The position numbers were made by a program, and so were the translations under genes. A DNA stretch of 64,000 nt from Rhodoferax aquaticus (GTDB lineage Bacteria > Pseudomonadota > Gammaproteobacteria > Burkholderiales > Burkholderiaceae_C): NCBI RefSeq assembly GCF_006974105.1, contig NZ_CP036282.1:434001-498000 (forward strand). The letters are read 5' to 3'. Numbering within the stretch: the stretch's first letter is position 1; each line of letters opens with the position of its first letter. The notes under the pieces are model-generated. The model was given only the letters and a program-made list of their open reading frames with translations. It ran no database searches and had not been told where the DNA came from. Shown here piece after piece: positions 1 through 64,000 of the stretch.

Positions 1-712
1 TGCCTTCCGCCTCAGCTTCTTCCGATAAGGCTTGTATGCGCTCCCACGCTTCTTTACCTGTCTTGGTCATGATGTAAGGGGCCCCCATGGCCTTCAAGCC
101 CAGCTCAATGACGGTGCGTGCGACGGGCGAATCGTCCGCAACCAAAATGATATGTCCAGGGGGCAGGTTGATACGCGGGCCTACCACTTCCTTGCTTATT
201 TCCTCCGTGGTTACAGGCATGACGGTCTTGAGAATCTGCTCCACGTCCAGTACCTGAGCGAGCCGCGTGTTGGCGGTGGCACCATCAAGCCGTGCGATGC
301 CGGTAATCAAGGCACCAGCGTGGCTGCTCTCAGCGGGCAGCACTTGGTCCCAATCGAGTCGGACGATCTCTCGCACGTCTTCCACCGCAAATGCTTGCAC
401 GGTGCGACCAAATTCTGTGACCATCAAAATGGTCAGGCCTTTTTTGGGCGTGCAACCCACCACAGCTGGCAGGTTGATGACGGGGATGATCTGTCCGCGA
501 ATATTGGCTACCCCCATCAAGTGTTCATGGGCATTTGCCAACGCCGTAACCGGGGGCATGACCAGCACTTCTCTTACCTTAAATACGTTGATCCCAAAGA
601 GCTCGCGCTGTGCAAGGTGCGGTGCTTCGCCCAAGCGAAACAGCAGCAGCTCAAACTTGTTGTTGCCCGCTAGCTTGGTGCGTTCTTCGATCTCATGCTG
701 GGTATTTTTCAT
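1..712 (-). CDS. cheV: Chemotaxis coupling protein CheV (CheW-REC), C-terminus cut by window edge
   Basis: Couples chemoreceptors to CheA and carries a receiver domain that CheA can phosphorylate. The visible 237 residues begin MKNTQHEIEERTKLAGNNKF. They hold a full CheW-like domain (about residues 15-165, with ELFGINVFKVREV and GVANIRGQIIPVINL) and then the first part of a receiver domain with the acidic pair in VADDSP. The phosphoacceptor Asp lies outside the window. The ATG at 712 is preceded by GGAG about 9 bases upstream. It is the last visible gene of the minus-strand chemotaxis cluster, 46 bp after the MCP stop. A second cheV at 29184-30143 is closely similar throughout. Identification is firm; only the end is missing. 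Confidence 0.93.
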   Translation of the reverse strand, partial: MKNTQHEIEERTKLAGNNKFELLLFRLGEAPHLAQRELFGINVFKVREVLVMPPVTALANAHEHLMGVANIRGQIIPVINLPAVVGCTPKKGLTILMVTEFGRTVQAFAVEDVREIVRLDWDQVLPAESSHAGALITGIARLDGATANTRLAQVLDVEQILKTVMPVTTEEISKEVVGPRINLPPGHIILVADDSPVARTVIELGLKAMGAPYIMTKTGKEAWERIQALSEEAEAEG

Positions 713-758
713 TCAAAAATGCTCCAAGTAGTTGGCTAAGTGTTTGGGGCCTAGCGGT

Positions 759-3700
759 TCAATACGGTTTGAAATTTCCACTCCCACCGCGTACAGCGCC
801 TGCACCTAGTGGCGCGCCTAAGCGGGGAGGGGCACCGCGCCTCTCTTGCGAGACAGGCTCGGCTCGGCTACGTACGCGGGGGCTTTCGTTGTCCACCTTG
901 AAGAATGAAACACTCTGCTGCAATTGCTCGGCTTGGCTGGACAACTCTTCACTGGTTGCTGCCAACTCTTCGGAGGCCGATGCATTTTGCTGCGTGGCTT
1001 TGGAGAGCTGCCCCATGGCGCCGCCGATTTGGGAAACGGATTCGCTTTGCTCTGCACTGGCGGCCGCTATCTCTTGGACGAGCTCACTGGTACGTTGGAT
1101 GCTGGGGACAATTTCGTCCAGCAATTTGCCCGCACGTTCGGCGGTGGACACACTGCTGCCCGCCAAGTCGCCTATTTCCTTGGCGGCCTCTTGGCTGCGC
1201 TCTGCCAACTTACGTACCTCGGCTGCAACCACGGCAAATCCTTTGCCGTGCTCTCCGGCGCGGGCGGCCTCTATCGCAGCGTTCAGAGCCAAAAGGTTGG
1301 TCTGGTAGGCAATATCGTCCACGATACCAATCTTGGCAGCTATCTGCTTCATAGCGAACACCGTCTGGCTCACGGCTTCGCCACCGTCCACCGCTTCTTT
1401 GCTCGTCTTCATGGCCATGCCATCCGTCACTTTGGCGTTGTCACTGTTTTGACTAATGGACGCTGACATTACGTCGATCGAAGCCGTTGTCTCCTCCACA
1501 TTGGCGGCTTGTTCGCTAGCGGCTTGGGACAGTGACTGTGCCGTCGAGCTCACTTGGTTGGCGGCGCCAGTCAGAGCATCGGCGGCACCACGCACTTCAA
1601 CCATCACGCGGCTCAGGTTGTCTGCGGTGGTGTTGACGCTGTCTTTCACTTTGCCAAATAGGCCAAGGTAGTCGCGCTCAATGCGCTGCGTCAAGTCGCC
1701 ATCTGCGAAGGCAGCAAGTACATGGGCTACGTCCGAGAGGCCTTTTTCACTGGTGTCCAAGAGCTGGTTCATGCCAATTGACAATGTGCCAAAGAAGCCT
1801 GGTTGCCCGGTTTCTGCCAATCGTTGGGTAAAGTCTCCTTCTGAAGCCGCCTTCACAATGGAGGCAAGTGCAGTCTCCATACCGACTTCGGCGGTACGGT
1901 CAGTCCACTCCACCACGGTACCTACGCGGGTTCCGTCGGCGTCGACGACCGGATTTGCTGCCAGTCCGAAATACAAGTCTCCCACTTTGATTTGGGTTTT
2001 GTAGGCGGTGGCTAAGGCAGCCAATAGACCCCGTTGATGCGCCGGATTCTTATGGAATACATCAATATTCGCATCCATGAGTTTTCGCGCATCGAACTGA
2101 GGCAGTGCCTTGCGTAACTCCGCTTCATTGCGCTGCATGAGTTGGTGAGCGGCCTCATTCATATAGACAATGTGGTTGCTGGCGTTTGCGATCATGACAT
2201 TGGTCGAGCACTTGTCCAAGGCATTGCGAATGCGGGTGTTCTCACGCATTTGCGTCAGCTCGACTTCGCGCGCGGCCAGTTCTGCGGTCATGTCTTTCCA
2301 CTCAACGACAGTGCCTAAGCGTTTGCCTTTGGGGTCGATGACTGGGTTGGCCGACAGACTAAAGGTGAGGCCCCCGATCTTGATCTGCGTGTTGTAAGTC
2401 GTGGAGAGAGCCGCCAGCATATTGCGTTGGTGGGCAGGGTTCTTGTGGAAAACATCAATGCTTTCGCCCAACAGCTTGCGGAGGTCAAACTGCGGGAGGG
2501 TTTTGCGTAGCTCAGCCTCGTTGCGCTGCATCATTTGAACGATCGCGTCATTCATAAAGATGATGTGGTTGTTTGCGTCCGCGATCATGACGTTGGTAGA
2601 ACACTTCTCTAACGCATTGCGAATGCGGGTGTTTTCACCCATCAGCGTAAGTTCGGCTTCACGCGCGGTCATCTCTTCAGTGCGGTCTTTCCACTCCACC
2701 ACGGTACCCACACGTTCGCTCTTGTCGCCAAAGACCGGGGTAATCACCATGCTGAAAATACGTCCCCCCACTATGGTCTGGGTAGTTACGGTGTCTCGCA
2801 TGCGAGCCAACATCTCGCGTTGGTGGCCCGGGTTCTTGTGGAAGATATCAATGTTGCTGCCCAGCAGCGTACTCACGTTGAAGTTGGGCAAGTCTTTGCG
2901 CATGTCATTTTCTGCTGCGCCAAACATCGTTTGCACCGACTTATTGATAAAAATAATGTCGTGCTGCGCATCCGCAATCATCACGCTACTGGATACGGAT
3001 TCCAAAGCAGTACGGATACGTTGGTTGAATGCGGCGGCGGCGGCAGCAGCACGCAATGCGATCTGCGTTTCTCCCATAGCTTTCAGAAGGACGCCGGTTT
3101 CGTCTTGGGTGGGGACTCCGATTGCATCGTTGTAGTTACCAGCTGCCATGGAGCGTGCAACCTCAACTGCGCGGGACAAGGGGACGGTGATGCCTCGTAT
3201 GAGGATAAAACCGAGGGCCGCGGCCAGCACACAAGCGAGGCCGATCAGTCCCCAAATCATTGTCAAAGTGCTGCTGATCCTTTGATCCTGCTCGTTAACG
3301 GTTTGCATAGCAACGTCGACTTGTAGCTTGAGCAGTGCACTCAAGGGCGTGTCCACTGCGAGCCAAGCTTGGCCCATCCGGCTGTCAATTTCTTTGCCTT
3401 TGGCCAAATCATTGGCGCGAATCGCCTCGACCAAAGGGTTAAAGGTACTGTTGAGGTAAATCTCGCGCGCAGCCAAGTACTCTTTGATGAGCCGATTCTC
3501 TTCGTCTGTCATGAGAGTGGATGCATACGCCTTCCACTCACTACTGATCACTTCATTGCCTGTCGCAATCGTTTTGAGCGCCTCACCAAAAGCCTCAGGT
3601 GTCGCTTGCTCTAAGGCGCGTGACGCGGCAAGCTGGCTCTCAATAGACCGCTCCATGACGGCGCTCAACTGGGCGAGGGGCTGCACCCGGTCCACATTCA

Positions 3701-3830
3701 ACGAGACCATGGACTGATGGCTCTTACGTACTTCTGATACCCCCAAGCTGCCAACGCCGACCATCAAAGCCAGTATGACCACTAGCATGAGCGTAAGTCG
3801 GTAGCCTATCTTGAAATTGCTTAAACGCAT
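759..3830 (-). CDS. Methyl-accepting chemotaxis protein with three tandem Aer2-type PAS domains
   Basis: Membrane chemoreceptor of about 1023 residues. Order: TM1 (about 10-30), a periplasmic four-helix-bundle-like region, TM2 (about 191-213), HAMP, three tandem PAS domains (about 280-640), further HAMP-like segments, and a cytoplasmic signalling hairpin with the tip [20 protein letters not shown]. Each PAS contains FHKNPxHQ and, 49 residues after that His, the Trp of GTVVEW. I recall the same pair and spacing (H234/W283) in the haem PAS of P. aeruginosa Aer2. PAS2 and PAS3 are near copies, pointing to internal duplication. The ATG at 3830 has GGGAG 7 bases upstream; the longer open frame to 3890 lacks support. 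A poly-Ala run follows the HAMP domain. Oxygen or gas sensing is inferred. Confidence 0.93.
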
Positions 3831-3930
3831 GGTGACACTCCCTGTCAATTTATTGAAAACATAACTAGAAAACCAAGCCCTCAATCCCAAACCCTCCAGC
3901 AGGTGACACCGCTGGTCTCAACGGCACTGC

Positions 3931-4449
3931 TTAGGTCGCTTGCGCTTGCTCCACCAAAGCTGCCATGTCGTCGATGTTCAAGGCGCGCGACGGCTCTAAA
4001 ACAATGATGAAGGCCCCGCCCACTTTGCCCATGCCTTGTATGAAGTCCCGCCGAATGGCGGTGCCAAACTGAGGCGGAGTTTCAATGTTGGAGTCGGCGA
4101 TGTCGATCACCTCGCTCACCGCGTCTACCATGAGGCCGAGTTCCATTTTTTCGTGGTTGCTAGTGGCGTCAAAGATGACGATGCAGGTTTTTTTTCCGAC
4201 GCGGGCCGCTGGCCAGCCAAAACGGGCGCGCAGGTCAATCACAGGGACTACGGCGCCCCGCAAATTAATGACACCGCGAACGAAATTGGGCATTAAAGGA
4301 ACCACCGTCATGGACGCATGCTGAATGATTTCGCGCACGCTGCGAATGTCCATTGCAAAGGTCTCTTCCTCCAGCGCAAACGTCAAATACTGTTTCGATG
4401 GACCCTCAAGCGCGTTGGTCGTCATTACCTCGGTTTCTGCGGTGTTCAT
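3931..4449 (-). CDS. cheW: Chemotaxis coupling protein CheW
   Basis: Soluble adaptor that joins MCPs to CheA in receptor arrays. The 172-aa protein is a single CheW domain. Typical segments are YLTFALEEETFAMDI near the start, the REIIQ region, and GVINLRGAVVPVIDLRARFG in the middle. Length fits the family with a short N-terminal extension. It sits between two MCP genes and downstream of cheA on the same strand (15 bases after the upstream MCP stop), so it is very probably co-transcribed and works with those receptors. Confidence 0.95.
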   Translation of the reverse strand: MNTAETEVMTTNALEGPSKQYLTFALEEETFAMDIRSVREIIQHASMTVVPLMPNFVRGVINLRGAVVPVIDLRARFGWPAARVGKKTCIVIFDATSNHEKMELGLMVDAVSEVIDIADSNIETPPQFGTAIRRDFIQGMGKVGGAFIIVLEPSRALNIDDMAALVEQAQAT

Positions 4450-4463
4450 AGTGTTGCCTATCC

Positions 4464-7034
4464 CTAGTAGAGCTTGAAATTGGTCCTGCTTGCACCACGC
4501 ACTGGCGCGGTCTGTACGGGCGATATGCCGCCTAAGCGCGGCGCCGCTTGTCGTCTCTCCTGCGCAGATCCTGCGGGCTGGTGGGCCACAGGTCTCGCAA
4601 TGGCTGCAATGGTGAAAAACTTAATGCTGTGCTGCAGTTGCTGCGCTTGGCTGGATAGCTCTTCGCTGGTAGCAGCCAGTTCTTCTGAGGCAGCCGCATT
4701 TTTTTGTGTGGCCTTTGAGAGCTGCCCCATCGCATCACCTATCTGCACGACAGAGTCGCTTTGTTCTGTGCTTGCAGCGGCGATCTCTTGGACCAATTCA
4801 CTCGTCTTTTGAATGCTGGGAACAATCTGATCAAGCAGGGTGCCTGCCCGTTCTGCCGTTGACACGCTGTTGCTCGCAAGGTCCCCGATTTCTTTTGCGG
4901 CTTCTTGGCTGCGTTCTGCAAGTTTGCGAACTTCCGCCGCAACCACGGCAAAACCTTTGCCGTGTTCTCCTGCGCGGGCCGCCTCAATCGCGGCGTTAAG
5001 CGCAAGCAAATTGGTTTGGTACGCGATGTCGTCAATGATGCCAATCTTGGTGGCAATCTGTCGCATGGCTTTGACCGTGAGGTTGACGGCTTCCCCACCG
5101 TCCAAGGCCTCTTTGCTGGTCTTGGCCGCCATACAGTCTGTCACCTTGGCGTTGTCGCTGTTTTGGTTGATGGAGGTCGTCATGCTGTCAATGCTGGTGG
5201 TGACTTGCTCTACGCTGCCCGCCTGTTGGTTTGCGGCATGAGACAAAGACTGGGCTGTAGCGTTAACTTGCTCAGCAGCACCTGTGAGTGAAGCTGCGGT
5301 GGACTGCACTTCTTGCATGACCCGGGCAAGGTTTTGCGCAGTTGCGTTGGCACTGCTTTGGACCTTGCCGAAGAGTCCCTCGTAGTCGCCGTTCATGCGT
5401 TGAGTGAGGTCGCCCTGAGCAAAAGCGGTGAGTACAGTGGCCACTTCGCTCAGACCTTGTTCACTGGTGGTCAAGAGCGTATTCATTCCAGCGCACAAAT
5501 TGGCGAAAAAACCGGTCTTGCCTAGCAGGTCCAGGCGCTGTGTGAAATCACCCCGGCTTGCACCTTGGACGATATCTCCCACCTCGCGCTCAGTGGCTAC
5601 TTCCACCGTGCGATCTAGCCACTCCACCACGGTGCCTACCCGCTCACCGCGTTCTTTGAATATGGGGCTAATGGACAACTGAAACGTAAGACCTTCTATG
5701 GCAATCTGTGTGCGGTGCGTTTCTGTGAAGCTGGCCAACAAAGTGCGTTGGTGTGAGGGGTTCGTATGGAATACATCCATGCTCTGGCCCACAAGCTTGC
5801 GCGCGTCAAACTGGGGCAGACTTTGGCGCAAGATGGACTCTCTATGCAGCATCATTTTGCTGAGGGACTGGTTCACATAGATTATTTCATCGGCAGCATT
5901 GGCAATCATCACTTGGGTGGAACTGTTGTCCAACGCATTGCGGATGCGCAGGTTTTCCGCTGCTTCGCGTACGCTATTGGCGAGTGAGTCGCGCACAGCA
6001 TCCATCTGTTGGTTGAACTGGGCTTTGTCGCCAGGTTGTGGTGCGAGTTGTGTTGAAAAGTCGCCCTTGCTGTAGGCGTTGACCAAGCCTGTAATCTCTT
6101 GCAGCTCCGCCACTTGCGCCAAGGTCAGTGCATTGATTTTGTTGCCCAATACCGCAAACTCACCCGGTAAATCGCTGGTGTCAATGCGGGCGTCGAGTTT
6201 GCCCTCGTGCTGTGCATCGGCGAGTTGTTGGATGCGTGCAATCACGGTGGAGACGCGTTGACTCAGTGCACGCATGGATGCGAGCAAGCTTACGTGGTCT
6301 CCTGCCTGAACCGGTATGGCCGTGGTGAAGTCTCCGGCCGTCACTGCCTGCGCTGCAAGCAAAGCGTCCTGCGGATCGCCCCCCAACTGACGAAAGACGC
6401 TGTCTACTAACTTGTAGCCTGCCAGCAGCAAGATAAAGCAGCCTAGTGCAATTAGGCCCCACATCCAGCCCAAGCCTTGGTGACCGTAATCACTGGACTC
6501 CTCGTGGACACGTTTTGCCATGGCTTCAATGCTGTCCCCGAACTTTCCCATGCTGTCCTCAAGCTGTGAGAACTCTTGGGAAAACTTGGGCCAGGCGTCC
6601 TGGCCCGCTTTGGGTTTGTCTAACGCAGCGGTGACGATGCCACGCGCGGAGGCACTGTAGCTTTGCACCTCCTTTGTGAGTGTGGATAACTGGACATTTA
6701 CGTCTGCAAAGCCTAGCGTCTCGAGTTCCTTAAGCTGCCCTTCAAACTCTTTGATGTGCTCGTCGAGCTCGGCGGCAATGGCCCTTCGTTCGGTTGCATC
6801 GGTAGAGGAGGTCGCCGAGAAACGCAAGGCATTGAGTACGTCGCCACGGATGGCATCGTGCATCATGTCCGACTGCATTTGTGCACGCACGGCACGGGTG
6901 ACAGTCGCAGCCTGCTCAGAGTAATCGGCTTGTTTGAGCGTATTCACAACGCCCATGCCACCCACCATCAGCAAAATGCCTAGCCCACCCAACACCGTGG
7001 CGTAGAGTCGAGTTTTGAGGCGCATTGCCTTCAT
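4464..7034 (-). CDS. Methyl-accepting chemotaxis protein with one PAS between HAMP repeats
   Basis: Chemoreceptor of about 856 residues starting [14 protein letters not shown]. The start at 7034 has AGGAG 5 bases upstream; the longer open frame to 7142 would run into cheA. It shows TM1 near residues 13-32, a periplasmic helical domain, TM2 ([18 protein letters not shown]) and HAMP-type repeats. One PAS follows, with VFHTNPSHQ and the GTVVEW Trp 49 residues after the His. Two further HAMP-like units (GDFTQRL, GDLTQRM) precede the signalling hairpin. HAMP-PAS-HAMP layout resembles Aer2, but with an added transmembrane sensor. The signalling half is very close to that of the neighbouring MCP, so the two are duplicates that diverged in PAS number. 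Confidence 0.93.
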
Positions 7035-7089
7035 ACGTTCTCCTATTGCGTGGTCGGCTAAGCGGGGTCGCTTGGCGCCACTGCCGCTG

Positions 7090-9300
7090 TTAGCGGACCA
7101 CCTCGTTGGCCAGTCCGTTGGCGCTGGTCGTGGTGGGTTCACTGGTCACCAAGTCGCCCAGAGAGTTGGTGTCCAGAATCAACGCTACTTCACCACTGCC
7201 CAGGATGCTGGAGCCAGAAATACCTCGCAAAGTTTTGAACAGTCGACCTAAAGGCTTGATCACGGTTTGCTGTTGGCCCAGTAGCACTTCAACTTCAATG
7301 CCGAACTTGCCTCTTGTGGAATTGACCACCACAACGCTGACCCGGTCGGTATGGCTGGATTCAACGGAATAGAGACTCTTGATGCGTACCACAGGGAGCA
7401 CCGCACCCCGAAGTTCCAAGCAGTGGCGTCCCGAGCTGTCGACTTTCACCAAGTTACCGCCTGCTTCAATGACTTCAACGACTGCTTCAAGTGGCAAAAC
7501 AAATTTAGAGCGGCCTACGCCCACCAAGAAACCATCAATAATGGCCAAGGTGAGTGGCAGCCGTATGTCAACTTGCAAGCCACGGCCCGGGTCACTGGTG
7601 AGTTTGAGTGTGCCGCGCAAGGCCTCGATATTGCGCCGTACCACGTCCATCCCTACGCCACGGCCAGACAGATTGGTAACTTGCTCTGCCGTGGAAAAAC
7701 CAGGCTCAAAAATCAACATATTGATAGCGTCGTCGCTAGGTACCACGCCGGGTTCCACCAATCCGCGGTTCCAGGCACGCTGCAGAACTCGTTCACGGTT
7801 GATGCCGCGACCGTCGTCTTCAATACGAATCAGAATGGCGCCAGTTTCGTGCTGGGCGCTGAGCACCAGTTTGCCCGCAGGCGTTTTGCCCGCTGCCACG
7901 CGTTCTTGCGGAGGCTCCAGGCCGTGGTCCAGCGAGTTGCGTACCAGGTGCATGAGTGGGTCGGCAATTTTCTCGACCATGGACTTGTCGAGTTCGGCGT
8001 CGCCACCCACGATCTCAAAGTTCACTTCCTTGCCCAAGCTGGAAGCGGTGTCACGCACGACCCGGCGGAAGCGGCTAAAGGTTTCTCCAACCGGGACCAT
8101 GCGTAAGCCGAGTGTGCCGTTACGAATCTCTTCAATCAGGCTGTTCATGTGCAAGTTGGCTTCAATCAGCGTCACATTGCGTGACTCGCGAGCCAATAGG
8201 GTGGCACCAGCTCCCGCTATGACCAGTTCTCCTAGTAAGTTGATGACCGCGTCTAAGCGATCGGCCTGTACCCGAATGTAGCGATCTTCGGTCGGTGCCG
8301 TGTTTTCACGGATTTTTTGCTGCTTGCCGAGTGCGGCTTCTACAACTTCTGCAGCAACGCCCGCTTGTGCCTCTAGCAAGTCCCCAATTTTTGCCTTGCC
8401 AACGGCGGGCATACCTGGGGTCTTGGCCTGGGTGGACAGCACTTGGTCCAGTTTGTCTTGCGACACGGCGCCGACTTGCACCAGCATCTCGCCGAGTCGG
8501 GGTGTTTCTGGCAGATTCTCAATGGCGCGGGCGAGTTTCTGGTCTGGGGTTTCTGGGGCCACGACTTCGAACTGGCAGTCATCGATCACAAAACTGAAGG
8601 CACCTTCGATGTCCTCACGGCTGGCCGCGCTTTCCAACTCCATGGCAAAGCTCAGGTAGCAGCTTTCTGGGTTGATGTTGACCAAAGCAGGCACGGTCTC
8701 ACTGCCACAGCGCACCGCGGTTACTGTGCCTAAAGTCCCCAGGTAGCGTGCGATGGACAAGGGGTCCATGCCGTTGCGAAAGGTGTCGGCACCAAACTGT
8801 GCTGAAATTTTCCATACACCACTGGACTGTTGCTGTGCTGCGGGGGCGCTTATGGGCGCAGGTGCGGCAACGGCGGGGCTGCCGCCCTCGGTCAGCGCTT
8901 TGAGATGCATGACTAGGTCGGCGCGCCGATCGATCTCGTCAGGCGTGTCTGCATTGGCGTCAGCTGCGGTATCCACTAAGAACTTGATTTGGTCGTTGCA
9001 CTGCAAAAGCAAGGTACTGATAGCGGGTGTCAGTGCAATGTCACCGTCACGCATTTTGTCCAACAAGGTCTCTACATGGTGGGTGAACTCCACGACACGG
9101 TTGAGACCAAAAATACCCGCGGAACCCTTCACCGTGTGTGCGCAGCGAAACAAGGAGTCCAAAAGCTCCCGGTTGTCGGGTTGTTCCTCCAGCTCCAACA
9201 ACAGGGTCTCAATCGCCTCAATTTGTTCAGCGGCCTCGCTGATGAACGCAGGCATCGCTTGCGCAATGAAGTCTTGGTCGGCGTCGTTGCTGTAGCTCAT
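7090..9300 (-). CDS. cheA: Chemotaxis histidine kinase CheA
   Basis: Receptor-controlled kinase of 736 residues. The N-terminal HPt domain carries the phospho-His in AHTVKGSAG (H55). A middle region precedes the dimerisation segment ([12 protein letters not shown]). The HATPase domain shows [16 protein letters not shown] and GRGVGMDVV, and the CheW-like domain is at the C-terminus. Between the N-terminal part and the kinase core lie two repeated motifs, [17 protein letters not shown] at about residue 268 and [11 protein letters not shown] at about 304, resembling the MshEN c-di-GMP-binding repeat. No methylesterase or methyltransferase gene is visible here. Its ATG overlaps the TGA of the upstream STAS gene (ATGA), implying translational coupling. 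Confidence 0.96.
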
Positions 9301-9605
9301 GTGCGTGCTCCTGCAGGGCTGGTGCTTAGGTAGCGGCTGTCAATCCAGTGAGCAAAGCCCATGGTCTTGCACGCCTCTGTGAATGCTTCGCTGGTCTCCA
9401 CGAGCCGCCAACTGTGTTCCGTGTTGGATAAAGACGCAAGGAGTTGCAAGCCCGCTCCATCGACTTCTTCGACGTGCCGCGCAGAAATTTGAAGGTAGTC
9501 TGCGCCGTGGACGCTACGTTCTGATACCCAGGCAAGCAAGGCATCCCGGGCCTCAAGCGCGTGGTAGATATTCAACTCGGAAGGTAACTCAAACCTGTCG
9601 CTCAT
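9297..9605 (-). CDS. STAS-domain protein of the chemotaxis operon
   Basis: Small protein of 102 residues starting MSDRFELPSELNIYHALEAR, with a STAS-like fold pattern. The segment VEEVDGAGLQLLASL matches the loop before helix 2, where anti-sigma-factor antagonists carry a phosphorylatable Ser or Thr. Here the equivalent position reads DGAGLQ, without Ser or Thr, so phosphorylation at the classical site looks unlikely. The ATG at 9605 has GGGGAG upstream and its stop overlaps the cheA start by 4 bases. STAS proteins next to cheA occur in other proteobacterial chemosensory loci; the role is unclear, perhaps scaffolding or a partner switch. Confidence 0.8.
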   Translation of the reverse strand: MSDRFELPSELNIYHALEARDALLAWVSERSVHGADYLQISARHVEEVDGAGLQLLASLSNTEHSWRLVETSEAFTEACKTMGFAHWIDSRYLSTSPAGART

Positions 9606-9695
9606 AGAACTCCCCTGACATCGGCAATGAAGAATAGGCCCCGTATGGTTGCTAGCTGGCGTGGGAAGGGGCACCTCCCGCTTAGCTATGCATGT

Positions 9696-10061
9696 CTAAA
9701 CGCAAAGTTTGGAAACCGCTGCCACCAATTGGGTAGGAGAGAAAGGTTTGACCATCCATGCCTTGGCACCAGCCTCTTTACCCTGCATTTTTTTGTCTTC
9801 CTGACTTTCGGTAGTCAGCATGAGGATGGGCATGAACTTGTAGGCTGCTACTTGCTTCGCAGCCTTGACGAATTCAATGCCATTCATGTTGGGCATATTG
9901 ACGTCGCACACGGCCATGTTGATTTGGCGTCCATCCAGTAAGGCAAGGGCCGCTTGGCCATCACCCGCCTCAATGACGTTGTAACCAGCGCCGGTAAGCG
10001 CCATTTTGACGACTTGGCGCAGGCTTGCGGAGTCGTCGATGATTAGGATCGTCTTTGCCAT
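9696..10061 (-). CDS. cheY: Single-domain response regulator CheY
   Basis: Receiver-only protein of 121 residues. It has the acidic pair D9/D10 in LIIDDS, the phosphoacceptor D53 in AVCDVNMPNMNG, a conserved Thr in MLTTES (about 83), and K105 in MVKPF. GAGG lies just upstream of the ATG at 10061; the longer open frame is not needed. It sits 10 bases downstream of a CheZ-like gene and upstream of STAS-cheA. It is the likely output of this CheA, with the flagellar motor or another effector as target. Confidence 0.95.
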   Translation of the reverse strand: MAKTILIIDDSASLRQVVKMALTGAGYNVIEAGDGQAALALLDGRQINMAVCDVNMPNMNGIEFVKAAKQVAAYKFMPILMLTTESQEDKKMQGKEAGAKAWMVKPFSPTQLVAAVSKLCV

Positions 10062-10071
10062 TTCTACCTCG

Positions 10072-10752
10072 TTAAAAAAAAGTGGGCTCGCCGGTTTCTG
10101 TGGAGTCGGTGGATGGGTTGCTTGCACCAAGGTGGTCTTGGCGTTGTTCTGACATCGCGTACAGCGACTCGAGCCGTGCAAGCCATGCCTCAAGGTTCAA
10201 TGTGTCAGGAGCTTTGCCCGTGCAGGCGTCTTGCAGGCGGACGATGTCCCCCTCTAGCAAGGCCATCATTTGGCTGATGCGGTCTTGGTATTGAAAGCCC
10301 ATGTACATGCGGTCTACATGTTCTGCCACCATTTGGGTTTCATGGGCGAAGGGTTTGGCAATGCCTTCTAGGGCGCTTACGGCGCTGCGCACCATGTCCA
10401 AGACCTTTTCGATCGCAGCGCTGGCTTCTGGAGGGAGTGTGGTGTTTTGCAATACAGGTGCCAAGGTGCGCTCACACGCGCAGACCAATCCCGTGATGCC
10501 GTCGTCCGAGGTGCTTAGGGCCTCGGTGATTTGTACCGACTGCCGCTCTGCCGCACCGATGTGGGGGCTTATGTCGGCGAACGCTTTCAGCATCTGCGTG
10601 ACGGCTACCTCAGACTGGGCCCGCGAAGTGGCGATGTGCCGTGCCCATACGGGCAGCACCCCCGCGCACAATGCAGCCAGATTTGGCGCTAGGGTGGTGC
10701 TGGTACCTACTTGGGGTACGGGTGTAGCGGTTGTTCCCTGGTTTTGTGGCAT
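10072..10752 (-). CDS. CheZ-like protein, putative CheY-P phosphatase
   Basis: Largely helical soluble protein of 226 residues, first gene of the chemotaxis operon. The segment MGFQYQDRISQMM (about residues 154-166) has a D-x-x-x-Q spacing. CheZ dephosphorylates CheY-P with a D and Q in the same spacing, in a similar FQDLTGQ context. Overall similarity to classical CheZ is not obvious by eye, and the usual CheY-binding C-terminal helix is not recognisable; the tail instead reads STETGEPTFF. The ATG at 10752 was chosen over an upstream TTG at 10785. The last codons contain a run of eight T (10074-10081). Function as a phosphatase is inferred. Confidence 0.6.
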   Translation of the reverse strand: MPQNQGTTATPVPQVGTSTTLAPNLAALCAGVLPVWARHIATSRAQSEVAVTQMLKAFADISPHIGAAERQSVQITEALSTSDDGITGLVCACERTLAPVLQNTTLPPEASAAIEKVLDMVRSAVSALEGIAKPFAHETQMVAEHVDRMYMGFQYQDRISQMMALLEGDIVRLQDACTGKAPDTLNLEAWLARLESLYAMSEQRQDHLGASNPSTDSTETGEPTFF

Positions 10753-10888
10753 ATCAGACTCGTGAGAGCGTCCGTTTATTAGCAAGCAAAACGTATCCTT
10801 GGTGCAATATCGCAGCCAAGCCTAGGCAAGGATAGCTAGGGAAAACCCTTACTCAAGTTTTCGCAATTTGGAATACTGGAGGCATCTT

Positions 10889-10913
10889 GGCACCTCACAT
10901 TGCGTGAGGTGCC
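10889..10913. terminator. Perfect 10-bp hairpin downstream of pgk
   Basis: GGCACCTCAC and its exact complement GTGAGGTGCC are separated by a 5-base loop (ATTGC). It lies between the 3' end of pgk and the upstream side of the chemotaxis operon, both on the minus strand. It could end pgk transcription. Neither side has a good T-run (TCTTTGA on the plus side), so it may instead be a Rho-assisted stop or an RNA-stabilising stem. Confidence 0.45.
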
Positions 10914-10955
10914 TCTTTGAGTCTGGGTATCAATTAGCCAACAGCGCTCGTCCAA

Positions 10956-10986
10956 TCAGCGCGGAGGGCTATGAAATATGTAGCGG
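10956..10986 (+). repeat. Dispersed short repeat copy, GCTAT...TAGC type
   Basis: GCGCGGAGGGCTATG followed by AAATATGTAGCGG lies directly against the pgk stop codon. It fits the pattern GCGC-n-GCTAT-n-TAGC shared by six other sites in the window (13538, 28559, 31512, 45738, 47537, 49861). It is a diverged copy: the GCTAT and TAGC ends are kept, but the AAATTC centre is not. Confidence 0.4.
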
Positions 10987-12180
10987 TTAGCCTTGTGCTC
11001 TGCGGCTCAAGATCTCGAAGGCAGGCAGGGTTTTCCCCTCTAGCACTTCCAAAAATGCACCGCCTCCTGTAGAGATATAGCTGACTTGCCCCTCAATTCC
11101 GTATTTAGCAATGGCGGCCAATGTGTCGCCACCACCCGCGATGCTGAACGCGCTGGACTCGGCAATGGCATGGGCGATAGTTTTGGTTCCGTTCTCAAAT
11201 GCGGGAAACTCGAACACTCCCACCGGACCATTCCACACAATGGTTCCTGCCGACTTGAGCTGTGTGGCGAGGGCTTGTGCGGTTTGCGGCCCAATGTCCA
11301 AGATCAAGTCGTCGTCTGCCACATCGGTCGCTGCTTTCACCGTGGCGAGCGCGTCTGCCGAAAATGACTTGGCAGTGACGACGTCCGTGGGAATGGGAAC
11401 TGCGGCACCACGCGCCTTCATGGCTTCAATCACGGCGGCAGCCTCTGCCAGCAAGTCAGGCTCAGCCAAGCTCTTGCCGATCTTGAGTCCGGCTGCCAAC
11501 ATGAAGGTGTTGGCAATGCCGCCACCCACGATGAGCTGGTCCACGTTCGCTGACAAACTCTTCAAAATGGTGAGCTTGGTGGAAACCTTGGACCCCGCCA
11601 CAATGGCGACCAGTGGGCGCTTGGGTGCAAGCAGAGCAGCGGTAATGGCATCCATCTCGGCGGCCAACAAGGGGCCAGCGCAGGCAATCGGTGCAAACTG
11701 CGCAATACCGTAGGTGCTTCCTTCGGCGCGGTGGGCCGTTCCAAAGGCATCGTGCACAAAAATGTCGCAGAGTGCGGCCATTTTTTTGGCCAAAGCCTCG
11801 TCGTTCTTCTTCTCGCCTTTGTTGACGCGGCAGTTTTCCAACATGACCAACTGGCCGGGTACCACCGTTACGCCGTCGACCCAGGTCGCGAGTACGGGGA
11901 TGTCTCGGCCCATCAATTCGCCCATGCGTTGGGCAACTGGCTTCAAGGAGTCTTCAGGCTTAAAGTCCCCTTCCGTGGGGCGGCCAAGGTGCGATGTCAC
12001 CATTACAGCAGCGCCGGCGTCTAGGGCCATTTGGATGCATGGCACGCTGGCACGAATACGGGTGTCTTCGGTGATAGCGCCCGTGTCATCTTGGGGGACA
12101 TTCAGGTCGGCACGGATAAACACGCGCTTGCCAGCGACTTTGCCTTGGGCGCACAGGTCTGCAAATCGAATCACATTCAT
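10987..12180 (-). CDS. pgk: Phosphoglycerate kinase
   Basis: Cytoplasmic glycolytic and gluconeogenic enzyme that transfers phosphate between 1,3-bisphosphoglycerate and ADP. The 397-aa length is normal. Diagnostic segments include [11 protein letters not shown] near the N-terminus, [16 protein letters not shown]-type sequence at [15 protein letters not shown], the hinge KVSTKLTIL, and the nucleotide-binding Gly-rich [12 protein letters not shown] with STGGGAFLE near the C-terminus. It stands alone on the minus strand, with a hairpin downstream. Confidence 0.98.
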
Positions 12181-12309
12181 GGAAAGAAACCTCAGGTTGG
12201 ATGAAAGCGTAGGGCCCGCGCATTGCGCGTGGGAGTTACCGTTACCAAGCGAATTGTAGAAGTGCCTAGCGGCGGGTTTTTGCGCTCGCGCAACGAGTCT
12301 GCAACGTAA

Positions 12310-12678
12310 CTACCAGCCTAGGCCTATATGCAGTGGTAGGTAGACCAGCATGCCCGAGACGATGGTGCCCAAAACGGCTTGACCAGTGCCTTTGCGCCAA
12401 AAGAAATAGGCAATACCTGCAGCTGCAGCATAGAGGCGTGCGTCTTGGACGTTGTGAATGAGGGCACCTTGGCTCATGACGAGCTCAGGAGCCACAACGG
12501 CAGCCAAAGCGGCAATGGGGGCATATTGCAGTCCGCGTTGCGCCCATGGTGGCAAGGCCCAGTCTTTCTCGGAAATAAAGAAAAAAGACCGTGCAATCAC
12601 GGTGACGCACGCCATGCCCACCGTAGTGAGCAGTGTCCAGCCATCGGTGGTACCTGTGAAGAAAGCGTCCCAGTTCAT
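12310..12678 (-). CDS. AzlD-family membrane protein, branched-chain amino acid exporter small subunit
   Basis: Small integral membrane protein of 122 residues starting MNWDAFFTGTTDGWTLL, with about four hydrophobic segments. It is partnered with the AzlC-type protein encoded immediately upstream; the ATG at 12678 overlaps the TGA of that gene (ATGA). AzlC/AzlD pairs export branched-chain amino acids or analogues in characterised relatives. A longer open frame to 12843 runs inside azlC and is not used. The specific substrate cannot be read from sequence. Confidence 0.85.
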   Translation of the reverse strand: MNWDAFFTGTTDGWTLLTTVGMACVTVIARSFFFISEKDWALPPWAQRGLQYAPIAALAAVVAPELVMSQGALIHNVQDARLYAAAAGIAYFFWRKGTGQAVLGTIVSGMLVYLPLHIGLGW

Positions 12679-13427
12679 GGGGTTTCTTTCTTGGCGGGAC
12701 CTGAGAGTGGAGTTACCAATGCAGGCGGCTCCAGTTTGAGGCATAGGGCCACTGCGACGGCAATGGCTAACAAGATGTTGAGTTTGAGCGGTAGGCCGTA
12801 GGCCGCCACCCCCACAACGGCTGCCGCCCCTGCTGAGATCCAACGCATGCGGTTAGACGCCAGAGAGCACAGCATTCCAACCAAGGCCAAGATGCCCGCA
12901 AACCCTAGGCCCCACGTTGCCGGAATGAAATTGGCCAGTACGACGCCCAACACGCTAAACGACGTCCAACTCAACCAATTGATGCCGCCGTTGCCTGCCA
13001 AGTAGGCCATTTGCTCCGCTTGTTGCGCCGGTGTGCTAGCGGGCGATGGAAAGTGTTTTACAAAAAGAACATAGGTCAAATCCCCGGTGAGGTAGCCATT
13101 GACCAGTCGTTGCCACAAGGGCAGGTGCATCATGTAGGGACGCATGTGGGCACTGAACACCACGAAGCGCAGGTTGACGCAAAACGCGGTAGCCAAGACC
13201 ACCCACATGGGCGCCCCCGCCAGAAGCAAAGGAATGGCCGCAAGCTGTGAACTACCTGCGAACACGATGAGCGCCATCAACAAGGCTTCTGCCGTGCTCA
13301 TGCCGGACTTCACCATGGCAACGCCGGTCATAAGCCCCCATGCGGCAATGCCGGGAGCCACGCTCAGCATGTCTAGGAAGCCGCGTTTGAAGGCGGGGTG
13401 GCGGTAGTTACGGGCTTGAAAGAACAT
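12675..13427 (-). CDS. AzlC-family transporter, branched-chain amino acid exporter large subunit
   Basis: Inner membrane protein of 250 residues with several hydrophobic helices. It shows the family-typical N-terminal stretch GFLDMLSVAPGIAAWGLMTG, then GSSQLAAIPLL and NLRFVVFSAHMRPY. It ends in an ATGA overlap with the AzlD-type gene, so the two are translationally coupled and probably form one exporter. It begins only 2 bases after the fmt stop, suggesting co-transcription with def-fmt. Confidence 0.92.
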   Translation of the reverse strand: MFFQARNYRHPAFKRGFLDMLSVAPGIAAWGLMTGVAMVKSGMSTAEALLMALIVFAGSSQLAAIPLLLAGAPMWVVLATAFCVNLRFVVFSAHMRPYMMHLPLWQRLVNGYLTGDLTYVLFVKHFPSPASTPAQQAEQMAYLAGNGGINWLSWTSFSVLGVVLANFIPATWGLGFAGILALVGMLCSLASNRMRWISAGAAAVVGVAAYGLPLKLNILLAIAVAVALCLKLEPPALVTPLSGPAKKETP

Positions 13428-13429
13428 GG

Positions 13430-14422
13430 CTAACTGGAGCTCGAGTCAAAGCGCATACCTACTTGGAGTTCGAAGCCGCGCAAAAACTCGGCAACCGTCA
13501 GTCGTTTGCCACCCGGGCGCTGTAACTCTGTGATGTGCACTATAGAATTTATAGCGGCAACCGCAATACTGCTGGGCGCAATTGCCACAATGGTTCCGGG
13601 TAGTGCCGCTCCGGGGCTGGCGGCGTCTGCGTAGGCATGCCAGAGTTTGATGGTCTCGCCACGGATGTGTGCACTGGCACCTGGGAATGGGTTGAAGGCA
13701 CGCACGCGCCGCGCAATGGCAGACGCATCTTGCTCCCATTGAATTGCAGCTTCCTGTTTCTCGATCTTGTGGGCATACGTAACCCCGACTTCGCTCTGCT
13801 TCACGGCAGACAACGTGCGATCGGTCGCCATGTCTAGGGCCCGCACTACGAGGTCTGCGCCCAAGTGAGCCACTGCGTCATGCAGGGTGGCCGTCGTAGC
13901 TTGCTCCGTGATGGGGAGGCTCTCCGTAAGGAGCATGTCGCCCGTGTCTAAGCCGATGTCCATCTGCATGATGGTGACGCCTGTGTGCGTATCACCTGCT
14001 TCAATGGCTCGGTGAATGGGGGCTGCGCCACGCCAACGTGGCAGCAAGGATCCGTGGATATTGATGCACCCGAGACGCCCAGGGTGCGCGGGGCTGGGCG
14101 ACATGTCGTCCAAGACCCACTGGGGCAACAGCAAACCATACGCGGCAACCACCATGACATCAGCGTGGGCTGCTGCGATAGCCTCTCTGGCCTGGGTCGC
14201 CTCTTCTGGGTACTTACCGTCCAGTCGCAGGCTGCGTGGTTGGCAGACCGCAATGCCATGGGCTAGAGCAAACTGTTTGACGGCGGAGGCCTGTAGCTTC
14301 AGACCCCGGCCGGCCGGCCGGTCGGGCTGGCTCAGCACCAGTGCGATGGTGTGCCCCGATGTCTGAATACGTTCTAGAGCAATGCGCGCAAATTCGGGTG
14401 TACCAGCAAAAATTACGCGCAT
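13430..14422 (-). CDS. fmt: Methionyl-tRNA formyltransferase
   Basis: Formylates initiator Met-tRNA using 10-formyl-THF. The 330 residues begin [16 protein letters not shown]. The catalytic and folate-binding region reads [16 protein letters not shown], followed by [19 protein letters not shown]-terminal OB-fold domain holds FNPFPGA. The stretch encoding [15 protein letters not shown] in that domain coincides with a copy of the dispersed GCTATAAATTC repeat, so the element has been taken into the reading frame. It lies directly downstream of def, the usual pairing. Confidence 0.97.
13538..13573 (-). repeat. Dispersed repeat copy inside fmt
   Basis: Read on the minus strand it contains TATTGCGGTTGCC, then the core GCTATAAATTC, then TATAG. 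The 11-base core is identical to that at 28559 and 45738. It lies in frame within the fmt C-terminal domain and adds no stop codon. Confidence 0.6.
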
Positions 14423-14455
14423 TGCGAGCCTTCTTGTACAAGCAGGGCTGTCGGG

Positions 14456-14965
14456 CTAACGCGCATCGTCACGCTGCGCTTTGCGCATCTTGGTCTTGAT
14501 GCGGTTGCGCTTAAGTGGCGACAGGTATTCCACAAACACCTTGCCCATCAAATGGTCCATTTCGTGCTGAATGCAAACAGATAGCAAGCCATCGGCTTCC
14601 AGTTCGCGGCTATTGCCTGCGCCATCCAAGGCCTTGACGCGAACGGCATCAAACCTTTGCACACCGTCGTAGATGCCAGGTACTGACAGGCAGCCCTCTT
14701 CGTTGAGATGTGTCTCAGGGCTGGTCCACACCAACTCGGGGTTGATAAGCACCATAGGCTGGTCTCTTTCTTCAGACACGTCAATGACAATCAGTCGCTC
14801 GTGCACGTCAACTTGCGTAGCCGCTAGGCCTATGCCTTTTGCGTCGTACATGGTTTCAAGCATATTGGCAACCAAGGCTTGAATGCGCGCATCCACTGCG
14901 CCAACAGGCTTGGCAACCGTGTGAAGCTTGGGGTCGGGATAGCAGAGAATGGGGAGTAGGGCCAT
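14456..14965 (-). CDS. def: Peptide deformylase
   Basis: Metalloenzyme that removes the formyl group from nascent proteins. The 169 residues contain the three signature motifs: GIGLAATQV (about 45), EEGCLSVPG (about 88, with the metal-ligand Cys) and QHEMDHLMG (about 132, with the two metal-ligand His and catalytic Glu). Located 33 bases upstream of fmt on the same strand, the standard def-fmt pairing, and divergent from the LysM gene. Confidence 0.97.
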
Positions 14966-15159
14966 AAAAAATCAAAAAGATAGCAAGGGCTGAAGCACTG
15001 GAGGGCAGGGCGCAGTGGTGCCGGATTGGAGATTGTCGCTATTTTCGCGACTTTTGAACATTTGCGCACGTCTTGTTACCCAAAACGTTGCCCGATCAAG
15101 GGCTTGAGCGCAAAATCGCGCGTAAATTATCAAGTTACTCTTTCCCACGACAGCACTTC

Positions 15160-16380
15160 ATGAAGACACACCTGATGGCGAAACCCAGCGTATCCATGGC
15201 CACCGTGGCCCTTGTGGCCAGTGCTTGGTTTGCTGTTCCCGCCAGCGCGCAGAATTTTCCAATTACGCAAGCCCAAAAACAAACGGCCACCCAAGTGGCG
15301 CAGGCAGGCGTCCCCTTGAGTGAGCTAGCCGCCAATGCCCCAGACCGCTACACCGTGAAAAGTGGTGACACGCTGTGGGGTATTTCTACATTGTTCTTGA
15401 AGAGTCCTTGGCGTTGGCCTGAGCTATGGGGCATGAACCTTGAAGATATTAAGAACCCGCACCGCATTTACCCTGGGCAGGTATTGGTGTTGGAGCGCAG
15501 CAACGGGGCAGCCACTCTGAGGGTGGCCGCTGGTCAGAACTCGTCGCAAGGTGCCCCCACGGACACCATTGTTGTTTCTCCACGCACCCGTTTCGAAGCC
15601 TTGGCGAATTCGCCTTTGCCAGCATTGAAGTCCAGCACCATCGAACCTTTCTTGGCTGAACCCTTGGTGGTCGACGAGTCGACGTTGAAGACCGCTGCTC
15701 GAATCGTCTCTGCGCAGGAGAGCCGCGTACTGTTGGCGCGCGGTGACCGTGCGTATGCACGTGGGCCGGCGGACGCACCGATGCTGGATGATCGGGTGCA
15801 GTTCAAGCAGTACCGTGTTTTTCGTAATGCGACCCCGATGAAAGACCCGGAAAGTGGGGAAGTGTTGGGCTACGAGGCTCAGTACATAGGCAAAGCAACT
15901 TTGGTTCGTGGAGAGAGTACCTCAGAAGTCAAGGATGCCGATGGCAAACCAGCACAAGCCATTGTGCCCGCAACGATCGACATCGTAGCTGCCAAAGAAG
16001 AAATGCGTGTGGGTGACCGCATGCTGCCGGAGCCAGCACGCCAGCTAAGCACTTATGTACCCCGCGCGCCTGACACCGTTCAGAATGGTCGTATCGTCTC
16101 GGTGTACGGTAGCGCAGTGGTGAACGCTGCTCAGAATCAGGTGGTTGCCATCAATCGCGGAAGTCGCGATGGCTTGGAGCCTGGCCACGTGCTTGCTATC
16201 TTGAAAGATGGTGCACGTGTGGTGGATAAGTCGGACCCGGCGCTGCCTCTGATGAAGCTGCCAGACGAGCGCAATGGCTTGCTGATGGTGTTTCGCACGT
16301 TTGAACGGGTCTCGTACGCCTTGATTATTGAAATATCTAACGGTGTGCGCGTGGGCGACCGCTTGGTCAACCCTCGCTAG
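15160..16380 (+). CDS. Exported LysM peptidoglycan-binding protein
   Basis: Starting at the ATG at 15160 (MKTHLMAKPSVSMA), the 406-residue protein has a signal peptide ending near VPASAQ. A single LysM domain follows (about residues 66-120: DRYTVKSGDTLWGIS, with NPHRIYPGQVLVL). About 280 further residues have no recognised domain but contain repeated beta-like segments such as RVGDRM and GVRVGDRLV. The open frame extends back to a TTG at 15073, outside the signal peptide. Genes of this layout commonly lie between def and dprA in Burkholderiales. Probably periplasmic and cell-wall associated; enzymatic activity is not evident. Confidence 0.88.
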   Translation: MKTHLMAKPSVSMATVALVASAWFAVPASAQNFPITQAQKQTATQVAQAGVPLSELAANAPDRYTVKSGDTLWGISTLFLKSPWRWPELWGMNLEDIKNPHRIYPGQVLVLERSNGAATLRVAAGQNSSQGAPTDTIVVSPRTRFEALANSPLPALKSSTIEPFLAEPLVVDESTLKTAARIVSAQESRVLLARGDRAYARGPADAPMLDDRVQFKQYRVFRNATPMKDPESGEVLGYEAQYIGKATLVRGESTSEVKDADGKPAQAIVPATIDIVAAKEEMRVGDRMLPEPARQLSTYVPRAPDTVQNGRIVSVYGSAVVNAAQNQVVAINRGSRDGLEPGHVLAILKDGARVVDKSDPALPLMKLPDERNGLLMVFRTFERVSYALIIEISNGVRVGDRLVNPR

Positions 16381-16418
16381 TAGCAGCCTATTGGGTTGCT
16401 AGGGAGGGGGGTGTTTCC

Positions 16419-17600
16419 ATGGAGCGAGATGAGCTATACAGTTGGCTGCGCCTATCCTTAACCCCTGGTGTTGGGAACACGAAGGCTAGGGCCTTGCTAT
16501 CCACTTTTGGCTTGCCAAGCCAGGTCTTTCTGCAGTCCTCAGCGTCATTATGTGCAGTTCTAAGTGCTCGGCAAACTGATGCAGTGTTGCAGGTTCCAGA
16601 GGGATTGGACGCCCAGTTGAAGACTACATGGGGTTGGCTAGAGGAGCACCGTGATACCCGAAGGGTGCTTACGCTAGGTGATGCGGCCTATCCGCGGTCG
16701 TTGTTGGAAATGGAAGATCCGCCCTTGATTCTGTATGCGATGGGTGCGCCGCATGCTTGGGAGGAGGATGGTTTAGCCAGTTGTGCCAGCCGCAGTATCG
16801 CGGTGGTTGGTAGTCGTAACCCAACTGCGCAAGGGGTGGCTAACGCGCGGCAGTTTTCTCTAGCCCTATCCCAAGCTGGCTTGACTGTCGTGTCCGGTTT
16901 GGCGTTGGGTGTAGATGGTGCCGCACATGAAGGCGCTTTAGCGGGTGGCTCTGAAGCTGGGATTTCAACGATTGCCGTTGTCGGCACCGGCCTCGACCGT
17001 GTGTACCCTCGCCAGCACCTGAGTCTGGCCCATCACATTGCGCAGTCGGGTATCTTGCTCAGCGAGTACCCTTTGGGCACACCGCCTTTGTCAGCGAATT
17101 TTCCAAAGCGCAATCGCATCATTGCGGGACTCACGTTAGGGACCTTGGTGGTGGAGGCAGCGATGCAGTCGGGTTCGCTCATCACTGCCCGATTGGCTTT
17201 GGAACAAGGTAAAGATGTCTTTGCCATCCCTGGGTCCATACATTCAACTCAGTCACGAGGCTGTCACGCGTTGATTAAGCAAGGGGCAAAGTTAGTGGAG
17301 GGTGCACAGGATGTCTTGGAAGAGCTCAGGTTTGAACGGCCGAGTGGCACAAAGACATCGCTTGAAGTCACCGACGTAGGTACGAGTTCGCGTGCTGGCG
17401 TTTCAGAGCCTCCTGCTGCGCCGGATGAGGATGTCGTCCTGAGGGCGCTAGCGTATGACCCAGCCAGTTTGGATCTCTTGCAAACGCGCACGGGTTTGAG
17501 TACGGCAGATTTACTTGTTCGTTTGATGGAGCTGGAGTTGCAGTGCCACGTAGCACGTGTGCCTGGTGGGCTGTTTCAACGTGTAGTTACCGCCCAATAA
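16419..17600 (+). CDS. dprA: DNA-processing protein DprA
   Basis: Loads RecA onto incoming single-stranded DNA during natural transformation. The 393 residues contain an N-terminal helical region and the Rossmann-like core: VVGSRNPTAQG, VVSGLALGVDGAAHEGAL, VVGTGLDRVYP, FPKRNRIIAGL and EAAMQSGSLITARLA. A C-terminal winged-helix-like region (LLQTRTGLSTADLLVRLMEL) follows. A strong GGGAGG precedes the ATG. It follows the LysM gene by 38 bases and probably shares its transcript. Confidence 0.96.
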   Translation: MERDELYSWLRLSLTPGVGNTKARALLSTFGLPSQVFLQSSASLCAVLSARQTDAVLQVPEGLDAQLKTTWGWLEEHRDTRRVLTLGDAAYPRSLLEMEDPPLILYAMGAPHAWEEDGLASCASRSIAVVGSRNPTAQGVANARQFSLALSQAGLTVVSGLALGVDGAAHEGALAGGSEAGISTIAVVGTGLDRVYPRQHLSLAHHIAQSGILLSEYPLGTPPLSANFPKRNRIIAGLTLGTLVVEAAMQSGSLITARLALEQGKDVFAIPGSIHSTQSRGCHALIKQGAKLVEGAQDVLEELRFERPSGTKTSLEVTDVGTSSRAGVSEPPAAPDEDVVLRALAYDPASLDLLQTRTGLSTADLLVRLMELELQCHVARVPGGLFQRVVTAQ

Positions 17601-17697
17601 AAAGGATCGTAATTGGGGGGTAGTCGCTAAGGCAGGATAAGCGAGGAATCTAGCCCACTGCAACCCAATACAAAAGCTTCTGGGCTATATTTCTTCC

Positions 17698-18165
17698 ATG
17701 TTTGACGTACTTGTCTTTGTTTACGAGAACTACTTCGCTGGTGAGTCCTGTCCAGAGCCCGCCCATTTGGAGCGCAAGCTCAGTGCCGTAGGGTTTGAGG
17801 CAGATGAAATTGGCGAAGCCCTGACTTGGTTAAAAGGATTGGATTCTGCCGCGCATCCAGAACCTTTACGGCCTTGGTTGTTGAACCCGAGTCCGTTGAG
17901 TATGCGCATTTATCCCTATGCCGAGCAATACCATTTGGGTGAGGAGTGTCTCAAGTTCATTAGCTTCCTGGAGGCTGTCGGTGTACTGCCGGCCTATATG
18001 CGAGAAGTCGTGATCGATCGCGCAATGGCCGCACCAGGCACCCCCGTTTCGCTAGAAGACCTGAAAGTTATTGTCTTGCTCGTCTTTTGGAGTTTTGGCC
18101 AAGAACTAGATGCCTTGGTGTTGGATGAGTTGTGCGACGACCCCACAGAGAGAGTGGCACACTAA
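17698..18165 (+). CDS. smg: Smg family protein (DUF494)
   Basis: The 155-aa protein is homologous in pattern to Smg/DUF494, with the typical start MFDVLVFVYENYF and the segments EADEIGEALTWLKGL and LKVIVLLVFWS. These genes are usually linked to dprA and topA in beta- and gammaproteobacteria, as here downstream of dprA. Molecular function is not established. Confidence 0.9.
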   Translation: MFDVLVFVYENYFAGESCPEPAHLERKLSAVGFEADEIGEALTWLKGLDSAAHPEPLRPWLLNPSPLSMRIYPYAEQYHLGEECLKFISFLEAVGVLPAYMREVVIDRAMAAPGTPVSLEDLKVIVLLVFWSFGQELDALVLDELCDDPTERVAH

Positions 18166-18192
18166 GTCAGGTCAAAGTCGCCAGACGCGGAA

Positions 18193-20727
18193 CTAACTCA
18201 GCAAGATGTCAGGGTTTGCCTCGAGTTTGGACATTGCGTCTCGCGTCGCGCGCACAGTCAAGGCTTCATCTTCCTGGGGCAACAATAAGCCAGCCTGTAG
18301 ATACGCCCCTAAGCGCCCAGCCTGTATAAGGTAGCAGGTACCTGCTGGCGATGCGAAAAGATTCAAGTGTTTGCGTGCGCTAGACCACGCAAACTGAACC
18401 TGGGAAATCTGCTTGTTGTGGTCTAGAGTAAACCAGCTCCCTAGCTGTAACTCGTTGGCCCAAGCCATCATCGCTGCGGTGGGCTTGGAGCCCCCATTAT
18501 TGACAACTTGAATAGCCGAAGCGTCAATGCCCAACATCATTTCGATGCTTTCGGCATCGAGAGGCAGGTCCCCCATGCCATCGTCGCTGACAAAGTCTTC
18601 CAGGTTTTCTAAGCGCTGTGCCATCGCCTCGATTTGTGCTTGCGGAATCGCCTGAGTTTTCGACAAAAACGCGTCCGCCAATGTGTCGCTGACCGACTTT
18701 ACATAGGCTTCTTGCTCCGATGGGGCCATTGCCAGTAGGGTCATGCCAGAACGTAGACGTAACAACAAATTGGGCAAGTCCTGGATGACTTTGGCGCGGT
18801 CCGCGCGGTTAGGTTTGGCACTTGCAGCCCATACCAAGTCGGTTGCAGTTTTCTTGAGAATGAGTGTGTCGGCGTGCTGTGGGCCTTTGCGCACAGCCGC
18901 TACCGCCAATACCTCAGCCCACACCTTAAACAAGAAGGCTCGAATTTCATCACGAACCGGCAATTCTTTGATCGTGTTGCGCAATTCAATCGTGTATTGA
19001 ATCGCCATGGTTTCTTTTTGCTCGACCTGCTGAGCAACGCTCACCACTTCTTTGGTACCGCCTTTTTCTGTCAAATACTTCGCCAAGAACTTTTGAAACT
19101 CGTCAAAAACGACTTGGTAAACCTTCTTCCCCGTTTCAGGGTACTGCTCAATCACTTGAACGATGCGCTTGATCTCAAGCTCCATCGTCTTGCCCTGTAT
19201 ACCGCTCGCATCAAAGCCCATGACACACGAGCCCATGCGGTCGATCAAAAGGCGCGCGGGGTGTGTCGTTGTACCTAGAAAATCCGGGTCTTCTAGGGCG
19301 ACACGCAATACGGGCATTTGTAAGCGAGCGAACCAAACGCGAATACCTGGTGGAATTCGCTCTTCCGACAAAATGGCTTGGAACATGAGTGCCACGATTT
19401 CAATCGTGGCTTTTTCACTCTTCGTTTCTGCCTTCTTTTTGAGCTCGGTAGACTGTTCGCGCAGGGCACCGGCTACTCTTGCAACCCCTGCCGGGCTATA
19501 GTCTTCGTAAAGGGTGCCGCCCATTGCATAGGCTGGCGCACTGCCTGGTCGCCCAATGGCCTGTGCCAGTGCGGCGGAAGGGGCCATCGGTGCGGCACCG
19601 AGCAAATCACCCCCTACATGGGTGAGAAAAAGCCGCCTGATTTGGCCGATCACGGCCTGAGCCTTGCCGCGCGCCCGAGCAATGGGCGTGCTGTTACCTA
19701 GCAGTTGGGTTTCGTCAAAGCCACCTTGAGGCGCGCTTTGCACTGTATGTTGGCCAGAGGTTTGCTTCCAAAACGGGGCCGCCCCGGAGGACAATGCAGT
19801 CGGCGTACTTTGAAGGTTGGGTTGTGCGTCATTCGGGCTACTACGCAGCCAATTGAGTCTGCCACCAAAAATGCCTCCGCCGGATGCAGCACTCCCTTGT
19901 TCTTGCTCCGCCGATGGCGCGGCTGAAGGCACACCCCGGTACTGATTCGCGTGTACAGGCGCAGCATTGCCGCTGTTGTAAGCAGTCTGGTCGTTGGGGG
20001 GAGGGGACGGACTAAGCTGAGGTTCCGCAGGCGTGGGGCTCGCCGGAGACGACGCACCCTTTGATCCACCGCGCACGACTGGCGCCTTCACGCGGTCCTT
20101 TAGTTCTATGGTGGGCATCACGCCTTGCTGGATTAGCAAGGCGTTGGCGTTCCTAAATGCCTCATTCAGATGCGCTATCAGGCTACCCTGAATAACGTCG
20201 CTGGCTAGGGGCCATGAATTGGCCGGCATGCCTACGCGCGTCCACTCTTCCACCAACATTAGGATCACTACGTCCGGCCGCACGATGTCCATCGCGTCTA
20301 GGTCTTCAATGGCTTCAAGCAGCTTGATGCGCAAACGCAGGTCATCAAAACCAGCGTGGACCTTGTCCATTACTGCCGCGACCAATCGAGATGCCAAGAT
20401 TTTGTTCTCTACCGCGTCGGTCGCCACCAAAGACATGGCCCCAAAGTCGTCAGGTGCTGGTTTCGCCAGGCCTTTTGCGGGCGTCTCCAGCGCAGATCGC
20501 CATGCTTTGAGTGTTGCCTCCAACCAAGGTGTGCGAAATTTGCGGTAAGCCACCCATACATCTCGGCGGTGTTGGCTGTCGCGGGCATTCGCAGGTTCGT
20601 CTATAAGCGCCGTCAACTTGCCTTGGACTTGCGCGCCTATGTCCGCCATAGACTTGCTGAGTTCAGCAACGTATCGTTGGCGAACTGTTCGGGCAAGTTG
20701 TTGTCTTGGCGAAAGACTGGGGGGCAT
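18193..20727 (-). CDS. DUF1631 domain-containing protein
   Basis: Large protein of 844 residues, mostly helical and apparently soluble, without signal peptide or membrane segment. It matches the general form of DUF1631 proteins found in beta- and gammaproteobacteria. A low-complexity Pro/Ser/Ala/Gln-rich linker (about residues 220-320) separates an N-terminal domain from a long C-terminal one. The latter includes the acidic stretch DDGMGDLPLD and a final domain beginning near ELQLGSWFTLD. It is convergent with smg and lies downstream of secF on the same strand. Function unknown. Confidence 0.8.
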   Translation of the reverse strand: MPPSLSPRQQLARTVRQRYVAELSKSMADIGAQVQGKLTALIDEPANARDSQHRRDVWVAYRKFRTPWLEATLKAWRSALETPAKGLAKPAPDDFGAMSLVATDAVENKILASRLVAAVMDKVHAGFDDLRLRIKLLEAIEDLDAMDIVRPDVVILMLVEEWTRVGMPANSWPLASDVIQGSLIAHLNEAFRNANALLIQQGVMPTIELKDRVKAPVVRGGSKGASSPASPTPAEPQLSPSPPPNDQTAYNSGNAAPVHANQYRGVPSAAPSAEQEQGSAASGGGIFGGRLNWLRSSPNDAQPNLQSTPTALSSGAAPFWKQTSGQHTVQSAPQGGFDETQLLGNSTPIARARGKAQAVIGQIRRLFLTHVGGDLLGAAPMAPSAALAQAIGRPGSAPAYAMGGTLYEDYSPAGVARVAGALREQSTELKKKAETKSEKATIEIVALMFQAILSEERIPPGIRVWFARLQMPVLRVALEDPDFLGTTTHPARLLIDRMGSCVMGFDASGIQGKTMELEIKRIVQVIEQYPETGKKVYQVVFDEFQKFLAKYLTEKGGTKEVVSVAQQVEQKETMAIQYTIELRNTIKELPVRDEIRAFLFKVWAEVLAVAAVRKGPQHADTLILKKTATDLVWAASAKPNRADRAKVIQDLPNLLLRLRSGMTLLAMAPSEQEAYVKSVSDTLADAFLSKTQAIPQAQIEAMAQRLENLEDFVSDDGMGDLPLDAESIEMMLGIDASAIQVVNNGGSKPTAAMMAWANELQLGSWFTLDHNKQISQVQFAWSSARKHLNLFASPAGTCYLIQAGRLGAYLQAGLLLPQEDEALTVRATRDAMSKLEANPDILLS

Positions 20728-20747
20728 GTGTTTCTGCGTTAGTTGGC

Positions 20748-21701
20748 TTAGACGGCGGCTCCGGCATTGGGATCATTGGGGTCTTCGTCTTTTTTGACAA
20801 CACCCTTAACCAGATCCTCGCGCCGAATGCCCAACCACATGGCAATGGCTGCGGCGACGAATACCGAAGAATAAATGCCAAACAGAATACCAATGGTTAA
20901 TGCAACTGCAAAGTAATGTAATGTTTCCCCACCAAATAGCAACATAGAGAGCACCATCAGCTGCGTGCTGCCGTGGGTGATGATGGTACGGCTGATGGTC
21001 GATGTGATCGCGTTATCGATGATTTCTTGCGTATTCATCTTGCGGTAGCGTCGAAAGTTCTCACGGATACGGTCAAAAATAACGACGGATTCGTTGACCG
21101 AATAGCCTAGAACGGCAAGCACCGCCGCCAAGACAGGTAGCGAAAACTCCCATTGGAAGAACGCAAAGAAGCCCAAAATAATGATCACATCGTGTAAGTT
21201 GGCAATGATGGCGGCGACCGCGAACTTCCATTCGAAACGAACGGCCAAGTACAGCATGATGCCGGCGACCACAAACGCGAGCGCCTTTAAGCCATCGGCT
21301 GCCAACTCATCGCCAACTTGGGGTCCAACAAATTCGGTACGACGCATGGTTGCAGAAGCGTTGTCCGCCTTTAACGCTTCCATGACGCGCTCACTCTGTT
21401 GCCCCGAGTTGCCGCCTTTTTGCACAGGCATGCGAATCAACACATCTTTCGCGTTGCCGAAGTTCTGAACTTGCACATCCTTGATGCCAAGGTTGGCGAT
21501 GCTTTTGCGCACCGCATTCAGGTCGGCTGGTTGGCTATAACTCACTTCCATTAACGTGCCACCCGTAAACTCAACGGACAAATGCAAGCCTTTGGAGAAC
21601 AAGAAGAACACCGCAGCCAGAAAGGTGACCAGTGAGATGACGTTAAACACCATTGCATTCCGCATGAACGGAATGTCGCGGTGGATTTTGAAAAATTCCA
21701 T
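20748..21701 (-). CDS. secF: Protein translocase subunit SecF
   Basis: Six-TM RND-type partner of SecD that uses the proton motive force to aid Sec-dependent export. The 317 residues begin MEFFKIHRDIPFMRNAM. The P1 domain starts at GLHLSVEFTGGTLMEV, and the membrane core shows GYSVNESVVIFDRIREN and ISRTIITHGST. The ATG at 21701 is preferred to an upstream in-frame start that would overlap secD. It follows secD by 11 bases in the yajC-secD-secF order. Confidence 0.97.
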   Translation of the reverse strand: MEFFKIHRDIPFMRNAMVFNVISLVTFLAAVFFLFSKGLHLSVEFTGGTLMEVSYSQPADLNAVRKSIANLGIKDVQVQNFGNAKDVLIRMPVQKGGNSGQQSERVMEALKADNASATMRRTEFVGPQVGDELAADGLKALAFVVAGIMLYLAVRFEWKFAVAAIIANLHDVIIILGFFAFFQWEFSLPVLAAVLAVLGYSVNESVVIFDRIRENFRRYRKMNTQEIIDNAITSTISRTIITHGSTQLMVLSMLLFGGETLHYFAVALTIGILFGIYSSVFVAAAIAMWLGIRREDLVKGVVKKDEDPNDPNAGAAV

Positions 21702-21712
21702 GTTGTTTCTCT

Positions 21713-23593
21713 TTATTTCGCCAGCGCAGGCGTTTCGCTGTCTGGGCGCCAAACAGTACCAATAGACACTGTCTTAAGTTTTTTGCGTCTACCGTACCAG
21801 AGGTTCACGACTCCGCGCGAGAAGAACACGCCGGAGAACATGCTGGTCAAAATACCCAAGCAATGCACCACCGCGAAGCCCCGCACAGGGCCTGAGCCAA
21901 AAGCGAGCAGCGCCAAACCTGCAATCAACGTGGTGACATTGGAGTCAATAATGGTGGCCCACGCGCGGTCGTAGCCCGCATGGATCGCCGCTTGCGGTGA
22001 AGCACCATTGCGCAGTTCCTCGCGAATGCGCTCGTTGATCAGCACGTTGGCGTCGATCGCCATCCCCAGTACCAAGGCCATTGCCGCCATGCCTGGCAAA
22101 GTTAGCGTCGCTTGCAACATGGACAACACCGCAACTAGCAAGAGCAAGTTAAATGCCAATGCAATGCTGGAAATAACACCAAACAGCATGTAGTACGCAC
22201 ACATAAAGATTGCCACTGCGACAAACCCCCACGTGACGCTGTTAAAGCCTTTGGCAATGTTTTCTGCGCCTAGTGATGGGCCAATCGTGCGTTCTTCAAT
22301 GATTTCCATCGGAGCGGCCAAAGAACCCGCGCGCAATAGCAACGAGGTGTCTGCCGCCTCGGTCGTGGTCATGCGGCCCGAGATCTGGACACGACCGCCA
22401 CCGATTTCAGAGCGAATGACAGGCGCTGTGACCACTTCGCCCTTGCCTTTTTCGAACAGCAAAATAGCCATGCGCTTGCCGATGCTTTCGCGCGTGACAT
22501 CGCGGAATATGCGTGAGCCTTTTGCATCGAGGCTGAGATGAACCGCAGCTTCTTGGGTTTGGTTGTCAAAACCCGGTTGGGCGTCGGTGAGGTTCTCACC
22601 GGTCAGTATGACCTGCTTCTTGACAATGACCGCCATTCCATTGCGATCCAAAAAGCGCTCAGAACCAAAAGGGACTGGCCCTGTACCCATTTCTGCTGCG
22701 TGGGCTTCTGCGCCTTCATCCACCATACGAATTTCAAGGGTGGCGGTGCGGCCCAAAATGTCTTTGGCCTTGGCAGTGTCTTGCACGCCGGGCAACTGGA
22801 CCACAATCCGGTCAAGCCCTTGTTGCTGAATCACGGGTTCGGCAACCCCCAACTCATTGATCCGGTTGTGCAGCGTAGTGATATTTTGTTTGAGCGCTTG
22901 TGACTGAACATCACGGGCTGCTGCGACCTTGATGGTCGCTGTCATCTTGGTTTCGGTCCCATCCACTGTCTCAGCGATAGCCAGAGTTGGGAACTGATCT
23001 TGGATCACGCGACGTGCTTGTTCAGCAGTTTGGGCATCGCGGAATTTAACTTCTATGGTCTGTGCATTGCGACTAATGCCGCCATGGCGAATGTTCTTCT
23101 CGCGAAACACCGTGCGCAAATCACCTGCCAAGGACTCGGCTTTCTTGGTTAATGCTGCTTGCATGTCCACTTGCAACATGAAGTGGACGCCACCGCGCAA
23201 ATCCAGACCTAAATACATGGGAGACGCATGCAAGGCAGTCAGCCAAGCGGGAGAGCGCGAAAGAAGGTTGAGCGCAATGATGTAGCTTGGTTCCGCCACG
23301 CTGGTGTTCAAAGCGTTTTGAATGGCATCTTTGGCTTTGAGCTGCGCATCCGTGTCCGCAAAACGGGCTTTGATCGAGCCCCCCTCTAGGGTAATGCCAT
23401 TTGCTACCAGGCCTTTGTCTTTAAGCGCGGCCTCCACTTTGGCCAAGGCGCTTGCGTCCAAAGGCATCGAGGCTTTGGCCGGAGAAACTTGCACCGCAGG
23501 TGACTCACCAAACACATTGGGTAGGGCATACAGCCCGCCCACCAGGATCGCAATCACAAGGATCACATACTTCCACGCCGGGTAACGATTCAT
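21713..23593 (-). CDS. secD: Protein translocase subunit SecD
   Basis: Inner membrane subunit of the SecDF-YajC complex, 626 residues. TM1 lies near residues 8-26, and a large periplasmic P1 region includes LGLDLRGGVHFMLQVD and NRINELGVAEPVIQQQG. The C-terminal five-TM core has GMAIDANVLINERIREE, with the conserved Asp used in proton transfer. Length and motif order are normal. Middle gene of yajC-secD-secF. Confidence 0.97.
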   Translation of the reverse strand: MNRYPAWKYVILVIAILVGGLYALPNVFGESPAVQVSPAKASMPLDASALAKVEAALKDKGLVANGITLEGGSIKARFADTDAQLKAKDAIQNALNTSVAEPSYIIALNLLSRSPAWLTALHASPMYLGLDLRGGVHFMLQVDMQAALTKKAESLAGDLRTVFREKNIRHGGISRNAQTIEVKFRDAQTAEQARRVIQDQFPTLAIAETVDGTETKMTATIKVAAARDVQSQALKQNITTLHNRINELGVAEPVIQQQGLDRIVVQLPGVQDTAKAKDILGRTATLEIRMVDEGAEAHAAEMGTGPVPFGSERFLDRNGMAVIVKKQVILTGENLTDAQPGFDNQTQEAAVHLSLDAKGSRIFRDVTRESIGKRMAILLFEKGKGEVVTAPVIRSEIGGGRVQISGRMTTTEAADTSLLLRAGSLAAPMEIIEERTIGPSLGAENIAKGFNSVTWGFVAVAIFMCAYYMLFGVISSIALAFNLLLLVAVLSMLQATLTLPGMAAMALVLGMAIDANVLINERIREELRNGASPQAAIHAGYDRAWATIIDSNVTTLIAGLALLAFGSGPVRGFAVVHCLGILTSMFSGVFFSRGVVNLWYGRRKKLKTVSIGTVWRPDSETPALAK

Positions 23594-23649
23594 GTTGGTG
23601 CTAACTAACTACGAAAACAAAGGGACAGAGGGAGGCGGCAAGCGCTAAG

Positions 23650-23982
23650 TTACTTGATGGAGCCTTTTGGCAACACTTGTACGACTGCTGCGCGTTGGAT
23701 TTGAACGTCTACGCCATTGGCTACTTCCAAGCTGACGTGGCTATCGCCCAATTTGCTGACCTTGCCCAGCAAACCTCCGGAAGTCACCACTTCGTCACCT
23801 TTGGCGAGTGCGTCGATCATGGCGCGGTGTTCTTTTTGCTTCTTCATTTGGGGGCGAATCATCACGAAGTACAAAACCACAAACATCAGCACCAAAGGCA
23901 ACATGCTCATCAAGGTGGATTGCATGTCTCCGCCAGCGGCAGCAGCGGGAGCGGTTTGGGCAAAAGCAGAAGATATAAACAC
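23650..23982 (-). CDS. yajC: Preprotein translocase subunit YajC
   Basis: Small single-TM protein associated with SecDF. The chosen start is GTG at 23982, giving MFISSAFAQTAPAAAAGGDM with GGAG 7 bases upstream; this is the usual N-terminus in related bacteria, while the longer frame starts with TTG. TM segment LPLVLMFVVLYFVMI is followed by RPQMKKQKEH and the conserved GDEVVTSGGLLGKV. It is first in the yajC-secD-secF operon, 56 bases before secD. Confidence 0.94.
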   Translation of the reverse strand: MFISSAFAQTAPAAAAGGDMQSTLMSMLPLVLMFVVLYFVMIRPQMKKQKEHRAMIDALAKGDEVVTSGGLLGKVSKLGDSHVSLEVANGVDVQIQRAAVVQVLPKGSIK

Positions 23983-24120
23983 AGGCGAACTCCACAAATG
24001 GGTCAAGACAATCAACGAGTGTGCCAGAGATAGACGCGGCAACGCGCGCCCATCTCTGGCGGATCCCAACGATTGTAAGCGTGCCGCCAAGGTCCCCCGA
24101 CGGAGCTCCTTGGCTAACCC

Positions 24121-27100
24121 CTAGGTGTTACGGGCCGAAAAGCCCTGAAAACGAGCAACGGTCTCGGCCCAGCGCTGGCGGGTGGCTGCCAAGTGGCGGG
24201 CTTTCACGTGGCCGTAGCCGCGGATTTGCTCGGGTAGACGCGCGAAGTCAATGGCTATTTCCAGGTTTTTGCCGTTCAACATCGGCAACATGGCATCTAG
24301 CGCTGATTGGTATTCGTGGATCAGCGCACGCTCTTCTTGGCGCTCTTGGGCGTAGCCAAAAACGTCCAGTGGCCCACCGCGGAGCACCTTCAGCGGCGCC
24401 AAACAGCGGAAAGCCCATTGCACCCAAGCGCCGAACTTGCGTTTTTGCAACTCACCTTTGTCGTTGCGGCTCGCCAGCAGGGGCGGTGCTAGGTGGTAAT
24501 TCAGCGAAAAATCGCCTTCAAACATCCCCGCAATCTTTTGCTTGAATGCGGTATCGGTGTGCAGGCGGGCGACTTCGTATTCATCCTTGTATGCCATGAC
24601 CTTGAATAAATAGCGCGCTACGGTGCGGGTCAAGCGCAGCTTGGACCCTTCGGCCAAAGCGGCTTCAGTCTGCTGAACCTTTTGCACAAATGCGCGGTAT
24701 TGCTCAGCATAGGCCGCATTTTGGTAGTCGGTCAGGAAGGCCACGCGTTGCGCGACCATGTCTTCCAACGGCTGCTGATCGCCTTTGCTAAAGGTGACTA
24801 CTTGGGTGGGCATGAGCTCGCGTTGCACTGCTTTCCAATCGTGGGCGGCGCGGCGGCCCCATTCAAAGGCCACTTTGTTTTGGGCGACCGCTACGGCGTT
24901 GAGCTCAATGGCGCGCATCAGCGACGCTTGCCCCAACGGAATCCAGCCTTTTTGCCATGCGTAGCCCAGCATCACGGGGTTGGTGAAAATGCTGTCGCCC
25001 ATGAAGTGGGTGGCAATGGCGTCAGCGTCAAAGAGGCCCATGCCGTCTTCACCTACCGCGCTCGCAATCGCTTGAATGCACTCCGCACCCGGGTTGGTCC
25101 AATTGGCGTCACGCACAAAGGCCGCCGTGGGGGCGCTGTTGGAGTTCAACGCCACGTGGGTGCGCCCGGGGCGCATGCGTAACAGCGTTTCTTTGCCTGC
25201 AACCACGATGGGGTCGCAGCCAATCACTAAGTCAGCAGAGGCCATGCTCACGCGGGTGGTGCGGATATCGTCTTGCGAACTGCCAATGAGCACATGGCTC
25301 CAGGTCGCACCGCCTTTTTGGGCCAGACCGCCAGCGTCTTGCGTGACGATGCCTTTGCCTTCCAAATGCGCCGCTACACCCAAGAGCTGGCCAATGGTGA
25401 TCACGCCCGTGCCGCCTACACCGGCCACGATGATGCCCCACACGCCGCCGGGCGCGTCTTGGGTGCTGGCTATGGTGGGCTCTGGCAAGTTTGCCCAAGT
25501 CGATGCGGATGCACCGCCGGCAACGGTTTTGGCAGCCGCGGCAGTTTTGCGCAGCTTGCCGCCCTCTACAGTGACAAAACTAGGACAAAAGCCTTTGACG
25601 CACGACACGTCCATATTGCAGGTGCTTTGGTTGATCTGGCGTTTGCGGCCAAACTCAGTCTCCAGCGGCTCCACGCTCATGCAGTTGCTTTGCACACCGC
25701 AGTCGCCACAGCCTTCGCACACCAACTCGTTAATGACTACGCGTGTAGTGGGCGCCGCCATGGAGCCGCGTTTGCGGCGGCGGCGCTTCTCTGTGGCACA
25801 AGTTTGGTCGTAAATGATGATGGAGGTACCTACGATGGCACGGAACTCGCGCTGCACGCGGTCCAATGCATCACGGTGCTCAATGGCAATGCCTTCTGGC
25901 AAGCCCGCCACGCCTGCGTACTTCTCTGGGTTGTCAGTGACGATGGTGATCTTGGCAGTGCCTTCGGCGCGCATGGACTGCGCGATTTGCAGCACGGTGT
26001 GGCCTTCGACGCGCTCGCCCACTTGCTGCCCGCCGGTCATCGCCACGGCGTCGTTGTACAAAATTTTGTAGGTGATGTTCACGCCTGCGGCAATGCTTTG
26101 GCGCACGGCCAGCAAGCCGCTATGGAAGTACGTGCCATCGCCTAGATTGGCAAACATGTGGCTGTCGTGGCTAAACGGCTGCTGCCCCACCCATGGCACA
26201 CCTTCGCCGCCCATCTGGGTAAATCCGTTGGTGGAGCGGTCCATCCAGGTGGCCATGTAGTGGCAGCCAATGCCACCCAAGGCACGCGAGCCTTCTGGCA
26301 CACGTGTGGAGGTGTTGTGCGGGCAGCCGGAGCAGAACCAAGGTAAGCGTTCCGACTTCTCGGCAGCCAGCTCAATCACATGCATGGCCTTTTCTTTGGC
26401 TTCCAAGATGGCCAGCTGGGTGTCGATGCGAGCGGTAGTGTCAGCATCAATGCCCAGTTTTTTCAAGCGCATGGCAATGGCGCGGGCAATGATGGCGGGC
26501 GACAAATCTGCATTGGCGCGCAGCAGGGTATTGGCCGTCGGGTTGGGCATAGACCACTCGCCACCGCTACCGTAGATGTCGTTGGCGTCGACTTCATTGA
26601 ACTTGCCCAGTACCGTAGGGCGCACATCGTTGCGCCAGTTGTACAACTCTTCTTTGAGCTGGTACTCGATGACTTGGCGCTTTTCTTCCACCACCAAAAT
26701 CTCTTGCAAGCCTGTGGCAAATTCACGTGTGAGTTGCGCCTCCAGTGGCCAGACCACGCCTACCTTGTGCAGGCGAATGCCCAAACGTTGGCAGCTGGCG
26801 TCGTCCAAGCCTAGGTCCAGCAGGGCTTGGCGGGTGTCGTTGAAGGCTTTGCCGCTGGCAATCAGGCCAAAGCGGTCGTTCTTGCCTTCGATGACGTTGT
26901 AGTTCAGGCGGTTGGCGCGGATGTAGGCCAAGGCGGCGTACCACTTGTAGTCCATCAAGCGGGCTTCTTGGTCTAGGGGTGGGTCTGGCCAGCGAATGTG
27001 CAGGCCGCCTTGGGGGATGACAAAGTCTTCGGGGATGATGATCTTGACGCGGTCGGGGTCAATCATCACGGTGGCACTGGACTCCACAATTTCTTGGATG

Positions 27101-27738
27101 GTTTTCATGCCCGCCCACACGCCGGAGAAGCGGCTCATGGCGAAGGCGTGAATCCCTAAGTCCAAGATTTCTTGCACATTGGCCGGGAAGAATACAGGCG
27201 TGCCGCAGGCTTTGAAGATGTGGTCGCTTTGGTGCGCGGCGGTCGAGCTTTTGGAAATGTGATCGTCCCCCGCAACGGCAATCACGCCGCCCCATTCGGT
27301 GGTGCCCGCCATATTGGCATGCTTGAACACATCGGAGCAGCGGTCAACGCCGGGGCCCTTGCCGTACCAAATGCCAAACACACCGTCGTATTTGTTGGTG
27401 CCTGCGGGGGCGTAGCCCAGTTGTTGGGTGCCCCACAAAGCGGTGGCTGCCAGCTCTTCGTTCACGCCCGGTTGAAACACCACATGGTGGGCCTTGAGGT
27501 ACTTCTCGGCACGCACCATGGCTTGGTCATAGCCGCCCAGTGGAGAGCCACGGTAGCCACTCACAAAGCCTGCAGTGTTTTTGCCAATGCGTTGATCTCG
27601 CACGCGCTGCAGCATGGGCAGCTTGACCAAGGCTTGCACGCCGCTCATAAATGCGTGGCCGTAGTCCAGGGCGTATTTGTCTTCGAGGCTCACCGTTTCT
27701 AGTGCGGTGCGGATGTGCTCGGGCAGCGGTGCGTTCAT
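24121..27738 (-). CDS. Fused indolepyruvate:ferredoxin oxidoreductase family protein
   Basis: Thiamine-diphosphate and Fe-S enzyme of 1205 residues that oxidatively decarboxylates aryl- or branched 2-oxo acids to acyl-CoA. It fuses the alpha (IorA) and beta/gamma (IorB) parts. The N-terminal transketolase-like region has GFVSGYRGSPLGGYD. The TPP region has CSGCPHNTSTRVPEG and GGIGCHYMATWMDR. A ferredoxin-type cluster shows CEGCGDCGVQSNC and CNMDVSCVKGFCPSF. The 2-oxoacid gamma domain begins near GVGGTGVITIGQLL. GGAG lies 8 bases before the ATG. It is divergent from an Lrp-type gene that may control it. Substrate not determined; aromatic amino acid breakdown is likely. Confidence 0.94.
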   Translation of the reverse strand: MNAPLPEHIRTALETVSLEDKYALDYGHAFMSGVQALVKLPMLQRVRDQRIGKNTAGFVSGYRGSPLGGYDQAMVRAEKYLKAHHVVFQPGVNEELAATALWGTQQLGYAPAGTNKYDGVFGIWYGKGPGVDRCSDVFKHANMAGTTEWGGVIAVAGDDHISKSSTAAHQSDHIFKACGTPVFFPANVQEILDLGIHAFAMSRFSGVWAGMKTIQEIVESSATVMIDPDRVKIIIPEDFVIPQGGLHIRWPDPPLDQEARLMDYKWYAALAYIRANRLNYNVIEGKNDRFGLIASGKAFNDTRQALLDLGLDDASCQRLGIRLHKVGVVWPLEAQLTREFATGLQEILVVEEKRQVIEYQLKEELYNWRNDVRPTVLGKFNEVDANDIYGSGGEWSMPNPTANTLLRANADLSPAIIARAIAMRLKKLGIDADTTARIDTQLAILEAKEKAMHVIELAAEKSERLPWFCSGCPHNTSTRVPEGSRALGGIGCHYMATWMDRSTNGFTQMGGEGVPWVGQQPFSHDSHMFANLGDGTYFHSGLLAVRQSIAAGVNITYKILYNDAVAMTGGQQVGERVEGHTVLQIAQSMRAEGTAKITIVTDNPEKYAGVAGLPEGIAIEHRDALDRVQREFRAIVGTSIIIYDQTCATEKRRRRKRGSMAAPTTRVVINELVCEGCGDCGVQSNCMSVEPLETEFGRKRQINQSTCNMDVSCVKGFCPSFVTVEGGKLRKTAAAAKTVAGGASASTWANLPEPTIASTQDAPGGVWGIIVAGVGGTGVITIGQLLGVAAHLEGKGIVTQDAGGLAQKGGATWSHVLIGSSQDDIRTTRVSMASADLVIGCDPIVVAGKETLLRMRPGRTHVALNSNSAPTAAFVRDANWTNPGAECIQAIASAVGEDGMGLFDADAIATHFMGDSIFTNPVMLGYAWQKGWIPLGQASLMRAIELNAVAVAQNKVAFEWGRRAAHDWKAVQRELMPTQVVTFSKGDQQPLEDMVAQRVAFLTDYQNAAYAEQYRAFVQKVQQTEAALAEGSKLRLTRTVARYLFKVMAYKDEYEVARLHTDTAFKQKIAGMFEGDFSLNYHLAPPLLASRNDKGELQKRKFGAWVQWAFRCLAPLKVLRGGPLDVFGYAQERQEERALIHEYQSALDAMLPMLNGKNLEIAIDFARLPEQIRGYGHVKARHLAATRQRWAETVARFQGFSARNT

Positions 27739-27902
27739 TCTTGTGTCTCCAAATGGGCTGGCGTGGGGTGGCCAAAAGACGCCTTGTGGGCGTTGAAAAA
27801 GAGCGCTGCACCCGGGTGGGGCGCAGCCTCTAAAGGGTGGATAAGTGTATGCGTCGCAAACAGATATGTCTTTGCTTTCTTTGCCCTAAACTAGGCATCT
27901 GC

Positions 27903-27917
27903 AGCAAGATCCTTGCT
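27903..27917. promoter_or_regulatory. Inverted repeat upstream of lrp-type gene
   Basis: AGCAAG-ATC-CTTGCT is a perfect 6+3+6 palindrome ending 17 bases before the regulator ATG, in the 196-base gap shared with the divergent oxidoreductase gene. Lrp/AsnC sites are typically about 15-bp imperfect palindromes, so this fits an autoregulatory or shared operator. Binding is inferred. Confidence 0.4.
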
Positions 27918-27934
27918 AAGAAAAGAATAAATTC

Positions 27935-28474
27935 ATGGAAACTCTTGATAAATTTGACCTGGCTATTTTGGAGGCCTTGCAGGCCGATGGCCGCATCAGC
28001 AATGCCGAACTGTCTTTGCGCGTGGGCCTGAGTGCCGCGCCCTGCTGGCGGCGGGTCAAGGCCTTGGAGGATGCTGGCTTCATCACAGGCTACCGCGCCG
28101 AGATCGACCGCCACAAAATTGGCTTGGGCGTGCTGGCTTTTGTACGACTGGACGCCGACCGCAACGCCGGAGATGTGCTGCGTGCTTTGGAAGAAGCCAT
28201 ACGCGCCCTGCCTGAGGTAGTGAGCTGCCACTACATCAGCGGCACCGGCACGTTTGAGCTGCAGGTGGTGAGCCGCGACCTCAACAGCTTTAGCCAATTT
28301 GCGCGCGATGTGTTGATCAACCTGCCCAGCGTCAAAGACTTGCACACCAGCTTTTCGCTGGGCGAGGTCAAGGCCAATAGCGCTTTGCCCTTGGGGCACT
28401 TAGGCGCCAAAGAGCCCGCAGTGTCCACGGGATCTAATGCCACTGCAAGGAAGCCGCTGCGGGGTGCGCGATGA
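27935..28474 (+). CDS. Lrp/AsnC family transcriptional regulator
   Basis: DNA-binding regulator of 179 residues. The N-terminal winged helix-turn-helix runs LDKFDLAILEALQADGRISN, then AELSLRVGLSAAPCWRRVKALE. The C-terminal RAM ligand-binding domain has VLAFVRLDAD and VVSCHYISGTGTFELQV. It is about 20-25 residues longer than usual, with a low-complexity tail. It is divergent from the indolepyruvate oxidoreductase gene, and regulation of that gene by an amino acid signal is the likely job. Its stop overlaps the next gene by 4 bases. Confidence 0.93.
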   Translation: METLDKFDLAILEALQADGRISNAELSLRVGLSAAPCWRRVKALEDAGFITGYRAEIDRHKIGLGVLAFVRLDADRNAGDVLRALEEAIRALPEVVSCHYISGTGTFELQVVSRDLNSFSQFARDVLINLPSVKDLHTSFSLGEVKANSALPLGHLGAKEPAVSTGSNATARKPLRGAR

Positions 28475-29181
28475 AGGGCGCCCTCCGCAGGGCATTGCAC
28501 CAGGTTTGCGGCAGTGTGGCGTTGACCTTGGGGCTCAATATGGCATTTGCGCCCGTTATATATGCGCAAGTAGCTATAAATTCAGTAGCAAACGGGACTT
28601 CGGGCTTGCCACTCAAGAACTTGCTGGTGGAAGTGCGCCAAGTGCAGTCCAGCCAAGGGCAGGGCACTGACGTGCGGGGAGGGCTTGCCGTGGGTGTGGG
28701 CAGCAATGGCTCCGTGGACATGCAAGGGCGGATAGGCGCCCAAAGCAGCCAAAGCCAGCAGTCTGCCCGCGTGCTGCAGCAGGCTTTGGTGCTCAACGGG
28801 CGCAGCGCCAACATCAACTTAGGCAGGTCGCTACCGCTGCGGTTGCTTCAAACCGTCAAATTGCAAGGTGTGTGGCGCACGGTAGAGAGTGCGGTGTTCT
28901 TGGATGCTAATACAGGCTTTGCAGCGAGTCCGCGCTGGGATGGGGGCGACGGTGTGGAGTTGGTGCTCAGCGCCCAGCAAACTGCTACGCAAGTTTCGGG
29001 ATCTCAGGTAGTGAATGGGACGTCTAGCGCCAGCAGCACAGTGCTGCTGCCCTTAGGCGAGTGGTTTACCGTTGCGCACTCCGAGCAGCAAATAAACGCC
29101 AACACCCAGGGTCTGACGGGCTTATCCAACCAAGCCGGCGCGGTGGACACCGACTTGCAAGTCCGTATCACTGTGCGTTAG
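28471..29181 (+). CDS. Uncharacterised exported protein coupled to the Lrp-type gene
   Basis: A 236-residue protein with a signal peptide (hydrophobic stretch GSVALTLGLNMAFAPVIYAQ, cleavage likely after YAQ). The mature part is Ser/Gln/Gly-rich and beta-like, with ALVLNGRSANINLGRSLPL and DGGDGVELVLSAQQ. It recalls short secretin-type domains, but I cannot assign it. The ATG lies in an ATGA overlap with the regulator. A dispersed repeat copy is read in frame just after the signal peptide (AQVAINSVANG). Convergent with cheV. Function unknown. Confidence 0.7.
   Translation: MKGALRRALHQVCGSVALTLGLNMAFAPVIYAQVAINSVANGTSGLPLKNLLVEVRQVQSSQGQGTDVRGGLAVGVGSNGSVDMQGRIGAQSSQSQQSARVLQQALVLNGRSANINLGRSLPLRLLQTVKLQGVWRTVESAVFLDANTGFAASPRWDGGDGVELVLSAQQTATQVSGSQVVNGTSSASSTVLLPLGEWFTVAHSEQQINANTQGLTGLSNQAGAVDTDLQVRITVR
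28559..28593 (+). repeat. Dispersed repeat copy inside an exported-protein gene
   Basis: TATATGCGCAAGTA followed by the core GCTATAAATTC and AGTAGCAAAC. This is the best-formed copy in the window. It encodes the signal-peptide cleavage region of the 28471 gene in frame. Confidence 0.65.
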
Positions 29182-29183
29182 GT

Positions 29184-30143
29184 TTATTTGATTTTTGCTA
29201 GCACTTCGCGAATGGTGGAGGCCAGCTCTTCGGCCTCAAACTTGGCAATGTAGGCGTCCGCTCCCACGCTCTTGACGTGGCCCTCGTTGGTGGCCCCCGT
29301 CAGGGAGGAATGGATGATGACGGGTAGGCTCTTGAATCGCACGTCTTGCTTGATATTGCGGGTGAGGGTAAAGCCGTCCATCACAGGCATTTCTAAGTCT
29401 GTCAGCACCAAGGCCACGCGGTCCTTGATCGTTTTGCCTTGATCTGCGACCTGCTTGGCCAAAGTTTGCAAGTGGTCCCATGCTTCTTGACCTGTTTTGT
29501 GCATGACATAGGGAATACCCATGGCTTTGAGGCCCTGCTCGATCATCATGCGGGCCACCGCAGAGTCGTCCGCAGCGAGCACAACGGTGCCATCTGGAAT
29601 GGTCAGCTTGGGTATGACCGCGCCTTCTTGGATGGTCATGTGCTGCTCAGGGAACACATCGCGCAAGATTTGTTCTACATCCAGGACTTGGGCCAAGCGG
29701 GTGTTCTCTGCGGCTCCGTCTAGGCGGGCAATACTCGTGACAAGGCCACCGCCATTGCCTTCGGCTGACAGCACATGTTTCCAAGCCAATCGCACGATTT
29801 CGTTCACTTCTTCGACTGCAAAGGCTTGTGTCGTGCGGGCAAACTCGGTGACTAGCAAGATACCCAAACCCTTGGTGGGGTTGCACCCCGTGATGGCGGC
29901 GAGGTTGATCACGGGAATCATTTGCCCACGTACATTGGCGATGCCCATGACGGAGGGGGGCGCGTTCACCATCACGGTGATTTCTGGCATGACCAAAATT
30001 TCACGCACTTTGAAAACGTTGATACCAAACAACTCACGCCGGTTGGCGGCACCTGCCTCACCCAATCGAAACAGCAAGAGCTCAAACATGCTGTTGCCAG
30101 CTAGGTTGGTGCGCTCGTCAATTTCCCGCAATTCTTTGCTCAT
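29184..30143 (-). CDS. cheV: Chemotaxis protein CheV (CheW-REC)
   Basis: Complete CheV of 319 residues beginning MSKELREIDERTNLAGNSMF. The CheW-like domain (about 15-165) contains ELFGINVFKVREI and GIANVRGQMIPVINL. The receiver domain has the acidic pair in LAADDS, the phosphoacceptor Asp in LVLTDLEMPVMDG, and a late Lys in AYIAKFEAEE. It closely parallels the truncated cheV at 1-712, so the genome carries at least two paralogues. It stands apart from the main cluster, beside mltA. The ATG at 30143 fits the paralogue; the longer open frame is ignored. Confidence 0.96.
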   Translation of the reverse strand: MSKELREIDERTNLAGNSMFELLLFRLGEAGAANRRELFGINVFKVREILVMPEITVMVNAPPSVMGIANVRGQMIPVINLAAITGCNPTKGLGILLVTEFARTTQAFAVEEVNEIVRLAWKHVLSAEGNGGGLVTSIARLDGAAENTRLAQVLDVEQILRDVFPEQHMTIQEGAVIPKLTIPDGTVVLAADDSAVARMMIEQGLKAMGIPYVMHKTGQEAWDHLQTLAKQVADQGKTIKDRVALVLTDLEMPVMDGFTLTRNIKQDVRFKSLPVIIHSSLTGATNEGHVKSVGADAYIAKFEAEELASTIREVLAKIK

Positions 30144-30202
30144 GGATCGGTCCTCGGTTAAAGGCGTGAAAATTTGGTGGTCACATAGTAACGTGATCTT
30201 GC

Positions 30203-31348
30203 CTATTTTGGCCAGAATGTCCACATCTGCAGGTTTTGTTTCATGCGCCCGGCGAGCTCTCCGGCCTCAGAGCCCCAACCCGCAAAATAGTCTGCGCGCA
30301 CCGCGCCTGTAATGGCGCTGCCAGTGTCTTGTGCCAAAACCAGCCTCTGCAAATTGCTCTGTGCCCCGGTGGAAGCTAGCCAGACGGGTGTTCCGTAGGG
30401 GATGCTGCCGGGATCAACAGCGATTGAGCGCCCCGGCGTCAGTGCCACACCCTGCGCGCCCTTAGGGCCGAAGGAAGCATCCAAATCCGAGAGTATTTCT
30501 TCTTTAAAGAACACCACGCGCGGGTTGCTCCAAAGGAGTTCTTGCTGGCGTTGCGGGTTTTGAATCAGCCATGCTTTGATGCCGGGCCAAGAGGCATCTT
30601 TGATCAGACCTTGGTCCAGCAACCAGCGCCCCACACTGCGGTAGGGCTGGTCGTTGGTGCCTGCATAGGCGAGCCGAGCCCAGCGCAGGCTACCGTCAGC
30701 TTGGGTTATCCGCATACGGCCAGAGCCTTGAATTTGCAGCACCAGTGCGTCTACCGGATCTGCCAAGTAGGCAATCACGCGGCCCTTGAGTGCCGCTTGC
30801 GCCTCGGGCAAGGTGTCAATCTCCTGACGGCTGTACCAAGGTTTGCGACTGGCAAGATTGGGCGGTACTTGGTAGATCGGTACGGAAAATGCAGCGCTCG
30901 GGGTCCTGCTGGCCTCTAGCATGGGTTCGAAATAACTGGTGAGCAAACCATTGGAGTCCCCCTGCAAAGATTCCACCCGGTAGGGCTGTAGCTTGCTTTG
31001 CATCCATGCGCGCTGCTCGTCGCCGCTACCAATGCTTAAGCGACGCACATCGCCGCACAGTGCTGCCAGCGCCGCAGCCGGACGCTCGCAGCTTTTGAGC
31101 CATGCGTTCCAGGCTTCAAACAGGTTGTCATCTTCGAAGCCCGGCAGGCCCGACCAGTCCACCGCCACCCAGCGGCTTTTGGGTTGTTGAATGATGGGCC
31201 CGGTATCGACCGCAGGGGTGCTTGGCACCGTGGCTGTGCGTGCTGGCGGCGGCAGGGTTCTTCCCACAGGGGCCATAGGGGCACTGCCGCAGGCCACCAA
31301 GCTTCCTACAATCAAGGCCAACGCCAGCCCATTGAGACAACGTGCCAT
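30203..31348 (-). CDS. mltA: Membrane-bound lytic murein transglycosylase A
   Basis: Outer membrane lipoprotein that cleaves peptidoglycan to 1,6-anhydromuropeptides. From the ATG at 31348 (MARCLNGLALALIVGSLVAC) it has a lipoprotein signal with the lipobox Cys at residue 20. The MltA domain spans the middle (LTSYFEPMLEASR, QIQGSGRMRI). The C-terminal 3D domain has the catalytic Asp context in LAQDTGSAITGAVRADYFAG. The start codon overlaps in CATG with that of a divergent small ORF, and no good Shine-Dalgarno is seen. ATGs farther upstream (31402) are possible but would give a long N-region. Confidence 0.93.
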   Translation of the reverse strand: MARCLNGLALALIVGSLVACGSAPMAPVGRTLPPPARTATVPSTPAVDTGPIIQQPKSRWVAVDWSGLPGFEDDNLFEAWNAWLKSCERPAAALAALCGDVRRLSIGSGDEQRAWMQSKLQPYRVESLQGDSNGLLTSYFEPMLEASRTPSAAFSVPIYQVPPNLASRKPWYSRQEIDTLPEAQAALKGRVIAYLADPVDALVLQIQGSGRMRITQADGSLRWARLAYAGTNDQPYRSVGRWLLDQGLIKDASWPGIKAWLIQNPQRQQELLWSNPRVVFFKEEILSDLDASFGPKGAQGVALTPGRSIAVDPGSIPYGTPVWLASTGAQSNLQRLVLAQDTGSAITGAVRADYFAGWGSEAGELAGRMKQNLQMWTFWPK

Positions 31349-31493
31349 GCTACTGTTACTGCTAGAAGCCCTTGGGGCCGGACTCTTGTTTATTTGGATC
31401 ATTTGGTGGACCATGTTTTCAGGCCGCGACAACGGCGAGCCTAGGAAGCCTGCCGATGCTGCGGACCAGTCCGATGACAACTTGAAGCCATAG
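31347..31493 (+). CDS. Small single-TM protein divergent from mltA
   Basis: A 48-residue ORF starting MLLLLLEALGAGLLFIWIIW: one transmembrane helix followed by a hydrophilic charged tail (SGRDNGEPRKPADAADQ). Small proteins of this form occur in Comamonadaceae genomes as I recall them. Its ATG shares bases with the mltA start on the other strand, so each gene's leader lies within the other. No partner or function can be proposed. Confidence 0.45.
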   Translation: MLLLLLEALGAGLLFIWIIWWTMFSGRDNGEPRKPADAADQSDDNLKP

Positions 31494-31511
31494 TGCCATG
31501 GGCGCTCGTGG

Positions 31512-31546
31512 AGTATGCGTAAGTAGCTATTATTTGTGTAGCAAAC
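31512..31546 (+). repeat. Dispersed repeat copy between a small ORF and a nitrilase-family gene
   Basis: GTATGCGTAAGTA, GCTATTATTTG, TGTAGCAAAC: same frame of conserved blocks as the 28559 copy, with changes in the centre. It abuts the stop codon of the nitrilase-family gene on the other strand. Confidence 0.55.
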
Positions 31547-32370
31547 TAGCTTGCGACTAGGACACGATGTTGCAGCGCAGGAAGCTGGCTGCGCTGTTGT
31601 GCCAGCTGGGTAGCGTCGAGATCAGCCACGACGACGCCTGCGCCTTGGGCCTGTTGCGCCAGGACCTTGCCCCACGGGTCAATGAGCACGGATTGGCCCC
31701 AAGTCTGTCTGCCGCTGGGGTGCACGCCACCTTGGGCTGCAGCAGCCACAAATGCCAAGTTTTCAATAGCGCGCGCCCTGAGTAAAACCTCCCAATGCGC
31801 TTGGCCGGTGGTGTGGGTGAACGCACTGGGCACCAGCATTAAATCGCAGCCCGTAGCGGCGTAGCCACGGTACAGCTCCGCAAAACGCAAGTCGTAGCAC
31901 ACGCTAAGGCCAATGGTCCAGCGGTGCCCGTCTTTGGACGGCAACTCGAACTGTGCGGGCGTATCGCCGCGGTCCAAGACCTTGGACTCGTCGTAGCTTT
32001 CGTGCCCATTGTCAAAGCGAAACAGGTGAATCTTGTCGTACCGGGCGACGCATTCCCCTTGCGGGTTAAACACCAAGCTGCTGTTGTATACGCGGTCAGG
32101 GCCAGAAGCGGAAAGAGGCATAGTTCCTCCCACGATCCAAAGGCCCAGGGTCTTCGCCTGGGTCGCCAAAAAGGCCTGAATGGGCCCTGTGCCAAAACGC
32201 TCTTGGATAGACAGTTTGTCAGAGTCACGTTGGCCAATCAGGCAAAAGTATTCTGGCAGTATGGCCAATTCAGCGCCTTGCGCAGCGGCTTGTGCCAGCA
32301 AAGTGGCAGCTTGGTTTAGGTTGTCGTCAAGGATGCCGGTGGACACCATTTGAAGGGCTGCAACTTTCAT
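31546..32370 (-). CDS. Carbon-nitrogen hydrolase (nitrilase superfamily, Nit-type)
   Basis: Cytoplasmic amidase of 274 residues. The catalytic triad is visible: Glu in ELAILPEYF (about 36-38), Lys in RYDKIHLFRFD, and Cys in GLSVCYDLRFAELYRG. The overall pattern matches the Nit1/YbeM-like subgroup, which acts on deaminated glutathione; that assignment is by family only. It lies between yhdP and mltA on the same strand and begins 21 bases after the yhdP stop, so co-transcription is likely. Confidence 0.92.
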   Translation of the reverse strand: MKVAALQMVSTGILDDNLNQAATLLAQAAAQGAELAILPEYFCLIGQRDSDKLSIQERFGTGPIQAFLATQAKTLGLWIVGGTMPLSASGPDRVYNSSLVFNPQGECVARYDKIHLFRFDNGHESYDESKVLDRGDTPAQFELPSKDGHRWTIGLSVCYDLRFAELYRGYAATGCDLMLVPSAFTHTTGQAHWEVLLRARAIENLAFVAAAAQGGVHPSGRQTWGQSVLIDPWGKVLAQQAQGAGVVVADLDATQLAQQRSQLPALQHRVLVAS

Positions 32371-32391
32371 CTCTGTTCCAGTGTGGGTTGG

Positions 32392-35300
32392 CTAGGGCGC
32401 GTTGATTTTGGTCACCCGTGGGTCGATCCAGGTGCCGTCAATAAAAAACTCTTGGGTCGCCGCTTCAATCAAAGGGCGGCGCAGTATGACTTGCGCTAAG
32501 AACGTGGTTAGCCCCACCAAGGGGTTGATGGCGGAAGCTATCAAGGAGGCGCTGCCCGCGTTGATCTCAGGAATGACCACCACCTTGATCGCTTGGGTTT
32601 CTTTGGCAATGTCGGCCTGGCCCTCCATGAGGGCGGCGGCGCTCACGCCTTTCATTTGCAGGTTGTTGGTTTTGGCAATGCCCTGCTCGATGGTCACGTC
32701 ACCCCGAATAAAGTCGAACACAAAGCCTTCGCTAAACACATCCCTGAAGTCCAGCGCCAAGCGACGTGGCAGTGATTGCAAGCTGAGCACCCCAAGCAGC
32801 TTGGCTAAACCAGGGTCCGCTTTGAGGAATTGCCCCGCTTCTACGTTGACGTTAAATGCACCATTCATGCTGGGGTAGTCCAGTGTCAGTGGCGCCCCTA
32901 GCCAAGCTACTTGCCCTTCAATCTTGCCTTTGCCCTTGCGCAATACGCCACTCATGCCAAAGCGGTTCAGTAAGTCGCCTGAGTCGTTGATGTCTAGCTT
33001 GAAGTTCAGCACCGTACGGCGTTTGCTCTTGCTGTTTCGGTTGAGTGGGGCGTTGGCTGCTTGGGCGTTTAAGTTCGCCCAGTTGCCTGAGGCGGTGAGT
33101 ACGGCCTCAGGGGTGATGATGTTGAAGCGGTTGAGTCGCCACTCTTTGGCACTTTCGCGAGCAGCACCGGCCCCCACATTGATGGCATCTATTTCAAGGT
33201 GGCCTAGGCGCTTGCCACGCAACTCAAAGTCTTCGATCACCACATCGAGCGCGGGAATGCTAGAGGGTTGCTCGTCGAGCAACGACTCTACATCTTGCGC
33301 AGTGCTTTGGGCCAGAGACAAGCGCGCAAGACGGGCGTAGACCTTGCCTGCAGATGGGCCGCTGGGCTGGCGGTACTCGGCGTAGCCACTGAGCTCTAAG
33401 GCGTCCACATTGGCTCGCCACAGGCCCCCTTCACGCGCGCCCCCTAGAACGACGCGGTTCAGGCTGCGGCCGGAAACGACCAGCTCATTGGCGCGCAGGG
33501 CAATACTGGTGGGCAAGTACGCCATACCAAATTGGGCATTTGCCGCATCTACGTTGCCTGCGGGGGCGTCTGTGCCCGCCAGTTTTTCAAGCACCCGGTT
33601 CCATGCGTCTACGTCAAGCCGACCCGCGCTGATATTCGCAACCACGCCTTCCGCCGGCAAGGGTGCGGTCTCATCAGCGGCTAAGCCTATGCCAATGGCT
33701 CCGCTGAGCACGCGCGGCACAGGCGATGAAACATCGCGCACATACAGCACATTGGCCAAGCGCCCGACATCCAGTTGCCAGCGGTCCTGCAAGGGCGATT
33801 TGGCGGTGCTAGCGATGGCACCGGGGCGGACCACCGCATTCTCAAGCCGCAACGGGAGCATGGACTCCGGGGTCTTGGCCAATGGAGCAGGTAAATTGAT
33901 GCCCAAGCCCTGTAAATTGCTGTTGACCAGTAATTCCGGTATGCCCGAGCGAAGCCCTAGGGTGGCTGTATAGGCTGTGCTACCGTTGGCGTACTCCGCA
34001 AGGCGCGCCACGAAACCAAGTTCTTTGGCGGCGCGCAAGCCTTCTGCAGTGGCCGAACCCGTGACTCGCAGCACGGGTGGCGAGGCGCTGGGTTTGCTGG
34101 TTAATCCAATGGCCGGATTGCTAACAAAGCTCAAACCACCTTCCAGCTTGGCGTCGCCGCCCAAAAGCCGCGCTTGAGCATTGCTGACCGAAAACCCCGT
34201 GTCTGAGAAGTTGACGGTGCCGCGTACTTTGCTGAGCTTAGGCGTCTCCGGCGTAACCTGCAGGTCATTGCTGTTGAGCACGATGGCGCCTTGGAGTGTG
34301 GTGCTGTTGGTGTCGTTTAAAGGAATATTGAGCCTGAGTTTGTAGTCAGCCACCCCTGTGGCGCTAGAGTGCTCAAACACCTTGTCAGTGATCTCTGCCA
34401 AAGGCGAGCTGTTGATGACAGCAATGACCTCTGGCACAGGGCCTCTGGCTTCTGTGGTCACCTGCAACTTGGCGTTGGTAAACAAGTCCGTGATCACCGC
34501 TTCTGCTTTAGAAATTTGAAGACCCGGTGCGTTACTAATGCCTGCTTTTGCGCCTTTGACCCATAGCGCTCCCCGTTCTATGAGCAAGTCACCGCTCAGA
34601 TTGGTCAGCTGTGGCCATGGGCGACTGTTTTTGGGCATGATCAAAGGCGGCGCAAAGGCCAAAACGGCGTTTTGCACGTTGGCGGACACCCTAAACTCCC
34701 CCGTTTTGGAGGTGTCAAACGGGAAATCGTCCACATTGCCCTTCACCTTGAACTTCACCCCGGTGGCACTGCCCGCAACAATGGCCTCGTGCAAGTAATC
34801 TCGCAAGTCTTTTTCAACCACCACGGGAAGATAGCGCGGTACCTTGCTGCCATCTGCTTTGCTCAAGGTGCCTTGCAGGTCTAGTACCCCAGGGAATCGG
34901 TGAGGTGCCTGACCTGCGCCATTCACTTTGGCATCACTGGTTTGCCAATTGAACTGCAATTCTCCTTGCAAGTCGGCATTGCCGAACTTGACATTGCTAG
35001 AGCTCACGCTGATTCGCGGTCCATCGACTTTCCATTGAAAGGCCCCGTTGAGCTGCTCTAGCGCAATGAGCGGCTCCTCAAAAACTCCCTGTGCGTCAAT
35101 GGTGCCTTTGCGCATGGACAAGGTGGCTTTGCCAGACGTGGGGTTTACGTCGAAGTCAATGTCCGCACCGCTAAACCCTGGCGTAGTTTTTCCATCGCGC
35201 GTTTGCGCTGGCAAACTGAGTCCCAGCACTCGGCCCTTGGCATTGAAGTTACTAACTTGCTTGGCAGACCCTTGCCAATTCGCAACCACGCTTTCCACAA

Positions 35301-36486
35301 GCCCGCTAGGTGCAAACTGACGCAACACTTGGTGCATGGATGCGTCCAGTGGCAAACGGCTCGCAATCTCCACCATGGCTGCCAGGTCCAGCTTGTCTGC
35401 TGCTAACTCGCCATGTGCCGGGTGGGCGGGTTCGGTGCCAAATAGCGCCAGCCGCACATTACCGCCAGGCCAATGTAGCCCGTCTTCAGTGTCAAACTGC
35501 AGCGCCTGCGTTGATATCTCGAAGCCGCCTTCCAAGCGCTTTGCGCCTAGCCGGCCCGACATGCTGGCCAAGCTAAGCGCATCGAGCTCAGGGGCTAGTT
35601 TCATGTTCACGCTTTGCAGCGCAAGGTCCGCTGTAACTGCATTCACTTGCCCATGGTCGACGTCGACCCACGCCCGCAAAGCACCTACCCCTTGCGCGAT
35701 GTCAATGCCCAGATCCAAGTAGGGTTTGATTTGCGCCAAGTCAGTGTGGGGGAGGTCGACAAAGGCCTGTCCGGACCAAGCATGCCAGTCACCTGCGCGG
35801 TGCGTCAAAAAAGGCTGTGTGAACAAACCTGTGACACGCATGCGGTCGCCCCACAGTGCCGGGGGCGTGGCTGCCGCATGCAGGGTGTGCTTGCGAAGGC
35901 CATTGCGAATGACAACGTCGACATCAGACAAGGCAACAGAGGGCGCGCCGCGCAACTCGTCGGTCCAACGCACAGAACCGTGTCGAACCACCAGCTCGGT
36001 TTGGGAAAAAACCCAATCCACTCCGGTGTTGTCGTCGGGATTGGTCTGGGAGATCGCAAGGCCTGCAACCCAGAACTTCCCGTCGGATGTGCGCCGAACA
36101 TCGAGCTCGGGGGCCTCTACGAATAACTGTTCGAAGCCCAAGGTCATGGCCGATCGTGGGGATAGGGCCGCATAGACCTTGGGAAGTCGGAGCACTTCAA
36201 TGCCTTGCGCGTTATGCAGAGTGACGTCGCTCAACGCAAACGAAGGGATCAAACCATTGGATAGGGCGGTGATGTTGCCAATGCGAAGGGGAATCCCTAG
36301 CAGCTGTGAGGCATGCCGCTCCACCGTAGGGCGCAATTCTGAGATTCGCGGCACAATCAGAAAATGCAAGCCTCCCCACGCAATGCCGAGTAAGACCCAC
36401 GCAGCCAATAGCATGCGCAACGCCCACTTGGCGAGGGTCGCGCTTGTTTTGAGCAAGCGTGAGGGGAGGGGCGTCAGTTCATTCAT
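32392..36486 (-). CDS. yhdP: YhdP family AsmA-like protein
   Basis: Very large inner-membrane-anchored protein of 1364 residues, with one N-terminal TM segment (about 18-45, LAKWALRMLLAAWVLLGIAW) and the remainder periplasmic. It belongs by pattern to the YhdP/AsmA-like group, bridge-like proteins that move phospholipids to the outer membrane. The C-terminal AsmA-like part includes NVNVEAGQFLKADPGLAKLL and SPLxG-like final segments. It is divergent from glnE, with only 15 bases between the start codons. Confidence 0.92.
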   Translation of the reverse strand: MNELTPLPSRLLKTSATLAKWALRMLLAAWVLLGIAWGGLHFLIVPRISELRPTVERHASQLLGIPLRIGNITALSNGLIPSFALSDVTLHNAQGIEVLRLPKVYAALSPRSAMTLGFEQLFVEAPELDVRRTSDGKFWVAGLAISQTNPDDNTGVDWVFSQTELVVRHGSVRWTDELRGAPSVALSDVDVVIRNGLRKHTLHAAATPPALWGDRMRVTGLFTQPFLTHRAGDWHAWSGQAFVDLPHTDLAQIKPYLDLGIDIAQGVGALRAWVDVDHGQVNAVTADLALQSVNMKLAPELDALSLASMSGRLGAKRLEGGFEISTQALQFDTEDGLHWPGGNVRLALFGTEPAHPAHGELAADKLDLAAMVEIASRLPLDASMHQVLRQFAPSGLVESVVANWQGSAKQVSNFNAKGRVLGLSLPAQTRDGKTTPGFSGADIDFDVNPTSGKATLSMRKGTIDAQGVFEEPLIALEQLNGAFQWKVDGPRISVSSSNVKFGNADLQGELQFNWQTSDAKVNGAGQAPHRFPGVLDLQGTLSKADGSKVPRYLPVVVEKDLRDYLHEAIVAGSATGVKFKVKGNVDDFPFDTSKTGEFRVSANVQNAVLAFAPPLIMPKNSRPWPQLTNLSGDLLIERGALWVKGAKAGISNAPGLQISKAEAVITDLFTNAKLQVTTEARGPVPEVIAVINSSPLAEITDKVFEHSSATGVADYKLRLNIPLNDTNSTTLQGAIVLNSNDLQVTPETPKLSKVRGTVNFSDTGFSVSNAQARLLGGDAKLEGGLSFVSNPAIGLTSKPSASPPVLRVTGSATAEGLRAAKELGFVARLAEYANGSTAYTATLGLRSGIPELLVNSNLQGLGINLPAPLAKTPESMLPLRLENAVVRPGAIASTAKSPLQDRWQLDVGRLANVLYVRDVSSPVPRVLSGAIGIGLAADETAPLPAEGVVANISAGRLDVDAWNRVLEKLAGTDAPAGNVDAANAQFGMAYLPTSIALRANELVVSGRSLNRVVLGGAREGGLWRANVDALELSGYAEYRQPSGPSAGKVYARLARLSLAQSTAQDVESLLDEQPSSIPALDVVIEDFELRGKRLGHLEIDAINVGAGAARESAKEWRLNRFNIITPEAVLTASGNWANLNAQAANAPLNRNSKSKRRTVLNFKLDINDSGDLLNRFGMSGVLRKGKGKIEGQVAWLGAPLTLDYPSMNGAFNVNVEAGQFLKADPGLAKLLGVLSLQSLPRRLALDFRDVFSEGFVFDFIRGDVTIEQGIAKTNNLQMKGVSAAALMEGQADIAKETQAIKVVVIPEINAGSASLIASAINPLVGLTTFLAQVILRRPLIEAATQEFFIDGTWIDPRVTKINAP

Positions 36487-36501
36487 CGTGCAATCGGAGC
36501 A

Positions 36502-39240
36502 ATGTTAGGAATTATGACCCGCAAAGTGCCTCCCGCCTTGGCTACCGGCTCGCGCTTCGCGCAGCGAATCCGCAGGCGTTACGCCAGTCAAATGCTTTTG
36601 CTCCCACCCGGCATCCCCACCCGGCAAAACATGGATGCAACCTTGGCCGGCTTGCTGTCGGATGGCGCTGAATTGGGCACTGCATTACGGACCACCCGCC
36701 AGCTGGTGTTAGAGCGACTGGTATGTTTGGATTGTGAGGAAAATGCGGGTCTGGAGGTGGTGACCAAGGCCATGACTGACCTGGCAGAAATTGCATTGAA
36801 TGCAGCCTACCAACACTCCATTGGAGTTCTAGATCAGCAGTACGGCCCACCTCAGTCGCCAGATGGTGCCCGGGCGCAGTTGTGCATTGTGGGTATGGGT
36901 AAGCTCGGGGCCCGCGAGCTCAACGTGTCTAGTGACATTGACCTGATTTATATCTACGACCAAGAAGGTGAAACCGCGGGAGACGCCAATGGCCGTGGGC
37001 GCATTTCAAACCAAGAGTACTTCGGCAAGCTGGTGCGCTCCATTTACGCTTGGGTGGGGGAAACGACCGAACACGGTTTTGTATTTCGTGTCGATTTGGC
37101 GCTGCGACCCAACGGTAACTCCGGGCCGCCCGCCGTGTCTCTAGGGGCCTTGGAGGAATATTTTCATGTGCAGGGCCGCGAGTGGGAGCGGTTTGCTTGG
37201 CTGAAAAGTCGCGTAGTGGCGCCTGCTCAGGCGGTAACCTCGTCGTGCGCCCAGTCTTTGCGCGCAGCGGTCGTGCCTTTTGTGTTCAGGCGCTACCTAG
37301 ATTACAACGTCTTTGATGCTCTGCGCGTCTTGCACCGGCAAATTCGGGACCACGCGTCTAAGCGCAGCGCTGGACGTCCGGAGCGCAGCAACGATGTCAA
37401 GATTTCACGCGGCGGCATTCGTGAGATCGAGTTCACGGTGCAACTTCTCCAAGTGGTACGCGGCGGGCAGTTTCCAGAACTTCGCACCCGCCCTACCGTG
37501 AGTGCTTTGCAGCGCTTGGTCACGTCTGGGTTAATGCCACAAGCCACTGCCGACGCTTTGGCCCAAGCCTATGGATTCTTGCGCCAAGTGGAGCATCGCA
37601 TCCAATACCTAGACGACCAGCAAACGCATGTGCTTCCCACATCCGATGCGGATCTGGCTTGGATTGCGCACACCATGGGATTTACGGACAGTGCCGGTTT
37701 GCTGTGCCAGCTGGACACCCACCGTGAGCTTGTGGCACAAGAGTTTGACGCGCTACTGGGTGGGCCGCAGAAAGAGTGTTCAGGCTGCAATGGCCCTGCC
37801 GCGTCGGTAGGCAGCAGCGACTTCGATGAGCTTTTGGATCAGCTAAGTGGCCAATTCAAAGAGCGCGTGGCCGGCTGGCGGCATCACCCGCGCGTTCTCG
37901 CCCTGCGTGAGGCGCCGCGCGCGCGTCTGGCACGTCTGGTCATCCGCACGGCGCAGTGGGTGGCGCAAGGCAAAGTGACGGAGGCGGCAGCGGTCCGCAT
38001 TGCGGACTGGATCGAACCCTTGCTGCGCAGGGAAAGCTACTTGGCTTTGCTGTTGGAGCGACCTATCGTGCATGAGCGTTTGTTGCACATGCTGGGCGCA
38101 GCCCGTTGGCCCGCACGCTATTTGCTCAAACACCCCGGTGTGATTGACGAGTTGGCAGGTCATACGATGTTGGCTGAGCGATTTGATGCGGCTGATTTTG
38201 AGCGCGAACTGGAATCACGCTGGGTAGCCCTGCAAGGTACCCAAGAAGATGATGACGAGACCCTGCTCAATTTGCTGCGCCGCGCGCACCATGCGGAAGT
38301 GTTTCGTACCTTGGCGCGGGATGTGGAAGGTCGCATCACTGTCGAAGAGGTTGCGGATGACTTGAGCGCTTTGGCCGACGCCGTGCTGCGGGTGACCACC
38401 CGTTGGTGTTGGAGCCGTTTAAAAGGCCGTCACCTGGAGGTACCGCGTTTCGCCATCATTGCGTATGGCAAGCTGGGGGGCAAGGAGTTAGGGTATGGCA
38501 GCGACCTAGACTTGGTGTTTGTGTACGACGATGAGGATGAGCGGGCCGGCGAGATCTACGGCGCTTTGGTTCGTAAACTCATCAACTGGCTGACCGTCAA
38601 GACGGGAGAGGGTGACCTCTACGAGATCGACACTGCCCTGCGCCCCAATGGCAATTCTGGCCTTCTGGTCACCAGTTTTGACGCATACGCCAACTATCAG
38701 CAGCAGCGCGGCAGCAACACGGCTTGGACTTGGGAGCACCAAGCGATGACGCGCGCCCGATGCGTTTTAGGAGACGCGGCTTTGCATGCCCGTTTTGACG
38801 CGGTGCGCAATGCTGTAATTGGTGCCAATCGCGACCGCCAGAGCCTACGCGCCGAAATCGATGCCATGCGCGCCAAAGTGCGACTGAGTCACCCTGTACG
38901 CAGTGCCCAGTTTGACGTGAAACACAGCCCGGGGGGCATGGTCGATATTGAATTTGCGGTGCAGTACTTGGTGCTTGCCTATGGCAATCAGTACCCCGAG
39001 TTGTTAGCCAATGTTGGCAATATCAGCTTGCTGCTCAGGGCACAAGACTGCGGTTTGTTGCCTGCCGGCGTGGGTGCGCATGCAGGTCACGCCTACCGTG
39101 TGCTACGGCAGATACAACACCGGGCACGGTTAAACGAAGAGGCTACAGAAGCAGCGTTAGATACCGTGGAAGCGGAGCGTGAGGCCGGCTTGGCGTTGTG
39201 GGCCGCAGTGTTTGCGGCAGACCGCCCTGTGCCGGCGTAG
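36502..39240 (+). CDS. glnE: Bifunctional glutamine synthetase adenylyltransferase/deadenylase
   Basis: Controls glutamine synthetase by adding or removing AMP. The 912 residues hold two nucleotidyltransferase domains: the first shows GMGKLGARELNVSSDIDLIY and the second AYGKLGGKELGYGSDLDLVF, each followed by a helical domain (for example HSPGGMVDIEFAVQYL). Two ATGs, 36502 and 36514, are possible. The first has GGAG only 2 bases away and the second AGGA 3 bases away, so the start is uncertain by four residues. Confidence 0.96.
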   Translation: MLGIMTRKVPPALATGSRFAQRIRRRYASQMLLLPPGIPTRQNMDATLAGLLSDGAELGTALRTTRQLVLERLVCLDCEENAGLEVVTKAMTDLAEIALNAAYQHSIGVLDQQYGPPQSPDGARAQLCIVGMGKLGARELNVSSDIDLIYIYDQEGETAGDANGRGRISNQEYFGKLVRSIYAWVGETTEHGFVFRVDLALRPNGNSGPPAVSLGALEEYFHVQGREWERFAWLKSRVVAPAQAVTSSCAQSLRAAVVPFVFRRYLDYNVFDALRVLHRQIRDHASKRSAGRPERSNDVKISRGGIREIEFTVQLLQVVRGGQFPELRTRPTVSALQRLVTSGLMPQATADALAQAYGFLRQVEHRIQYLDDQQTHVLPTSDADLAWIAHTMGFTDSAGLLCQLDTHRELVAQEFDALLGGPQKECSGCNGPAASVGSSDFDELLDQLSGQFKERVAGWRHHPRVLALREAPRARLARLVIRTAQWVAQGKVTEAAAVRIADWIEPLLRRESYLALLLERPIVHERLLHMLGAARWPARYLLKHPGVIDELAGHTMLAERFDAADFERELESRWVALQGTQEDDDETLLNLLRRAHHAEVFRTLARDVEGRITVEEVADDLSALADAVLRVTTRWCWSRLKGRHLEVPRFAIIAYGKLGGKELGYGSDLDLVFVYDDEDERAGEIYGALVRKLINWLTVKTGEGDLYEIDTALRPNGNSGLLVTSFDAYANYQQQRGSNTAWTWEHQAMTRARCVLGDAALHARFDAVRNAVIGANRDRQSLRAEIDAMRAKVRLSHPVRSAQFDVKHSPGGMVDIEFAVQYLVLAYGNQYPELLANVGNISLLLRAQDCGLLPAGVGAHAGHAYRVLRQIQHRARLNEEATEAALDTVEAEREAGLALWAAVFAADRPVPA

Positions 39241-39247
39241 CCGAGCC

Positions 39248-39754
39248 CTAAGGTTTGCCCGTGCTGGCCCGAATGCGCTTTAACAGTTGCGTGGTGGAAT
39301 AGCCGGGAACAAACGGTAAAGCGAGTGCTTGCCCTCCCCAAGACCGAACGGCGGTTGTTTCTGGCAACAATTCCATGTTGTAGTCTCCCCCTTTGACGAT
39401 GAGGTCGGGCCGAATTTGCTGAATCAGTTCCAAGGGCGTGTCCTCATCAAACCAAGTGACCAAGCTGACACTGGCCAGACTGGCCATGACCATGGCGCGG
39501 TCGGCATCGTGGTTGAGAGGTCGGTCATCGCCCTTGCCCAGCCGCTTGACCGAGGCATCAGTATTGAGCGCAACAATCAAACTCCCGCCCAGTTCCCGTG
39601 CCTGGGCTAGATACACAACGTGTCCTCGGTGCAGTACATCAAACACGCCATTGGTAAAGACCCAGGGTTTTGGCAGGCGCGCCAAGGCGTGATCCAACGA
39701 TGCACGGTCGCAAATCTTGGAAATGAAAGAGGGGGGGGTGTCTGCATGGCTCAT
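39248..39754 (-). CDS. rfaE2: D-glycero-beta-D-manno-heptose 1-phosphate adenylyltransferase
   Basis: Makes ADP-heptose precursor for the lipopolysaccharide inner core. The 168 residues form a stand-alone nucleotidyltransferase domain (HldE C-terminal type, without the kinase half). It has FTNGVFDVLHRGHVVYL with the HxGH motif, KGDDRPLNHDADRAMV, IVKGGDYN, and the terminal GYSTTQLLKRI. It is convergent with glnE, the two stops being about 8 bases apart. Confidence 0.94.
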   Translation of the reverse strand: MSHADTPPSFISKICDRASLDHALARLPKPWVFTNGVFDVLHRGHVVYLAQARELGGSLIVALNTDASVKRLGKGDDRPLNHDADRAMVMASLASVSLVTWFDEDTPLELIQQIRPDLIVKGGDYNMELLPETTAVRSWGGQALALPFVPGYSTTQLLKRIRASTGKP

Positions 39755-39857
39755 AAGGGCGCAATGCTAGCAGGCTTGGTAGGCCAAAACTGCACCGAAA
39801 AAGGGCCATTCAAGCGCCTGTCAGACTGGGGTTGCCCATGCATAATTGAAAGCAACT

Positions 39858-41084
39858 ATGCACCTAGTCGCCATCAGCGTTGATTCCATCCGCATCGGTC
39901 AGCCGCTCCCTTTCCCATTGATGGACAAGGAAGGCGTCTTGCTGGCGCAGCGGGCGTTTGTGATTCCAACCCGGCACGATCTGGAGGTGATAGCCCAGCG
40001 CGGCGGCGGCCTTTACATCGACGTTGCAGACTCAGAAGCGCACCACCGGGCCTACGTCGAACGCTTGCATGGTTTGGTCAACCAAGGCAAAGCCTTGGGA
40101 GAAATCGCGGGCGTTAAGGTTTCCCGCACGGTGTTTGGTGAGCGTAGCGCCGACTATGTGCTGCCCGATTGGCTGGACTTGCAAGTGCAAGCCAATACCT
40201 TGTTGCGAGACAGCAGCCCCGCCGTGTTTATGGACCGTTTGGATCGGCTGCATGCCCAGTTGAGCTTACACGCCAACCGTAACCCGGACGGCACCTTGTT
40301 CGCACTCATCCATTTGTCTGCGACCGAGGTCGGAATGTACAGCGCCACCCATGCCATGTTGGTCAGCATGATGTGTGGGCTTGCCGCTCGCGAAGTGATG
40401 AAGTGGCCCCCTGCGGTGGAAGCCATATTGTGCAAAGCCGCGCTGACCATGAATTTGGGGATGACTGAGCTGCAAGATCGCTTGGCTTCACAATTGGGGC
40501 CCGTGACCGTGGACCAGCGCAAGGCGATTGAAGGCCACAGCGAGCGTTCGGCGCAAATGCTCGAGGCAGTCGGGGTGAAAGACGCCATTTGGCTCGACAC
40601 CGTGCGTGCCCATCACGTCCAAGCTCCGGGGCCTTTGGCGACACGCACACCTGCGCAGCGGCTGGCCAGACTCATACAGCGCGCCGATATGTTTGCTGCC
40701 CGTCTCTCGCCCCGCGCCTCTCGCCAACCGACCGCGCCGGGCGTTGCCATGCAAGCGTGCTATTTTGATGAAAACAAACAAGTCGATGAGGCAGGGGCTG
40801 CGCTCATCAAGACGGTCGGCATTCATCCGCCGGGTACTTTTGTGCGCTTGATCACAGAGGAAGTCGCGATGGTCATCAAGCGGGGCGTGAATACTGCTAC
40901 CCCGCGTGTAGCGGTCATGATTAACCGCAACGGTATGCCTACGGTGGAATACGCGATCCGTGACACTAGCCAGAAAGAGTACCGCATTGTTGCCAGCGTG
41001 GCACATCGTGACGTTAGGCTCACCGTTAACTTAGAGCGCATGTTGCCGCTCACCCAAATTGCCACCTCCGAACGGCCTTGGTGA
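39858..41084 (+). CDS. Degenerate HD-GYP-domain protein
   Basis: Soluble protein of 408 residues. The N-terminal region (VDSIRIGQPLPFPLMDKEG) resembles the domain before HD-GYP modules. In the HD-GYP region some histidines remain (ATHAMLVSMM, IEGHSERSAQML, VRAHHVQAPG). The HD dyad position reads AALTMNLGM instead of a His-Asp pair, HHE is HHV, and no GYP is seen. Metal-dependent c-di-GMP hydrolysis is therefore unlikely; a binding or adaptor role is more plausible. The ATG at 39858 was chosen over a TTG 12 bases earlier. Confidence 0.75.
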   Translation: MHLVAISVDSIRIGQPLPFPLMDKEGVLLAQRAFVIPTRHDLEVIAQRGGGLYIDVADSEAHHRAYVERLHGLVNQGKALGEIAGVKVSRTVFGERSADYVLPDWLDLQVQANTLLRDSSPAVFMDRLDRLHAQLSLHANRNPDGTLFALIHLSATEVGMYSATHAMLVSMMCGLAAREVMKWPPAVEAILCKAALTMNLGMTELQDRLASQLGPVTVDQRKAIEGHSERSAQMLEAVGVKDAIWLDTVRAHHVQAPGPLATRTPAQRLARLIQRADMFAARLSPRASRQPTAPGVAMQACYFDENKQVDEAGAALIKTVGIHPPGTFVRLITEEVAMVIKRGVNTATPRVAVMINRNGMPTVEYAIRDTSQKEYRIVASVAHRDVRLTVNLERMLPLTQIATSERPW

Positions 41085-41251
41085 ATGCCTGCCTTTTAGG
41101 CGGTTGCAAATGTTCCTGTCGCAAATGCCGTGACGCCAAAGTGACGCCAAGGTGGCCCAAAGACGACCATCTCTAGAGATGCCAATGCACAATGGATTTC
41201 CACCCTTGCCCTGCGTGAGGCCCACCCTGAACGTGCCGTATTGGAGATTGA

Positions 41252-41863
41252 ATGATTGAGTTGCACCACCTGAGCGAATCGCGCTCACGCCGTATCACAT
41301 GGCTTTTGGAGGAGTTGGGCCAACCCTATGAGGTGATTTCTTACCAGCGCGATGCGAAAACGCGCTTGGCCCCGCCTGAACTGTTGGCTATACACCCCTT
41401 AGGCAAAGCGCCGGTGTTGCGGGACCAAGGTCAGGTCATGATTGAATCGGGTGCCATCGTCGACTATTTGATTCGCACCTATGGCAATGGCCTGTTGGCC
41501 CCTGCCGTGGGTTCGCCAGAGTACAACCGCTATGTGCAGTTTTTGCATTACGCGGAAGGCTCGGCCATGCTGCCTTTGATGTTGAAGCTGTACGTCGGTC
41601 GCTTGGGGGAGGCCGGTGCGCCATTGCAAGCGCGCATCGGCAGTGAAATGGCGAATCATCTAGGGTTTTTGAATGCAGAGCTCGCGGGCAAGGAGTACTT
41701 CGTAGGAGAGGCCCTGACCGGCGCTGATATCCAGCTCTCTTTTGTTGCCCAGGTCGCAGTGAGAAGCGCAGGGCCAGACGCATTTCCCAACCTCAGCCGT
41801 TTTGTGGCGATGGTGGAAGCAAGGCCTGCCTACCAACGGGCGATAGCCAAACACGGGGCTTAA
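41252..41863 (+). CDS. Glutathione S-transferase family protein
   Basis: Cytosolic GST-like protein of 203 residues. The N-terminal thioredoxin-fold domain has SESRSRRITWLLEELGQPYE, the cis-Pro segment GKAPVLRDQG, and ESGAIVDYLIRTYG. A helical C-terminal domain contains YFVGEALTGADIQLSF. The Ser at position 7-9 probably takes the catalytic role. Substrate unknown. The 168 bases before it hold only a short direct repeat (GTGACGCCAA twice, 41129-41149). Confidence 0.93.
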   Translation: MIELHHLSESRSRRITWLLEELGQPYEVISYQRDAKTRLAPPELLAIHPLGKAPVLRDQGQVMIESGAIVDYLIRTYGNGLLAPAVGSPEYNRYVQFLHYAEGSAMLPLMLKLYVGRLGEAGAPLQARIGSEMANHLGFLNAELAGKEYFVGEALTGADIQLSFVAQVAVRSAGPDAFPNLSRFVAMVEARPAYQRAIAKHGA

Positions 41864-41957
41864 ATTCAAACAGAGGGCAGGCGCAACGGCGGGGCGCCTA
41901 AGCAAGGTTAGCTTGGCACGGTTCTGCGCGTACCAAGCTGAAACCCTTGCGTAGCAG

Positions 41958-42380
41958 TTACATCACCAGCTGATTGAGGCGCTCATAAAAAGCTGCGCGT
42001 TTTTTCTCTGCTTCGCTACTCAAAAAACCGAAGTCTGTGGCTGACAGAGATTTTGCGCTGCGCGTGTGAATGTCGGCTTCCATTTGCAAGGCTTGCTTGA
42101 GTGCCACGGAGTGGTTTCCGCTGGTTGTGCTGCGGGCCAACACCAGGTCAAAGCGGGCAGGTGACACTTCGGCTTCTTTCATCCATTGGCACAGATTGCT
42201 TTTTGCGTTGGCAGGCAGGGCGTCCAAAGTGGCGGGGGCAATGCCTGCTTGGCAGAAAGCGGCAACCGATGTTGCTGTTTGGGCTTGCACGGGGGCGGCC
42301 AAGAGGGCCAGAGCCATTGCACCGCCGGAGATCAAGGCAGCGGAAGAAGCGAAGTGGATGACATTGCGGATGGATTTCAT
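41958..42380 (-). CDS. Uncharacterised secreted protein
   Basis: The 140-aa product begins MKSIRNVIHFASSAALISGG with a signal peptide ending near PVQAQ. The mature part is helical, has two Cys (FCQAG and NLCQWM) that could form a disulphide, and ends ERLNQLVM. GGAG lies just before the ATG at 42380; the longer open frame is not used. No family recognised. It is divergent from the TetR-family gene. Confidence 0.7.
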   Translation of the reverse strand: MKSIRNVIHFASSAALISGGAMALALLAAPVQAQTATSVAAFCQAGIAPATLDALPANAKSNLCQWMKEAEVSPARFDLVLARSTTSGNHSVALKQALQMEADIHTRSAKSLSATDFGFLSSEAEKKRAAFYERLNQLVM

Positions 42381-42433
42381 GGAGTTACTCCTAAAGTTGA
42401 AGACTGAATGGTATCCGAATTCTTGTCGGTATG

Positions 42434-42453
42434 CAAAAACCATTTGGTTTTTG
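42434..42453. promoter_or_regulatory. Palindrome in the divergent gap before the TetR gene
   Basis: CAAAAACC-ATTT-GGTTTTTG is a perfect 8+4+8 inverted repeat in the 184-base gap between the secreted-protein gene and the TetR-family gene. TetR proteins often bind palindromes in such gaps, so it may be an operator. A hairpin role is also possible. Confidence 0.35.
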
Positions 42454-42564
42454 ATGTTTTTCGTCCACTGTCGCCCATTGGGTGGGGGAATGGGCTAGTT
42501 TGGAAGACTGAACTCCTACAATGCCCTTCCCCCACAGGGCTATAACTACCGAGATTTCACGCCT

Positions 42565-43194
42565 ATGTCCCGATTGAGCCGCACTGAAAGTCAAGCCCAG
42601 ACCCGCACCGCGCTGATGGATGCGGCGCGAACTTTGTTTGTCCAATTGGGGGTCAATGCGGCTTCGGTGGATGTGATTGCGGAGCGCGCGGGCTATTCCA
42701 AAGGTGCGTTCTATTCCAACTTTGCGAGCAAGGAACGCATCCTCTCCGCGCTGCTGGCCGAGCACATGCGCAGCTATGTGTTGGGTCTGCGTGAATTGCT
42801 AGACGAAGCGGAATCCTTTGAGAACCTGTGGGAGCGATTGCGCGTTTACTACAGGTCCAAGGCTGCCGACCCGACTTTTGAAATCTTGTCGGTCGAGTTT
42901 CAGTTGCTCGCTGTACGCAACCCCGACGTGCGTGCCATTTACCTGGAACTTTGCCAAGAGCATGTGGCTGACTTGGCCGGCATCATGGAGCTCGCCTGTG
43001 CCCGCCTGAATCTACATTTGCTCATTCCGGCAGCCGACATTGTGGACGTGCTTGCTGCACTAGCCCAAGGCGTGGTGCTTCAGTCCCAGCTCGGTAGACC
43101 TGAGGGCGCCATGCCCATCGAAGACCTGATGCTGATTGTTTCGCGCCAACTGATTGGCTGCGAGCATTGGCCAACCTCCACCGCGAAGCCTTAA
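42565..43194 (+). CDS. TetR/AcrR family transcriptional regulator
   Basis: DNA-binding repressor type of 209 residues. The N-terminal helix-turn-helix reads ALMDAARTLFVQLGVNAASV, then VIAERAGYSKGAFYSNFASKE. A helical ligand-binding domain follows and cannot be assigned to a ligand. No clear target operon lies beside it; the divergent secreted-protein gene is the nearest candidate. Confidence 0.93.
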   Translation: MSRLSRTESQAQTRTALMDAARTLFVQLGVNAASVDVIAERAGYSKGAFYSNFASKERILSALLAEHMRSYVLGLRELLDEAESFENLWERLRVYYRSKAADPTFEILSVEFQLLAVRNPDVRAIYLELCQEHVADLAGIMELACARLNLHLLIPAADIVDVLAALAQGVVLQSQLGRPEGAMPIEDLMLIVSRQLIGCEHWPTSTAKP

Positions 43195-43209
43195 CGCTTC
43201 GCGGTGCAC

Positions 43210-44664
43210 TTAGGGCGTGATGTGCGCCAATGCGTCCACAGCTGCCTTGATCTCTTCAGGTTGCAAGGCCGCAAAGCCCAGCAACCAACCATCCACTTGC
43301 CCGGCCGTTTGGTACAGCGCACCCAGGCTGGGTGTCGCAATGCCGAGCGCGGCGGCTTGGCGCGTGAGCTGCACTTCGCGGCCCTTGGGCAGTGCCACAC
43401 CCAACTGCAGTCCCCCGGCTGGGTTCAAGGCTTGGGCCCAGGGGAGTTTCTCCGCAAGGCAGTCCAGCAGCACATCTCTGCGGCTGCGGTAGAGCTGGCG
43501 CATCAAACGCAGGTGCGCACTGAAGTGGCCACGCAGCATGAACTCGGCCGTCACGGCTTGGGGTAATTGCGCCACATGGCCGTCATACACCGTGCGCGCC
43601 GTCACCAAGGGTGCGACCAAAGCGTGCGGTAGGACCGTATAGGCCAGCCGCAGGGATGGAAACAAGGCTTTGGAAAACGTGCCCACGTACACCACCCTGT
43701 CATGGCGGTCTAAGCCTTGCATGCTAGGGGTGGGGCGCTTGTCGTAGATGAACTCACTGTCGTAGTCGTCTTCCACAATCCACGCGCCCACGCGCTGGGC
43801 ATAGTCCAGCAGTGCGTTGCGCCTTGCCAAGCTCAAGGTATGGCCGGTGGGGTACTGGTGCGAGGGGGTGAGGTAGATCAGGCGCGGCGTGGGTTGTTCA
43901 AAGTTGCACACCATGCCTTCGGAGTCCACGGGCATGGCCACGATGTTCGCGCCGGCTGACGCAAAGGCAGCACGGGCACCGCGGTAGCCCGGGTCTTCCA
44001 TCCAGACCACATCGCCGGCGTCTATCAGCATATGCGCGATCAGCTGCAAGGCTTGTTGCGAGCTCGTGAGTACCAGCACCTGGTCGGCGCTGCAACGCAC
44101 CGCGCGAGACTGGGCCAGGTAGTGCGCAATGGCCTCACGCAAAGCGGGCAGGCCCTGCGGGTCGCCGTAGCGCATCAAAGCGTCTGACCCTTGGCGTAAC
44201 TGCTGGTTGGTGAGCTGGCGCCACAGTGCGTTGGGAAAAGCCCGCAAATCGGGGCTACCCGCGGCAAAGGCCTGCAGCCGCATGGGCTCTTGGCAGCCGC
44301 CGGTACCTACCGTGCGCTGGCCGCGTTGCGACAAGGCAACCTGCTCTGTCAAACCTGCGTTTGTCGTGGAAGACTGGTGTTGTTGACCGTTGCCAGACGC
44401 CAGGTCAATCGCGACGAAACTGCCTTGCCCTGTGCGCCGCACCAAATAGCCTTCCGCCTCCAGCTGTGTGTACGCAGCTTCTACGGTGACGCGAGAGACG
44501 GACAGGTCTTGCGCCAAAACCCGGCTGGCTGGCAGGCGCGCGCCCAATGGCAGGCTTCCCACCCGAATGGCCTGACGCACAGTGGCGCATACGCGCTCGC
44601 GTAGACCGCGTGCGGGGGACTGCGCATCGTGAAACATGGAAAGCCAAACATGGGCATCGGTCAT
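43210..44664 (-). CDS. MocR-family regulator (GntR DNA-binding domain fused to PLP aminotransferase fold)
   Basis: The 484-residue protein joins an N-terminal GntR winged helix (LREVRATVRQAIRVGSLPLG-like region, with GARLPASRVLAQDLSVSR) to a fold-type I PLP domain. PLP-domain signatures include VLTSSQQALQLIAHML, WMEDPGYRGARAAF, VEDDYDSEFIYDKRP, and the PLP Lys in GTFSKALFPSLRLAY. MocR proteins usually regulate a divergent gene; here that is the rhodanese gene, about 100 bases away. Confidence 0.94.
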   Translation of the reverse strand: MTDAHVWLSMFHDAQSPARGLRERVCATVRQAIRVGSLPLGARLPASRVLAQDLSVSRVTVEAAYTQLEAEGYLVRRTGQGSFVAIDLASGNGQQHQSSTTNAGLTEQVALSQRGQRTVGTGGCQEPMRLQAFAAGSPDLRAFPNALWRQLTNQQLRQGSDALMRYGDPQGLPALREAIAHYLAQSRAVRCSADQVLVLTSSQQALQLIAHMLIDAGDVVWMEDPGYRGARAAFASAGANIVAMPVDSEGMVCNFEQPTPRLIYLTPSHQYPTGHTLSLARRNALLDYAQRVGAWIVEDDYDSEFIYDKRPTPSMQGLDRHDRVVYVGTFSKALFPSLRLAYTVLPHALVAPLVTARTVYDGHVAQLPQAVTAEFMLRGHFSAHLRLMRQLYRSRRDVLLDCLAEKLPWAQALNPAGGLQLGVALPKGREVQLTRQAAALGIATPSLGALYQTAGQVDGWLLGFAALQPEEIKAAVDALAHITP

Positions 44665-44767
44665 ACATTGGCCTTAAGTGAGGCTAGATATTGGTATTAA
44701 CTATAAGGCCGCAAATACCTAGACTTGGTGCCATACCGTCAACGCCAACCCAAGAAAGGCCTGTGCC

Positions 44768-45223
44768 ATGTCCCACACAAGTTCAGCAGTTCTCCAGTTT
44801 CCCCCCGCTACCGCGGAGCAAAGCCGTGACTACATGGCGGCCAAGCTGCGCTACCACGCCGACGCCTGGGACGTTGCCGAAGACCTGCGCAACCGCATTG
44901 CCGACATCGTGGTCATCGACACCCGCTCCGAGTCCCTCTATGCACAAGCGCATGTGCCCGGCGCGATCAACTTCCCGCACCGCTTGATGGATGCCCAAAG
45001 CACCGCCCACCTGGACCGCAGCAAGGTCTATGTGACCTACTGCGATGGCATTGGCTGCAACGGCTCCACCAAAGGTGCCTACAAGCTTGCCAACTTGGGC
45101 TTTACCGTCAAAGAAATGCTGGGCGGTTTGGACTTTTGGATGCGTGATGGACAACCCGTGGCACAGGGCAGCGCGCCCGGTGAATGGGCCGCCGACACGC
45201 CGGCTATTGAGTGCGCATGCTGA
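44768..45223 (+). CDS. Rhodanese-like domain protein
   Basis: Single-domain sulphurtransferase-like protein of 151 residues. IVVIDTRSESLYAQAHVPGA and INFPHRLM are typical of rhodaneses. The active loop is VTYCDGIGCNGST, with a Cys at the catalytic position and a second nearby. It ends ECAC. It is divergent from a MocR-type regulator and overlaps the GNAT gene downstream by 13 bases. Substrate unknown. Confidence 0.92.
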   Translation: MSHTSSAVLQFPPATAEQSRDYMAAKLRYHADAWDVAEDLRNRIADIVVIDTRSESLYAQAHVPGAINFPHRLMDAQSTAHLDRSKVYVTYCDGIGCNGSTKGAYKLANLGFTVKEMLGGLDFWMRDGQPVAQGSAPGEWAADTPAIECAC

Positions 45224-45699
45224 AGACCCACAGCGAGTTAGCGCAGCATGACCTAGTCGCAGCTTCAGTACGGGTGGCAAGGCCCCAAGACGCGGCGGCC
45301 TTGTCGGACTTGTGTGCCGAGCATGCGTTGTACGAGGGCATCGCATTTGCACCACAGGACCATGCGTTGCGCCTAAGTCATGCGCTGGCTGCAGAGCGCT
45401 TGCAGGCATGGTTGGCCCTACGTGGTGCTGAAGTCTTGGGGTATGCCAGCGTAACGCTGGACTTCTCCACGCTAGCAGCCAGCCCCTATGCGCACCTGGA
45501 CTGCTTGTACTTGCGCGAGGCCGCACGCGGGCAAGGCTTGGGGCGCGCGTTGATGGCTGAAGTCAAGGCCTTTGCCGCAGCCCACCACTGCCGCCATCTG
45601 CAATGGCAAACCCCACCGTGGAATGTGCACGCCATGGGCTTTTACGAAAGCTTGGGGGCCACTGCGCTCGCCAAACACAGGTTTAGCCTGGCCGTCTGA
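45211..45699 (+). CDS. GNAT family N-acetyltransferase
   Basis: The 162-residue protein shows the GNAT fold: an N-terminal strand (ASVRVARPQDAAALSDLC), a central strand with HLDCLYLREAARGQGLGRAL (acetyl-CoA-binding R/Q-x-x-G-x-G/A type), and a late segment MGFYESLGA. The start overlaps the rhodanese gene, so translation is coupled. The acetyl acceptor cannot be deduced. Confidence 0.92.
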   Translation: MRMLKTHSELAQHDLVAASVRVARPQDAAALSDLCAEHALYEGIAFAPQDHALRLSHALAAERLQAWLALRGAEVLGYASVTLDFSTLAASPYAHLDCLYLREAARGQGLGRALMAEVKAFAAAHHCRHLQWQTPPWNVHAMGFYESLGATALAKHRFSLAV

Positions 45700-45737
45700 C
45701 CGCAGGCTTGGGCAAAAACTGCCCGTAGCCCGCATCA

Positions 45738-45772
45738 GATATGCGCAGGCCGCTATAAATTCCAAAGCGAAT
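45738..45772 (+). repeat. Dispersed repeat copy downstream of the GNAT gene
   Basis: GATATGCGCAGGCC followed by the core GCTATAAATTC and CAAAGCGAATGG. It sits in the 223-base gap between the GNAT and DsbA-like genes; the rest of that gap holds nothing I can name. Confidence 0.6.
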
Positions 45773-45922
45773 GGCGCAATAGCCATGCCGTTTGTAGCAC
45801 TGCCTCCGCGCCGCTACCATGGTGCCCTACGGTGAGGTGTACGCAGCCTGTGACTTGAAATGCCAGCAGAACCCCTCAGCTAGAGACCCTCTCATTCCAC
45901 ACGAAGGCACACAAGGCACGCT

Positions 45923-46579
45923 ATGGCGACTACTTTGAAAATTGATTTTGTATCGGACGTCTCATGCCCATGGTGCGCCATTGGCCTGACTGCGTTGGAG
46001 ACCGCGCTGCAACGCGTGGGCAACGAGGTGCAGGCCGACTTGCACTTTCAGCCCTTTGAACTCAACCCCAAGATGGGGCCTGAGGGGCAAGACATCACCG
46101 AACACTTGACCGAAAAATACGGCTCCAGTCCCGCGCAGCAAGCCCAAATTCGCGAAACCATCCGCCAACGGGGCGCCGAGCTAGGCTTTGAATTTGGCCT
46201 GAACAAGCGCGACCGCATTTACAACACCTTTGACGCCCACCGTTTGCTGCATTGGGCCGAAGAACAGGGCACTGGCAAGCAACAGGCATTGAAAAAAGCC
46301 TTGTTGCAAGCCTACTTCACCGAAGGCGAAGATCCTTCAAATCATGAGGTCTTGGTGCGCACCGCCGTGGCTGTAGGGCTGGATGGTGCCAGGGCTGCCG
46401 AAATTCTGGCGGGTGACGCCTACACCGACGAAGTGCGCCAAGCGCAAGCCTTCTACCAACGTGCCGGTATCAACTCGGTGCCTGCCATCATCATCAACGA
46501 CAAACACCTGATCTCGGGCGGCCAGCCGGTGGAGGTGTTTGAACAAGCCCTGCGCCAAATAGCCGCAGAAGCAGCTTGA
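45923..46579 (+). CDS. DsbA family oxidoreductase (FrnE-like)
   Basis: Thioredoxin-fold protein of 218 residues starting MATTLKIDFVSDVSCPWCAI, with the redox motif CPWC at 15-18. It also has FQPFELNPKMGPEG, NTFDAHRLLHWAEEQG, and the cis-Pro region GINSVPAIIIND. No signal peptide, so it is cytoplasmic, as in FrnE-type proteins. A role in disulphide chemistry or oxidative stress is inferred from the family. Confidence 0.93.
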   Translation: MATTLKIDFVSDVSCPWCAIGLTALETALQRVGNEVQADLHFQPFELNPKMGPEGQDITEHLTEKYGSSPAQQAQIRETIRQRGAELGFEFGLNKRDRIYNTFDAHRLLHWAEEQGTGKQQALKKALLQAYFTEGEDPSNHEVLVRTAVAVGLDGARAAEILAGDAYTDEVRQAQAFYQRAGINSVPAIIINDKHLISGGQPVEVFEQALRQIAAEAA

Positions 46580-46650
46580 TGAGGGGCTGACTCAGACTTC
46601 TGTCTGAATGACGGTTCAAGTTGGGTGACCGTATTGCCGATAGTTGATTA

Positions 46651-46696
46651 CCCTTGTCCCCTTTGCGCAGCCAAGGCTCCACAAAGGGGACAAGGG
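46651..46696. terminator. Long perfect hairpin between the frnE-like gene and a solute-binding protein gene
   Basis: Arms CCCTTGTCCCCTTTG (46651-46665) and CAAAGGGGACAAGGG (46682-46696) are exactly complementary over 15 bases. The 16-base loop contains a further AGCC/GGCT stem. No T-run follows. It may be a factor-dependent terminator, an mRNA-stability stem or a 5' leader element of the next gene, whose ATG is 46 bases downstream. Confidence 0.5.
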
Positions 46697-46742
46697 CATA
46701 AAGCGTTCTGATTTAGGACGCTGTCAACCAAAGGAATAAACC

Positions 46743-47483
46743 ATGCGAGCTTCTCTATTAGCGGCCCTCTTGTTAGTGGGCGGACTTGCCCAGGCGCAGG
46801 TGGTTTCACTGGTGTCGGGGGATGACTACCTTCCGTATGCCGACCGCAAGCTGCCCGAAGGGGGCATGGCCACGGAGCTGGTGAAAAAAGCGTTCGCAGA
46901 AGTCAAAATGGACGTCAAGTTGGACTGGCAGCCTTGGGCTCGCGGCTATGACGAGACCAAGCAAGGCAACTTTGCGGGAACCTTTCCTTACTTCAAGTCG
47001 GCAGAGCGTGAGAAGGAGATGATTTACTCCGACATCATGATCAAACTGGTGGACCGGGTGTTTACCAAGGCGGGCGCGAAGAAGTTCACATTTGCCGATG
47101 CGGCAGGATTTGCCGGAAGCTCGATCTGTGTGCCCATTGGTTGGGCGCAACCTGCAACACTGGCGCCTCTGATCAAGAGTGGCCAAATCAAACTTCAGTC
47201 CCCTAAAGACATTTCCACCTGCGTCAAGTTGGTCGAAGCAGACCGCGTGGACTTCTTTGTGACGGAGGAGGCCAACGGCAAAGCCTCGATTGCTGCCGCT
47301 GGTGTCGCACCGGGCTCCGTGGTGTTGGCGGCGGCGCCACCCGTGTCAGAAAACGGGCTTTACTTCATCGCCTCCAGAAACGTGCCTGCCAGCAAAGACT
47401 TGGTCGCTGCCTTCAACAAAGGCTTAGACGCGCTGCGCAAAAACGGAACGTATGACAAGGTGGTCAAGGCGCATAGCAAATAG
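46743..47483 (+). CDS. Periplasmic solute-binding protein, family 3 type
   Basis: Exported protein of 246 residues with signal peptide ASLLAALLLVGGLAQAQ. The mature domain resembles amino-acid-binding proteins: YADRKLPEGGMATELVKKAF, WQPWARGYDETKQGNFAGTF and EREKEMIYSD. It ends FNKGLDALRKNGTYDKVVKA, typical of the family. No permease or ATPase gene lies nearby, so it is an orphan; it may feed a distant transporter or act as a sensor. Ligand unknown. Confidence 0.88.
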   Translation: MRASLLAALLLVGGLAQAQVVSLVSGDDYLPYADRKLPEGGMATELVKKAFAEVKMDVKLDWQPWARGYDETKQGNFAGTFPYFKSAEREKEMIYSDIMIKLVDRVFTKAGAKKFTFADAAGFAGSSICVPIGWAQPATLAPLIKSGQIKLQSPKDISTCVKLVEADRVDFFVTEEANGKASIAAAGVAPGSVVLAAAPPVSENGLYFIASRNVPASKDLVAAFNKGLDALRKNGTYDKVVKAHSK

Positions 47484-47536
47484 CCTCCGAAGGCCAACTT
47501 TGGGCTCCCACTATTTTGTGTGGCTAGCCCGCATGG

Positions 47537-47570
47537 AATAAGCGCAGTAAGCTATTTAAAGAATAGCGGG
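47537..47570 (+). repeat. Dispersed repeat copy before the uvrA 3' end
   Basis: AATAAGCGCAGTAA, GCTATTTAAAG, AATAGCGGG: diverged copy of the same element as at 28559, in the 129-base gap between two convergent genes. The inverted AGCTATT/AATAGC ends are clear. Confidence 0.5.
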
Positions 47571-47612
47571 TTGCGCTGTGTGGATGCGGGCTGCAGCGGT
47601 GCCGTTTTCCCC

Positions 47613-50705
<3,093 letters not shown>

Positions 50706-50800
50706 TGGCTGTCCTACGTCAAAGTGCAAGCGCCTGAATCAAGGACAATCGGAGCTGTCACAAATTTTGTGCCGAGATTTATCGCCCTAGGCTATCCGTC

Positions 50801-52054
50801 GTGCATCAAACAACGTCTACTGTTCCTGGTATGGGTGTGCCGCTCACCGAGCATGGCAGTCCCAACACGTCCACCACCATGACGGCGCTGGAGCGTCGTT
50901 CCAGCGCGTCTTTGGCGCTCATTTTTGCCTTGCGCATGCTGGGCTTGTTCTTGGTGTTGCCAGTGTTTGCCTTGGAGGCGCATCGCTATCCGGGGGGTGA
51001 CGACCCCGCCGCCATTGGCTTGGCCATGGGCATTTATGGGCTCACCCAGGGTTTACTGCAAATTCCCTTTGGCTTGGCCTCAGACCGTTTTGGCCGCAAG
51101 CCCGTCATAGTGTTTGGCTTGATCGTGTTTGCTGCCGGCAGCTGTTTGGCCGCCTTGGCGCCTAGCCTGCAATGGCTGGTGGCGGGGCGGGCTTTGCAGG
51201 GAGCAGGTGCCATTTCCGCCGCGGTGACCGCTTTGCTTGCCGACCAAACCCGTGACCTCGTGCGCACCAAAGCTATGGCTTTGGTGGGTAGCAGCATTGG
51301 CCTGATGTTTGCCTTGTCTTTGGTGCTGTCTCCGCTGTTGGCAAGCGCCGTGGGCCTGAACGGATTGTTTGCCTTGACAGCGGTGCTGGCGATGACGGGC
51401 ATTGCGGTGGTGCTGTGGTGGGTACCTGCAGAGCCCGCGAAAATGGTAGATGCAGCGCGCGGCGGTTTGGCCCATGTGCTGCGCCAAGCGCCTTTGCTGC
51501 GGCTCAATTTTGGGGTGTTTGTTTTGCATGCAACCCAGCTAGCTATGTGGGTGGCCGTGCCTGCCATGCTGGTGGATGCAGGGCTGGCGAAGGCACACCA
51601 TTGGTGGGTCTATTTGCCTGCCGTGCTGGGGTCGTTTGTGGTGATGGGTGCCACGCTCTTCCCTTTAGAAAAACGCGGCTATCTGCGTGCAGTGTTTCTG
51701 AGCGCGATTGGCGCCATCGCGGTGGTGCAACTGGGTTTGTTGTGGATGGCGCACCAAGGCACGAGCATTTGGGGGCTGGCTTTGGTGTTGTTTGTGTTTT
51801 TCTGCGGCTTCAATGTGCTGGAAGCCAGCCAACCTAGCTTGGCGTCGCGTTTAGCGCCGGTCCAGTCACGCGGTGCCGCCCTAGGGGTTTACAACACGCT
51901 GCAGTCCTTGGGATTTTTCACTGGCGGCGTGCTCGGGGGCTGGCTAATGAAGCACATGGGGGCACAAGGTTTGTTTGTCTCATGTGCGGTGGCCATGGGC
52001 GCGTGGATGCTGGTTGCATGGCCCATGCGGGCGCCAGCGCCAAAGGCTGGATAA
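50801..52054 (+). CDS. Major facilitator superfamily transporter
   Basis: Inner membrane transporter with about 12 hydrophobic helices, 417 residues from a GTG at 50801; ATGs at 50831 and 50879 are also possible and none has a clear ribosome site. The loop 2-3 signature reads GLASDRFGRKPVI, and LQGAGAISAAVTALLAD fits the helix 4-5 region of drug/H+ antiporter-like members. The protein ends soon after the last helix. The gene lies between divergent uvrA and ssb, a common order in Burkholderiales. Substrate unknown. Confidence 0.92.
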   Translation: MHQTTSTVPGMGVPLTEHGSPNTSTTMTALERRSSASLALIFALRMLGLFLVLPVFALEAHRYPGGDDPAAIGLAMGIYGLTQGLLQIPFGLASDRFGRKPVIVFGLIVFAAGSCLAALAPSLQWLVAGRALQGAGAISAAVTALLADQTRDLVRTKAMALVGSSIGLMFALSLVLSPLLASAVGLNGLFALTAVLAMTGIAVVLWWVPAEPAKMVDAARGGLAHVLRQAPLLRLNFGVFVLHATQLAMWVAVPAMLVDAGLAKAHHWWVYLPAVLGSFVVMGATLFPLEKRGYLRAVFLSAIGAIAVVQLGLLWMAHQGTSIWGLALVLFVFFCGFNVLEASQPSLASRLAPVQSRGAALGVYNTLQSLGFFTGGVLGGWLMKHMGAQGLFVSCAVAMGAWMLVAWPMRAPAPKAG

Positions 52055-52082
52055 TCACCCCCAATAAATTGGAGAATTTCCC

Positions 52083-52598
52083 ATGGCATCCGTGAATAAA
52101 GTTATCTTGGTCGGCAACTGTGGCCGCGACCCTGAGATCCGCTACCTGCCTTCTGGCCAAGCTGTTGCCAATGTGAGCGTTGCAACTTCTAGCCGCCGCA
52201 AAGACCGTAATTCTGGCGAAACCATTGAAGACACCCAATGGCACCGTGTGACCTTTTATGAGCGTCTGGCGGAAATTGCAGGCGAATACCTCAAAAAAGG
52301 CCGCCCTGTGTATGTGGAAGGCCGTTTGAAGTACGGCAAGTACACCGACCAGTCAGGTGTAGAGCGCAATACGGTGGACATTATTGCGACCGAATTGCAA
52401 TTGCTAGGTGGCCGCGAAGGTATGGGTGCTCCTGGCGGTGATGGCGATGAAGGCGGGGCTCCTCAGCAACAAGCCCCACGCCGCATGGCCCCGCCACCTC
52501 CTCGCGCTGCCGCACCTATGGCGCAGGCTCCACGCCAAGCGCCGGCGCCGCGCACTGCCAGTGGTTTTGACGATATGGATGACGACATCCCGTTTTGA
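52083..52598 (+). CDS. ssb: Single-stranded DNA-binding protein
   Basis: Binds ssDNA during replication, repair and recombination. The 171 residues begin [20 protein letters not shown] with the OB fold ([39 protein letters not shown]). A flexible Pro/Ala/Gln-rich linker is followed by the acidic protein-interaction tail DDMDDDIPF. It starts 28 bases after the MFS gene. Confidence 0.97.
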
Positions 52599-52641
52599 GC
52601 ATTGATGGGTGATTCATGCCCCGCGGATCGGGGGCAATGAC

Positions 52642-52674
52642 AAAGGGCACATGGCGTAATGCGATGTGCCCTTT
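52642..52674. terminator. Terminator-like hairpin between ssb and the exopolysaccharide operon
   Basis: AAAGGGCACAT and ATGTGCCCTTT are perfectly complementary over 11 bases with an 11-base loop. The outer A/T ends give T-tracts on both strands, so it can serve both ssb and the convergent minus-strand operon that ends at 52732. Confidence 0.7.
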
Positions 52675-52731
52675 CCTTTGTGGCTCGCTAATGTCGCTAT
52701 GTCCCAGCGAGCCCATGCAGTGCTTTGTTTG

Positions 52732-54624
52732 CTACTGGGTGAACGTGGCCTGGTATGAGTAATTGCCAGGGTTGAGCGAGTCGAATACGACGGAAGCCCT
52801 GTATTCGTCGATCCGAGAGACTTTAGGTAAGGGCAGTCCAATTTTGGTTGAACCGATGGTAGGGAGTAAGCCTTTTTGGGGGAGCATGATGACCAAGCTC
52901 CCGCCTTTGACGGGCTGTTGACCGGTCACGGTGATGTTGAACTCCAAGCGCTTGCTGCTGTTCTTGGAGGAGAGCTTGAAGCGGTCTCGTTCGCGCCACC
53001 AGTCCGTCACCTGGCCAGCCGAGGCAAACCACAACTGCGTCTTCCTTTGTTTGAGGTTGACGAGCAGACTGGGCATTGCCTTGGTCAACGCACTGTCTGG
53101 TCCAAAGTTTTGACTATGAATGCTGAGTAGCCCTAAAGAACCTGTATCTGCAGCCAAATTGGCATCGTCTACTAAGACCTTGGCAATCTGCTCGCTGCTG
53201 AGCTTCTCCCCATAGAGGTTAATGTCATCCCGCTGGGTGCGCGGGAGCACCACCAAACGGTCTTCGGGCTCAATATCTGGCATTTCCGCGAAAATGGGCA
53301 GGCGCGCTTCGGTGCGGTTGGGATCTGCTGTGTGGTGTCGGAACCCGTTTTTTTGCAGCAGGCGCTCGGTCGTCGCGTCGTACGCTTCGGTAGGCGCTCT
53401 GAAACCTGTCATGGTTTTTGCATTGGGAACTATAGGGGCGATGTCTGCCCGCATGTTACGTATGCGGTCCTCTTGTACATTTTCGGTTTGGTTCTTGAAG
53501 CCTGTGTGGGTGTCACCGTGAAACCCCAGTTCGAACTCTTTGGACAGGCGACTCACGATGTCAGGAAATGCTTTTCCTACCGAGGTTAGGATGTAAAACG
53601 TACTCGGGTAGTCCAGCGACTTCATCATGGCGGCAAAAGGGACCGCGTTTTCAAAACCTTGCTCCGTGTCCATGGCGATGATTTGGGCAGATTGTTTGCC
53701 ATTGGGCCAAGCGGACCGTACGATAGTGGGCTGCCGTTGTAGCCATTTGAGCGTGTCGTCGATCAGTGCGTAGGTTTCTTGAGGGTGAGATTCCCATGTG
53801 GACTCAGCAAAGGCAAACACCGCGGTGCGTCCTTGTGTGGGGTCTTGCTCTGCGTACAAAACAGCGCCTTCATCTCGCAGCCCGTCATCCGTGATCCGAG
53901 CCCAGTTCATGAAGCGGCCAGCGACCATATCGCCTTTGAAACGGAGCAAGGCCTCCGAGGTCTTGCTCATCAAGATACGCTGGCCTGCAGGAAGGGTGTG
54001 CGACACGGGGGATTCGCCATTCATGATGAGATGGTTGATGCCGCTATCGGGTGCGATTTCTCCGGTTGCCTTTGCGCCCAGCGATTCCATAAATGCCCAA
54101 CCTTCCCATTCTCCTCGGCTATTGCGTGTGCCTGTCGCCCAAGTGGCCAAAACAGCCCCCCCGCGTAAGCGAAATGCCGCGATCTCCGCGCGTTCATCAG
54201 GCCCCAATGACAATGCTGAAGGAAGAATGAGGACCCCTTCTTTTTGCTTGCGCAGTTGGGCTGCGTCGCTCACCTCTTTGAAGTCGACTTTATGGGCAGC
54301 AAAGTAGTTGCGCCATGGCACCACCAGTACTTCGTACTTGCCACCTATTCCATCGAAATAGGTCTTGGTATTGGGCGAGGTGTACAGCACCACGGTGTCG
54401 CTGCTGCTTGCAATATACGAAAGTGCGCCTTGGATACCAAAGCTAGGCGTGCGCCAGCCCATGATCTGCATGACGGTGAGATAGATCAACGCGGGCAAGC
54501 CAAACCCCAGCACGATGTACACGTGCAAGTAGGGACCAAAGCGCTTAAAAAAAGGACGCGGTCTGCGGTTGTCTACGAAATTTGGCGCGTCTATTCCATC
54601 AGCCGTGGCGGACCTAGGTTTCAT
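52732..54624 (-). CDS. Membrane-anchored polysaccharide deacetylase-like protein
   Basis: A 630-residue protein with a cytoplasmic N-terminus, one TM segment (about 33-54, VYIVLGFGLPALIYLTVMQI) and a large periplasmic part. About 75-300 resembles a Rossmann/GATase-like domain (GVLILPSALSLGPDERAEIA, RLRGGAVLATWATG). About 310-560 is a NodB-type deacetylase with D319 in IAMDTEQG and the metal pair H369/H373 in GFHGDTHTGF. The end, after GQVTDWWRERDRF, is beta-rich. The overall shape parallels PgaB-like de-N-acetylases with different accessory domains. Last gene of a five-gene operon; its ATG overlaps the upstream stop. A paralogue at 59892 lacks the histidines. Substrate inferred to be the polymer made by the neighbouring synthase. 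Confidence 0.82.
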   Translation of the reverse strand: MKPRSATADGIDAPNFVDNRRPRPFFKRFGPYLHVYIVLGFGLPALIYLTVMQIMGWRTPSFGIQGALSYIASSSDTVVLYTSPNTKTYFDGIGGKYEVLVVPWRNYFAAHKVDFKEVSDAAQLRKQKEGVLILPSALSLGPDERAEIAAFRLRGGAVLATWATGTRNSRGEWEGWAFMESLGAKATGEIAPDSGINHLIMNGESPVSHTLPAGQRILMSKTSEALLRFKGDMVAGRFMNWARITDDGLRDEGAVLYAEQDPTQGRTAVFAFAESTWESHPQETYALIDDTLKWLQRQPTIVRSAWPNGKQSAQIIAMDTEQGFENAVPFAAMMKSLDYPSTFYILTSVGKAFPDIVSRLSKEFELGFHGDTHTGFKNQTENVQEDRIRNMRADIAPIVPNAKTMTGFRAPTEAYDATTERLLQKNGFRHHTADPNRTEARLPIFAEMPDIEPEDRLVVLPRTQRDDINLYGEKLSSEQIAKVLVDDANLAADTGSLGLLSIHSQNFGPDSALTKAMPSLLVNLKQRKTQLWFASAGQVTDWWRERDRFKLSSKNSSKRLEFNITVTGQQPVKGGSLVIMLPQKGLLPTIGSTKIGLPLPKVSRIDEYRASVVFDSLNPGNYSYQATFTQ

Positions 54625-54842
54625 GGCTGCTCAGGGGGAGTGGGTGGGACTGCTTGCGGTACGTAGCGATTGAGGAAAACGGGCTCCTTCTTACCCGTGT
54701 CATCGAGGGTGTCGTCGGCTTTCTTCTTGTTGGGCTTACGTTTGTCACGCAGTTTGAAGGCGTAGTAGGCGCCTACCCCAATGACCATCGTGCCGATGGT
54801 CGTTACCAAGATAACGGTTGCTAGTATTGATACAAGATCCAT
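54621..54842 (-). CDS. Small membrane protein between synthase and deacetylase genes
   Basis: The 73-aa product has one TM helix near the N-terminus (ILATVILVTTIGTMVIGVGA), a basic stretch (KLRDKRKPNKKK), and a Pro-rich acidic tail ending PPTPPEQP. It starts 1 base after the synthase stop and overlaps the deacetylase start (ATGA), so it is surely translated with both. By position it could be the small partner of the synthase, as PgaD is for PgaC, but sequence similarity is not evident. Confidence 0.75.
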   Translation of the reverse strand: MDLVSILATVILVTTIGTMVIGVGAYYAFKLRDKRKPNKKKADDTLDDTGKKEPVFLNRYVPQAVPPTPPEQP

Positions 54843-54843
54843 G

Positions 54844-56199
54844 TCAGAGTTTTCCTTCTCGCTCGAGTTTTCCCCAGGTCATGGCTTTGCCGCGCCATTC
54901 CTCGATCGTGGCAAAAACTTTTGAAACGTCAATAATGTTGATGTAAAAAAGTCTAAACATAACGGCATAAAAGATCAGTTCGGGCTCTTCTTCCTCAATC
55001 ACCACGCAATAGGCTGCCGCTACGACATCCAGTACCGTCAGCTGCAGCCACCAATAAAACAGCAGGGTTGCCAATCCGTACTGAATACCCACGTAAGCAA
55101 AGAAAAGGTTGCCTAGCATGGTTGAGAAAGGCCACATGATCCCTTCGAAAAGCATGAACCACAGGATAAAGCAGTTAATTCCGGCTTTGCGGGGTTGCCA
55201 AAGTGCGTGGCTGTGCTTGCTAGTGGCTTGCAAAATACCGCGGGTCCAACGGTAACGTTGTTTCAGCAAGTCCAGCAGGCGGCTAGGCGTCTCCACCCAG
55301 GCTATAGCGCTGGGTTCATAGGCGATGTGCCAGCCATGCATCAGCATTTTGAGGGTGAGGTCACAGTCTTCGGCAAACGTGTCATGGTCGTAGCCGCCTA
55401 CTTGCTGCAACACCGACTTGCGAAACATCCCCAGCGGCCCCGGAATGATGTTGACGATGCGCAGAAAGCTCTGCGCCTTGCGGGCCATGGCCAAACCTTC
55501 CACATACTCAAGCGCTTGGATATTGGTGAGCATGTTCTCGCGGTTAATCACTTTCACGTTGCCTGCTACAGCACCAATTTTGGGGTTGTCAAAGTGCCGA
55601 ATGCACACCCGCAAGGTGTTGCGCGATAGCTTGGAGTCGCCGTCCATGTTGAGAATGAATTCGCCGCGTGCAGCAGTCATTCCAGTGTTGAGTGCTTCTG
55701 CTTTTCCGCCGTTTCGCTTGGTAATGACGCGAACGGGAATGTCATTCTGTTCTCGGGCTACCTCAAGCGCTTTTTCATACGTGTCGTCCGTAGATCCATC
55801 GTCCACCACCACAATTTCGAAATTGGGATAGTCCAGTTCCAGCAAGGAGCGGATGGCTGCCTGAATGACGATACCTTCGTTGTAAGCGGGCACCACCAGA
55901 GTAACCATGGGCAGTGAACTGTCTTCACGCGGCAAGGCCACGGGTGCTGTGCGCCGTTCAAACAAGGTTTCCAAATGGTCCATGAACGAATAGAAGATCA
56001 TGATTCCGTATCGGATCACCAGAAGCACCAGGAACGCCAGCAGGTAAAACGTGACGGCAGACAGCACGTAACTCTCTAGCAGGACCGCAAACGACCCTTT
56101 CGCCTCCGTGACGGATTGGTAGCTATACCCCAGCACAGCTACAACTGCGAGTACTGCCAGGGCAGCCCACAGGTAGCGAGAGATTTGTTTGCTTACCAA
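54844..56199 (-). CDS. Processive family 2 glycosyltransferase, exopolysaccharide synthase
   Basis: Inner membrane synthase of 451 residues: two N-terminal TM segments (about 10-30 and 47-72), a cytoplasmic GT2 domain, and three or more C-terminal TM segments (about 340-420). The catalytic motifs are complete: DDG (133-135), DGD (186-188), EDCD (277-280) and QRYRW (314-318). Segments KRNGGKAEALNTGM and GPLGMFRKSVLQQVGGYD are close to PgaC/hyaluronan-synthase types. No PilZ domain is attached, unlike BcsA. Its start overlaps the TPR/outer membrane protein gene by 7 bases. Likely builds a beta-linked polymer and exports it; N-acetylglucosamine is a guess based on PgaC resemblance and the deacetylases nearby. 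Confidence 0.92.
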   Translation of the reverse strand: MVSKQISRYLWAALAVLAVVAVLGYSYQSVTEAKGSFAVLLESYVLSAVTFYLLAFLVLLVIRYGIMIFYSFMDHLETLFERRTAPVALPREDSSLPMVTLVVPAYNEGIVIQAAIRSLLELDYPNFEIVVVDDGSTDDTYEKALEVAREQNDIPVRVITKRNGGKAEALNTGMTAARGEFILNMDGDSKLSRNTLRVCIRHFDNPKIGAVAGNVKVINRENMLTNIQALEYVEGLAMARKAQSFLRIVNIIPGPLGMFRKSVLQQVGGYDHDTFAEDCDLTLKMLMHGWHIAYEPSAIAWVETPSRLLDLLKQRYRWTRGILQATSKHSHALWQPRKAGINCFILWFMLFEGIMWPFSTMLGNLFFAYVGIQYGLATLLFYWWLQLTVLDVVAAAYCVVIEEEEPELIFYAVMFRLFYINIIDVSKVFATIEEWRGKAMTWGKLEREGKL

Positions 56200-57644
56200 A
56201 GTTTCTCCACGGTCACATTGGCACTTTGTGAGCGGTAGGTGGCACTATCTCGCCAGCTCGACATCGCCCACAGGTTCATGCTGAGTGCAATGTCCGATGT
56301 GATCCAGCGTTTTCCGCCTGCAGACGCCGCCCAACCCGAACCTGCGTCGCCGTAAATTGGCATGGAGAGTTGGGCTGAGGCATACAGACTCCAATCCGCC
56401 ACGCCCCATTCACCGAGCAAACCTCCGTAAAGTGTTCCTGAGCCATTGATGGGGGACCAGTAATTGCTGGTATTGAACGTTGCAGTTCTGTTTTCTGCGC
56501 CAATAAACGGTTTGACGTTGTTTCCTACAGGTCGCCATGAGGAGTTGAGTTGCACATTGGCAGTCCAAATCCGGTTGGAGTCTGAGATAGAGTACAGATC
56601 AACCCTCGCTGAAACATCGCCGAATGGGTAGTTTCTGCGAGAGCCAGCACCAATGCGCGATGCCCCCAAGTTGGCAGCCAAACCATCGGGGTTGACGGTG
56701 GTTTTGCTCCAGTTGATGTAGCCGAAATCTAGTGTTTCTTGGGCATCGTTGAAGCTTAAGCGCACACCACCATACAGCGAGCGGTCGGCCTTGGTAGGCA
56801 TGCTGATTTCAAAGCTGGGCTTTAGCTCAAGGCCCAAAGCTTGGTAGCGAAAGGTTACATCGCGTTGGTCTGTTTGGTTCTCGTCTTTCCAGTTGCGAAC
56901 GCCACTGGTCTCAACTTCCATGACATTCATGGTGCTTTCATCACGCCACCGATGGTTGAGGGTGGCGACTCGGCTTTCGATGACGGATGAGTCCTTAGTT
57001 CCGCCGAAAGTGAGTGATGTCTTGGGCCGCAATTCACGTTCGGCTTGGGCTAAGCCGACTATCGCGTCGGTACTGTTGGGTTCGGTGGCAAGTACCGCAC
57101 GAAACATGGGAGCCGCTTTTTCGGGGTTGCCCCGCCAGTTTTCTATGTTGGCCAAACCAATATTGGCCGCATTGGCAAGTTCGCCTTTGGTAAGCTTTTC
57201 ATAGGCAGGTATGGCTTGTTTTAGCTGTCCTGTCCATGCCAAACTGTTGGCGATGATGAGTTGTAGCGCATCGTCTGCTTTTTCGTTTTTTAGCAGTTCC
57301 ACCCCGACTTGGCTCGCGGCTTTGTAGTTGCCCGCGTTGCTGAGGTCTACGACCCGCTGTTGTGTGGCGCTGCGTTTGGGGCCGCTGGGTTCCTCGGCGC
57401 TTTGTACTTCGACTGCGGTGTTTCCTGGAGGTGGAACGTATTTGAATGGTGCAATTTGTAAAGCACTTCCGACCGGGGTAGTAACGCTTTGGCGGTTCAG
57501 CAAGGAACTTGGCAAAGTATCTCCACCCTGCGCGAAACCAGTCAACGGTAGGCAAACGAGGCCAAGTGCACACGCAATTTCACGTTGGGTGTAGCGGTGG
57601 TGCTTGTGTGTTGGATGCCCCTGCAGGTGATAAATTTTGGACAT
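56193..57644 (-). CDS. TPR/beta-barrel outer membrane exopolysaccharide exporter
   Basis: A 483-residue exported protein with signal peptide (ACALGLVCLPLTGFAQ, cleavage near GFAQ). A short TPR-like region (about 95-210: AGNYKAASQVGVELLKNEKA, WRGNPEKAAPMFRAVLATEP) is followed by a beta-rich C-terminal half of alternating strands ending VTVEKLW; a terminal aromatic residue is typical of outer membrane barrels. This TPR-plus-barrel plan is that of PgaA and BcsC, but the TPR part is much shorter (two to three repeats). It overlaps the synthase gene. Role as the outer membrane exit is inferred. Confidence 0.8.
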   Translation of the reverse strand: MSKIYHLQGHPTHKHHRYTQREIACALGLVCLPLTGFAQGGDTLPSSLLNRQSVTTPVGSALQIAPFKYVPPPGNTAVEVQSAEEPSGPKRSATQQRVVDLSNAGNYKAASQVGVELLKNEKADDALQLIIANSLAWTGQLKQAIPAYEKLTKGELANAANIGLANIENWRGNPEKAAPMFRAVLATEPNSTDAIVGLAQAERELRPKTSLTFGGTKDSSVIESRVATLNHRWRDESTMNVMEVETSGVRNWKDENQTDQRDVTFRYQALGLELKPSFEISMPTKADRSLYGGVRLSFNDAQETLDFGYINWSKTTVNPDGLAANLGASRIGAGSRRNYPFGDVSARVDLYSISDSNRIWTANVQLNSSWRPVGNNVKPFIGAENRTATFNTSNYWSPINGSGTLYGGLLGEWGVADWSLYASAQLSMPIYGDAGSGWAASAGGKRWITSDIALSMNLWAMSSWRDSATYRSQSANVTVEKLW

Positions 57645-57666
57645 AGGTCGTTGCGGAAGTTGCTGT

Positions 57667-57686
57667 CATTGGCAGAAAAGCCAATG
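57667..57686. promoter_or_regulatory. Hairpin upstream of the exporter gene
   Basis: CATTGGC and GCCAATG flank a 6-base loop, 23 bases before the ATG at 57644, in the 122-base gap after the BcsE-like gene. It may modulate transcription read-through or translation of the four downstream genes. No T-run makes a plain terminator unlikely. Confidence 0.35.
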
Positions 57687-57766
57687 GATTAGATGAATGG
57701 AGGCAGGATGGTGATAGGTCTAAGTGACCCTTGCAGCAATTGTTGCATGGACATTGGTTGCAAGTT

Positions 57767-59722
57767 TCAGTGGCGGATGTTGACACCCAGGAAGCTAGTA
57801 CCCTCTGTCGCTTCGCTGCCGTGGGGACTCTGGGGTCTCGCGATTGAACTGCGCTTGGCCCGAGGTGCAGAATGTCGGCCGAACGAAGTTGCCTGCCCAA
57901 GTGTGTCTGGCTTGGCATTTGTGGAGGTGGCTTCCTCCCTTGTCCACTCGCCATCTGTCAAAACATGGGGCGACTCCGGGGGGATGTAACGAAGGTCAGA
58001 GACGTCGGACCGGGGACTTGTTGGTGCGGGCGCTGTTGTCGCCGACACACCATTGCCCATAGGGGCTGTCGAGAGTTTGTCCAAGTACACGTGCGAAGGT
58101 GTGGGTTGCTGTACGTTTGGCACCGATGAGCCTGTAGCAGGTAATGCGGCAACCCAAGTGCGAGAAATCTCGGTGTAGTCCGGAACTGAACCCAGTGCAG
58201 CGCTGCGCGTCATAGCTGCCAGTTCAGTGTTGATTTCATCGCGATGCACCAAAAATTTGACGTCTGCGAATACGGTATCTATTGCGCCATGTACGATGCG
58301 CTCCACCGTCGCCAGTAACACGGATTGCGGGCAAGCATTCAAGAAAATGAAGCATTCAGATTCACTAGCCGTTGATAAGTCACCTGGTCTTGACAGGGCG
58401 ATATTCCCCAACAGGTCTTCCATTGGTGTATCGGGTAGAGGGGTGCCAATAATCAAGGCACAGGGAATATCTAGCGTGGCGGAACGTTTGAAAATAGTTT
58501 CAACCTCGCGCACAAAATGGGTGGGCATCAAATACCCTCGAAGCATCGTCGGCACCACACTCGCAAGGGCTGCCTCAAAGTTAATGTCTACGTTTCGGTT
58601 GAAGACTTGGCCTCGAATGGATTCAAGTAGCAAAGTTAGGCGCGATGTCGGTACATCGCGGTGAATGACCAGATTCACGCCTAGACGTAGGAGCAGAGCT
58701 TCATTCTGATAGCGCAAAGATGCTCCTTTCTCTTGGACAACAAGGAGGGCTTTGCGACCTAGGGTAAGGCGGAGGGTGTGAATGGCCTCCGCAAGTTGGC
58801 GTAGATTGGTGTCATGCTGAAAGCTCAAAATGCATGTGGCGGTGGGCAGGTTCCTGCTGGCATGCATCATGCCGATTAGCGTGTCTGCGTATTGCCATCC
58901 GCCCGGTGTGAGTTTTGCCAATGATCCCAAATCGGGATCCATGTAAAAAACCCGGGCACTCGCCGTGTCCGGTGCGTCAGTGCGGCTGCTTGGTTCTGAC
59001 TCCGATACAAGTTCGAGCGGCGTTGATTTTGTGCTGGCTTGGTACAAACCCAGCTCATCAGTGAGCAAAATATAGTGCCTAGCAGCAATAGCACCTTCCG
59101 GAGACTGCCAATAGTCAAAGGTTAACTCCAATCCATCTTTGTCACCCCCTAAACGGGCAATGCCAGACAAGTTGTCCATGATGGCGTTGATGGTTCCCGC
59201 GTTAGCCTCTGTAACCCTAGAGAAAACCAATAGCGCGGTAATTCGCCTTTGTGCAAACCACTTCCCAAGAACGCTAATTTGCTCCAACGCCAAAGAAATG
59301 TCGTGCAGGCTGAGCAACTCATCGGCTTGGTCAAATATGAGGTAGCTATTCTCGGGAATTCCGAACTCTTCCATCTCCTCTGCAAAAGCGTCGGCCCCAA
59401 AGCGGAACATGGCTTTTGAGAATTCGTTTTGCATGACAAAAAGCTGAAGGCTCTTATTCGCGATCAAAGTCACGGCGTCCAAAGGCACAAAGGAATCAAT
59501 GCGCTGGATAAACTGCTCTGGGTTGGCGGGCACTATCACGGTGCACGGCAAGCCTTGCTCAAGGGCGCTGGAAAGACTGGCTGCGAGTAAAGGAAAGCGC
59601 GCCGATGGGGTCTCTGCTACAAGCACATAGGCTCCGCCAATCGTCATGCTGTCGGTGAGATTTGGCAGGCCGCTAACGCCAACGCGGACAACGGGAATAT
59701 TCGGCGCAGCGGGGTCGGTCAT
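57767..59722 (-). CDS. BcsE-like c-di-GMP-binding protein
   Basis: Soluble protein of 651 residues resembling cellulose-synthesis regulator BcsE. About 1-235 looks like its degenerate RecA/NTPase-type domain (SMTIGGAYVLVAETP, IFDQADELL). About 255-380 matches its receiver-like domain (EALLLRLGVNLVIHRDVPTS, LLLESIRGQVFNRN). About 395-510 matches the GIL domain, with the c-di-GMP I-site-type motif RPGD at 445-448 where E. coli BcsE has RTGD. The last 130 residues are Ser/Pro-rich and probably disordered. It is the first gene of the minus-strand operon, with no BcsA or PilZ protein visible. Likely the c-di-GMP input for the synthase. Similarity was judged by eye. Confidence 0.8.
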   Translation of the reverse strand: MTDPAAPNIPVVRVGVSGLPNLTDSMTIGGAYVLVAETPSARFPLLAASLSSALEQGLPCTVIVPANPEQFIQRIDSFVPLDAVTLIANKSLQLFVMQNEFSKAMFRFGADAFAEEMEEFGIPENSYLIFDQADELLSLHDISLALEQISVLGKWFAQRRITALLVFSRVTEANAGTINAIMDNLSGIARLGGDKDGLELTFDYWQSPEGAIAARHYILLTDELGLYQASTKSTPLELVSESEPSSRTDAPDTASARVFYMDPDLGSLAKLTPGGWQYADTLIGMMHASRNLPTATCILSFQHDTNLRQLAEAIHTLRLTLGRKALLVVQEKGASLRYQNEALLLRLGVNLVIHRDVPTSRLTLLLESIRGQVFNRNVDINFEAALASVVPTMLRGYLMPTHFVREVETIFKRSATLDIPCALIIGTPLPDTPMEDLLGNIALSRPGDLSTASESECFIFLNACPQSVLLATVERIVHGAIDTVFADVKFLVHRDEINTELAAMTRSAALGSVPDYTEISRTWVAALPATGSSVPNVQQPTPSHVYLDKLSTAPMGNGVSATTAPAPTSPRSDVSDLRYIPPESPHVLTDGEWTREEATSTNAKPDTLGQATSFGRHSAPRAKRSSIARPQSPHGSEATEGTSFLGVNIRH

Positions 59723-59891
59723 AATGGTATAGCCAAGTAAATTTGCAAATTGTTACAATTTATTTTAATCACATTTAACCTGCTTTGGTCGGATTATGCA
59801 GTTTGCTATATTGCGTCTTCAAGAACGATGTCACAAAACTGCGGGTTCCTTTTACATGTTTTGTAGCTTAAGTTCATTAACGGCCCAAGGC
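59723..59891. promoter_or_regulatory. AT-rich divergent promoter region of the exopolysaccharide operons
   Basis: This 169-base gap between the BcsE-like gene and the divergent lipoprotein gene is clearly more AT-rich than its surroundings (59737-59780). It contains a perfect 12-base palindrome AATTTGCAAATT at 59740-59751, 18 bases before the BcsE-like ATG. On the plus strand TTTGGT and TATATT, 17 bases apart (59784-59812), could be a sigma-70-type promoter. Both operons are probably controlled here. Confidence 0.5.
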
Positions 59892-61880
59892 ATGCGGGTC
59901 ACAATGTTGGGTCTGCTGATAGGGGTGACGCTGTTATCCGGATGTTCTACCCCTAAAAAAGCGGAGCCTAGTAAATCTGAGCAGGCGAAGGTGGAACCGG
60001 CTAAACAGGGACCTGTGCCACTGGTAGACATCCCTCCGCCAGGTTTCTTTGTTCCTACTGGCTTCTTTTTAAAGGCGGCGATTGACCCCAAGCAAGCCTT
60101 GAGCACGCCAGCAACGGTTAGCACCGCTCCCAAAATCGCAACTACTTCTAACGTGGCGGTACCCGTATTCAAAGGAAGCTTTACCCAAGTAGTAACGCTG
60201 TACGCATCTGCCAGCAACAAGGCATACTTTGCGAAAGCAGGCTTGGATGCCACTACCAATGCGCGCGCATGGGAAGTACTTTTGCGAAAGTACAAAATTC
60301 CGTATAAGCAGCTGACCACTATAGAACAACTTGAAAAGGCACCCCTAGGCGTCCTCTTGCTGCCAAGTGCGGCGGCGTTGTCAGAGGCCGAGCGAAAAGC
60401 CATTGCTGCCTACAGAGAGCAGGGCGGGAGTGTGCTCAGCACCTGGCTAACAGGTGTGCGTAGTGATCAAGGTACTTGGCTAGGTTTTGAGTTCATGGAG
60501 TCCACGTTGGGTGTCAAAGTAGTGGGCACCACAGAACCGGCTGCTGATGATGGGTTCATGATCATGCATGGCAGTACCCCGGTGAGTCACACCCTGCCAG
60601 CTGGTTTAAGGGTATGGCTGGAGAGGGTAAAGGGTTGGTATCCCTTGTCCCTAGTGGGAAAAAATGCAGCCGCCAACATGATGCCTTGGTCGCGTACGTT
60701 TGTCCCAGATAAACCAAGTTCTGTGATTACTTATGACGAACGTGCGCAAGCCAGTGGCGCGCGTTCTCGCTCTGTCGTTCTAGGGTACCCAGAGCGTCTT
60801 TGGCAGACAGCTGACCCTAAAGTGCTCGAGGCCATAGCGCATAACGCGTTGATGTGGCTACTTCGCCAGCCCGATGCGTACTTGTCCCCTTGGCCGGCCC
60901 CCTACACCAGTGCTTTCGTAACGGGGGTTGATTCTGCTGATGTCTTGGTTAGTGGAGATGTGGCTTTTGCCAAGCGGTTAGAGGATGTAGGCGGTCGTGC
61001 GAGCTATTACTTGTTGACAGATCCAGTCGCCAAATCGGTTGAAACCGCCAAGAAACTGCAGTCCAAGGGGCATGAGCTAGCCTATCTCGCCGATAAATTT
61101 GAGGGATTCCAAGGCCAGACCGCTGCCGTTCAGATGCGGCGTCTAGAGGCTATGCAGAAGAAGCTGGGCGATGTAGGTCTGGACACTGGGGTGGCTCCGG
61201 GCTTTCGTCCTCCTATGGGTTCGGCGGATGCAACCACTCAAAAAGTCGCAGCCGATAAAGGCTTTGGTCATTACATTGGCAATTCAGCGGATACAGAGAC
61301 ACGACTGCCCTTTGTCATTGGCTCTGCGGAAGGATCTTCAAAATCCTTGGTGGGCATACCGAATACACAGACCGGTCCTGAAGAATGGTTAGATGATCCA
61401 GATGCGGAAGACGGACTCCAAGCGTTTTTGGATGAGCTGGCTCTTTCGCTTCAAATGGGGGGAGTTTCATTTGTCAGATTCTCAAATCAAACTCTGCTGG
61501 CACCAGATCAACTGGACGCAATTTTTGACTACCTGAAAGAGCAGAAGACGCGTACTTGGATGGCTAGTGGCGGTCAAGTGGCCGATTGGTGGCGAGAGCG
61601 CGAACGGCTGAGTGCGCGCTTGAACTCAGGTCCCGTGGCTCCGATACTTTCAGTTGCAGTAAGCGCTGGATTGCCCCTCAAAAATCCTGTATCGATACTT
61701 GTCAATGCCCCCGACACTAGTAGTTCGCTGCGATTAGTTTCTGTGGGCTCCAACGTTCCGGTACCAAGGCTGTTGAAGTTGGACAGTTGGCGCTCAGCAG
61801 TGATAATCGACGGCTTAGCGCCCGGGATGTATCAGTGGTATGTCTACTTTGATAAGGCGACCGGCAGTACCGCCAAATGA
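59892..61880 (+). CDS. Lipoprotein deacetylase paralogue lacking metal-binding histidines
   Basis: From the ATG at 59892 (MRVTMLGLLIGVTLLSGCST) the 662-residue product is a lipoprotein with lipobox Cys 18 and a low-complexity KPE-rich linker. The rest aligns along its length with the deacetylase at 52732-54624: GVLLLPSAAALSEAERKAIA, STPVSHTLPAGLRVW, and GQVADWWRERERL. The first catalytic Asp is kept (D347 in TGVDSAD). The HxxxH pair is replaced: H369 and H373 align to L399 and F403 in ELAYLADKF. It is thus probably a non-catalytic, polymer-binding paralogue in the periplasm or outer membrane. First gene of the plus-strand operon; ATGs farther upstream (59796, 59856) are possible. Confidence 0.8.
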   Translation: MRVTMLGLLIGVTLLSGCSTPKKAEPSKSEQAKVEPAKQGPVPLVDIPPPGFFVPTGFFLKAAIDPKQALSTPATVSTAPKIATTSNVAVPVFKGSFTQVVTLYASASNKAYFAKAGLDATTNARAWEVLLRKYKIPYKQLTTIEQLEKAPLGVLLLPSAAALSEAERKAIAAYREQGGSVLSTWLTGVRSDQGTWLGFEFMESTLGVKVVGTTEPAADDGFMIMHGSTPVSHTLPAGLRVWLERVKGWYPLSLVGKNAAANMMPWSRTFVPDKPSSVITYDERAQASGARSRSVVLGYPERLWQTADPKVLEAIAHNALMWLLRQPDAYLSPWPAPYTSAFVTGVDSADVLVSGDVAFAKRLEDVGGRASYYLLTDPVAKSVETAKKLQSKGHELAYLADKFEGFQGQTAAVQMRRLEAMQKKLGDVGLDTGVAPGFRPPMGSADATTQKVAADKGFGHYIGNSADTETRLPFVIGSAEGSSKSLVGIPNTQTGPEEWLDDPDAEDGLQAFLDELALSLQMGGVSFVRFSNQTLLAPDQLDAIFDYLKEQKTRTWMASGGQVADWWRERERLSARLNSGPVAPILSVAVSAGLPLKNPVSILVNAPDTSSSLRLVSVGSNVPVPRLLKLDSWRSAVIIDGLAPGMYQWYVYFDKATGSTAK

Positions 61881-61902
61881 TTTTTTTCCACCTGTACCCC
61901 CT

Positions 61903-62616
61903 ATGAAAAACCTCCATACTGTCAGTTTGATTCTGCGTACCGCCTTGGTTTCCTTCGTTTCTGTGGGGGCACTGCTTGCGTTTGCGCAACCCGCAGGAAC
62001 GCTCTACGACCCTGAGCCACCCGCCGATTCCGCCTACGTCAGGGTGCTGCACAGTGTCAAGGGCGCTGCCGCTATTGATGTTGTCGTCGATGGAAAAGCC
62101 CGCGCAACCAAGTTGAACTTTGGCCAAGTCGGTGACTACATGGTGCTCAGTGCTGGCAAGCACACTATTGCTTTGCATCCAGCATCTAAAGACTCCGCGT
62201 TGGTAACTTTTGGGTTAGACGTAGTGCGTGGCAAATCGTTGACGCTGAGCTTTCCTGCACATAAGACTGGCACGGTGCCGATAGTGTTTGAAGATAAATC
62301 AAGCACGAACAAGTTGAAGGCCATGCTCACGGTATACCAGTTAGATGCCCAAACACCATCAGTCGATGTGATGACGGCCGATGGCAACACCAAAGTCTTT
62401 AGTGCCTTGGGGTACGGAACTTCGATGGCGATACAGGTCAATCCGATCGCGGTTGAACTAGTTGCCGCTAAAGCTGGCGACAAGCAAGCAAAAACCAAGG
62501 TTCCCTTAGAGATGGCCCAAGGAGGTGCGTACAGTGTTTTCTTGATGTCCGATGGCGCAGGCAAGATGACGTCTATCCATGTGCAAAACAAGACCGAGGT
62601 TTACACCGGTAAGTAG
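61903..62616 (+). CDS. AlgF-like polysaccharide O-acetylation protein
   Basis: Exported protein of 237 residues, signal peptide ending near ALLAFAQ. The mature start AGTLYDPEPPADSAYVRVLH matches the characteristic opening of AlgF. Two beta-rich domains follow (about 35-130 and 135-237), as in AlgF. AlgF takes part in O-acetylation of alginate in the periplasm with AlgI, AlgJ and AlgX. The gene lies 22 bases after the lipoprotein gene and 60 bases before an AlgJ/AlgX-like gene. No AlgI-type acyl carrier is visible in the window; it would be expected beyond the right edge. Confidence 0.8.
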   Translation: MKNLHTVSLILRTALVSFVSVGALLAFAQPAGTLYDPEPPADSAYVRVLHSVKGAAAIDVVVDGKARATKLNFGQVGDYMVLSAGKHTIALHPASKDSALVTFGLDVVRGKSLTLSFPAHKTGTVPIVFEDKSSTNKLKAMLTVYQLDAQTPSVDVMTADGNTKVFSALGYGTSMAIQVNPIAVELVAAKAGDKQAKTKVPLEMAQGGAYSVFLMSDGAGKMTSIHVQNKTEVYTGK

Positions 62617-62676
62617 TCCATCACACTAGACCACTAAAATTGATCTAAACCTTCTTTACGCCCTCTCAAGGACACT

Positions 62677-63678
62677 ATGAAAACAAGTCGCTTTAAGCAT
62701 TTTTTGCGCTCCACGGTGCTCGGTTTCGCCGTTGGAGTGATGTCAGCGCACGCCGCAGACAGCGTGCCCGTTTTGTTTGGCAAGGACGAATGGTTGTTCA
62801 CTCCCTATGAGTTTGCAACGCCTGCTGATGCCCAAGATACCTCCGCTACGCTTCAGTTGCTGCAAAGTGCCAACAAGCTGTTTGAGCGTAAGGGCGTAGC
62901 ACTGGCACTGGTCATCGTGCCTTCAAAAATACGCATCCACGCGGATAAGTTGCCTGTAGACAAACCACTTGATGCGTACACCAATGAAAAATATGACAAC
63001 GCGGTCAAAGCGTTGCGTAGCGGCGGTGTCAACGTGGTGAATTTGAACGAGGCTTTTCTCAAGAGTCCACATCGCACCAGTGATACGCCATTATTTTTGC
63101 GCCTGGATACACACTGGTCGCCTTCTGGCGCCATGTTAGCTGCAGAAACGGTTAGATCGTTGATTGACGCCACTCCAGCACTCAAAGCAGCATTAGCTGC
63201 TACAAAAGAAGAGCAATATGCTTTGGCGTGGAATGCAAGAAAGATCAATACCCGAGCTCGAGACTTGGTCCGCTATTTGCCAGAAGGTTCTGCGAATTAC
63301 GCCCCTGAGCAAGTGTTGCCATTCAAGGTTAGCCGTGTCCAAGCGTCACAGGCGGATCTACTAAACGGTGGGGAGAACGTAGGAATTACCGTCATTGGCA
63401 GCAGCTACACCAACAAAGCGACGGGTTATCCTGATGGTTTGCGCTTCACGCTCCAAAGAGACTTATTGGACATTTCTTTGCCAGTGGATCAAGGGCCTTG
63501 GTTCGGCATGGAGTCATATCTCAAAGATGAGGCGTTTAAGACAAGGCAGCCAAAGCTGATCATTTGGGAAATCCCAGAGCGTGAATTACGCTCCCCTCCA
63601 AACAACAAATTCCGTGACCCTCGTTACATCATGGATAACGCTGCATGGTTGCAGAAGATCACTGACTTGCTCAAGTAA
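62677..63678 (+). CDS. AlgJ/AlgX-like SGNH acetyltransferase
   Basis: Exported protein of 333 residues with signal peptide (LRSTVLGFAVGVMSAHAA). The SGNH-type catalytic set is visible: D144 and H146 in RLDTHWSPSG, and the nucleophile S243 in VIGSSYTNK, followed by PKLIIWEIPERELRS near the end. DxHW plus a G-T/S-S-Y motif is the signature of AlgJ/AlgX and WssI-type polysaccharide O-acetyltransferases. There is no additional carbohydrate-binding domain, so it is closer to AlgJ in length. It acts in the periplasm, presumably on the polymer made by this locus. Confidence 0.87.
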   Translation: MKTSRFKHFLRSTVLGFAVGVMSAHAADSVPVLFGKDEWLFTPYEFATPADAQDTSATLQLLQSANKLFERKGVALALVIVPSKIRIHADKLPVDKPLDAYTNEKYDNAVKALRSGGVNVVNLNEAFLKSPHRTSDTPLFLRLDTHWSPSGAMLAAETVRSLIDATPALKAALAATKEEQYALAWNARKINTRARDLVRYLPEGSANYAPEQVLPFKVSRVQASQADLLNGGENVGITVIGSSYTNKATGYPDGLRFTLQRDLLDISLPVDQGPWFGMESYLKDEAFKTRQPKLIIWEIPERELRSPPNNKFRDPRYIMDNAAWLQKITDLLK

Positions 63679-63722
63679 TTCCGCTGCCCATCGGGTGTTG
63701 CTCAGCAAATAACACCCAACTC

Positions 63723-63752
63723 AAAAGCCAGCGCTGTTTCGCGCTGGCTTTT
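63723..63752. terminator. Bidirectional Rho-independent terminator
   Basis: AAAAGCCAGCGC and GCGCTGGCTTTT form a 12-base stem with loop TGTTTC, ending in a T-run on the plus strand and, through the A4 arm, on the minus strand. It lies between two convergent AlgJ/AlgX-like genes. A second stem (GGGTGTT/AACACCC, 63693-63717) precedes it. Confidence 0.88.
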
Positions 63753-64000
63753 TCATTTCTGCGTGAGTCCGACGTCTTGCACCCATGTATTTTCTTTTTC
63801 AAGTTTGCTGTACAAAAAGCGTTCGGGTACTTCCCACACGATGAGCTTGGGCTTGTTTTGTTTAAAGGAATCATCCCCAAAGTAGGTGGTGGCCGCTTGT
63901 AGGAAACCACCACCTTCCTTGGCTGCATTCAAGACTTTAAGAGACAGGGCTTCTTGTAAGTACCCAGCAAAGTTGCCTCGCATCGAATAGGACGTCCCAA
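63753..64000 (-). CDS. Second AlgJ/AlgX-like protein, C-terminal part only
   Basis: The reading frame enters from the right edge with GTSYSMRGNFAGYLQEAL, where the Ser of GTSYS corresponds to the catalytic nucleophile of AlgJ/AlgX. It continues to KPKLIVWEVPERFLYSKLEK and ends VGLTQK. About 82 codons are visible; the N-terminus and the DxHW motif lie outside. The Met at 63983 is internal and not the real start. The stop codon abuts the bidirectional terminator. The gene is convergent with the first AlgJ/AlgX-like gene, so a further operon of the acetylation machinery is expected to the right. Confidence 0.85.
   Translation of the reverse strand, partial: GTSYSMRGNFAGYLQEALSLKVLNAAKEGGGFLQAATTYFGDDSFKQNKPKLIVWEVPERFLYSKLEKENTWVQDVGLTQK

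Follow-up and report, generated by a model that had tools for sequence, protein, structure and literature searches.

An exopolysaccharide locus of Rhodoferax aquaticus combines a PgaC-like synthase with a Bcs gene set containing a catalytically degenerate BcsA

We analyzed a 64,000-nucleotide stretch of the Rhodoferax aquaticus genome (the window; NZ_CP036282.1, positions 434,001 to 498,000). Window positions 52732 to 64000 hold only the left half of an exopolysaccharide locus. The rest lies beyond the right edge, where AlgI is followed by a Bcs gene set that includes a catalytically degenerate BcsA (BcsA*). The genes are listed below; coordinates above 64000 continue the window numbering.

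52732..54624, minus strand: DeaA, membrane-anchored polysaccharide de-N-acetylase (PF01522, 38.9 bits; cut-off, 23.1)
54844..56199, minus strand: PgaC-like GT2, processive synthase with intact motifs (PF13641, 126.2 bits)
56193..57644, minus strand: short TPR protein with a C-terminal W, probable outer-membrane barrel/export porin (TPR_14, 32.1 bits)
57767..59722, minus strand: BcsE with an I-site-like RPGD (PF10995, 254.2 bits; cut-off, 25)
59796..61880, plus strand: DeaB, lipoprotein paralogous to DeaA and lacking the metal site of a deacetylase (PF01522, 23.2 bits)
61840..62616, plus strand: AlgF-like protein with DUF4397 (PF11182, 55 bits, cut-off 34.4; PF14344, 71.9 bits)
62677..63678, plus strand: AlgX/AlgJ-like SGNH acetyltransferase 1 (PF16822, 187.5 bits)
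63753..64898 (in the window, 63753..64000), minus strand: AlgX/AlgJ-like protein 2 (PF16822, 252.6 bits)
64902..66287, minus strand: AlgI (PF03062, 119.3 bits)
66352..67149, minus strand: BcsQ1
67170..67850, minus strand: short TPR protein, 226 aa
67863..70337, minus strand: BcsB (PF03170, 685.4 bits)
70280..72436, minus strand: BcsA*, 718 aa
72433..73197, minus strand: BcsQ2
73194..74033, minus strand: BcsP-like protein
74061..74522, minus strand: BcsD

The original prediction had described two divergent gene runs plus one convergent gene. This geometry is correct, and every part it named was found where it had been placed, including the NodB-type deacetylase, the AlgF-like protein, and the two AlgJ/AlgX-like proteins. 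The second AlgJ/AlgX-like gene, cut at the window edge, is full length in the genome, and the AlgI-type gene sought to the right of position 64000 is the very next gene. The locus was also rightly called a Pga/Bcs/Alg hybrid. Its Bcs part, however, is larger than had been proposed: BcsE is one piece of what is, judged by sequence, a whole chassis of BcsA*, BcsB, two BcsQ proteins, a BcsP-like protein, and BcsD. In the AlgF-like protein, the PF11182 match of the Pfam scan overlaps the DUF4397 match. AlgX/AlgJ-like protein 1 has DxHW and GSSx in 24/24 distinct proteins (here and below, duplicate genes were removed before distinct proteins were counted). Two proteins were also scanned against PHROGs, without a match.

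The GT2 contains the predicted motifs DDG, DGD, EDCD, and QRYRW. Among 29 distinct proteins, QRYRW and DGD are present in all, and DDG and EDCD in 28 each. Against the PgaC model TIGR03937, the R. aquaticus protein scored 226.6 bits, which is under the cut-off of 422.3. Such a GT2 was detected in 6 of 399 family genomes, and the proteins of the other five are 72 to 79% identical to that of R. aquaticus. The neighboring porin candidate ends in W, as predicted, and this terminal residue is found in 29/29 distinct proteins; the PgaA model reached 22.9 bits at the locus, far under its cut-off of 366.65. The gene set is kept in other genomes, many of them metagenome-assembled genomes (MAGs): BcsE, porin, GT2, and deacetylase genes occur in this order at 20 of 26 related loci.

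DeaA (630 aa) consists of a TM helix, a GH42-M/GATase-like domain, a CE4/NodB domain, and a small C-terminal beta domain. Its active-site motifs are well kept in the beta/gamma rows (MDTE and the LxxH His in 20/20, HxxxH in 19/20). An AF2 model (pLDDT 86.8) gave fold matches for both domains with PelA among them, and DeaA has its two-domain build in common with PelA. No PgaB-like second enzyme (hydrolase) domain was present in the model, in which the deacetylase is followed only by the small beta domain. The first Foldseek row for DeaA was human NDST1 with an rmsd of 12.3, on which we base no claim. The deacetylase-like lipoprotein of the original prediction, DeaB, stood as to family, at a borderline score against the PF01522 cut-off, but its metal-binding His residues are lost. 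All 12 aligned proteins have lost the LxIH His and the second His of HxxxH, and 11/12 have also lost the first; DeaB looks like a pseudo-deacetylase.

BcsE scored well over the Pfam CBP_BcsE cut-off and fell short of the NCBIfam equivalog cut-off (185.1 bits versus 244.65). The RPGD named in the prediction is in the sequence, and the RxGD I-site motif is found in 21/21 distinct proteins. The proposed c-di-GMP input via BcsE is thus possible, and BcsE is likely the c-di-GMP sensor of the locus. According to a published study (PMC11470070), E. coli BcsE is able to hold the activating components in position even when BcsA carries no c-di-GMP.

Separately, the GT2 is retained close to a degenerate DeaA in loci L077 to L079 (Calditrichota, Ignavibacteriales). 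In two of these, L077 and L078, genes for a KaiC-like ATPase and a TPR protein come ahead of the GT2 gene. The C-terminal part of the L077 ATPase weakly matches GGDEF. When BcsE was compared with the L078 ATPase by BLASTP, the score was 20.4 bits (E 0.15), which leaves homology unsupported.

We compared BcsA* with canonical BcsA proteins. The R. aquaticus protein is missing DDG, DxD, TED, QxxRW, and the PilZ motif. Across the 17 BcsA* proteins, TED and QxxRW are found in none, and NFP replaces the PilZ DxSxxG in all, R. aquaticus included. Remnants are uneven: DxD persists at the aligned site in 6/17, DD of DDG in 4/17, and the first Asp of DDG, which is D208 in R. aquaticus and nearly invariant, in 16/17. 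The 11 canonical BcsAs of the same comparison keep every motif. Two BcsA-like proteins were counted in neither group: G425C10, which has every motif, and G417C119, which lacks both PilZ and QxxRW. GT2-negative genomes served as a further control. Of 51 such family genomes with a BcsA-type match, 34 were judged by score only and motifs were read in 17, made up of 7 genomes picked for low or split matches and a set of 13, with two genomes and one further locus overlapping. The motifs were present in 7/7 of the former, in which G150 is split across two overlapping frames and the G016 frame is shortened. In the latter, QxRW-type and TED motifs were present in 13/13. Decay of BcsA confined to one genome was ruled out, because 17 genomes share the motif loss. 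At the level of sequence, the loss of motifs, the gene set of the locus, and its conservation are established.

The D208 residue and the scattered DxD could point to a neofunctionalized glycosyltransferase with a different active site. We consider this hardly probable, since no invariant acidic pair stands in for DxD or TED among 15 aligned BcsA* proteins (alignment A1) and the R. aquaticus protein has no DxD. Partial G083, whose contig and match are also those of G407, was excluded from A1 and from the trees, G121 was excluded from A1, and P0003, a near-copy of P0002, was not in the trees. A weak model of BcsA* (P0001 with ten relatives; pLDDT 59.7) had E. coli BcsA as its top Foldseek match (TMq 0.58, rmsd 11.1), which serves only as support for a common fold.

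Do these proteins belong to a dying cellulose operon that merely adjoins a working Pga/Pel-like GT2 system? In four pairs, the dN/dS of BcsA* was 0.19 to 0.27, compared with 0.05 to 0.10 for BcsB and 0.02 to 0.09 for the GT2. BcsA* thus evolves faster than its neighbors, and the uneven retention of DxD also resembles gradual decay. In addition, no BcsZ match was detected in the BcsA* clusters examined, and BcsC matches there were mostly short or none. On the other hand, dN/dS is well under 1, the frame is full length in 16/17 (the remaining one runs off its contig), the new NFP motif is universal, and BcsB, BcsQ, BcsP, and BcsD are retained beside BcsA*. In a quick tree, the 18 BcsA* rows form one clade (SH-aLRT 100), which holds with five long rows removed (16 rows). 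Its nearest neighbors are canonical BcsAs from GT2-linked loci. By sequence, these comparisons show that the BcsA* proteins share an ancestor and are under purifying selection. Furthermore, BcsA* was detected in 4 of the 399 family genomes, representing four genera, and each is among the six GT2-positive ones (Fisher p 1.4e-8, kinship ignored). We regard two unrelated neighbors, one of them decaying, as quite improbable.

In G012, G416, G418, and others, the GT2 module is accompanied by an intact BcsA and not by BcsA*; it is thus independent of BcsA*, which speaks against the joint system proposed below. Twelve of the 17 BcsA* genomes have no BcsA above the TIGR03030 cut-off, among them the complete R. 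aquaticus genome and the cultured environmental relative Noviherbaspirillum galbum 17J57-3 (G400); L070 was outside this search. In these 12, BcsB, BcsQ, BcsP, and BcsD therefore have no evident active synthase other than the GT2. The other five also have a canonical BcsA (two in N. malthae CC-AFH3, G417), and together with the conversion of the PilZ site into a conserved NFP, this would suit a BcsA* that acts as a regulator outside the GT2 export complex, either damping or competing with intact synthases or sensing another ligand at NFP. Such a role is rather unlikely, given the 12 genomes without a canonical BcsA over the cut-off to act on and the retention of BcsB, BcsD, and BcsQ alongside. 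In G121, the Bcs cluster lies ~53 kb from the GT2 cluster, and the stretches examined there contain no AlgI, which also speaks against a joint system.

Known systems resemble the locus in part. As in the mixed type I/II Bcs system (E. coli macrocomplex), BcsB, BcsQ, BcsD, BcsE, and a BcsP-like protein are encoded in one locus. In contrast to that system, BcsA is without catalytic motifs and the PilZ c-di-GMP motif, a GT2 is additionally present, and the 226-aa TPR protein is found at the place of the relatives' BcsC. BcsZ was not found: the R. aquaticus locus contains no cellulase family by Pfam and no BLASTP match to a relative's BcsZ. With the Pga/Ica poly-GlcNAc systems, the locus shares a GT2 closest to PgaC/IcaA in NCBIfam, a de-N-acetylase, and a TPR protein. 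It differs from Pga in staying under the PgaC and PgaA cut-offs, in the missing second hydrolase domain of DeaA, and in its extra Bcs and Alg parts. The Pel synthase is PelF, whereas that of the locus is a GT2, and DeaA is without a PelA-type hydrolase domain. The stalk clusters of iron oxidizers (sfz/sfb/xag) also combine a BcsB-like protein with a non-BcsA GT2, as far as the available parts of PMC8250860 and PMC4643136 show. In these parts, the sfz GT2 bears an EpsE-like domain, and BcsE, BcsQ, AlgI, and a deacetylase are not named for sfz. A Pfam scan found no EpsE-like N-terminal domain in our GT2. Identity with sfz/sfb was ruled out, since the pairing of BcsB with an EpsE-GT2 protein described there marks a different locus.

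The Wss acetylated cellulose system, described in PMC7112194, comes close in that it joins Bcs genes with AlgI, AlgX/J, and AlgF-like genes, which also adjoin the Bcs genes here. The product could accordingly be acetylated cellulose, with the GT2 adding only a side sugar or making a second polymer, and relatives G405, G416, and G418 do have intact BcsA, BcsZ, and BcsC. This reading fits those relatives better than R. aquaticus, where no active WssB/BcsA cellulose synthase was found, BcsA* has no catalytic motifs, and a GT2 and a de-N-acetylase are present instead; we find it very doubtful. The original prediction had no named system to offer for this gene set, in agreement with our search: no published description was met in the open-licence PMC literature, with subscription literature outside the scope.

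An indication of the polymer comes from a GH18 subfamily found in 18 of 29 GT2-positive genomes; the 11 that lack it include R. aquaticus. Among the 399 family genomes it occurs in three, all GT2-positive. GH18 catalysis uses the N-acetyl group of the substrate, and this co-occurrence hints at an N-acetylhexosamine polymer. That the BcsA* clusters examined gave no BcsZ match also counts toward the reading below.

We infer a GlcNAc-type sugar, a BcsA* that works with the GT2, and the following role for each protein. The PgaC-like GT2 would polymerize an N-acetylhexosamine, probably GlcNAc, and start its export. BcsA*, BcsB, BcsD, BcsP, and the two BcsQ proteins would together make up a platform of the Bcs type at the inner membrane, where BcsA*, having lost catalysis and PilZ c-di-GMP binding, may be a scaffold or translocation partner. 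BcsE, through RxGD, would provide c-di-GMP input in place of the PilZ domain. The chain would leave through the TPR-barrel protein, DeaA would remove part of the N-acetyl groups, and DeaB may bind the polymer without cutting it. AlgI, with AlgX1, AlgX2, and AlgF, would add O-acetyl groups. That the locus encodes a conserved synthase-dependent exopolysaccharide system as yet without a name, in which a GT2 polymer is made on a Bcs chassis with BcsA* as scaffold, seems to us evenly poised between right and wrong. More tentatively, it may be a two-synthase chimera. An active BcsA and the GT2 would have stood side by side before the bcs core was duplicated and one BcsA died. The clade of dead synthases would now provide an unrelated PgaC-like enzyme with a noncatalytic subunit for translocation and assembly. 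The product of the whole Bcs machine would thereby have changed from cellulose to a hexosamine polymer that is O-acetylated and has lost part of its N-acetyl groups.

In cellulose synthesis, a single protein, BcsA, is responsible for both chain synthesis and passage of the chain through the inner membrane. A noncatalytic BcsA that is conserved together with BcsB and the cytosolic partners would set scaffolding and export by BcsA apart from its catalytic role. BcsA* loci would then offer a natural test of BcsB, BcsQ, BcsP, BcsD, and BcsE function where no cellulose is made. In environmental betaproteobacteria, the locus could also supply an acetylated polymer resembling chitosan or PNAG. Together, the data suggest a cellulose factory rebuilt for another biofilm polymer.

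The original prediction had singled out 52732-64000 as a hybrid locus deserving closer study, and this was borne out: Pga-, Bcs- and Alg-type genes are present in one locus, which extends to 74522 (window numbering continued) in the 4.74-Mb, single-contig genome of Rhodoferax aquaticus (window, G000:C1:434001-498000). The AlgI gene thought possible beyond the window was found in the right part of the locus, on the minus strand. The flanking frames are presumably ssb (left) and mnmA (right). The locus is organized as follows.

Left part, minus strand: BcsE, TPR-barrel protein (porin), PgaC-like synthase GT2, deacetylase DeaA
Middle part, plus strand: lipoprotein DeaB, AlgF-like protein, AlgX1
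Right part, from 74522 downward, minus strand: BcsD, BcsP-like protein, BcsQ2, BcsA*, BcsB, short TPR protein, BcsQ1, AlgI, AlgX2
BcsQ1, at L002:14352-15149 (right of the window): TIGR03371 195.3 bits, above the cut-off of 157.85
BcsQ2, at L003:4433-5197 (right of the window): TIGR03371 228.9 bits, above the same cut-off

The BcsP-like protein was assigned by where its gene lies and by a match that is weak (14.9 bits vs. a cut-off of 55). The two BcsQ genes differ from each other, and two per cluster were also seen in many relatives. Right of the locus, L003:16092-20000 contains what we take to be phage head- and portal-like genes. What was not expected lies beyond the window: BcsA*, dead cellulose synthases that form a conserved clade and are tied to another synthase.

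The 718-aa BcsA* scored 162.7 bits with TIGR03030 (cut-off 699.1), matched no Pfam family at E <= 1, and aligned to Escherichia coli BcsA over an N-terminal and a C-terminal stretch (127 bits). Among 33 GT2-carrying genomes, the cellulose synthase model matched 29 at E <= 1e-20 and 14 over the cut-off; many contained low-scoring, full-length BcsA homologues. BcsA* was read in 17 genomes (G000, G083, G121, G130, G399-G406, G410-G412, G415, and G417); the partial G083 copy came from a separate search with our BcsA*. In the alignment, TED and QxxRW were kept in none of the 17, and NFP occupied the canonical PilZ [DN]xSxxG site in all of them, while all motifs were kept in 11 of 11 canonical BcsAs. 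DxD was kept in six (G130, G400, G402, G404, G405, and G406); at the DDG site, DD was kept in four and the first Asp in 16. The Rhodoferax protein lacks DDG, DxD, TED, and QxxRW. An alignment-free search found Q..RW, [TS]ED[AL], or [LVI]DDG in no BcsA*. A canonical BcsA over the cut-off accompanied BcsA* in G405, G411, G412, G415, and G417 and was not found in the other 12 genomes, of which several are incomplete MAGs and G000 and G121 are single-contig genomes. In Undibacterium (L139, L140), the open frame that contains the canonical BcsA is 1510-1514 aa long and may be a fusion with BcsB.

BcsA* was open and full length in 16 of 17 genomes; the G083 gene is cut at a contig end, with its first 155 residues on another contig. 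Pairwise NG86 dN/dS values over four pairs, of which only the first is reliable (dS 0.15) because dS exceeds 1 in the other three, were 0.25, 0.19, 0.22, and 0.27 for BcsA*, 0.10, 0.07, 0.05, and 0.10 for BcsB, and 0.09, 0.02, 0.04, and 0.09 for GT2. BcsQ2 gave 0.08, 0.07, and 0.11 (three pairs) and canonical BcsA 0.13 (one pair). Thus, BcsA* is under purifying selection, weaker than that on its partner genes. On the open frames and the values of 0.19-0.27, we do not regard BcsA* as a pseudogene.

GT2 (E <= 1e-80) was found in six of 399 genomes of the host's family. A BcsA* profile, built from GT2-positive genomes with G121 left out, detected some BcsA in 56 of the 399 and BcsA* proper (754-883 bits, the rest at most 558, or the split G083 gene) in four, from four genera: G000, G083, G121, and G130. 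All four are GT2-positive (Fisher P = 1.4e-8, kinship ignored). The remaining two GT2-positive genomes are G291, which is 58% complete, and G012, which has a canonical BcsA. Of the 51 GT2-negative genomes that gave a BcsA match, 17 had their motifs read, and these were intact; the other 34 were classed by score. With our BcsA* as a single query against 250 genomes, the only other full-length matches were in G121 and G130, with a partial one in G083. The named loci with close GT2 relatives are mostly from Comamonadaceae, Rhodoferax, Polaromonas, and other Burkholderiales, which by itself would point to a comamonad as the probable host.

Gene order was compared in 26 loci with GT2 identity of at least 58% (L052-L076 and L080). 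BcsE-porin-GT2-DeaA occurred in order in 20; the block is cut at contig ends in L060, L062, L065, and L074, and DeaA was not seen in L075 and L080. The DeaA at L066:11701-13476 has MDTE and has lost both HxxxH histidines. In Calditrichota and Ignavibacteriales MAGs (L077, L078), a KaiC-like ATPase, a TPR protein, GT2, a small membrane protein, and a degenerate DeaA form one run matching the order of this block, with one extra frame ahead of GT2 in L077, where the ATPase C-terminus weakly matches GGDEF (17.9 bits, below cut-off). The usual BcsA* cluster order is D-P-Q2-A*-B-(TPR)-Q1; some clusters are cut or otherwise arranged. AlgI-AlgX2 follows in nine of 17 (our locus, G083, G130, G401-G405, and G415), with GH18 intervening in several clusters. 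Polynucleobacter rarus (L145) has AlgI and AlgX2 homologues ahead of its canonical bcs cluster, and this locus may serve to make acetylated cellulose. The cluster TPR protein has 139-287 aa in our genome, G130, G401, G402, G404, G405, and G415 and reaches about 900 aa in both G417 and G400; BLASTP did not detect it in the other eight, where some clusters are cut. No BcsZ match was found within the BcsA* clusters read. In G121, the two halves of the locus are about 53 kb apart.

In a quick tree search of 49 BcsA proteins, the 18 BcsA* formed one long-branched clade (SH-aLRT 100), which persisted without five long rows (16 rows, support 100). It was joined at 100 with canonical BcsAs of G405, G412, G415, G416 (Gallionella), and G418 (Silanimonas), whose bcs genes adjoin the GT2 module. 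This position, together with the presence of both forms in G405, G412, and G415, suggests a single duplication of a GT2-linked bcs core, after which catalysis, BcsZ, and the greater part of BcsC were lost.

According to PMC11470070, E. coli BcsE retains activating partners at the synthase even when BcsA carries no c-di-GMP, and BcsP is modelled there as plugging the synthase in the manner of BcsR. RxGD is present in 21 of 21 distinct BcsE proteins and, with the PilZ site lost in BcsA*, BcsE is the remaining candidate c-di-GMP sensor. A BcsR-like plug role may account for BcsP retention. In the proposed mechanism, GT2 would polymerize the sugar chain, the Bcs platform would organize or translocate it, and the porin would export it; DeaA would de-N-acetylate the polymer and the Alg-like proteins would O-acetylate it.
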